In this document: piece by piece, positions 1 through 30,577 of the stretch
How positions within the stretch are numbered: the first letter of the stretch is position 1
Layout: each line of letters begins with the position of its first letter
Virus record (IMG/VR): IMGVR_UViG_3300032249_000812
Coordinates: 1 to 30,577 of that record
DNA length: 30,577 nucleotides
Reading direction: 5' to 3' (one strand)
Origin: a virus
Program-made: the position numbers and the translations under genes
Notes under the pieces: model-generated
The model's database searches: none
Told to the model about the DNA's origin: nothing
What the model saw: the letters and a program-made list of their open reading frames with translations, nothing else

Positions 1-137
1 ATGGCCGTGCATGAACCAGGGTCAGGCTCGATACAGGCATAATTGCCAACGCCGGGATCGGTGGAAAACTTAACGTCGTAGTGAGCGAGGCCCAGAGCCT
101 CCTGCGCTCGCCGGAAATGCCCCTCAAACGCGCTCAT
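1..137 (-). CDS. Hypothetical phage protein, N-terminal part (cut by window edge)
   Basis: The first 45 codons of a gene running off the left edge. It begins MSAFEGHFRRAQ and continues through YDVKFSTDPG and ACIEPDPG. The ATG at 137 overlaps the stop of the metallophosphoesterase gene (ATGA), so it is the next member of the same minus-strand operon. The look of an amphipathic N-terminus followed by short beta segments resembles small phage proteins sometimes annotated as putative metallopeptidases, but no catalytic motif is visible in the part present. Function is left open. Confidence 0.6.
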   Translation of the reverse strand, partial: MSAFEGHFRRAQEALGLAHYDVKFSTDPGVGNYACIEPDPGSCTA

Positions 138-1129
138 CGGCCATCCAGCATGTTGCCCAGCAGGGAGCGCCCTTCCCAGATCCCCACGTTTATGTGCAAG
201 AACTCGCCCGATTTAGCAATGACCTGGTATCCGTATCCGTGACTCCATCCAGTTGGGTCTGAATGACGCCAGAGCGGTTGCCTTTGACACAAGCAGCCGG
301 GATTCCATGCTTTGACGAGACCGACACCGGGAAGGACGCGCGTGGCCGAATCTTCTCGGTGTGTGTGAGCGAAGACCACATTTCCCGCAGTCCTCGAGAC
401 GGAATCGCTCGCGGCGTTCTTGGATCCGCTCAATTCATGCACGACGAAAATCTTTCCCATCTTGATCCACCCTGGTGGAAGGCCGGGAACGTGAGTCTCG
501 GACCGCCGGTAATAAATAATTCCTCGCTCTTTGAGCTTGAGCAGGAACTCGGGCGCATTGAGCTGCCGCAGGAACTCAGCATCTCGCGAGTTTGAAAGCG
601 TCTCGTCAATAACCCAACGCTCGACTCGGTCCTCATGGTTGCCCTCGATGAAATGGATCTGCGCGGAAGGCGCCGCTTCTTGGAGCTGGTCCAAGAACCA
701 GTTTCCGTGCGCGATATCATCTTGATAGCTGTAGGTGGTCTGCGCGATGTAGTTGGCCGCGTGGTGCTTGGCCAAAAACCCACCACATTCGACGATGTCA
801 CCGTTCAAAACGATCTCATCAGGCGAGAGTCTCCGCACATCGCCAAGGAAAGCCTCGACCGCAGGACGGTCCATCATCGATCCGTGGACATCGTTAGCGA
901 TAAGCCTGACCGTCTCGGTCTTGACCCTCGGCCTTGGCTTGTATTCGTTTTTGATGGGGAACTTCGCCGCTCGCAAGGCATTGTATTCGTCCAGCGCATC
1001 GTCGCGATCTTTCCGCAGGGCTGAAGCTTCAGCTCGTGCTTTGGCCAGTTCGGCCTGCGCCTTCACGACGCGGTTCATTGCGTCGGAGTCGCTTACGAGG
1101 CGGTCGGAAAGATTGATTTCGTCGCTCAT
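134..1129 (-). CDS. Calcineurin-like metallophosphoesterase
   Basis: 331 residues. An N-terminal coiled-coil-like stretch (about 17-52) precedes a calcineurin-type phosphoesterase domain. The metal-binding blocks are visible in order: D80-V-H82 in NDVHG, G110-D111 in LNGDIVE, G163-N-H-E166 in EGNHEDR, H231 in VVHELSG, and AHTHRE at 254-259, where the usual GHTH has become AHTH. The family hydrolyses phosphomonoesters or diesters using two metal ions. Phage members have been linked to nucleotide or nucleic acid processing, but the substrate cannot be read here. It lies four bases after the helix-turn-helix gene and overlaps the next gene by four bases, downstream of the lysis genes. No good Shine-Dalgarno site precedes the ATG, which suggests coupled translation. 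Confidence 0.88.
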   Translation of the reverse strand: MSDEINLSDRLVSDSDAMNRVVKAQAELAKARAEASALRKDRDDALDEYNALRAAKFPIKNEYKPRPRVKTETVRLIANDVHGSMMDRPAVEAFLGDVRRLSPDEIVLNGDIVECGGFLAKHHAANYIAQTTYSYQDDIAHGNWFLDQLQEAAPSAQIHFIEGNHEDRVERWVIDETLSNSRDAEFLRQLNAPEFLLKLKERGIIYYRRSETHVPGLPPGWIKMGKIFVVHELSGSKNAASDSVSRTAGNVVFAHTHREDSATRVLPGVGLVKAWNPGCLCQRQPLWRHSDPTGWSHGYGYQVIAKSGEFLHINVGIWEGRSLLGNMLDGR

Positions 1130-1132
1130 AGT

Positions 1133-1564
1133 TTAACGGAGGTATTGCTTGGCCGTCTCAGGTGACATCACGCATTCTTCAAAGTTGTCCGGTGACATTT
1201 CCACCCACTTGATGCAGTGCAGGCTTTTCGCGTGCCGGCGGATTGTGTCCTCGGACACTCCAAGATGCTGCGCGAAGTCGGCAACTCGGTAACAGACTCC
1301 GCGCTTGATCTCATGGAGTCGGCGGCGGCAATCGGAGCCTTGGGGCTTTTGCGGCATGACTCGCTTTTGATTGAGTGTGATTGCCTCCAGTTCGCCCTGC
1401 GTGTCCTCCTGCGGCCCTTTGATAACCTCCCCTGTCATTGACGCCCTCACCTCGGCAACCTCCGCAGATGTCACCGCAGAGAGGTTTTTCGAGATGTCGT
1501 AGTTGGCCGCGTTCGGTCGCTTTGCAATCGCTGCCAGAATTCTGTCTCTTTTTGCCTCGTCCAT
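1133..1564 (-). CDS. Helix-turn-helix protein, probable DNA-binding regulator
   Basis: 143 residues from the ATG at 1564. I preferred this to an upstream in-frame start at 1642 because the upstream part lies entirely over the 39-aa membrane peptide gene. Two helix-turn-helix-like segments are visible. One is near the N-terminus (RILAAIAKRPN followed by DISKNL). The clearer one near the C-terminus reads VADFAQHLGVSEDTIRRHAK, the pattern of winged-helix or DeoR-like regulators. The middle (about 45-80) looks disordered. It sits between the lysis genes and the metallophosphoesterase in a tightly packed operon. A role in regulating transcription or packaging is inferred only from the fold. Confidence 0.7.
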   Translation of the reverse strand: MDEAKRDRILAAIAKRPNAANYDISKNLSAVTSAEVAEVRASMTGEVIKGPQEDTQGELEAITLNQKRVMPQKPQGSDCRRRLHEIKRGVCYRVADFAQHLGVSEDTIRRHAKSLHCIKWVEMSPDNFEECVMSPETAKQYLR

Positions 1565-1568
1565 GATG

Positions 1569-1688
1569 TTATCGGTATCCGCCGGGGTAGTCAGGGAAAT
1601 CGTCGTCGTCGTCGTCCTTGGCGCATTTGAGGACGAGGACAAAAGCCGCGATCATCAAAAGCGATCCGAAGATGGCAGAGGGGATCAT
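1569..1688 (-). CDS. 39-aa single-pass membrane peptide of the lysis cassette
   Basis: A small gene whose ATG (1688) overlaps the endolysin stop as ATGA; the next gene starts four bases after its stop. It begins MIPSAIFGSLL, continues as one hydrophobic segment (about residues 4-20), then K-C-A-K, six aspartates in a row, and a short tail rich in P, G and Y. A membrane anchor with a strongly acidic extension, placed right after holin and endolysin, suggests a lysis accessory such as a second holin, an antiholin or a spanin-like element. No lipobox with the expected spacing is seen. The overlaps and the clean transmembrane segment support it being real. Confidence 0.6.
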   Translation of the reverse strand: MIPSAIFGSLLMIAAFVLVLKCAKDDDDDDFPDYPGGYR

Positions 1689-2389
1689 GCTTCGTTCTGG
1701 GATGTTTTGCCGTCACTGGCGACGGTTTGGAGCGCATCGCTGCCAATATCAAAACCTTTGGGCCATCTGTAGCCAACCACTCGGGAAGTGTCGAAAGGCT
1801 TGACGTTGACGGCATCGCCCTGGTTGCCACCAAGGACCATGATATTGCCATACTGATCTTTCCCGGTCACAAATCCAACGTGGCCGGATCCACCGTTTCT
1901 CGATCCGCGCCAGAAAACAACAATCGCGCCGGCGATGGGTCCACATGGCTGGCCCCACTTTTCAAAGCTTCGCGCCATTCCGCTGCGAGTTCCGGCAATG
2001 CCGCAATCCTCAAGCATTGCGTTGACATAACCGGCGCACCAAGGAGTCTCGTCGTCAGTAAAGAATAGCTTGGCAAGCTGCCAGTAAGACAAGATGCGCT
2101 TGCTATGCTGCCTACCAGCAATCTCGGAAACGCCGATTTCCTGACGCGCTCGGCGTAGCCAGATTGGCTCTCCTGCGACCTTTGGAGGTGCGACCGATGC
2201 TTGAGGCTCTTTGCGTAGCTCGGCTAGCGTAATCGGCCCAATGTAGTCGCGAGGGGAAAGCGCCTTGGAGACCTTAAAAGCGATGATCGCCGCTCGGGTT
2301 TTCGGCCCGATCATTCCATCCAATTCACCAGGCTCAAAGCCATGGGCCTTGAGGCGCGTTTGGATTTCGGCGATTTCGGTTTTCGTCAT
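1685..2389 (-). CDS. Endolysin: peptidoglycan-binding domain plus CHAP/NlpC-like peptidase
   Basis: 234 residues with no signal peptide, as expected for a holin-released endolysin. Residues about 3-60 form a peptidoglycan-binding domain (IQTRLKAHGF, DGMIGPKTRAAI). Residues about 75-210 form a cysteine peptidase or amidase domain of the TIGR02594/CHAP type, with probable catalytic C118 in TPWCAGYVN and H170 in GHVGFV, followed by GGNQGDAVNV. The family cuts peptide or amide bonds in the cell wall. The gene is coupled to the holin upstream and to the membrane peptide downstream by ATGA overlaps, so the three form one lysis cassette. Confidence 0.88.
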   Translation of the reverse strand: MTKTEIAEIQTRLKAHGFEPGELDGMIGPKTRAAIIAFKVSKALSPRDYIGPITLAELRKEPQASVAPPKVAGEPIWLRRARQEIGVSEIAGRQHSKRILSYWQLAKLFFTDDETPWCAGYVNAMLEDCGIAGTRSGMARSFEKWGQPCGPIAGAIVVFWRGSRNGGSGHVGFVTGKDQYGNIMVLGGNQGDAVNVKPFDTSRVVGYRWPKGFDIGSDALQTVASDGKTSQNEA

Positions 2390-2562
2390 TTGGTCCGCTT
2401 ACGTTTTTCGAGCGCCGACATCACAATCCCTACAAGCGCGACCGCTGCGCCAATACCGGTCTGGAGATCGGCCTGCGAGACGATACCGGCTCCGGTAGCG
2501 TAACCACCTGCGATGGTCAGACCGTGACGGAGGAGGAGGCCAAGGAGTAGTTTCGTATCCAT
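2386..2562 (-). CDS. Holin-like small membrane protein
   Basis: 58 residues from the ATG at 2562; an in-frame GTG at 2577 lies inside the conserved promoter-like motif and is less likely. The protein has two hydrophobic stretches (about residues 4-26 and 34-50) and ends with a highly charged EKRKRTK tail, the usual form of a class II-type holin. The stop overlaps the endolysin start (ATGA). It is the first gene after the late motif on this strand, so it leads the lysis operon. The call rests on size, topology and position rather than a recognised family. Confidence 0.7.
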   Translation of the reverse strand: MDTKLLLGLLLRHGLTIAGGYATGAGIVSQADLQTGIGAAVALVGIVMSALEKRKRTK

Positions 2563-2575
2563 GTCGGAGGAGTCC

Positions 2576-2597
2576 ACAAAACAAACGAAAAACGCAA
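2576..2597 (-). promoter_or_regulatory. Late promoter-like motif, copy 1 (lysis operon)
   Basis: On the minus strand TTG, 12 bases, then GTTTTGT, with the holin ATG 13 bases further on. Its TTG is one base away from the TTG of the divergent copy at 2599. It shares the exact spacer with five other copies. Confidence 0.7.
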
Positions 2598-2598
2598 G

Positions 2599-2620
2599 TT
2601 GAAATTCCGCTATGTTTTGT
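2599..2620 (+). promoter_or_regulatory. Late promoter-like motif, copy 2 (tape measure operon)
   Basis: TTG (2599-2601), 12 bases, GTTTTGT (2614-2620), then 14 bases to the tape measure ATG at 2635. Back to back with copy 1, separated by one base. Confidence 0.7.
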
Positions 2621-2634
2621 AGAGGGGTTTGACC

Positions 2635-4416
2635 ATGGCCGCAAAAGCAGACCTAAAGACAACGATCTCGGCAGATATGACGGGATTCGCTGCGACGATG
2701 CGACGAGCTGGAGGGCTGGCGAAATCAACAGGCACTGGCATAGGAAAATCTTTGGGTAGCGCCAGCAGTGCAATCGGCGGCCTTGTTAAGAGCGCAGGCG
2801 CTGCAACAATCAAGCTTGCTGCGCTTGGAGTCGCGGCGGCTGGCGTGGGACTTGTCGCCGGAATCAAAAACGCCGCTGATTTGGGCGGTAAGCTTGCTGA
2901 TCTTTCGGCCAGAACAGGTATCGCAGCCGGAAAATTGGCCGTGATGGGAAGGGCTTTTGAGGATAACGGCGTCTCAGCCGACAAGATTGGCGGCGTGATC
3001 AACAAACTCCAAAAGACCATTACCGATTTTGGGAATGGATCCGCCAGCGCATCAAAGCCATTTGCCGCTTTAGGTATCAAGTTTGAAGACATCTCAAGGC
3101 TTGATCCTGCTGCACAATTTGAACTCATTCAGAGCAAGATTTCCGCAATTCAAGATCCAGCGCAGAGGGCTGCGCTCGCAATGCAGATTTTTGGAAAGTC
3201 AGGCGGCGAGCTTCTCACTCTCTTTGCAGACGGCGAGGCGTTTGCTAATGCCGGCGCTTTCCTCGGGACTCAAGCGGAAATCCTTGATCGCTCCGCAGGA
3301 TTGTTTGATTCGATCTCCGACAAGATGGCGAGGATTCCCGAAAAGCTCCAAGGATTCTTCGTTGGGTTCCTTGAGCCAATTGGCGGTGACATTGATGCGA
3401 TCTTGACCAAGTTTGAAGCTTTTGACTTTGCGGCACTTGGGCTAAAGCTCGGCGAAATGTTTGCCGGAACCATTGACAACATTAAGGGAATGTTCCAAGC
3501 ACTCAATCTTGGAGAGATATTTGAATACGCGGCCCTGAGTCTGAAACAGGGCTTTATTGATGCAGTGAATTATCTCGCCAAAGGAACCTCAGCAGTCATC
3601 GACTCGATGAAAAGCGGCGAGCTTGGATCTGTTTTTGAAACCGTCGGAATGCGATTGCAGCAAGCTCTGCTGCTAGCTGGCGCAGATTTGCTTGAAAGCC
3701 TGGAGCCGATCCTCGGAGAGAGGTCGAAAGTCGCGGCAGACTACAATCGCGCGACAGCAGATTTGATTGAAGCGCAACTGGAGGCCAAAGATGCCGAAAA
3801 GGCCAACCAGCCTTCGTTCTTGGAGTCCTTTGTTGAAGCATTTAAAAGCGCTGGCGATGTGATGAAGATGCCAGAAGAGGACGCTAAACGGTTTAGCGAG
3901 CTAGGCGACCGAATCAAGGAGGCTGCGGATCAATTTGCAAAAACACGCGAAGAAGAAAAGACCAAGCGCCAGCAGGAGGCGGACGCTAAAAACAGAGCCG
4001 CGAAGGGATCCCCCGCAGCCACTGCTCCCAACACCTATAGCGGCCCGCAGATCGACGGCACAACGTATGGCCCTCCAGATCCACGCTTTGAGCAATTCGG
4101 CCCTCCAAGATCGCTCATGTCATCGCGTAATGGAAGGCTTTTTGGTGAGCCTGGTCAAATGCTCGGAGGCACAAACGCATTTTCGCAGTCAGCCCGCTAT
4201 GGCGTGGACGAAAACGGCGTGCCAAAAACTGGACGTTTTGCTGGAGTCGCGGGAGTCGGTGGCCCAGGTTTTACTACCGGCCTAGGCGAAAAGCGTCGCC
4301 TACGCACCAGCGCTGACGACAAGGAAGGCAAAAAGAACCTAACGCTCCAAGAGAAGCAAGTCTCCTCCCTTGAATCCATCGAAAGCAAGATTGGTCAAGC
4401 TCTCACCGTAAACTGA
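2635..4416 (+). CDS. Tail tape measure protein
   Basis: 593 residues from the ATG at 2635; an in-frame TTG at 2629 is less likely. The N-terminus is an Ala/Gly/Lys-rich helical region with a hydrophobic stretch (about 45-80, including LAALGVAAAGVGLVAG). It is followed by long amphipathic helices with the usual tape-measure pattern (DLGGKLADLSARTG, FGKSGGELL), more hydrophobic helices at about 270-330, a charged helical stretch at 370-460, and a Pro/Gly-rich C-terminal region. Tape measure proteins fill the tail tube lumen and set tail length. At the usual scale of roughly 1.5 angstroms per residue this would mean a tail somewhat under 100 nm. It is the first gene of the plus-strand tail operon and is separated from the chaperone genes at 17 kb, an unusual arrangement. 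Confidence 0.85.
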   Translation: MAAKADLKTTISADMTGFAATMRRAGGLAKSTGTGIGKSLGSASSAIGGLVKSAGAATIKLAALGVAAAGVGLVAGIKNAADLGGKLADLSARTGIAAGKLAVMGRAFEDNGVSADKIGGVINKLQKTITDFGNGSASASKPFAALGIKFEDISRLDPAAQFELIQSKISAIQDPAQRAALAMQIFGKSGGELLTLFADGEAFANAGAFLGTQAEILDRSAGLFDSISDKMARIPEKLQGFFVGFLEPIGGDIDAILTKFEAFDFAALGLKLGEMFAGTIDNIKGMFQALNLGEIFEYAALSLKQGFIDAVNYLAKGTSAVIDSMKSGELGSVFETVGMRLQQALLLAGADLLESLEPILGERSKVAADYNRATADLIEAQLEAKDAEKANQPSFLESFVEAFKSAGDVMKMPEEDAKRFSELGDRIKEAADQFAKTREEEKTKRQQEADAKNRAAKGSPAATAPNTYSGPQIDGTTYGPPDPRFEQFGPPRSLMSSRNGRLFGEPGQMLGGTNAFSQSARYGVDENGVPKTGRFAGVAGVGGPGFTTGLGEKRRLRTSADDKEGKKNLTLQEKQVSSLESIESKIGQALTVN

Positions 4417-4417
4417 C

Positions 4418-5026
4418 ATGCCCACCCCAGCAGGAAAAGGAACAACGACATTCCGCGAAGTCTCAGTCCAAGAGACGGTTTCACGATCCGGCCTCGACGG
4501 TTTGACCGTTGTATTACGCGGCATCCATTCGGGCCTTGCCGTTGAAAAGAAGAAATGGAAGCGAGGAGCCTCTTACACGGGTTATTCCAATATGTATCTC
4601 GACACAAAAGATTCCATCGACCGTGGCCCGGTTGCGGAGCTGACGTTGAACTTTATTGGCTTTATCGACGCCACTAGCGACAATGGAGTCGTTGACATCG
4701 AAGACAGCATTACTTCGCAGAGCGTCACGATCAACACCTCTGACGATGAAAACGTCTCTTTTCGTTACTTCGCGCAAGCAACGACCGTGAGATGGATTTT
4801 TCGCGGAAAGAACCTGCCAGTAACACCGCGCTTTCCCGGGATCGTGCCAAGCGTCATTCCGACAAATCTCCTTTTTCAGCCCGATCCTCCAAACTACAAA
4901 GGAAGCATTTCGGGCAGGTATAATCCAATCGGGAGGCTCGCTCAATTTACGCGCACGCGATTGGCCCCCAGCGTCTGGGCCGTTGTCGAATCTTGGGAAA
5001 ACCTTATTGAACCAGTATCGGGATGA
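4418..5026 (+). CDS. Unknown tail protein following the tape measure
   Basis: 202 residues with no family I recognise. It starts one base after the tape measure stop and overlaps the next gene by four bases. The sequence is soluble and predicted beta-rich (VAELTLNFIGFID, DENVSFRYFAQATTVRWIF) with no membrane segment. The place right after the tape measure is where distal tail or baseplate hub proteins normally lie, so a tail-tip role is inferred from position only. Confidence 0.72.
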   Translation: MPTPAGKGTTTFREVSVQETVSRSGLDGLTVVLRGIHSGLAVEKKKWKRGASYTGYSNMYLDTKDSIDRGPVAELTLNFIGFIDATSDNGVVDIEDSITSQSVTINTSDDENVSFRYFAQATTVRWIFRGKNLPVTPRFPGIVPSVIPTNLLFQPDPPNYKGSISGRYNPIGRLAQFTRTRLAPSVWAVVESWENLIEPVSG

Positions 5027-5640
5027 TGAAGCGACCAGAGTTTAAGAGTGGGAACAAGTGGATGGTTGAGGCTCTCAACCTTGTGGCCGAATATGCTGAG
5101 AGAACGGGCGTCAATCCTGGTGGCAGGCCGGGATGGAATGAGACGGCGCAGGGATGGTTGCCGCCTAAGGTTGGGGTGGGCGACTTTGCCATTGATGCGT
5201 GGGATCTCGTCACGTTTGATGAGCAATATAAAATTGCAAACCCTGGCAGGATTTACCTTGATTACAACGATTTGGCGGAGCCTGTTACAATTACGGGCAT
5301 TACCTCTGCATTTGATTTTGGACCAAGCCAATACGCATACATTAAACTTACCAATCTTACGGAACCGACTTTTGAATTGGTTTTTGGGCCTGCTCCAGAA
5401 GATCCTTTTAAAACGTATAAGTTTACATCTGGCGAAACTTTTCAGAAAGTTGAGGAGGCATATTTCCTACTCTGGGAGGGAATTGCAGGAGATCTTCCAG
5501 AAGGAGAGTGGGGAAAGCAGTTTGAAGAATTTTATGCGCGGAGAGTTCCACGTCCCGTTGATTTGGTTTTGCAATGGGGAGGCTATAAATTTGACGAAGA
5601 TTTTACCCACGTACCCGTTCCTATCCTGTCGGCTCCCTGA
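5023..5640 (+). CDS. Unknown tail-tip protein
   Basis: 205 residues, unrecognised. Rich in aromatic and acidic residues (WLPPKVGVGDFAIDAWDLVTF, EEFYARRVPRPVDLVLQW). No signal peptide or membrane segment. It overlaps both neighbours by ATG/stop overlaps, so it is translated as part of the tape measure operon. Base composition becomes visibly AT-richer from here to 6689, which may mark a separately acquired tail-tip block. Confidence 0.72.
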   Translation: MMKRPEFKSGNKWMVEALNLVAEYAERTGVNPGGRPGWNETAQGWLPPKVGVGDFAIDAWDLVTFDEQYKIANPGRIYLDYNDLAEPVTITGITSAFDFGPSQYAYIKLTNLTEPTFELVFGPAPEDPFKTYKFTSGETFQKVEEAYFLLWEGIAGDLPEGEWGKQFEEFYARRVPRPVDLVLQWGGYKFDEDFTHVPVPILSAP

Positions 5641-6689
5641 TGAGTATTGTGCGTTTTAATCGTGGCGGAGCTTTTCGCGATTATTCGGCAGAACATCTGC
5701 CAATTAGTCACGCGCTTTTTGGCGTTGACGGCAGAGTTTACCCGCCGTCCATTTACAGGGAATCCCCTCAGATTATCTACGATGTGACAACCGGCGCTCC
5801 GTTTACAAGAGAGGAATTGCTCGCACTCCCCTTTTTTTACGAAGGCACATTAGACAGAGTTCCTCTTGAAATTTTGCAGTGGGCATTTGCTGAACAAGTC
5901 GAAGTAGATTTAACGTGGGATGGACTCAGTTTTTCGCACACAATGACCGCTGGCTACGGTTATTCTGAAGACCCAGTGAATGGATTTGTTCGAACTCCAG
6001 CAGAAGACTACGACAGAGTTAGGGTTTACGCCGTAGGGGATGATTTTGACACACCTTCCGCTACCTTCCCGCAACCTTCCATTTGCATGGCTGCGATGCG
6101 TGATAATGTAACATTTGACAGCAGTAACATCGCAGAAAAAGCGGGAACGTTTTTGGGTGGCGACGCCCTTAGTAATCTCGTCGAAATGCCTGCTAAAATT
6201 ATTGCTGCGTCATATGATTCCGATCCCGGCACTGACTCAGGGCCGTTAGAGGTTGACACTGGAATACCAATTGGCGAAGAAACATACATGCTTGGGTATT
6301 CGCGCATTTCGGACGCATGGCAAAAGCAAGTTTTCTTTGATCTTGGGCTTGGTGGCTCCTACCAAGACGCGCTCTATTTATCAAAATATGGAGTTTGGGC
6401 AGCGCCCGTAGCCATTTCGGCCAGAACGATAACTACGGTTAGGTCAACATTGATAAATCGCGATGCAACCTTCGATGTTCTCTACCCAGAGCATGGAGAA
6501 ACTCTTGAAGGCATCATTTCGGGCTTGATCGAAGGGGATTCGGAGACAATTACAAAGGCAGTGCCAGTAGGTCGCGGTCGGTTTTCCTTTGACTCAGAGA
6601 CGCCCGATGATGCAGTGAGTGGGGAAATCACAATTACCAGCGCGTCAGTGCTGAAGCAATTTGCAAGATTCCTTCCTGGTCAAATCTAA
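5640..6689 (+). CDS. Unknown tail-tip protein, last gene of the tail operon
   Basis: 349 residues, unrecognised. Beta-rich, with a central LGYSRISDAWQKQVFF block and a C-terminal domain containing INRDATFDVLYPEHGETLEGIISG. The ATG overlaps the previous stop (CTGATGAG). The gene ends convergently: its TAA overlaps the stop of the gene on the other strand, leaving no room for a terminator. A structural role at the tail tip is inferred from the operon. Confidence 0.7.
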   Translation: MSIVRFNRGGAFRDYSAEHLPISHALFGVDGRVYPPSIYRESPQIIYDVTTGAPFTREELLALPFFYEGTLDRVPLEILQWAFAEQVEVDLTWDGLSFSHTMTAGYGYSEDPVNGFVRTPAEDYDRVRVYAVGDDFDTPSATFPQPSICMAAMRDNVTFDSSNIAEKAGTFLGGDALSNLVEMPAKIIAASYDSDPGTDSGPLEVDTGIPIGEETYMLGYSRISDAWQKQVFFDLGLGGSYQDALYLSKYGVWAAPVAISARTITTVRSTLINRDATFDVLYPEHGETLEGIISGLIEGDSETITKAVPVGRGRFSFDSETPDDAVSGEITITSASVLKQFARFLPGQI

Positions 6690-6940
6690 TACCGGAAAAT
6701 CGAAATGATCGCGTTGATATCCGGCGCGTGAATCATCGGGTTTGACTTGCTCACGTTGTGCCAGACCTCGCGCTCCATCTCGATTGACCATTGATTGCGC
6801 TCAATTCCCTCAAGGCGAGCTTCAATCTTGAATGCCGCTCTAGACAAGTTCCACACGCCGGCCCCTAGAACGAGAAGCAGGCCGATGGAAATTTGAACGC
6901 CGTATTCTTTCGTAATTGCGGTGGCTTTTTGCGTTGTCAT
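6686..6940 (-). CDS. 84-aa single-pass membrane protein at the end of the fibre operon
   Basis: Starts at ATG 6940, two bases after the tail fibre stop. It reads MTTQKATAITKEYG, then one hydrophobic segment (about 15-34, including IGLLLVLGAGVW), then an amphipathic helix with acidic and basic residues (IEARLEGIERNQ). The layout suits a small phage membrane protein, possibly a holin partner or superinfection-exclusion factor, but no family is recognised. It lies with the fibre genes rather than the lysis cassette. Its stop overlaps the convergent tail gene. Confidence 0.62.
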   Translation of the reverse strand: MTTQKATAITKEYGVQISIGLLLVLGAGVWNLSRAAFKIEARLEGIERNQWSIEMEREVWHNVSKSNPMIHAPDINAIISIFRY

Positions 6941-6942
6941 GG

Positions 6943-8601
6943 CTAGGAGATGACGCGCCAAACGTCGGATGCGGAACGCCAGATGTGGACGGGCCTGTCT
7001 GTGTGAGCTACTGTAAAGCTGCCGCTAGAGGATCCGGCAAGAATCAACGTCACTCCTCCAGCCGGAGCAACGGTAATACTGCCGCTAGTACGGCGATTGA
7101 CTATCCAAAAGTGCGAATCTGTAGCCCAAGACCCGCTGGCTTGCGTGGAAATCGTTACCGTCGATGTGGATCCGGTTGCCTCAACGTAATTTGCGTTGTG
7201 AGTTGCATAAACAAGCGACGTGTCGGCAGTCAAAGTAATAGTTCCGCTTGGCAGGTGATTTATGCCAGTTGCGGAAAGCGTTCCTGCCGTCATTGACAAG
7301 TTTGCGCCAATCGAAATCTCCTCTGCTGCCCCACTGCTCGCGGTTGTCCTTCCAATCAGTCGAGCGGTTGACATAGTCATTCCGCTTGCGGTGATTGCGC
7401 CGCTGCACGCTAAAGCCCCTCCGGTTAATGCAAGGCCGGAACCTGCGGAGATTTCCTGCACGGCTCCTGTGCTTGCAGTTGTGCGCCCCAGAAGTTTAGC
7501 CGTTGACATCGTAAGGCCGCTTGATGTAACAGCCCCTCCTGCCACGTAATCAGTGCCAGCGGTCGCAGCGGACAGGACGCCGCTGCTTAGCTTCGCGATT
7601 CCGGTTGTGGTGGCGCGCTTTAGCTGTTTCCCGTCCGTGCCGTTGAACAGAACAACCTCGTTTGCCACGCTCGACGCTACGCCTTTGCTGGTTTCCAAGG
7701 CAAGAATCGCTTGTTTGACGCGCTCTGGGGTGAAGGTTCGTGCAGAGGTCGCCGTTCCAGCCTCCGCCTCCGCCTGAGTAACCTCTACCGGCAAAACCGC
7801 AGAAGCGTCCACCTGCACCTGCTGCCAGATTTTCGTATTCGTGCTGGCATTGTAATCATCTGGCCGGATGACGGTGGGCGACGATTCGGCGGTGGTCCCA
7901 GTTATGAGACGGTAGGTTCTCAGCACATTAGGGGAGTCGTCTTGATCAACGAACTGAACGAGCTTTCCTACGGTTACCGCAACCGTCGGAACCGCGTCGA
8001 GGTCTGCGGCAGTGCCTCCGGTTTTGCTGGTCGTAGTTGCCAAATATTCCGCAGCCGATGCCTTTAGAAGGTATTGGGTCGGATCTCCTGCATTTGTCGG
8101 CGTGGCTTCACCACCGGACAGAATATCGTGATAGATGGTATACTCCACCGGATCGACCGAGCTGCGGAATCCGCCAGATCCTCCAAGCTGGTAGGTCAGT
8201 TCAAGGCTGCAAGCTAGGCTCGCGATGTCGTTCGCGGCATTTGCGTCATTTCGTCCGAGGGCGGTGTTGACCTGGGATGTGTTAAGGTCCAAATACCCAG
8301 TGTAAGTAAAGGAGCCTGCGTCATGCGTCCATGTTTGGTTTGACGCCAGCAAAACGCCATCGGAATAATCGCCCTCTTCCTTGATGCCGATTTTGATTAC
8401 AGTGCCGCCAGCTAGATTTTCCGGCGTCCAAGTCGGCGCTTCGACAATCGACGTTGCCGCCGTCGGGTCTGAGCTTCGCCCAAAGATGAGCTTCACCTCT
8501 GTCGCACCATCTCCGGCTTTTCCGGCCAAACCGGTAATGACAGAATCCTGCCCAGGTGCTGCAACTAGGCGATCAACGCGTAGGTCGTAGAAGAGTTTCA
8601 T
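6943..8601 (-). CDS. Tail fibre protein
   Basis: 552 residues, Ser/Thr/Gly/Ala-rich. The N-terminal 150 residues form a beta-rich region probably used for attachment. A typical fibre signature, VTQAEAEAGTATSARTFTPE (about 274-293), marks the shaft. Next come two imperfect 37-residue repeats (361-397 and 406-442) built around MSTA-LLGRTTAS. The C-terminus ends in a beta-rich head (SGSITVAPAGGVTLILAGSS). Such proteins bind host surface receptors or link to those that do. It is coupled by ATGA-type overlap to the small gene upstream and is third in the minus fibre operon. Confidence 0.82.
   Translation of the reverse strand: MKLFYDLRVDRLVAAPGQDSVITGLAGKAGDGATEVKLIFGRSSDPTAATSIVEAPTWTPENLAGGTVIKIGIKEEGDYSDGVLLASNQTWTHDAGSFTYTGYLDLNTSQVNTALGRNDANAANDIASLACSLELTYQLGGSGGFRSSVDPVEYTIYHDILSGGEATPTNAGDPTQYLLKASAAEYLATTTSKTGGTAADLDAVPTVAVTVGKLVQFVDQDDSPNVLRTYRLITGTTAESSPTVIRPDDYNASTNTKIWQQVQVDASAVLPVEVTQAEAEAGTATSARTFTPERVKQAILALETSKGVASSVANEVVLFNGTDGKQLKRATTTGIAKLSSGVLSAATAGTDYVAGGAVTSSGLTMSTAKLLGRTTASTGAVQEISAGSGLALTGGALACSGAITASGMTMSTARLIGRTTASSGAAEEISIGANLSMTAGTLSATGINHLPSGTITLTADTSLVYATHNANYVEATGSTSTVTISTQASGSWATDSHFWIVNRRTSGSITVAPAGGVTLILAGSSSGSFTVAHTDRPVHIWRSASDVWRVIS
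7276..7521 (-). repeat. Two imperfect tandem repeats inside the tail fibre gene
   Basis: Copies at 7411-7521 and 7276-7386, offset 135 bases (45 codons). They encode MSTAKLLGRTTASTGAVQEI and MSTARLIGRTTASSGAAEEI. This is a typical repeated shaft motif and a possible site for in-frame expansion or contraction. Confidence 0.75.
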
Positions 8602-9017
8602 GCTGTGAGATTTTGGATGCCTGCTTTCATGGCCGTTTTGGTTGCGGCAAAGACCGTTGCTTGTTCTGCGGTGTAAGAAATTGGCGCTTCCGCGTATTCG
8701 ATCATGGCGATTGCGGCCTCATCATCGCCCTCGTCGAGGAGCGTATTGGCGACTTCAAACTTTTCGCGGAATGGGCCGCGAATGTAGGCTGGCAAGGCTT
8801 GCCATGCGCCGTAAAGAGCGGAGCGCCCTGCCGCCCGTGCGTCGATGTCTGCTTGTCTTGCGGTTATTACGGATTCTGCAAATGCGCGTTGTGCCTCGAT
8901 CTCTTGAAGCGTCGGCACGCTGCCCCCATCTCCAGCGCTGATCTCGTCTCCGTAGACGCGCCATCCGCCTCGATCTGGCCAAGCAATTGAAAGAATGTCG
9001 TGAATGGTCGCTATCAT
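8598..9017 (-). CDS. Small protein between two fibre genes (possible fibre chaperone)
   Basis: 139 residues. The N-terminus reads MIATIHDILSIAWPDRGGWR; the middle is a long alanine-rich helix (EIEAQRAFAESVITARQADI) followed by helical segments with EGDDEAAIAMIEYAEAP. It overlaps both the upstream spike gene and the downstream fibre gene by four bases, so the three are co-translated. Size, helical content and position between fibre genes are like fibre assembly chaperones or adaptor proteins. No specific family is recognised. Confidence 0.65.
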   Translation of the reverse strand: MIATIHDILSIAWPDRGGWRVYGDEISAGDGGSVPTLQEIEAQRAFAESVITARQADIDARAAGRSALYGAWQALPAYIRGPFREKFEVANTLLDEGDDEAAIAMIEYAEAPISYTAEQATVFAATKTAMKAGIQNLTA

Positions 9018-11167
9018 GGGATTCTGAGAACCTGCATCGTGAAGCCTTTATAAAGCGTGAATGTTGAGCCGTTTACTTCTCCGCCGACTTGAAGCTGAAC
9101 AGTGCCTGGAGTGGATCCGTTGCACACGTAAATCTGAATCATAATGGGCATCGCGCTATTTATCAGCGTTCCGCCGCCTTGAGTCGCGGTTGTGCTGAAC
9201 GCAGTCATTCCGGCCTCGGTTCTGACTGCGGTGGCCGAAGTGAAAGAGAAGTCGCCGATCTGAACGTCGGTAGGCGAGGCTGGTCCAGTAAAAGCATATT
9301 TGAAACCAGAGCCAGAAGTATTCGTTGCCCAAAAGCCGCGAAATATAGCAGAGACTTTTTCATTGGCGGCAATGGTAAAGGACATCCCAGTAACGTTAAC
9401 GACAGCGCCTGTCGTGTCCGTGATGTTGCTGGTCGTAACAGCGGAAGGCGTGATAAAATCTCCGATCACGCATTCCTCGAAATTGCCAGCCCCTGCAGTT
9501 TTTCTGCCAATGATCTTCCCTTTTGCTGAGGCGGTAACAAGGTTGCTAAATTGTATCGTGTTTGCATTTACGCTCCAGTTAGTTCCGCTGGAGGCTACCG
9601 TGATGCCTCCTTTATTACCATCGGAAAGTTTATCCGGCGAAAACACCCCGGCCTCAAGGATTGCGTTTTTATAAATGGTCGAACCTTGAAGCGCGCCCGT
9701 CACTATGTTTGTAAACTCTGCGCCAGATGATGTTGCGTCGGCTCCTGTAGTTCCACCGTTACATCCAGCTCCCGCCGTTAAGGTTAAAACGCTAATATAA
9801 CAGTTTGAGAAGTAGTGATTTGCAATATTCCCACCGTTATATGTATCCGATCCAGCCGACGTTCCATCTCCTCCCTCAATAGCAATGTTTAGGGTGATGC
9901 TTTTGTCGGAGCTTAGATTTAAATCTGGGGCCGTAAAACCATTCTGCTCTACGCCGTCTTCGCCGCGCCATGTTAAAGTTAAGACAGAGCCGCTAATTCC
10001 AGCACCTTGGAAATAAACCGGGGCAGAATAACCTTCGCTTCCAAATGCTGCATCAATGGAAAATGAACCGGGGCCAAAGTCGAAGCGAGTCGCTCCAGCA
10101 TTCCATGCCGCTTGGGCAGTCGAGTATGGCAAGGAAGGGTTTCCGATAACTGCGGTGGCATTGTTTCCGCCCGTGCGAACGTAGGCAAAGCCAGTGCCGG
10201 TAATCGACGCTCCACCGCCCGAGGGAGTCGCGAACGTAGGCGCGGCAGATGCTCCGTTGCTTTTGAGGTATGTTCCATCAGCTCCGAGTGCAAGCTCAAC
10301 AAGTTGGCCGCTTCCGTTGGAGTGGAAAACCTTCCAGCTCCCGGAAGTGTGGTCGCTGGTCGATGTCATCGCGTGCGAGCGATCATGGAACCGCGCATCG
10401 TTGCCTTGTGCGAATTGACCGGATCCAGTTCCGAATGCGCCAGCTTCAAGGACTCCGCTGGTTCCGGTTTTGATTGGCAGGCCTGAGGTCGAGCCGATTG
10501 CGCCAGCGTTGGAAATATTCCCGTGGACGTGGCTTGTGGGCGTTCTTGCGTCGGTCAGGCGGGAATCGTTGGTGGCAACGTAGTCGGTTCCGGCAACGGC
10601 AACGTCCAGCGTATTGCTTGCGGCCTTTAGGATACCCGTTAAACCACTGGTTGCGGTGTTGGTGGTAAGCGTCGGTTCCGCAGCTCCGAGGACTGCCACC
10701 GATACTGAAACGGCTCCGCTTGTAATGGCCACATTAATGGCTGGCGATGAAACAACGGCAGACGATTCTGCAATGTCGGAACCTGCCGCCACCCAATCGG
10801 CTTGGCCTTGAAGGCGCAATAGAACGTCGCTTCCTTCGCTGGCGGAAATATCCACCCAGTATTCAGTCTCACCCTTGGCTTGGACATCTTCCAACGTCCA
10901 GCCGGAAGCGAAGGCCGGAACGGTCGCGGCATTGGTCGCAACGTTAAGAGTGATGACCTGCCCCGCGATGGTCAGATTTGCCTCGCCGGAATCCGTCCCG
11001 AAAACGCGCCTGACAGTTCCGCTTCTTGCCCTCATTCCAAACGTCACAAATTTGCCCGTCATCGAAAACTCCGCGCCGATAGTCAGGCTCAATCGGAACG
11101 GTGCGCCCTCCGCAAAATAGAATTTAGGCAGATCGGCAACGCCAGAGATGACGGGAGAGTCGGGCAT
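9014..11167 (-). CDS. Large tail fibre/spike protein, probable receptor binding
   Basis: 717 residues from the ATG at 11167, chosen because the late motif lies just upstream. The N-terminal 150 residues form a beta domain (FYFAEGAPFRLSLTIG) resembling the anchoring domain of baseplate or fibre proteins. The middle carries shaft-like segments (AGTDYVATNDSRLTDARTPT, GADGTYLKSNG). Residues about 335-510 are rich in G, N, S and T and look like a right-handed beta-helix. The last 130 residues form a compact beta-sandwich-like tip (GFWATNTSGSG, TVQLQVGGEVNG). It is the first gene of the minus fibre operon and probably decides host range. Confidence 0.78.
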   Translation of the reverse strand: MPDSPVISGVADLPKFYFAEGAPFRLSLTIGAEFSMTGKFVTFGMRARSGTVRRVFGTDSGEANLTIAGQVITLNVATNAATVPAFASGWTLEDVQAKGETEYWVDISASEGSDVLLRLQGQADWVAAGSDIAESSAVVSSPAINVAITSGAVSVSVAVLGAAEPTLTTNTATSGLTGILKAASNTLDVAVAGTDYVATNDSRLTDARTPTSHVHGNISNAGAIGSTSGLPIKTGTSGVLEAGAFGTGSGQFAQGNDARFHDRSHAMTSTSDHTSGSWKVFHSNGSGQLVELALGADGTYLKSNGASAAPTFATPSGGGASITGTGFAYVRTGGNNATAVIGNPSLPYSTAQAAWNAGATRFDFGPGSFSIDAAFGSEGYSAPVYFQGAGISGSVLTLTWRGEDGVEQNGFTAPDLNLSSDKSITLNIAIEGGDGTSAGSDTYNGGNIANHYFSNCYISVLTLTAGAGCNGGTTGADATSSGAEFTNIVTGALQGSTIYKNAILEAGVFSPDKLSDGNKGGITVASSGTNWSVNANTIQFSNLVTASAKGKIIGRKTAGAGNFEECVIGDFITPSAVTTSNITDTTGAVVNVTGMSFTIAANEKVSAIFRGFWATNTSGSGFKYAFTGPASPTDVQIGDFSFTSATAVRTEAGMTAFSTTATQGGGTLINSAMPIMIQIYVCNGSTPGTVQLQVGGEVNGSTFTLYKGFTMQVLRIP

Positions 11168-11179
11168 GTCGATGACTCC

Positions 11180-11201
11180 ACAAAACAACGGGGATTTTCA
11201 A
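11180..11201 (-). promoter_or_regulatory. Late promoter-like motif, copy 3 (fibre operon)
   Basis: On the minus strand TTG, 12 bases, GTTTTGT, then 12 bases to the spike ATG at 11167. Back to back with copy 4, one base between the two TTG elements. Confidence 0.7.
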
Positions 11202-11202
11202 C

Positions 11203-11224
11203 TTGATTTTGCGCGGCGTTTTGT
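11203..11224 (+). promoter_or_regulatory. Late promoter-like motif, copy 4 (packaging operon)
   Basis: TTG (11203-11205), 12 bases, GTTTTGT (11218-11224), then 13 bases (ending CCGAC) to an ATG at 11238. This fixes the start of the following gene and gives a 70-base divergent region like the 72-base one at 2563-2634. Confidence 0.7.
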
Positions 11225-11237
11225 CGAGGCGTCCGAC

Positions 11238-12209
11238 ATGCTCAAATTGCGCTACGATGACAAGGGACAGGTGCGGGGATTGCCTGATGCGATTCGCCCC
11301 GGCGACAGCCTCAGCGTCGAGCTAATCGCGGATCATTTGGAGATTGCGAGCAGTGACACCTTGGGCCTTTCCCTTGCGCTGGAAAAGCCCGTGCCGATTG
11401 CCTCTGGCGATTGGTCGATCACCTGGGGCGCTTCCACCGTTGAGCTTCCCGCTGCCGGGATTGACGCGCATTTGCTAGGCCTCGCGCTCAATCGACTTTC
11501 TGCCATCGTTTCCGCTGGCGGTGTGGATGTATCTGGGCAAAACGGACTTTTCACGGTCACGTTTCGCAGCAATGGAGCGAGAGCAGACTTTACGATTGCC
11601 CATTCCGCCTTTGGAACGATGACGAATCGTGCGCTCACCTTGATCGCTGGCGGGGCTTCCAACGTAGAGACGGTCGAGATTGACTTGACGCTACAGACGC
11701 TGGTGGCGGTGACTAGCGCATCGAACATTAGTGAGGCCGCCGTTACCGTGGCAAACGTGGCGACCGGGAGCGTTAGCGTGGCGCAGAATGACCGCATCAC
11801 CATTTCGAGGATGCCTGATGCTGGCAAGTTCCAGATCAGGACCGCGACCGATACCGGCACGATGTGGCTTTCGGCGGATGTTTCGACGTATCAAATTGAA
11901 ACGGCTCTGGAGGACATCGAGCCGGGAGAGTTCTTGGTAGCGCGAGATGCGACCGGAGAGACAATCAAGATTGAGGTCAAGCGCACCGCCGTGGGAGTGA
12001 ATCCTGCGATCACGGTTTCCGAGACGTTTATTGGCCCCATCGGCGTGACGATGACGCTCGACACTTCCAAGGTGCTGCGATTGCTCGACGCGGCTAGCGT
12101 GGCGCTTCCAACTGCGGCGCTTCTGACCTTTTCGCGAGGCACGGAGACGCAATTTTCGCAACTGGTGACACTGGCTCCGGCATTGTTGAGCCACGGGCAA
12201 CCTGTTTGA
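11238..12209 (+). CDS. Unknown structural protein before the large terminase
   Basis: 323 residues from the ATG at 11238. Earlier in-frame ATGs at 11166 and 11172 would read through both late motifs and overlap the divergent spike start codon, so I reject them. The protein begins MLKLRYDDKGQVRGLPDA and is beta-rich throughout, with Val/Thr/Ala-rich segments (VTSASNISEAAVTVANVATG) and no membrane segment. It ends 11 bases before the terminase. Composition suggests a virion protein such as a tail or decoration component, but there is no recognised family. Confidence 0.7.
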   Translation: MLKLRYDDKGQVRGLPDAIRPGDSLSVELIADHLEIASSDTLGLSLALEKPVPIASGDWSITWGASTVELPAAGIDAHLLGLALNRLSAIVSAGGVDVSGQNGLFTVTFRSNGARADFTIAHSAFGTMTNRALTLIAGGASNVETVEIDLTLQTLVAVTSASNISEAAVTVANVATGSVSVAQNDRITISRMPDAGKFQIRTATDTGTMWLSADVSTYQIETALEDIEPGEFLVARDATGETIKIEVKRTAVGVNPAITVSETFIGPIGVTMTLDTSKVLRLLDAASVALPTAALLTFSRGTETQFSQLVTLAPALLSHGQPV

Positions 12210-12220
12210 CGGCTTGAAAC

Positions 12221-14104
12221 ATGAACGAGGCGGCACTTGATCGGTATTACCGGGGAACTCTCAGGCACTTAGAACGGGCATTCAGATTTCAGCGGACAAT
12301 GACCGCGCCGGAATGGTCCGAGAAGGTCAGGCGCATGGAGGGCGGAAGGCGCTTCCGCTTCGACTTCGCTCCGTATCAGCGAGAGATGATGGAAGCGCCC
12401 TACGATCCGCGCGTGCAGATGACGGTTTACATGCTCGCCAGCCGGATGGGAAAGACCGAGGTGGTCATGAACCAAATAGGTCATAGTATCGCCGAGGCTC
12501 CCCGCCGCGTCCTCGTGATGTATCCGACGATTAGCCAGACTGAGAAATGGTCGAAGGAGACACTCATGGGCGAGCTGGTTAATCCGACGCCTGATCTGGC
12601 CTCACTGATCGGCGACGATTCTGGCCGGCGCAAAAGCGGCAATACAATCCTCCACAAGCTTTTCCCTGGTGGCCTTGTGAATGCTTTCGGGTCCAACGCT
12701 CCAGGTGAGATGCGGAGGGCAAAGGGCAACTTTCTCTTTGCGGACGAGATCGACGCCATTGAATCGACCGAGAGCGACGAAGGCGACCCGCTCGAAATCT
12801 TCTGGGTTCGCGGATCCGAATATGCGGACACGATCAAGATCGCCGCCAGCTATCCAAGCGTGAAGGGCAAGAGCAAGATTGAGGCGCTGATGCTCCAATC
12901 TGATTGGCGAGTCTGGATCGCGCCCTGTCCGCATTGCGCCAAGGAGTTTGTCCTGCACCGCCGCCAGCTCAAATATGACCGAGGCAAGCCCGAGGATGCA
13001 TGGATTGAGTGCCCCGAAAGCGAATGTCGAATTACCGATGCAGAGCGCATGGAGATGATTCGGAACGGCAGGTGGCAGGCAACGCGCCCGTTTAATGGCA
13101 TTGCTGGCTTTCACGGTTCGCGCATGATGTCGCCACATCCGCCGCAAAAGGGCTTTTCGAGTCATCTGCACTGGGCTGCGGTCGAGGAGTTGAAAATCGA
13201 GGCGGCAGACAATCGAGAGAAGGCGAAGCGGGTTTTGATTAATACGTTTGACGCTGAGACTTACCAAGCGCCCGAGGAGGAAATGCCGGATCCGGTGGGC
13301 CTTGCTCAGGAGGCTTACGATTATTTGGAGCGCGTCACTGAAAACCAGTTCAAGATTCCCGCCGGCGTGCTGGTTGTCACCGGAGGTTGCGATGTTCAAG
13401 GCGACCGTTTGGAATTTGAGTTTGTGGGCCACGGAGTCAACGGCCAGACTTGGGGGCTGGGGTATCACATTTTGAGCGGGGGCACGATGGAGCCAGAGGT
13501 TTGGCAAAAGCTTGATGCGCTGCTTCAGACGGAGTTCCTCCACCCTTGCGGCAAGGTGCTGCGAGTCGCTTCCGTATTCATTGACTCTAAATACCGGCAG
13601 GCCCAAGTGCTAGCCTTTACCAAGGTCCGACAGGCTCGCGGCGTCTTTGCGATCTTCGGCTCGACCGTCTTGGGCAAGCCGATTGTTTCTCAACCCAAGA
13701 GGGAAAAGCGCGGGACGTTCTTTGAAATTGGCACGCACGAATGCAAGAGCATGATCTACCAAAATGCGGCCCTCCGCCAAGATCGCAAATCTTCCATCTA
13801 TCCGCATAATTACATGCATTTCCCCAGCGGCCATGGGTATACACCCGAATATTTCCAGCGCCTGCTGATCGAGAAGGTGATGCTGAAGAAAGGACAAGAC
13901 GGGAGCTTTTATGAGTTCTTCGACAAGAAGGACAAGCGCGACCGCAACGAACCGCTCGACGTTCGCGTCTACAACATCGCCGCAGCCAAAAAGCTCGACA
14001 TTGCCTTTGCCACGATTGCCAAGAAATATGCCGAATATGCGGCCAAGAACGTGCCTGATCGAGGTAAAGAGCGCGAATATACACTCGATTTCATCGCTGA
14101 TTGA
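12221..14104 (+). CDS. terL: Terminase large subunit, GpA family
   Basis: 627 residues, the usual size for lambda gpA-like terminases, the ATP-driven motor and nuclease that packages DNA into the prohead. Visible features: Walker A ASRMGKTE (73-80), Walker B FLFADEID (171-178), a zinc-binding pair C236-P-H-C239 with C264 and C269 inserted after the ATPase, and a nuclease domain with acidic residues in GGCDVQGDRLE (D391) and VFIDSKYR (D455). It lies upstream of a gpW-like protein and the portal as in lambda, but its small subunit is encoded far away on the opposite strand. A hairpin resembling a terminator follows the stop. Confidence 0.95.
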   Translation: MNEAALDRYYRGTLRHLERAFRFQRTMTAPEWSEKVRRMEGGRRFRFDFAPYQREMMEAPYDPRVQMTVYMLASRMGKTEVVMNQIGHSIAEAPRRVLVMYPTISQTEKWSKETLMGELVNPTPDLASLIGDDSGRRKSGNTILHKLFPGGLVNAFGSNAPGEMRRAKGNFLFADEIDAIESTESDEGDPLEIFWVRGSEYADTIKIAASYPSVKGKSKIEALMLQSDWRVWIAPCPHCAKEFVLHRRQLKYDRGKPEDAWIECPESECRITDAERMEMIRNGRWQATRPFNGIAGFHGSRMMSPHPPQKGFSSHLHWAAVEELKIEAADNREKAKRVLINTFDAETYQAPEEEMPDPVGLAQEAYDYLERVTENQFKIPAGVLVVTGGCDVQGDRLEFEFVGHGVNGQTWGLGYHILSGGTMEPEVWQKLDALLQTEFLHPCGKVLRVASVFIDSKYRQAQVLAFTKVRQARGVFAIFGSTVLGKPIVSQPKREKRGTFFEIGTHECKSMIYQNAALRQDRKSSIYPHNYMHFPSGHGYTPEYFQRLLIEKVMLKKGQDGSFYEFFDKKDKRDRNEPLDVRVYNIAAAKKLDIAFATIAKKYAEYAAKNVPDRGKEREYTLDFIAD

Positions 14105-14107
14105 CCA

Positions 14108-14134
14108 AAAGCCCTTGAATTTGGGCTTTGTTTT
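14108..14134 (+). terminator. Hairpin plus T-rich tail after terL
   Basis: AAAGCCC (14108-14114) and GGGCTTT (14123-14129) form a perfect seven-base stem with an eight-base loop, followed by GTTTT. The loop begins with the TTG of the late motif, so terminator and promoter elements overlap in this 44-base gap. Confidence 0.5.
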
Positions 14135-14136
14135 GT
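14115..14136 (+). promoter_or_regulatory. Late promoter-like motif, copy 5 (gpW-like gene and portal)
   Basis: TTG (14115-14117), 12 bases, GTTTTGT (14130-14136), 12 bases, then the ATG at 14149. The bases after the box (CGAAGCATCGAC) closely match copies 3 and 4. Confidence 0.62.
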
Positions 14137-14148
14137 CGAAGCATCGAC

Positions 14149-14685
14149 ATGGCAGCTTTACCCTCCCGCGCATTCTGCGGCGAATCGTTGGAATTTACCG
14201 CAACTGTAACGTCAGGCGCTACAGGATCGGCTCATTTTCGCAGCATTGATTCCGGCGATGTTGTCACGGTTCCGCTGTCAGTCTCAGGGACGACGGCAAC
14301 CGCTACCTATCCGCCGGAAAAGACGGCCAACCTGCCGGCAGGAATCTACGTGGTTGCCTTGACGCTTGAGGTGGCCGGGATTCGGTCGGTTGAGTCTATC
14401 GGAAATATCACGCTACAAGCCCCGCCGGATCGCGCTCCGCTGCCGAGTCATGCGCGGAAAATGGTCAAGGCTTTGGAAGCGCACCTTGAGGGCCGAATTG
14501 ACGACGGCGAAGGCCGAGGGCTTGAAACCTACACGGTCGGAGGCGTCCCGATTACGAAAATCTCCTTGATGGACGCTCGCGAGCTTTTGACCAAATACCG
14601 GCGCGACCTCGACACCGAGATCGCCAAGGCTCGCGCTGATGCAGGCCTTTCCAACGGTCGAACCATTTACTCCAGATTTGAATGA
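14149..14685 (+). CDS. Head-tail joining protein: gpW-like domain with Ig-like N-terminal domain
   Basis: 178 residues from the ATG at 14149; an in-frame TTG at 14128 lies in the late motif. The N-terminal 95 residues look like an immunoglobulin-like beta sandwich (EFTATVTSGATGSAHF, VPLSVSGTTATATY). The C-terminal 75 residues are helical, with a short beta hairpin (LEAHLEGRIDDG, ETYTVGGVPITKISLMDARE, LLTKYRRDLDTEI), the pattern of lambda gpW or DUF6148. gpW closes the portal after packaging, and its gene lies between terminase and portal in lambda, exactly as here. Lambda gpW is only 68 residues, so the N-terminal domain is an addition. Overlaps the portal start by four bases. Confidence 0.7.
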   Translation: MAALPSRAFCGESLEFTATVTSGATGSAHFRSIDSGDVVTVPLSVSGTTATATYPPEKTANLPAGIYVVALTLEVAGIRSVESIGNITLQAPPDRAPLPSHARKMVKALEAHLEGRIDDGEGRGLETYTVGGVPITKISLMDARELLTKYRRDLDTEIAKARADAGLSNGRTIYSRFE

Positions 14686-16124
14686 AACCTCTCCTTTACG
14701 GCCCGAACAACAAGCCCATCCGCACGCGCAATTTTGACGCGGCAAAAGGCACGCGATACACTAACGACTGGGTTGCCGGGACAGGTCCGGCGGACAACGC
14801 AATCAAGCAGGACGCCAAGTCACTGCGCGACCGTGCGCGGGATTCTGAGCGGAATGACGGCTACATCGAGGGCGCGTTGATGGCCTTGGAATCTAATGTG
14901 ATCGGCCAGCATGGGATCCGCATGAAATCGCTCGCCCGTCGAGCTGATGCCAGAAGCAAAAAGGGCTTGTCGAACAGCGCCGACAACAACGCGAGAGCGA
15001 AGGTTGAGGAAGCGTGGGAGGATTTCTCGCGCCGTGGCAATTTCGATGTTACGCGCCAGTTCTCACGCGCTGCTTTTGAGCGTTTGGCTCTGCGCTCTGC
15101 CGTTCGCGATGGTGGATTCTTGACGCGCACCATTGAAGGCTTTCCGAAAAACGATTTCCGCTTTGCCGCGCAAGGCATCGAGATCGACGCGCTGGATCCG
15201 CACCACCGGAACGATGCCGCCCGTATCTACATGGGCGTCGAGTTCGACGAGTGGGATGAGCCGATTCGGTATCACTTGCGCAAGATGGACCCGAAGAGCG
15301 GACGCTACACGCGCGAGACGTTCGCCGTCGGTGGTGACAACATGATTCACACCTTCCTTGCTCGACGGATTAACCAGAGCCAAGGCTATTCGTGGCTGGC
15401 CAATGCCCTCCTTCGCCTTCGGCATCTCGCGAAGTTTGAAGAGGCCGAGGTCATCGCCGCCCGTATCAGCGCCAACAAGCTTGGATTCTTCAAGCAGACC
15501 GGAGAAGCGCAGTATACTGGCGACGAGGACGACGACGGCAAGGCCATTGCACCTTCAGCACCTGGCACGTTTGAGACGCTCCCGCATGGCGTCGAGGCCC
15601 AGATGATTGATCCCGCCCACCCGAATAGTGCGATGCCTGATTTCCGAAAGGCTATTCTGCGCGGCGTCTCCCCGGGCATCTACGTCAATTACAATACGTG
15701 GGCACAAGATTTGGAAGGGGTGTCGTATTCCTCAATTCGGCAGGGCGTGCTTTCAGAGCGCGACATCTACAAGATTCTCCACTCTTGGTTCATCGACACT
15801 TTCGAGATTCCGCTTTTTGAACGCTGGCTGCGAATGGCCCTTCTAATGGGTAGGATTGAGGGCTATACCCTCCTTGATTTTGACCGTCTTTCTCATGTCG
15901 AGTTTTCCGGCAGAACGTGGACATGGGTCGATCCCGTCGGCGACATTGAGGCTATTGAGCGGGAAATCGCTCTTTCGCTTAACTCGCGAGAGCGCGCGGC
16001 CAAGGATCGCGGTCTCAACATCGACAAGATTATTGCCGAGAATGAGGCGGATAATGCCAAGCTTCAAGCGGCAGGGCTGTCTACGGCAATTGGCAAAGCG
16101 CCAGCGCCTCCCAGCAACTCTTAA
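14682..16124 (+). CDS. Portal protein, lambda B family
   Basis: 480 residues, close to the size of lambda-type portals. Recognisable parts are the N-terminal RARDSERNDGYIEGALMALE region, the NVIGQHGIRMKS block, the WEDFSRRGNFDVTRQFSRAA helix, IEIDALDPHH, and the crown/clip region with SPGIYVNYNTWAQDLEGVSY. The portal forms the dodecameric ring at one capsid vertex through which DNA enters and to which the tail attaches. The C-terminus has the charged helix and Ala/Pro-rich tail typical of the family. Its TAA overlaps the small terminase stop on the other strand, sharing the TTAA at 16121-16124. Confidence 0.93.
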   Translation: MKPLLYGPNNKPIRTRNFDAAKGTRYTNDWVAGTGPADNAIKQDAKSLRDRARDSERNDGYIEGALMALESNVIGQHGIRMKSLARRADARSKKGLSNSADNNARAKVEEAWEDFSRRGNFDVTRQFSRAAFERLALRSAVRDGGFLTRTIEGFPKNDFRFAAQGIEIDALDPHHRNDAARIYMGVEFDEWDEPIRYHLRKMDPKSGRYTRETFAVGGDNMIHTFLARRINQSQGYSWLANALLRLRHLAKFEEAEVIAARISANKLGFFKQTGEAQYTGDEDDDGKAIAPSAPGTFETLPHGVEAQMIDPAHPNSAMPDFRKAILRGVSPGIYVNYNTWAQDLEGVSYSSIRQGVLSERDIYKILHSWFIDTFEIPLFERWLRMALLMGRIEGYTLLDFDRLSHVEFSGRTWTWVDPVGDIEAIEREIALSLNSRERAAKDRGLNIDKIIAENEADNAKLQAAGLSTAIGKAPAPPSNS

Positions 16125-16534
16125 AGCTCGCCCCAGCACTTCCGAGGAACCGAGGAGATCACGCTTAGGCAATCCTCTTTTTCGGCGTCGGTCATCATTG
16201 AGCTTTTGATTCGCGCGGCGATCTCGTCGAAGAGGACGTTCTGAGCGGCCATTAGCTCGTCAACGTTGGCAAGCTCGCGCCGTTTCCGCGCATTGTCCAT
16301 TTCTAGCCCTTCAGCGCGCGCCGTAGCCTCTCGCGTCCTCGCCTCCTCCAAAGACATTGCGCCTTCGCTGCGAGCTGGCGGAGGACGAAGCTGAGCGATC
16401 TCGAAAATGTCGTAAAGCTTTGCGCCTTTGTCCCCTTCTTCAAATTTCAGCCCCAAGTGCGATGCGCGTTTCTCCACCGTCTCGCGATTGGTGCGAAACA
16501 TGGAGGAGAGAGCCTTGATGGAGAAGCGCTGCAT
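16121..16534 (-). CDS. Terminase small subunit-like protein (Nu1/DUF1441 type)
   Basis: 137 residues. The N-terminal 50 residues form a winged-helix DNA-binding domain (FSIKALSSMFRTNRETVEKR). Then comes a long charged helix (LEEARTREATARAEGLEMDN, KRRELANVDELM) and a C-terminal segment ARIKSSMMTDAEKEDCLSVI. This is the layout of Nu1-like small terminases, which recognise packaging sites. It is the last gene of the minus head/tail operon, one base of overlap after the preceding gene (TAATG, with AGGA upstream). It faces the portal convergently, so both terminase subunits are made from different transcripts. Confidence 0.78.
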   Translation of the reverse strand: MQRFSIKALSSMFRTNRETVEKRASHLGLKFEEGDKGAKLYDIFEIAQLRPPPARSEGAMSLEEARTREATARAEGLEMDNARKRRELANVDELMAAQNVLFDEIAARIKSSMMTDAEKEDCLSVISSVPRKCWGEL

Positions 16535-17139
16535 TATCGTCCTGAGTGGGCTTGGGCGCGTTTGGCGATTTTGGCCTCGATGTATTTCCGCATGTCTGCC
16601 GCTTCCGTAGTCAGGGCCGAGGCAATTGCGCGATCCAGTTTTCCGCCATGCTCTTGATCGACGCCAAGGATTTGCAAGACTGCGGCCATAAAGTCTTTCT
16701 TTCCGCCTTCGTTGGCCTTTTTGCCTTTTGCGTTGTCGATTGACGCTACCTTTTTCACTGCGCGAACCTTCCCGCCAAGATCGCTCGCAAGCTTGAGGAA
16801 AAGGGATCTGGAATAACCAGCGTGCCTGACGCGAGACGAGTAGATTTGATCGGCGATCTTTTTGTTCCCCTGCCCTCTTACTGCTGCTCCGAATTTGGTG
16901 ATGCCAAACTTGGTTTTTCCGGTTGCGATGGCGTGCCAGATCGAACTCCCCTTTGGATGATCAGTGTTAATTTGGGCCTTTACCTCAATTGCAGCGGGCA
17001 TGTTTTTGCTGGCAGTGAAAGCAACTCGCACGGCCTTTTCGTTGATGGCCGTTCCCGTGTCCTTTCGAGACTCGACAAGATACTCCTGCAAAGCCTTCGT
17101 GAACTCTGCCATTTCCCAATCTGCTTTTATCCGGTCCAT
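16534..17139 (-). CDS. Unknown tail/neck-associated protein
   Basis: 201 residues from the ATG at 17139, two bases after the stop of the chaperone extension. Helical N-terminus (MAEFTKALQEYLVESRKDTG) and many basic residues in the second half (RAVKKVASIDNAKGKKANEG). The pattern with SRVRHAGYSRSLFLKLASDL is reminiscent of HK97 gp10-like or minor head-tail completion proteins, but I cannot confirm this. In lambda the tape measure gene follows the chaperone; here this gene takes that place. Confidence 0.65.
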   Translation of the reverse strand: MDRIKADWEMAEFTKALQEYLVESRKDTGTAINEKAVRVAFTASKNMPAAIEVKAQINTDHPKGSSIWHAIATGKTKFGITKFGAAVRGQGNKKIADQIYSSRVRHAGYSRSLFLKLASDLGGKVRAVKKVASIDNAKGKKANEGGKKDFMAAVLQILGVDQEHGGKLDRAIASALTTEAADMRKYIEAKIAKRAQAHSGR

Positions 17140-17141
17140 AC

Positions 17142-17363
17142 TCAACTAAACCACGCTTCCGCATGTTCGCCAAGGATCTCCTGCATCTTTGCCGATGCGC
17201 TTCTGCCTGGTGGCACAATGTCGCAGCCGCGCTCGAAAAGGTCCGCGTTGCGCAACTGCATACCGATACAGAGCGGCAGTTCGTCCATGTAGTATGCCCA
17301 AGTCTGGCCGGGGAGCTTTGCCGCTACCGTCGAAACGTAGTCAGCATCGCTCCCGATTACTCC
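17142..17363 (-). CDS. Tail assembly chaperone, -1 frameshift extension (GT-like)
   Basis: A 73-codon open frame in the -1 frame relative to the preceding gene, beginning at the five-G run (minus strand, complement of 17362-17366) before that gene's stop. It reads GVIGSDADYVSTVAAKLPGQ and continues through WAYYMDELPLCIGMQLRNAD to the TGA at 17142. No ATG, GTG or TTG lies in this frame before codon 26, so the coding-looking N-terminal part can only be made by frameshifting. This is the G/GT arrangement of lambda and many other phages. The fused product would be 223 residues. An alternative is a separate 48-residue protein starting at 17288. Confidence 0.7.
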   Translation of the reverse strand, partial: GVIGSDADYVSTVAAKLPGQTWAYYMDELPLCIGMQLRNADLFERGCDIVPPGRSASAKMQEILGEHAEAWFS

Positions 17364-17812
17364 CCCACGTTGGAGGTGTCGCGACCACCGGAGGGAGATT
17401 CAACGGATGCTGAAACGGTCTGGATGTCCTCGCAGATCATGTTGAGAAGCTGCACGGCCTCGATCTCCTCAGAGCCTCCGATCTCCCCGCCCTCTTTGTC
17501 CCACCATGCCATCATTTCAATGATCGCTTGATCGCGATTAAGACAGGCCCGGGCAACGCGGGAGTCATCGACAGAGCAAAGCCAGACAACCATAATTGAG
17601 TCTAGCGTAATCTGGTCCCAGACTCCGTTTTCATCCGGCCTTGCGCGACCGAGGAAGAGAGAGTTTCCCATGCAGCGCGCTGCGGTCGAGCGGGATTTTG
17701 AAAAGGGCTTAAGGGGCTTGCCTTTGAACTGATAGGATCGGCTGCGCGCTGCTACAACGTCAGGCGTGACGCTGTTCTCTTTTTCGATGTCTTCGATGGT
17801 GATTTCACTCAT
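17357..17812 (-). CDS. Tail assembly chaperone, short form (G-like)
   Basis: 151 residues: MSEITIEDIEKE, a basic stretch around KGKPLKPFSKSRSTAA, then a helical core (SIMVVWLCSVDDSRVARACL, QAIIEMMAWWDKEGGEIGGS, EEIEAVQLLNMICEDIQTVS) and a low-complexity end (ESPSGGRDTSNVGE). Position after the tail tube-like gene and the -1 frame extension past its stop match the lambda G gene, whose products keep the tape measure soluble and recruit tube subunits during tail assembly. The last sense codons are GTG GGG GAG before TAA; a glycyl tRNA on GGG can slip back one base and keep full pairing. Confidence 0.78.
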   Translation of the reverse strand: MSEITIEDIEKENSVTPDVVAARSRSYQFKGKPLKPFSKSRSTAARCMGNSLFLGRARPDENGVWDQITLDSIMVVWLCSVDDSRVARACLNRDQAIIEMMAWWDKEGGEIGGSEEIEAVQLLNMICEDIQTVSASVESPSGGRDTSNVGE

Positions 17813-17825
17813 GCTTCTTTTTTGG

Positions 17826-18506
17826 TTATTTGACCCAACGACGGGCTAGTTTTTCAAATTGTGGACCTTTTGGGATAACAAGCGGAAAGCCATCACGCTC
17901 GATCTTGATGGCGGGATTCGCGGTTTTCCAGATGTCTTTAAGCTCAAGGTAATTGGCCACCCATGCTTTTACCCATGCGAACATGGCGGGCATCCACATA
18001 GCGTCAAAACGCTCAGCGATCTTTCCGCCGTTGCGCCTGCCTGTAGAATTGCGGATCGTATCAGGCATGTCGGAGAGCATTTGAGCCGCGCGCTCCTCCT
18101 CGTCGGTCACAGCACGCATTCCGATTGCGAATTTGCCGTCGGCAAATGCCTTGATATTCGCGATGGCACAATAAACGTGCAACAGCTCAAGATCGTCGGC
18201 GATTTGCTGCCAATCATCCTCTGTCCTTGCGCTGATCATTCGCCCCGGCAGGGCTGCGGCTTCGGTCATGTCCTGCGACGGATCACGCCAGACTTTGGCG
18301 AGCGACAAAGGGCCGACGGTCTTGTTGTCGAGATGATAGCTGATCGTTCCCGGCTCGTCGGGATCGTAGGTAACGCCTTTGGAGTAGACGTTAGAGACGC
18401 CTGGAGTTCCCGGTTCAAGCTCGACGCCAGCAGTGACACAAGCCGCGAAGAATCGCGGACATTGCGTTGGGATGATATTAACTCCCGCCCCTTTTAGTTC
18501 ACTCAT
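17826..18506 (-). CDS. Unknown protein between tail tube and chaperone genes
   Basis: 226 residues, no recognised family. Contains a helical middle (TEDDWQQIADDLELLHVYCA, DEEERAAQMLSDMPD) and an aromatic C-terminal part (MWMPAMFAWVKAWVANYLEL) that is amphipathic rather than clearly transmembrane. It starts two bases after the tube gene stop and ends 13 bases before the chaperone. Its fixed place in the tail cluster suggests a virion or tail assembly role; this is inference from position only. Confidence 0.68.
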   Translation of the reverse strand: MSELKGAGVNIIPTQCPRFFAACVTAGVELEPGTPGVSNVYSKGVTYDPDEPGTISYHLDNKTVGPLSLAKVWRDPSQDMTEAAALPGRMISARTEDDWQQIADDLELLHVYCAIANIKAFADGKFAIGMRAVTDEEERAAQMLSDMPDTIRNSTGRRNGGKIAERFDAMWMPAMFAWVKAWVANYLELKDIWKTANPAIKIERDGFPLVIPKGPQFEKLARRWVK

Positions 18507-18508
18507 CC

Positions 18509-18889
18509 TCAGGTTATATCAGGATGCTTGGTGAAGTTCACCGTGGCCGTTGCCAGAGCGCCTCGCGATTGACTGATTTCAATGTCATCCATGTAGAAAC
18601 CGCCCGTGGTGATGCCGTAGCCAGAGACGGAATTTGCGATGACCTCAGCAGTTCCGAAAGCAACACCGAGAATGGCATTAAGAGCGGAGGTGTTAACCTC
18701 TCCGGTAATGGTGCAGGTGGTCGCGTTCAGGAAGTTGTAAACGAAACCGGTTGGCGATCCACCTTTGTCTTCGATGAAGATTTTTTCGTTGGTCCAGCCT
18801 TGGCGAAAATCGGAGATGTTGATCGCCGTTTCCGCAGCGAAGACGCCTTTTACGAAGTTGGATGCAGATACAAAAGTGGGAGTTGGCAT
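18509..18889 (-). CDS. Probable major tail (tube) protein
   Basis: 126 residues. Starts MPTPTFVSASNF and is predicted almost all beta: TTCTITGEVNTSALNAILGV, then GFYMDDIEISQS and ATATVNFTKHPDIT. Small beta-rich proteins of this kind, located between the tail terminator and the chaperone, form the tail tube (lambda gpV and relatives share a fold with T4 gp19 and type VI Hcp). It is shorter than gpV and I do not recognise the exact family, so the call relies on fold pattern and gene order. Confidence 0.62.
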   Translation of the reverse strand: MPTPTFVSASNFVKGVFAAETAINISDFRQGWTNEKIFIEDKGGSPTGFVYNFLNATTCTITGEVNTSALNAILGVAFGTAEVIANSVSGYGITTGGFYMDDIEISQSRGALATATVNFTKHPDIT

Positions 18890-18892
18890 GGC

Positions 18893-19306
18893 TCAGATGG
18901 GTTGGATTGTGGCGACAAGAGAATAGGTGATGATGCGGTCGTTTTCGTTCTCGACCGTGCGAGGCGCGCCGATCATTTCGACGGCTTGGCCTCGCGGCAT
19001 GGAAAAGGATTTAGCAGAGTAAGCAGAAACCGTCTGCTTGGCAGAGTCGGCATTGCCGATCATTTCGCGCATCAGTTCGCGCTGTTGTGCATCGAGGTTG
19101 CGCGTCTCGATGTCGATGGAGACGGGGAAGATGTTTGTTCCGATTGGCTCCTCGGCTCCGGTCTCGGCTTTGATACCGATGGACGTTCCGACGCGCTCCT
19201 CTGGCTTGCTAGAGGTTGCGATGACAATACCAGGGAACGCATCACGGAAAACCCGTGCAATGCTATCCTCGACTCGCTCTGCGAGGTCTGGGGTGGTATC
19301 AGTCAT
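18893..19306 (-). CDS. Probable tail terminator / minor tail completion protein
   Basis: 137 residues. An N-terminal helix (LAERVEDSIARVFRDAF) is followed by beta strands (IFPVSIDIETRNLD, NDRIITYSLVATIQPI), the alpha-beta order seen in gpU or DUF3168-type tail completion proteins, which cap the tail tube. The gene overlaps the FII-like gene by eight bases and precedes the tube-like gene, as expected in a lambda-like order. The family itself is not certain. Confidence 0.6.
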   Translation of the reverse strand: MTDTTPDLAERVEDSIARVFRDAFPGIVIATSSKPEERVGTSIGIKAETGAEEPIGTNIFPVSIDIETRNLDAQQRELMREMIGNADSAKQTVSAYSAKSFSMPRGQAVEMIGAPRTVENENDRIITYSLVATIQPI

Positions 19307-19598
19307 TTGTCAGTTCAATGGAAAGGATTCGTTCGCCCTCTGGCTTGATTGCCGTGATGCGATATTTCTGCCCTTGGTAAAAGACGGGCGCTTGTTTGCG
19401 CGGCGTCGTGCCTCTGTTTAAGATCGTAGCGGTGAGCGTGCTCTCGCGGTTGTCGATTCCGAATTCACTAGCCTCAAATGAGGTGTCGCCTTGTTCGATA
19501 ATTGCCCTCATTTTCACGCCATCGATTTCGATCATCTTGCCTTCAAATGCGATCAGATCGGCAAGGGCTGCTTGATGGTCGAGGGTCGCATAGCTCAT
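19299..19598 (-). CDS. Head-tail joining protein (gpFII-like)
   Basis: 99 residues. N-terminal helix (DHQAALADLIAFEGKMIEID), then strands with NRESTLTATILNRGTTP, QAPVFYQGQKYRITAIKPEG and ILSIELTND. A C-terminal pattern of G-x-x-Y-x-I or V followed by PDG/PEG and a final strand is typical of lambda FII and similar head-tail connectors that attach the finished tail to the head. It overlaps its upstream neighbour by four bases and sits in the matching lambda position. Confidence 0.68.
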   Translation of the reverse strand: MSYATLDHQAALADLIAFEGKMIEIDGVKMRAIIEQGDTSFEASEFGIDNRESTLTATILNRGTTPRKQAPVFYQGQKYRITAIKPEGERILSIELTND

Positions 19599-19840
19599 TT
19601 TAGGATGGCTTTGACTTTGGCGGTGAGGCTGGCGTCAAGACCCTCAGCAATAAATGCCGTGAGGTTCTTCCGCTCGTCCTCGATAACCGTCTCTTGGTCC
19701 GGCGTGCCGTTGAGCATTTCAACAATGTCAACGATGCGCTGAATGCGGTTTTCCCTGTCCGCAGTCGCACCAGGGGAGGGAAGAGGCGGAACCTCCCCCG
19801 GTGCGTCGTCGGCTTTCGCGTTCGAATTTACTGCGGGCAT
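19595..19840 (-). CDS. Small unknown head gene (FI position)
   Basis: 81 residues. A Pro/Ala-rich disordered start (DDAPGEVPPLPSPGATADRE) is followed by two helices (NRIQRIVDIVEMLNGTP, LTAFIAEGLDASLTAKVKAI). Located between the decoration-like gene and the FII-like gene, it corresponds in place to lambda FI, a packaging accessory, but sequence similarity cannot be claimed. Its stop overlaps the next start (ATGA). Confidence 0.6.
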   Translation of the reverse strand: MPAVNSNAKADDAPGEVPPLPSPGATADRENRIQRIVDIVEMLNGTPDQETVIEDERKNLTAFIAEGLDASLTAKVKAILK

Positions 19841-19852
19841 AAGCGGGATTTT

Positions 19853-20257
19853 TTAGCAGACCACCGAGTAGGTGAAGTTGGTTCCGGTGTTGTCACCGCC
19901 GCCAGTTTCCACGGCCTGATTGACCGTCACATATTCACCAACGTTTTGACCGAGTTCGAAATCCACAAAACCAGCAGCGAAGCCGGTAGTGCCGGTGATC
20001 ACATAGGTCGCGGTCGGGTCGGCTTCGTTCGCGGTTGCGCCCGTCGCGCCGCTCTTGAGCGTGAGCGTGATGAGCTTGGTGGCGACGAGGACGGAGTTCG
20101 TGGGCCATGAAACGCGGAGCTTCATTTTCTCACGATGTGGGCCAACGGGTCCAACGTAGATTTCGTCGGTGTTGTTGTTGGCAGCGGCGGCTGGCAATGC
20201 TTTGGTGACGACTGCGAGAGCGTCAATGGAGCTTCGGCGGTTGACTTGTTTTGACAT
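19853..20257 (-). CDS. Probable head decoration or accessory capsid protein
   Basis: 134 residues. A short basic N-terminus (MSKQVNRRSS) leads into a Thr/Gly/Val-rich beta domain (NSVLVATKLITLTLKSGATG, TYVITGTTGFAAGFVDFELG, VTVNQAVETGGGDNTG). It lies directly after the capsid gene, where lambda-like phages carry decoration or stabilising proteins. No Shine-Dalgarno site is seen before the ATG. The precise family is unknown. Confidence 0.62.
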   Translation of the reverse strand: MSKQVNRRSSIDALAVVTKALPAAAANNNTDEIYVGPVGPHREKMKLRVSWPTNSVLVATKLITLTLKSGATGATANEADPTATYVITGTTGFAAGFVDFELGQNVGEYVTVNQAVETGGGDNTGTNFTYSVVC

Positions 20258-20293
20258 ACTTTTAGATGGTTGAGGTTGTCAGTTAAGTTTGGA

Positions 20294-22285
20294 TCAGACC
20301 GTCTCCGCGTTGGAAAGGTTGATGGTTTGATAGATCGGAACACCTTGATACTCTTCCGGCATCGGAGCGGGAGCGCCGATGGGCGAGTAGGTGGTGCGGC
20401 TCACTTGAAGCTGCTCGACGGAGCGAGGCGTTGCGAAGATCGCATTCGGGTTCATTCCGAGTTCGCGAGCTTGGCGGAATGCTTTTGCAAGGAGAGCGTC
20501 GGTGAGGCCCTTGCCGGAATCGCTTGCGATGTTTTTGATGCGGATCGCACGGTTCTTGTTCGCGAGGCGAGGAGCAACGCGGCCCGAGATCCAATTTTGA
20601 AGGCAGCGGAGGCTGTTGTTGTTGGCGTCGTCAACCGTCTCTTCGGTCCAGTCTTCACCAAACAGGAGGGTATTGTCGTTGCCGTAGACGTGGTCGCATT
20701 CGCCTTGGAGAAGCTCCATGATCCAGACCGAGGTTTTGGCCGTGGAACCGGTAGCATCGACAACGTGAGTCGCTGCGCTGTTCGACTGAGCGAGGAAGCC
20801 GGGAGCGGCCTTCGCGTCAACGCTGGCTTGAGTCGTGCCAGCATACCATTGCTGAAATGCGATGTGGCTCAAAACTGCCTTGGTCACGCTGCGGGCTTCG
20901 GCGGTCAGAACGCGAGCGGGATCCTTGCTGGCGTTAAGCACGCCTTGGATGTCCACGTTGATAAACTGCTCAATGATCGAGGTTTGGAAGATTCGCGAGG
21001 CAAAGGTGCCCTTTTTGGCGCTCGTTCCTTCGTTGGCGTTACGATATCCAACGGAGGGGTTGCCGGTCTGGATCGAGAGCGTCACGGTGTCACCGGAAAT
21101 GGTATCAACCGGGAAGACTGCGATTTCGGGATACATCGCAACGACTTCCTCGACGATCGGCATACCGATTCCTTCGTCGATGGCGAGCTTGTCAACGAGC
21201 GTAACGGATCCGGTCAAGGAGCGGTGAAAGGGGGTCTGGCTTCCGCCGATGTAGTTGCGCGAAAACTCGCGAGCTTCGGAGTAGGTCGGAACAACGATGT
21301 TGCGGCCACGGTCACCCAAGGCACGCTTGGCGTTCTCGGCCCAGGTGCTTTGGAGGTATTGGCGAGTGCCCTTCTTAACGGGTTCGCTGAGGACTTCAAT
21401 GCGTCCGGCGGAGTAAGCGGGGTTTTCGGCTTTCATATTATCGAGGAGTTGGCGCTTGTAATCGTCAATGCTCAGGCCGCTTTCGATGGCCTTCGTGATT
21501 TCAGCTTGGTTGCGGCGGAATCCATTACCGCATTCGGTAATTTCAGCGGCACGCTTGCGATCTTCGGCGATGGCGCGAGCTGCTTCTTCCTTCGCGAGTT
21601 GGGCGATTTGGAGCTTGTTGAGTTCCCGTTCCACCTCAGCGGCGGCGCGGACTTCGTTTTTGGTTTCCGCCGGAGCGATCGCAGCGGGAGCCGTTGCGTT
21701 GTCGGCGCGTTCTTGGTCGTGGTCTTGGTTGTCCATGGTAATGGAGGTTGAAAGTTCAGCGGCTCGTCGGCCAAAGATGGTAGATGCGTCACGGACTCCA
21801 GCGCCGTCGTCGGCAGGAATGGAAACGAGGGAGATCTCGAAAGGCTCCCAATCCATCACACGGTAGATCTCTTTTCCGGTCATTTTGTCACGCTTTTCCA
21901 TGACGAGCGCATGGACGCGATAGCCAACGGAAATTTTGGAGCGGATCCCGTCTTTAACGTCCTGAAAGATTTCCTCGCCCTTTGCAGAGCGGGAAAAGCG
22001 AACAGTTGCAGCTCCAGCTTTGCCGTCGATGCGAGCGGATTCGATCACTCCCACTTGTTCCCGGGGATCGTGATCGAGCAGCAAGGGCGCGGAGTTGTTG
22101 AGTCGCTTGAGGCGCACGGACTTTGAACCGTGATCGAGAATTTCGACACCCCAAGAGCGTTCGACTTGATCGGTTTCGGTCGAGAAAACAACATCCACCG
22201 TGCGCTCGTCCTCGTTGATCGAGGAACGCGACAGGTCGAAGGAACGGACCTGCGGGGAGAATTGTTTTTGTGTGCCGCGCGACAT
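20294..22285 (-). CDS. Prohead protease-major capsid protein fusion (HK97 type)
   Basis: 663 residues from the ATG at 22285; an in-frame GTG at 22300 lies inside the late motif. Residues about 15-175 are an HK97-family (U35) prohead protease with H72 in LLLDHDPREQ, S119 in SKISVGYRV, and the DWEPFEISLVSIPAD block. Residues about 205-250 form a charged coiled coil (EVRAAAEVERELNKLQIAQL) acting as a scaffold or delta domain. Residues about 300-663 are the coat protein, with IVEEVVAMYPEIAVFPVDTI and a C-terminal MPEEYQGVPIYQT. The protease would cut itself free and remove the scaffold during maturation. It leads the head/tail operon. A known but less common fusion. Confidence 0.9.
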   Translation of the reverse strand: MSRGTQKQFSPQVRSFDLSRSSINEDERTVDVVFSTETDQVERSWGVEILDHGSKSVRLKRLNNSAPLLLDHDPREQVGVIESARIDGKAGAATVRFSRSAKGEEIFQDVKDGIRSKISVGYRVHALVMEKRDKMTGKEIYRVMDWEPFEISLVSIPADDGAGVRDASTIFGRRAAELSTSITMDNQDHDQERADNATAPAAIAPAETKNEVRAAAEVERELNKLQIAQLAKEEAARAIAEDRKRAAEITECGNGFRRNQAEITKAIESGLSIDDYKRQLLDNMKAENPAYSAGRIEVLSEPVKKGTRQYLQSTWAENAKRALGDRGRNIVVPTYSEAREFSRNYIGGSQTPFHRSLTGSVTLVDKLAIDEGIGMPIVEEVVAMYPEIAVFPVDTISGDTVTLSIQTGNPSVGYRNANEGTSAKKGTFASRIFQTSIIEQFINVDIQGVLNASKDPARVLTAEARSVTKAVLSHIAFQQWYAGTTQASVDAKAAPGFLAQSNSAATHVVDATGSTAKTSVWIMELLQGECDHVYGNDNTLLFGEDWTEETVDDANNNSLRCLQNWISGRVAPRLANKNRAIRIKNIASDSGKGLTDALLAKAFRQARELGMNPNAIFATPRSVEQLQVSRTTYSPIGAPAPMPEEYQGVPIYQTINLSNAETV

Positions 22286-22298
22286 TGCGAGAGACACC

Positions 22299-22320
22299 AC
22301 AAAACAAAAAAGAAACGCAA
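22299..22320 (-). promoter_or_regulatory. Late promoter-like motif, copy 6 (capsid operon)
   Basis: On the minus strand TTG, 12 bases, GTTTTGT, then 13 bases to the capsid fusion ATG. No divergent partner: the bases beyond the TTG do not contain a second copy. Confidence 0.7.
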
Positions 22321-22472
22321 GAGGATTTTTACATCTGCTAATTACCTAGCAGGGAATGCACCGGCGATGTGCCTAGAAAGCGTTGATTGCACTAGGATTG
22401 CGCGGTTTTGTCCTTTGCGCGGAAAAGTGCGATTTGAGAGCAATGCAGAGGTTTTTGGCCGCGCTTGCAGTC
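22321..22472. other. Non-coding boundary between late and early regions
   Basis: About 150 bases without a convincing gene. It holds a six-base inverted repeat, CTGCTA (22335-22340) and TAGCAG (22347-22352), close to the late motif, and a direct repeat TTGCGCGG at 22398-22405 and 22415-22422. These could be operator or terminator elements. No run of T follows the hairpin on either strand, so I do not call it a terminator. Confidence 0.45.
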
Positions 22473-22838
22473 TCAACAAGCGTGTAATCTGGTGTCCTCT
22501 TGGGGGCTTGTTGCGACTAGGAAAAGCGGTCGCGACGACCCTGAGTGGGGTCTAAAGCTCTGGAAGAACCTAAGAATCAACAACGCAGCCCTCCTGCATT
22601 CGGGCGAGCAATAAACCTGCGTGCCGCCGTCAGGCATGAACCATTCATGACATTTTATCCAATGGCAAAACTTAATCCGCTTTGGTGCTTGGATGGCCCT
22701 GTTTGCCAATGGTTGAAATCCCTTCGGCACGCCATGATGCGCCGCCATTTGCCCCGTCATCTTTGCAGGGCAAGATTTTACCGATTCCGCCGATTCAGCG
22801 TCAATCCTATTCGATTCGGGATCGCGTGCCTCACTCAT
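22473..22838 (-). CDS. Small zinc-binding protein
   Basis: 121 residues. The middle contains FCHWIKCHEWFMPDGGTQVY followed by CSPECRR, giving C-x4-C and C-x3-C pairs 14 residues apart, a treble-clef or zinc-ribbon-like pattern common in small phage early proteins. The N-terminus is acidic and Ser-rich; the C-terminus is Ser/Pro-rich and poorly conserved looking. It starts four bases after the preceding gene. Function unknown, possibly nucleic acid binding. Confidence 0.58.
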   Translation of the reverse strand: MSEARDPESNRIDAESAESVKSCPAKMTGQMAAHHGVPKGFQPLANRAIQAPKRIKFCHWIKCHEWFMPDGGTQVYCSPECRRAALLILRFFQSFRPHSGSSRPLFLVATSPQEDTRLHAC

Positions 22839-22842
22839 GGCC

Positions 22843-23115
22843 CTAATGTCTCATCACGCGCTTAACCGCATCAATCAGATCAACAGGATCCACCATGCCC
22901 CATGCGTTGTGCGTGCGTCCGATCTCCATCTCGACACGGCGAACAAGGTCAAGGCCTGGATTGCCTTGAGTGTCGTCCTGCGTTGGTTGCTCCACATCTT
23001 CGATGATATCGATTAACTCAACGTCGCGCATGGTATCAACCTGCTCGACATCCTCAACGGTTTGCACTTCTGCCTTGGCCTTTGCTGGCCGTCCTCGTTT
23101 CTTTTGTTGGTTCAT
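22843..23115 (-). CDS. Small AT-hook-like protein
   Basis: 90 residues. The start MNQQKKRGRPAKAKAEV carries the RGRP core of an AT-hook, which binds the minor groove of AT-rich DNA. The middle is very acidic (VEDVEQVDTMRDVELIDIIE), and the end has a short basic helix (DPVDLIDAVKRVMRH). It lies between the membrane protein gene and the zinc protein gene. A DNA-binding or nucleoid-modulating role is inferred from the hook alone. Confidence 0.6.
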   Translation of the reverse strand: MNQQKKRGRPAKAKAEVQTVEDVEQVDTMRDVELIDIIEDVEQPTQDDTQGNPGLDLVRRVEMEIGRTHNAWGMVDPVDLIDAVKRVMRH

Positions 23116-23127
23116 AGGTTGGGTTGG

Positions 23128-23421
23128 TTAAGCTGCCATCATCAGCAGCAGGAGAATTATCGCGCCGATGATCAGCACAAGGAAGCATCCAGTGCAGCCG
23201 CAGCATCCTGCCAAGTGCCGGGGCGCGTCCGGCGAATGGTTCAAGGCATAGCTAGCGCCTCGGCTTTTAAATTGTCCCTTCCCGGTCGCTCGATGTCCAC
23301 GCCCGTTGTGACGAGTGGGAGTTCGCCTAGACGAGGAGCCGTCAACCTCGCTGGCTATCGTGCGTGACGGCAGGTGGCTAGTCCTGCGCCTTTGCCCTTT
23401 GGGGTTTCTAAGATTGGTCAT
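23128..23421 (-). CDS. Tail-anchored Cys-rich membrane protein
   Basis: 97 residues from the ATG at 23421, which overlaps the upstream gene by 14 bases. The first 70 residues are basic and rich in R, S, T, G and H. They are followed by CCGCTGC and one hydrophobic segment at the very end (FLVLIIGAIILLLLMMAA). The topology is a C-terminal tail anchor with a soluble basic domain in the cytoplasm and four cysteines at the membrane border. Function unknown; early phage membrane proteins often affect the host envelope or exclude other phages. Confidence 0.55.
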   Translation of the reverse strand: MTNLRNPKGQRRRTSHLPSRTIASEVDGSSSRRTPTRHNGRGHRATGKGQFKSRGASYALNHSPDAPRHLAGCCGCTGCFLVLIIGAIILLLLMMAA

Positions 23422-23764
23422 AACGCTTCCGTTTGTCAAATGCCACCCAATAACCTTTCCGCCCCTCGAGGACGAGCTGCACGCGGATCGGTGATTTCTC
23501 AATGGCTAGTTGGAATTGTAAGCTGCGCAAGAACTGGTGGACCTCACATCCTGCGGCAAAGCCTAGAATGTCGGTCAGGTGCTTTGCTGCGATCCTACCT
23601 CGGCCAAGTGCGTGGCGAAGGAAGGCAATGCGGCGAGCGTTGCGGATGTAGCATCTCCTGCCGTGAGAATGCACCTCGCCCCCGTTGATCGGTAGCACTA
23701 CCGGCGACTCCCACCCGTCTAGGATGGCATCATCCAGGTCGGTGTGGTAGGTCTTGTCTGTCAT
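23408..23764 (-). CDS. Small protein with winged-helix-like C-terminal part
   Basis: 118 residues from the ATG at 23764. N-terminus MTDKTYHTDLDDAILDGWES; the second half (ARRIAFLRHALGRGRIAAKH, LTDILGFAAGCEVHQFLRSL, then GRKGYWVAFD) resembles a winged helix with helix-helix-wing order. DNA binding is possible. It lies in the early block after the probable ssDNA-binding gene. No family recognised. Confidence 0.58.
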   Translation of the reverse strand: MTDKTYHTDLDDAILDGWESPVVLPINGGEVHSHGRRCYIRNARRIAFLRHALGRGRIAAKHLTDILGFAAGCEVHQFLRSLQFQLAIEKSPIRVQLVLEGRKGYWVAFDKRKRYDQS

Positions 23765-23828
23765 GCTTAGGCTTGGATCATCGCAGTCACGCAATCACAA
23801 GGAGCCGCCTCCCTTATGTAGTCCAGTT

Positions 23829-24131
23829 TCAAAACTGAATATCGGAATGATCCACCTCGACCACCGAAATCGATGGAGCAGACTGCGGAATGCCCTTTGT
23901 CCCTTTGTTCTGATAGTTGCCGATGATCGGCCCACGCTCTCCCGCCTCTCGACGTTCGCGCCCGATGTCTTGCGTGACAAAGCCGTCGTTCCCGTATTGG
24001 TCAGTCCCGCCCTTGTTCTCAAAAAGAACTAGGTCAAGGTATTTGCCGTTTTTGCCCTCAAAGAGCGCTGTCTTGTCGATCTTGCTGACGTTGATTTTTG
24101 CCGTGATCATATCTTTTGGTTTTGGTTCCAT
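23829..24131 (-). CDS. Small replication-associated protein, possible ssDNA-binding
   Basis: 100 residues. ITAKINVSKIDKTALFEGKN and GKYLDLVLFENKGG then DQYGNDGFVTQDIGRERREA resemble a small phage protein family often located beside replication genes and tentatively viewed as OB-fold-like nucleic acid binding proteins. It lies just downstream of the primase-helicase in the same direction, after a 114-base gap (24132-24245) in which I see no convincing gene. The acidic C-terminal end with aromatic F (VVEVDHSDIQF) is similar in style to SSB tails, which recruit partners. Confidence 0.6.
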   Translation of the reverse strand: MEPKPKDMITAKINVSKIDKTALFEGKNGKYLDLVLFENKGGTDQYGNDGFVTQDIGRERREAGERGPIIGNYQNKGTKGIPQSAPSISVVEVDHSDIQF

Positions 24132-24245
24132 CTACGACGTGCAGCCGGGAAAGTGTAGGACATGGAGCGCCGCCTTCTTTTGCCCATGTTCGGAATGTCT
24201 AGGGAATTGTTTTGATTGCAAGAGGGTTTTGATAAAATTCAAACT

Positions 24246-26012
24246 CTATTCTTCGTGCTTGGAGAATCGAAACCGTGACGCGTCGAAGTCCATTTTAATC
24301 AGGCCCACCCATCCTGTCTCTCGTTGCTTCTCGACGATGATCTCAGAATCATGCAGCTCGCGGCTTTCGATTGATGTCAATTTTCCGGCCTTGCGTTTCT
24401 TTTCCTTCTCAGGATTGCGAAGAATCAAAAGGACATTGTCCACGTTATTGACCAGCAGCGAAGAGCCTTTGACGTTATACATCGACGGGCGCTCTGAACC
24501 TTGGTTGGGCTTTGAAAGGTGCGCGACTAGGTGGACGTGAGCCCCGGTCTCTTTGGCGAAGTCTTGGAGCCGGTTGCAAAACTCCCCTTGCGCTGGGTAA
24601 TCCTCCTCAAGGTCTTGGATCCGCATTAGCGAGTCAATAATGAAATGCGTCGTCCCATATCGGCGATGACTGAACCAAAGCATTTCCATTAGCTCGTCAC
24701 GCTTTAGCGAGCCAACGACATCGGCGAAAACAATCGACTCCCCAACGTTCTGCGAAAACTCCCGCGCGACCTCCTCGCCAAAGGCGCCTTTTCCGAAAAA
24801 GACAGAGATGAGCTTTCTAAGCTGAGTTTCAACGCGAAGCTCGAAAGACCCGATAAAGGTGGAAATCCTCGCGCTCAGTAGCTGCGCCACGATGAAGTTC
24901 AGCATCGTGGACTTGCCAGCGTGGGAATAGCCTCCCCAGATCGTAATTTCACCAGGGCGGAACCAAAAACCATCCTCGGTTGCCCAATTGCCCTTGAAAA
25001 ACGGAACGGTGAATGGCTCGGGTTTTGGCTGAATCTCTGAAACAATCCTGTCCTCCATTTCCGCAGTCGTGACGAGGCGTTGGATTCTAGGCCGTTTTGC
25101 ATTCGCGACCCAATCGGCTGCGTCCTGCGCAGTATAGCCTGCCAGAAGGCAATCGTTCGCGTCCTTTTTGGGCATTGCCACAATCAGGCAGCGGTGCTTG
25201 CCAAGTCGCCCGATTGCTTTTTCCGTGATCTTCTTCCCCTCGTCGTCTTGATCAAAGGCCAGATAGATTGAATCAAACGCCGATAGATTGTCCCACTCAA
25301 ACTCGATCCAGGTTGCGCCCGTGCCGTTTGGGATTGAGAGCGCTGGAATTCCCCATTGATGCCACGTAGCTGCATCGATCTGGCCTTCGCAAAGCAGAAT
25401 CGTCTTTGCTCGATAGCTCTCCTCGCCAATCGCCTGCCAACCGAAAAGTGACGGAGCGCATCCGGCGTCCTGCCAGACTCGCTTTTTTTCATCCAAAGTC
25501 CGATAGGATCGGTTGATCAGCTCGCCGCCGGGAGAATAGGATGGAAACGCAATCGCTCGTTTTTCGGCGTCGGCCTCGATCTTGAGCTTTTCGATGATAT
25601 CGGGCTTGATGCCTCTAGTCTGAGTTAAGAAGCTCGCAGCTCGACCGGCAGGATTGATGGGAGCTGTTTTAGCCTCCTTTGGTTTTGCCCATTCTTTTTG
25701 AGCGTGAGCCTCGACCGGATCGTGGATGCCAAGAAATGCCTTCGCTTGCCGGATCGCCTCGCCGGGGCTGACATTTCGAGCCAAGCGCCAAAGGTCGAGC
25801 AGGTCGCCATGATCGGCATCGTTTGCCCAATCCCTCCATTGCCCCGCGTGAGCGCCGGAGAGATTCACCTTAAGAGATTCACCGGGACCGCCGGAAATGT
25901 CGCCGCAGAGCCATTCCTTGCCGTGCTGCCGTCCACCTGGCAGCAGCATGGCGGCGACCTCCTCGACGCGGCTTGCGAGTCGAGCCGATATCTCTGATGC
26001 GTTTAGAAGCAT
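24246..26012 (-). CDS. DNA primase-helicase (TOPRIM plus DnaB/T7 gp4-like)
   Basis: 588 residues. The N-terminal part resembles the front of phage primases (WRDWANDADHGDLLDLWRLA) but lacks the CxxC pairs of the zinc domain. The TOPRIM domain shows LLCEGQIDA (E209) and FDQDDEG (D254, D256). The RecA-like helicase has Walker A GGYSHAGKST (360-369), Walker B FIIDSL (D460), and the HVHLVAHLSKP segment with H498. Such proteins unwind the fork and lay primers. The gene overlaps the initiator-like gene by ten bases, forming the core replication pair. Confidence 0.92.
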   Translation of the reverse strand: MLLNASEISARLASRVEEVAAMLLPGGRQHGKEWLCGDISGGPGESLKVNLSGAHAGQWRDWANDADHGDLLDLWRLARNVSPGEAIRQAKAFLGIHDPVEAHAQKEWAKPKEAKTAPINPAGRAASFLTQTRGIKPDIIEKLKIEADAEKRAIAFPSYSPGGELINRSYRTLDEKKRVWQDAGCAPSLFGWQAIGEESYRAKTILLCEGQIDAATWHQWGIPALSIPNGTGATWIEFEWDNLSAFDSIYLAFDQDDEGKKITEKAIGRLGKHRCLIVAMPKKDANDCLLAGYTAQDAADWVANAKRPRIQRLVTTAEMEDRIVSEIQPKPEPFTVPFFKGNWATEDGFWFRPGEITIWGGYSHAGKSTMLNFIVAQLLSARISTFIGSFELRVETQLRKLISVFFGKGAFGEEVAREFSQNVGESIVFADVVGSLKRDELMEMLWFSHRRYGTTHFIIDSLMRIQDLEEDYPAQGEFCNRLQDFAKETGAHVHLVAHLSKPNQGSERPSMYNVKGSSLLVNNVDNVLLILRNPEKEKKRKAGKLTSIESRELHDSEIIVEKQRETGWVGLIKMDFDASRFRFSKHEE

Positions 26013-26842
26013 TCTCCGTCCTCCAAAGTTGAAATTTCGCTGAAATCAGGCATTTCGCTTCCTTGGGCCATTTCTTCGCTTCTGAGGCGTTTTAACTGCT
26101 CCCAGAGGGTTTCGCCGCGCTCATTGCGTTGCTCGTCGTCTACGGCGCTGGAATCGGCCTTTACGGGCATGTTCTGCGGCCAGTCTCGCTCGTAATCCGT
26201 CGGGGATTTCTGGGAGGGCATGTAACCGGATGCCTTCCAAGCTCTGATCGTCGATTTCCAGCAGGCGATCTTTTTGCCGCCGTTTGTCCAGTCGTTGCCT
26301 TCAAACTTGTTCCATGTAGCCTCGGCATCGCGAAAGTAAAGGCCAAGCTCTTGAAAAAAGGCATCAAACTCCTCACGGGTTTGTGGGCGAGCCTTGCTCG
26401 CTCTCTTCACTTCACTTCCATTCCCTTCCCTTCTATTCCCTTCCTTCTTCGTCACTTGGGTGTCACCTGCCTGACAGTTGCCTGACAGTTGGGTGTCACT
26501 TGCCTGACAGTCCATCCACTTGACCTTGGTAATGAAGAACTTAAACGCTTCCTTGAACCAAGATTCTGGCGCTCTTGTCTTCACTGCCATTGCTCGGGCT
26601 GTCAGGGGAGTGCCATCCTCCCGCACAAGGCTGCCACGCTCCTGACACTTGGATGCCACCTGCAAAATCAAAACCCAAGCGGCGAACAATTCGGCGGCGT
26701 TTTCCTGCTCCATGACGGTCGCAAAACCCTCTCCGTCGTGCTTGTTGGGAACACAAACCCAGCGCAGATTCTCGACCGTTCGGGAGCGGTTGTTTTCAAA
26801 ATGCTTTTGCCAATCCTTGATTTTGTAAATCGGGTCACTCAT
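26003..26842 (-). CDS. Replication initiator or helicase loader-like protein with origin repeats in its gene
   Basis: 279 residues. The N-terminal 115 residues look like the winged-helix DNA-binding domain of phage replication organisers (NLRWVCVPNKHDGEGF, AAWVLILQVASKCQ, LTARAMAVKTRAPESWFKEA). A variable linker follows (about 115-150), encoded by iterons and a purine-rich tract. The C-terminal part (TREEFDAFFQELGL, WNKFEGNDWTNGGKKIACWK) is like DnaT or primosomal loader domains. The start is preceded by a strong AGGAGG, seven bases before the ATG, and overlaps the small upstream gene (ATGA). By analogy with lambda O, it probably binds the repeats in its own gene and brings in the helicase just downstream. 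Confidence 0.75.
   Translation of the reverse strand: MSDPIYKIKDWQKHFENNRSRTVENLRWVCVPNKHDGEGFATVMEQENAAELFAAWVLILQVASKCQERGSLVREDGTPLTARAMAVKTRAPESWFKEAFKFFITKVKWMDCQASDTQLSGNCQAGDTQVTKKEGNRREGNGSEVKRASKARPQTREEFDAFFQELGLYFRDAEATWNKFEGNDWTNGGKKIACWKSTIRAWKASGYMPSQKSPTDYERDWPQNMPVKADSSAVDDEQRNERGETLWEQLKRLRSEEMAQGSEMPDFSEISTLEDGECF
26402..26450 (-). other. Homopurine/homopyrimidine tract beside the iterons
   Basis: Almost purely C/T on the plus strand (G/A on the minus), with repeated TTCCC and TTCAC words. Adjacent to the iterons, it may serve as an easily melted or triplex-prone origin element. Confidence 0.5.
26456..26511 (-). repeat. Iterons, candidate replication origin
   Basis: TGCCTGACAGT occurs three times (26468-26478, 26479-26489, 26501-26511), the first two in direct contact. 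A longer unit beginning TTGGGTGTCAC and ending with this 11-mer occurs twice, exactly 33 bases apart (26456-26478 and 26489-26511). Related TGTCA/TGACA words recur at about 26597 and 26642. Confidence 0.65.
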
Positions 26843-26997
26843 TTGGTTGCCTCCTTTTCGATTAGGTGGAATAGCCGGGATTGAAGCGGGACAATGGCAA
26901 GCTCCATTTCATCGCAAGCTGACAAAAACCGCTTGCTGGCGACCTCAATCCACCGAATTAAGGTTTCGCTGTCGTTTGCAAGTCGGGCCTGCGTCAC
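26839..26997 (-). CDS. 52-aa unknown protein upstream of the initiator
   Basis: Starts with GTG at 26997, 12 bases after the HNH stop, and its TGA overlaps the initiator ATG (ATGA). The protein is helical and amphipathic: TQARLANDSETLIRWIEVAS, KRFLSACDEMELAIVPLQSR and LFHLIEKEATK. Being in frame with the HNH gene after its stop, it could conceivably be reached by readthrough, but a separate start is simpler. No family recognised. Confidence 0.6.
   Translation of the reverse strand: MTQARLANDSETLIRWIEVASKRFLSACDEMELAIVPLQSRLFHLIEKEATK
26850..26855 (-). promoter_or_regulatory. Strong Shine-Dalgarno site for the initiator-like gene
   Basis: AGGAGG on the minus strand, seven bases before the ATG at 26842. 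It is one of very few strong sites in this window and fixes the start. Confidence 0.8.
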
Positions 26998-27009
26998 GGC
27001 CTTGTAGAA

Positions 27010-27258
27010 TCACTCCACAAGGGGCGGCATGCTCTCAAGGTTGCCTTCGTGCATCGCGGTGTGGCAGTCCTCACAGAGCGTCACCAGGTCGCGGGAATCT
27101 GCATCCCATGGATTTTCGCCAGTGTATTTTTTGTGATGGACGGCAAGGGTTGAGCCTTCTGAAAAGCAAAGTCGGCATTTCCAATCATCGCGCTCCATAA
27201 CTTCTAGCCGCAGCCTTTGCCATCGCGGGTGTTTGAGTTTGTTGGAATAGTTGTTCAT
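27010..27258 (-). CDS. HNH nuclease
   Basis: 82 residues from the ATG at 27258; two in-frame GTGs upstream (27264, 27282) lie in the attenuator-like hairpin region. A complete small HNH domain is visible: C28-x2-C31 in WKCRLCF, the catalytic VHHKKY (H41, H42), then C62-x2-C65-H66 and H70 in LCEDCHTAMHE. HNH proteins of this size in phages cut DNA as homing-like nucleases or help terminase; the place next to replication genes does not decide which. The ATG overlaps the stop of a 31-codon leader ORF. Confidence 0.85.
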   Translation of the reverse strand: MNNYSNKLKHPRWQRLRLEVMERDDWKCRLCFSEGSTLAVHHKKYTGENPWDADSRDLVTLCEDCHTAMHEGNLESMPPLVE

Positions 27259-27350
27259 AGGCACAAAAAAGCCCTCGCCCACCCATCACGGTCAGACCTG
27301 GCGAATAAACCAGCGCGATGGGGGGACGAGGACTGTCTGAAGGTATTCAT
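27255..27350 (-). CDS. 31-aa leader peptide ORF before HNH gene
   Basis: ATG at 27350; begins MNTFRQSSSPHRAG and ends WARAFLCL with a TGA overlapping the HNH ATG. It spans the large hairpin and its U-tract, so ribosome movement would affect RNA folding. No Shine-Dalgarno site is seen. It may be a regulatory leader rather than a functional protein. Confidence 0.42.
   Translation of the reverse strand: MNTFRQSSSPHRAGLFARSDRDGWARAFLCL
27265..27331 (-). terminator. Attenuator-like hairpin with U-tract
   Basis: On the minus strand arms complementary to 27314-27331 and 27273-27290 form an 18-position stem with 15 Watson-Crick pairs, two G-U pairs and one mismatch. The G-U pairs would be mismatches on the plus strand, so the structure favours a minus-strand RNA. 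An inner CTGG/CCAG hairpin caps it. The stem is followed by GC and six T (27265-27270). The U-tract ends six bases before the HNH ATG. Confidence 0.62.
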
Positions 27351-27370
27351 TTCTACGGGTCTGACTCCGT

Positions 27371-27390
27371 GCCGATACGGTCGGCTTTTT
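27371..27390 (+). terminator. Short hairpin plus T5 on the plus strand
   Basis: GCCGA (27371-27375) and TCGGC (27381-27385) with a five-base loop, followed by five T. It could stop antisense transcription. On the minus strand it would be a stem near the start of the leader RNA. Confidence 0.35.
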
Positions 27391-27404
27391 AGGCTCAACA
27401 AAAT

Positions 27405-27433
27405 GATATGGATCCGCAACTAGAAAAAGCCAA
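27405..27433 (-). promoter_or_regulatory. Possible sigma70-like promoter for the HNH/replication operon
   Basis: On the minus strand TTGGCT (complement of 27428-27433), 17 bases, CATATC (complement of 27405-27410). The spacing is ideal, but the -10 box is weak. It lies between the terminator of the methyltransferase fusion and the leader ORF. Confidence 0.3.
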
Positions 27434-27471
27434 AAGTAAAGCAGGCTAAACCAAAGATTGGTCCAGCCTGC
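27434..27471 (-). terminator. Rho-independent terminator after the methyltransferase fusion
   Basis: Minus-strand hairpin GCAGGCT...AGCCTGC with a nested ACCAA/TTGGT stem, starting nine bases after the stop and followed by TTTACTTTT. Bases 27441-27471 form the stem-loop. Confidence 0.65.
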
Positions 27472-27479
27472 AATTTAAA

Positions 27480-29690
27480 TTAAAGCCTGCCAATGGGGCG
27501 GTAATGATTTTTAATGTCTTTAATCGCTCCCTTGTAGGCCACAATTATCTTTTGCTCTCGCTTCGGAAACTTGCGAACATGCAGCGTTTTTTTGGCCTGC
27601 GCAAGGCGAGTAAACTCACATTCAAGATAAATGATCTTGTTGTAGACGCTAAGGCCGTTTTCTTTGAAAAACAGTTCAGTTTCAGACTCAGAGCAGTAAT
27701 AAGCTCCATTTTTGTCTCGGCTGTCCCCGGTCATCACGACGAAAAAACAGTTATCATTGAGCGCCTCGATTGCCTTTTTGTAACCTGCAAAAAGCGTGTC
27801 GCGGAATTTCTCGTAGGTGTCCATCGAGTTGATCTCACCTTCTGGAGACTTGCCGTCATAGTCAATGTAACGCTCGACCTTGTAATACGGAGGACACGTA
27901 AAAACCAAATCGAATTTTCCTTCAGGAAGATACGTCGCGCTGTCGCTTTTTATCCACTGAACAGACGGAAACTCGGAACAGATCTTGTTGTTTGCGTCAC
28001 ACTGATTTTGCCTAATTTCACTGGCAACGTATTCGTATCCACAAGCGCCTGCAACGTAGCCAAACTGAACGCCGCCGCCAAAAGGATTGTAAACTCTAGT
28101 TCCATTTTTCGGCATAAAGAAACGCGCAATTACCTCACAGGCAACTGGGTCAAGAACGGATGCATTCCCATTGTGAGCCTTTGTTGAAACTTTGATTTCT
28201 CCTTCTGCGCTAAGCTTTCGCTTGGTATTCACAACATTAGAGAATCCGGCCTCGCCCTGCCAACAGCCCTCGCGGCTTGCGTAAGATGGGTTTTGAACTC
28301 CAGCCTTCTCTCCAGATTCATCAATTTTGGTTCGCCATTCTTTCTTCAATCTCAACCAGTCGCCTTTTAACGAACTCCACACGTTGCACATCGTAATATG
28401 AGCCAAAAGCTTGATTCGAGAATCCTCGAAACGGCCTTTGATCATGTAGTGGAAACCTGACATCTTTAAGTATGTCGTAAACCCAACGCTCTCGAAAACC
28501 TTTGGAGTTTCAAACTTGCTTTTAGGGTCAGTCGTAATCAAAGCCGGATAATCATCTTGGTTCTTTGAAAGAACTTCCAAAACCAGATTTCGGTAAAGCT
28601 CTGGCGAATAATGAGCTGGCCGAATAACAGATTGAAGCAAACAAAACTCGCCTACTTCATGGTTGATTTGGAATGTAAAAAAACCAGCAAACTCACCATC
28701 AACCTTTAAAATGATTGCTGAATGAATTTGCATGTTTTTCCTAGCTGCTCGCATTGCAATTCCATCTTCGATTGCGAGCTTTGCTACATCGGACTCATAA
28801 CCTGACCCAATAACACTTTCCACGTGTTCAAATGCCACCGATTTTTTAAACAGTTCTTCTTGCATACTCTTTTTTGTTTTTTTGTTGTTTTTCAATGTGT
28901 ATCCAGAAAGAACGCCGCACTGATCGCTGCAGTCCTCACATTTTCCGGTGAATACGTCCGGTTTGTTGACGCTAATGTTTACCATAGCGTTTATGTCTTT
29001 TCGCTTTTCGACGATCAAATCGCCGGAAATTACAAATGGATGGGAAGCTGGTATTCTCAACGGATTGTCAATTTGCGGCTCCAACTTGTAAAGTTCCAGC
29101 TGAATTGCATCCATGCGCCTTCCATTCTCCGTTTCACCGAATTTCGCTGAAACAATTCTAGCAACTGACCTAAGGCCAAAAGCTTGCGCTCGGTAGAATT
29201 GAATCAACCGCCAATCAAGCTCTTCTTTGGTGTCTAACGCTGAAATTGAAGTGTTTAAAACAGCCCCGGCCGCAGCAAGTCTTTTCAAATGCTCATCTGA
29301 TGCTGAAACCCAATGCTTTGTAATAATGACTGGAGTTTTTAACTTCCCAAGCCATTCGCAAACTTCGACCGTTCCATTCCAATCGTGCGATGGGTCGCCC
29401 ATCGTCCCAATGCGAAACCAGTTCGCTGCATGGGCCATGACTTTTCGCTCAATTAAAGTTTTTTCAGCCGGAATAATCTTTCTGCTAACGCTAACTGCAA
29501 AGTCATAACCATAAAGGGAAGCAAGCTTGTTCGCGTAGCAAGAATCGTAACATCCAACGCCAGGTCTGGCTTTCATTCCTAGGCTGCAACCTTTTACCGT
29601 ATCGATATCCATTACGCCTTTGCTGTTTACTTCAACGGTCAATCGCTTGGCGTAGCGTTTAAATTTCAAATTAAGCTGAGTTGCTTTCAT
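27480..29690 (-). CDS. Radical-SAM-like / GNAT-like / DNA methyltransferase fusion, candidate DNA-modifying enzyme
   Basis: 736 residues from the ATG at 29690; upstream in-frame ATGs (29744, 29786) lie over the zinc-finger gene whose stop overlaps this start. Residues 1-265 show GCSLGMKARPGVGCYDSCYA, a cluster C35-x11-C47-x3-C51 followed by YA as in Gp37/Gp68-like (DUF5131) radical SAM relatives, barrel-like segments (GTMGDPSHDW, TPVIITKHW), and a second cluster C251-x2-C254-x3-C258. Residues about 290-420 look like a GNAT acyltransferase (DGEFAGFFTF, KVFESVGFTTY). Residues about 505-720 are an N4/N6-type DNA methyltransferase with NPFGGGVQFG and FTCPPYY. The gene is clearly AT-richer than its neighbours, suggesting separate acquisition. 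Methyl transfer to DNA is well supported; the combined reaction is inference. Confidence 0.78.
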   Translation of the reverse strand: MKATQLNLKFKRYAKRLTVEVNSKGVMDIDTVKGCSLGMKARPGVGCYDSCYANKLASLYGYDFAVSVSRKIIPAEKTLIERKVMAHAANWFRIGTMGDPSHDWNGTVEVCEWLGKLKTPVIITKHWVSASDEHLKRLAAAGAVLNTSISALDTKEELDWRLIQFYRAQAFGLRSVARIVSAKFGETENGRRMDAIQLELYKLEPQIDNPLRIPASHPFVISGDLIVEKRKDINAMVNISVNKPDVFTGKCEDCSDQCGVLSGYTLKNNKKTKKSMQEELFKKSVAFEHVESVIGSGYESDVAKLAIEDGIAMRAARKNMQIHSAIILKVDGEFAGFFTFQINHEVGEFCLLQSVIRPAHYSPELYRNLVLEVLSKNQDDYPALITTDPKSKFETPKVFESVGFTTYLKMSGFHYMIKGRFEDSRIKLLAHITMCNVWSSLKGDWLRLKKEWRTKIDESGEKAGVQNPSYASREGCWQGEAGFSNVVNTKRKLSAEGEIKVSTKAHNGNASVLDPVACEVIARFFMPKNGTRVYNPFGGGVQFGYVAGACGYEYVASEIRQNQCDANNKICSEFPSVQWIKSDSATYLPEGKFDLVFTCPPYYKVERYIDYDGKSPEGEINSMDTYEKFRDTLFAGYKKAIEALNDNCFFVVMTGDSRDKNGAYYCSESETELFFKENGLSVYNKIIYLECEFTRLAQAKKTLHVRKFPKREQKIIVAYKGAIKDIKNHYRPIGRL

Positions 29691-29851
29691 TTTGCTCTGT
29701 ATTGCCTCTGATATTCCCGATTTCTCTTCGCGCAAATCTCGCATCGCGTCCGATTCGGCACGGCCAACCTGGCGCAGATCGCGCATCTCCCAGCGGCGAT
29801 CTGCTTGTTCTGCCAGCGGCGGTTCCTGATGGTCTTTCCGTCTCCGTTCAT
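29687..29851 (-). CDS. 54-aa zinc-finger protein
   Basis: ATG at 29851 overlaps the upstream stop, and TGA overlaps the fusion gene ATG, so it is coupled on both sides. Sequence: MNGDGKTIRNRRWQNK, then C23-x2-C26 (CAIC) and C37-x2-C40 (CEIC) in a very basic setting ending REYQRQYRAK. A classic small zinc-ribbon of phages, probably DNA or RNA binding. It may help the following modification enzyme find DNA, which is inference from coupling. Confidence 0.75.
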   Translation of the reverse strand: MNGDGKTIRNRRWQNKQIAAGRCAICARLAVPNRTRCEICAKRNREYQRQYRAK

Positions 29852-30150
29852 ATTGTAACCCTTTTCATTTCAGCGTTGTGGAAGTCGGCAGTTTCTTGGA
29901 AGTTTCGGTGATTCCTCACCATTTCGACGGTCCAAGGCTTCCACTCGATAGGATCGTTAGCGCCGCGATCAACCTTGGTTGGTCCATTGTCGGCCTTCTC
30001 GTAGCTAGCAACGACGCGGATTTTGATTTGCCTAGCAGGCTCTCCGGCCTTGTCTTTAGCTTCTTGCTCAGTAGGCCAAATAGAGCCTGACGATCCATCC
30101 GCATAAACGTTGACCCACCCGGTTTTTAGAATTTCGTTTTGTTCGTTCAT
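29848..30150 (-). CDS. Unknown 100-aa early protein
   Basis: Starts at ATG 30150, one base after the preceding stop. Begins MNEQNEILKTGWVNVYADGS and continues GSIWPTEQEAKDKAGEPARQ then IKIRVVASYE, a small beta-alpha domain followed by a charged helical tail (EWKPWTVEMVRNHRNFQETA). No family recognised. Its stop overlaps the zinc-finger gene start. Confidence 0.65.
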   Translation of the reverse strand: MNEQNEILKTGWVNVYADGSSGSIWPTEQEAKDKAGEPARQIKIRVVASYEKADNGPTKVDRGANDPIEWKPWTVEMVRNHRNFQETADFHNAEMKRVTI

Positions 30151-30151
30151 A

Positions 30152-30367
30152 TCAATCAAGTTTGAGCTTGAACATCAGCGAGTTCACGGCCTCGCGCTCC
30201 GTCTCTCCGCATTGGGTTTCCACCTTGCCAAAAAGCTCGATTGATGCTTCCCAGTAGGAATCGGACATGTCGAAGACGTAGAAGGTTTCGATGCCTAGGC
30301 GTTTTGCGTCTTTCTTCCAGCGCGGCACTTCGTCTGCAACATCTAAAAAATCGTTTATTTTGTTCAT
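30152..30367 (-). CDS. Unknown 71-aa early protein
   Basis: MNKINDFLDVADEVPRWKKD leads to AKRLGIETFYVFDMSD and a C-terminal helix (ETEREAVNSLMFKLKLD). An alternative ATG at 30397 would add ten polar residues and overlap the methyltransferase end by 14 bases. Neither start has a Shine-Dalgarno site. Function unknown. Confidence 0.58.
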   Translation of the reverse strand: MNKINDFLDVADEVPRWKKDAKRLGIETFYVFDMSDSYWEASIELFGKVETQCGETEREAVNSLMFKLKLD

Positions 30368-30383
30368 GGTTTTGTTTCGGTTG

Positions 30384-30577
30384 TTAAAATCTGCCATGCG
30401 AGCGCAGCCACTGCTGGAACTTGTCCGTTCCCGAGTGCGCGCAGTCGGTCCACCCGAGCGGCCACCCCATGAGCCACTCGACCCACGTCGGGTTCAGTGA
30501 CCCACCAGTCTGCGTCCTCAGATTGTCGCCGCCCTTCCGCTTGTCGGATCGTCCCGGGCCGCCTTGCGCATCCGCCG
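30384..30577 (-). CDS. DNA cytosine methyltransferase, C-terminal end (cut by window edge)
   Basis: The last 64 codons of a gene entering from the right edge. It contains LRTQTGGSLNPTWVEWLMGW and PLGWTD, then TDKFQQWLRSHGRF before TAA. The LNPxWVEWLMGxPxGWT pattern is the hallmark C-terminus of phage Dcm-like C5-cytosine methyltransferases. The catalytic PC motif lies outside the window. Its presence beside the methyltransferase fusion marks this end of the genome as a DNA-modification block. Confidence 0.82.
   Translation of the reverse strand, partial: ADAQGGPGRSDKRKGGDNLRTQTGGSLNPTWVEWLMGWPLGWTDCAHSGTDKFQQWLRSHGRF

Follow-up and report, generated by a model that had tools for sequence, protein, structure and literature searches.

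In P2 and its relatives, the promoters of the divergent P-Q and O-S operons share the sequence TGT-N12-ACA, and a position common to PP and PO has been stated for the P2-like phage Smp131 (PMC3931495). The middle promoters of T4 combine a MotA box, WWWTGCTTtA, located at about -30, with a sigma70 -10 element (PMC2988021). The bidirectional promoters of E. coli, in turn, consist of symmetric DNA to which the polymerase binds either way, one binding event excluding the other, with -10 elements that overlap and starts that commonly lie 10-23 bp apart (PMC12825309).

The locus considered here is a gap between two divergent operons of a virus record that was analyzed whole (30,577 bases, hereafter the window). 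It resembles the PP/PO region of P2 in that it belongs to a tailed phage, in that one symmetric DNA element lies between divergent late operons, and in that its motif recurs at other late promoters; however, the motif itself is different and is asymmetric within each arm. With the T4 middle promoters it would share a phage-specific box near -30 that replaces the host -35 element and a host polymerase which, as we infer, has been redirected, whereas T4 keeps a good TATAAT -10 element that is absent here, and the geometry fits only loosely. Unlike the E. coli bidirectional promoters, it is the upstream elements that abut in our case, and the putative starts lie ~59-72 bp apart. The Verrucomicrobia phage P8625 encodes tape-measure and metallophosphoesterase proteins that are distant relatives of those of the window (24-25% identity), but its annotated genes are all on one strand and the motif does not rise above background in it. 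By the features tested, the motif falls outside the P2, E. coli bidirectional and T4 middle classes; shared symmetric late elements were already known from P2, and what this locus would contribute, in our judgment, is a phage-specific middle/late promoter in a fixed back-to-back arrangement.

Results

The divergent intergenic gap at 2563..2634 measures exactly 72 bp, being bounded by the ATG of a minus-strand gene at 2562 and that of a plus-strand gene at 2635, and it separates the lysis operon (minus strand) from the tape-measure operon (plus strand). As written on the plus strand, positions 2576-2597 read ACAAAAC-N12-CAA (ACAAAACAAACGAAAAACGCAA); read in the direction of the lysis operon, this is the putative promoter arm of that operon (2576..2597, minus strand, TTGCGTTTTTCGTTTGTTTTGT, 32.4 bits). 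The putative promoter arm of the tape-measure operon, TTG-N12-GTTTTGT, occupies 2599..2620 on the plus strand (TTGAAATTCCGCTATGTTTTGT, 32.5 bits), and a single central base (G, 2598..2598) forms the middle of CAA-N-TTG, a spacing that is invariant in relatives. The sequence-only reading that had pointed to this locus, placing two motifs one base apart within a gap of 72 bp, was right to the base in both sequence and coordinates; its term "pseudo-palindrome" suits the outer heptamers and the central CAA-N-TTG but does not extend to the 12-bp spacers, which are not complementary to each other.

On the minus-strand side, the first gene of the lysis operon (2386..2562) encodes, by translation, a small hydrophobic holin-like protein of 58 aa which returned no match in a family search and which would be the holin, and the endolysin gene (1685..2389, minus strand) combines peptidoglycan-binding and CHAP domains (Pfam PF05257, PF01471). 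On the plus-strand side, the tape-measure protein (2635..4416), first in its operon, matches the tail length tape measure families of PHROGs.

The motif is by no means confined to this gap. TTG-N12-GTTTTGT occurs in six exact copies in the window, against none for the same pattern read backwards as a control; with at most one mismatch allowed there are 10 matches (6 of them exact) vs 2.3 expected, a number that none of 100 shuffles reached. A chance palindrome is ruled out by these shuffles, by the backwards control and by the conservation described below. Four of the six exact copies form back-to-back pairs, at 2576-2620 and at 11180-11224, in each of which one base separates the arms; the other two stand alone. 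In the second pair, the minus-strand arm (11180..11201, TTGAAAATCCCCGTTGTTTTGT, 35.6 bits) would serve the 9014-11167 operon (minus strand) and the plus-strand arm (11203..11224, TTGATTTTGCGCGGCGTTTTGT, 30.6 bits) the 11238-14104 operon (plus strand), which includes TerL. One single copy lies upstream of the head-tail joining and portal genes (14115..14136, plus strand, TTGAATTTGGGCTTTGTTTTGT, 33.3 bits) and the other upstream of a protease-major capsid fusion gene (22299..22320, minus strand, TTGCGTTTCTTTTTTGTTTTGT, 34.2 bits). A seventh copy, in which the last block reads ATTTTGT with A for G, is found in the early region (27398..27419, minus strand, TTGCGGATCCATATCATTTTGT, 26.5 bits); it is kept in relatives, where it precedes the start codon of an early-region gene by ~40 bp. 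All seven copies are upstream of, and point at, genes or operons, and the six exact ones cover every late operon. The second pair, both singles, the seventh copy and the block NGAGNC that follows the copies had all been absent from the earlier reading, whose label of a "late" motif is slightly too narrow in view of the seventh.

A weight matrix built from the seven site classes gave scores of 26-36 bits to the seven sites and 11 to the next best position, with no intermediates in the window; every class was recovered when left out, including that of the early-region copy with its own class held out.

Two further observations concern the neighborhood of the single copies. At 14108-14136 (plus strand), a 7-bp stem (AAAGCCC/GGGCTTT) ending in GTTTTGT shares bases with the single site (fold z -2.9), and a terminator-like hairpin of the TerL gene may here be combined with the next promoter. 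At 20294-22285 (minus strand), the major capsid protein and an S78-type prohead protease are fused in one reading frame of 663 aa.

The complementarity of the outer heptamers, together with folding that for some strands is slightly more stable than in shuffled sequence (z -2.2 to -2.9), could be taken to mean that the element is an RNA hairpin, a terminator or a site of DNA recombination or packaging rather than a promoter. This explanation is extremely improbable in our view: the single copies have no facing partner, a gene or operon follows every one of the seven copies, and the plus strand of the 2563 gap folds no better than shuffles (z -0.2).

When positions are weighted by site class, conservation is found for A/T at -8 to -6, TTG[A/C] at 1-4, T at 8, TTY at 13-15, R at 16, TTTTGT at 17-22 and N-GAG-N-C at 23-28. 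The full motif spans ~30 bp, the conserved NGAGNC following closely on each copy. The ATG comes 34-36 bp after the start of TTG at the six late sites. Since GAGNC is likewise conserved at the early-region copy, from which the ATG is ~40 bp away in relatives, and since a Shine-Dalgarno sequence is missing from most genes of the window, the NGAGNC block is probably part of the element and not a ribosome site. The scarcity of Shine-Dalgarno sequences also hints at a host that makes little use of them.

When 2.9 million viral contigs were scanned for the full pair, 42 stretches were recovered, and their flanks identify them as the two gaps already described, in close relatives whose TerL is mostly 91-100% identical; complete and near-complete relatives have the same sites in the same order. 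The spacing is 1 bp in all 31 distinct gap sequences, and throughout the unfiltered list of pairs as well, while the whole gap measures 70-72 bp and the ATG is set 1-2 bases nearer or farther from one sequence to the next; for the 2563-2634 gap in particular, the range of 70-72 bp holds in 15 distinct relatives. One variant has a 10-bp spacer in one arm. Other pair spacings, scanned from 0 to 30 bp, returned only unrelated, mostly A+T-rich contigs that carry no further copies beyond chance.

The constancy of the CAA-N-TTG center, on which the sequence-only reading had staked its proposal, is therefore borne out by the 31 gap sequences, and it extends to a more distant relative (L087, TerL 69% identical) that keeps CAACTTG. 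There, TTG-N12-TTTTTG[T/C] or a near variant is found at three promoters, and the three best matrix matches of the contig are the three promoters expected. In a relative whose MCP is 54% identical, the best matrix match falls exactly upstream of MCP, and another (L264, MCP 59%) has TTG-N10-GTTTTGT, with a shorter spacer. In a further relative (L081, TerL 73%), sigma70-like sequences replace the motif in the same gap, and the motif system is hence not universal among near relatives. At 1840-1900 of that contig, sigma70-like -35/-10 pairs face both ways (TTGCAA-N16-TATAAT), each ending 6 bp before an ATG, which suggests that transcripts are leaderless there and that the promoter type has switched from one relative to another.

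As regards the genomes themselves, relatives are arranged as if circularly permuted, at ~35 kb, and our record apparently lacks ~4.4 kb, including RecT or exonuclease genes, at the junction of its end with its start. The record IMGVR_UViG_3300034116_001288 (61,242 bp) is longer than the other genomes and perhaps consists of two phages joined; its first 20 kb have a single DNA match to the window (67%), in the endolysin region. Neither near-identical DNA among the phage records searched nor related DNA among plasmids was found, and a genome scan in search of the host returned TerL matches of only 26-33%, in varied bacteria.

The sites were compared with the promoter classes already described. 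In the case of sigma70 (-35 TTGACA, -10 TATAAT, 16-18 bp apart), matches in the window are no commoner than in shuffles; TTG is present at our sites, but the hexamer at the right distance from it is NGAGNC. That these might be ordinary promoters of the host primary sigma factor, with their spacer sequence shared by happenstance, is suggested by the distance from TTG to ATG, which equals that found for the sigma70-like promoters that L081 has in this gap; we nonetheless consider it very unlikely, as this group has no TATAAT-like hexamer rightly placed and RTTTTGT, the block conserved best, plays no part in sigma70 promoters. The -10 element of T4 late promoters (TATAAATA) has no match in the window, and there is no TATAAT at the sites to match a T4-type middle promoter, in which a good one follows the MotA box at 12 +/- 1 bp; no relative of AsiA or MotA was identified.

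The Ogr site of P2, TGT-N12-ACA, has 3 matches in the window vs 3.75 expected, none of them in these gaps, and the Ogr-like pattern CX2CX22CX4C was seen in none of the proteins examined, the window being some 4.4 kb short of the whole genome. The cysteines of a 121-aa protein (22473-22838) follow another pattern, and this protein has a full-length match in no relative. No member of the OmpR-type DNA-binding family was found in the window, and we found no publication on GTTTTGT phage promoters. Of what is expected of a bidirectional promoter, a recognition sequence for each direction at a conserved spacing is present.

The contiguous conservation of 20-30 bp across the presumed start, and the high uniformity of the copies, would also be natural for promoters of a T7-like single-subunit phage RNA polymerase that initiates just after GTTTTGT. 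Most large ORFs, however, already have other matches, the genome is only ~35 kb, and no PF00940 match was obtained in ten records of the group (a search that was silent on the control genomes too), all of which makes this proposal very unlikely indeed.

Discussion

Given the position and orientation of the copies and the presence of one copy per late operon, we consider it probable, if far from certain, that each arm is a copy of a phage-specific middle/late promoter, which stands singly at three sites and in abutting divergent pairs at two. Such a promoter would comprise some 30 bp, in which an A/T tract precedes TTG[A/C] and a spacer of invariably 12 bp, with TTY as its last bases, leads on to RTTTTGT-N-GAG-N-C. 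Each late operon would be provided with one copy, and divergent late operons with two, their TTG elements set exactly one base apart. As a search for a phage RNA polymerase, silent on its controls too, returned none, the promoter is most likely read by host RNA polymerase that an early phage factor redirects.

The TTG would probably act in the role of a -35 element, with transcripts starting at the start codon or a few bases before it. A register of this kind, with starts at the ATG, is what the sequences of L081 and L264 suggest, although the -10 element that it implies reads NGAGNC, which is not AT-rich and speaks against the reading we favor. It is also possible that TTTTGT serves as the -10 element and leaves a leader of ~5-7 bases; in that register, however, only 10 bp separate the TTG hexamer from TTTTGT, a distance bridgeable by no standard sigma factor.

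A more delicate question is whether the pair constitutes one element or two. The earlier proposal that a single symmetric element drives two operons agrees with what we observe insofar as the element is conserved, oriented and placed at the head of divergent operons; an arm stands alone at three sites, however, and the pair may equally be two abutting promoters. Because each arm would work as a unit at the single sites, the pair should amount to at least two promoters placed back to back. A single symmetric element read by a dimer is nevertheless possible, and the fact that two unrelated gaps both keep to a spacing of 1 bp suggests that more than chance constrains it.

One explicit form of this idea is that the central 17 bp (AAWNKCAA-N-TTGMNWWT) form a shared operator, a dyad for a dimeric phage activator that serves both promoters at once, and the dyad of that dimer would explain why the spacing is fixed at 1 bp. 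That the spacing varies neither between two non-orthologous gaps nor in L087 is in keeping with such an operator, as is the precedent of P2-like phages, in which one TGT-N12-ACA is common to PP and PO (PMC3931495). The single sites are suggestive as well: a mirror half-site fits best at the 1-bp geometry at MCP (p=0.043) and at the early site (p=0.062), and both retain C at -3 and T at -4. Yet the single sites have lost the TT of the mirror TTG, the 14115 site has no significant mirror half-site in most variants, and the combined support comes to only ~p=0.03 (Fisher combination); moreover, the shared spacing could have been inherited by common descent or copied from one gap to the other. We therefore rate the shared operator as possible but rather doubtful.

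Still less probable, and in our estimate unlikely, is that a phage-encoded initiation factor of an undescribed class makes host polymerase use a promoter of ~30 bp that has no TATAAT-like -10 element, with a dimer at a fixed CAA-N-TTG center firing both divergent operons at once. As to the early phage factor of the favored reading, a speculative candidate is an early-region protein of 118 aa (23408..23764, minus strand) with a possible winged helix. It is present in all relatives whose fetched sequence covers the region, and a search of the collection returned close relatives only. Its structural model has low confidence (pLDDT 43) and a winged-helix-like order of elements, Foldseek listed several winged-helix regulators, none with E below 0.3, and a sequence search of the PDB gave nothing significant; the protein may be regarded as a lead only.

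If the arms are indeed separate copies of a phage-specific promoter, as we favor, the separation of 1 bp would bring the upstream contacts of the two promoters into abutment. Polymerases aimed both ways would then overlap at the center, with the consequence that their occupancy would be mutually exclusive or staggered and the output of the two operons balanced.

These findings provide a complete, if putative, promoter map consisting of seven sites with one motif and two back-to-back pairs, and do so for a phage group that has no close relative in the phage records searched. The motif points to a factor with an unusual sequence preference. In particular, the spacing between divergent promoters, held at one base in two separate gaps, offers a case in which a shared activator can be weighed against competition between polymerases.
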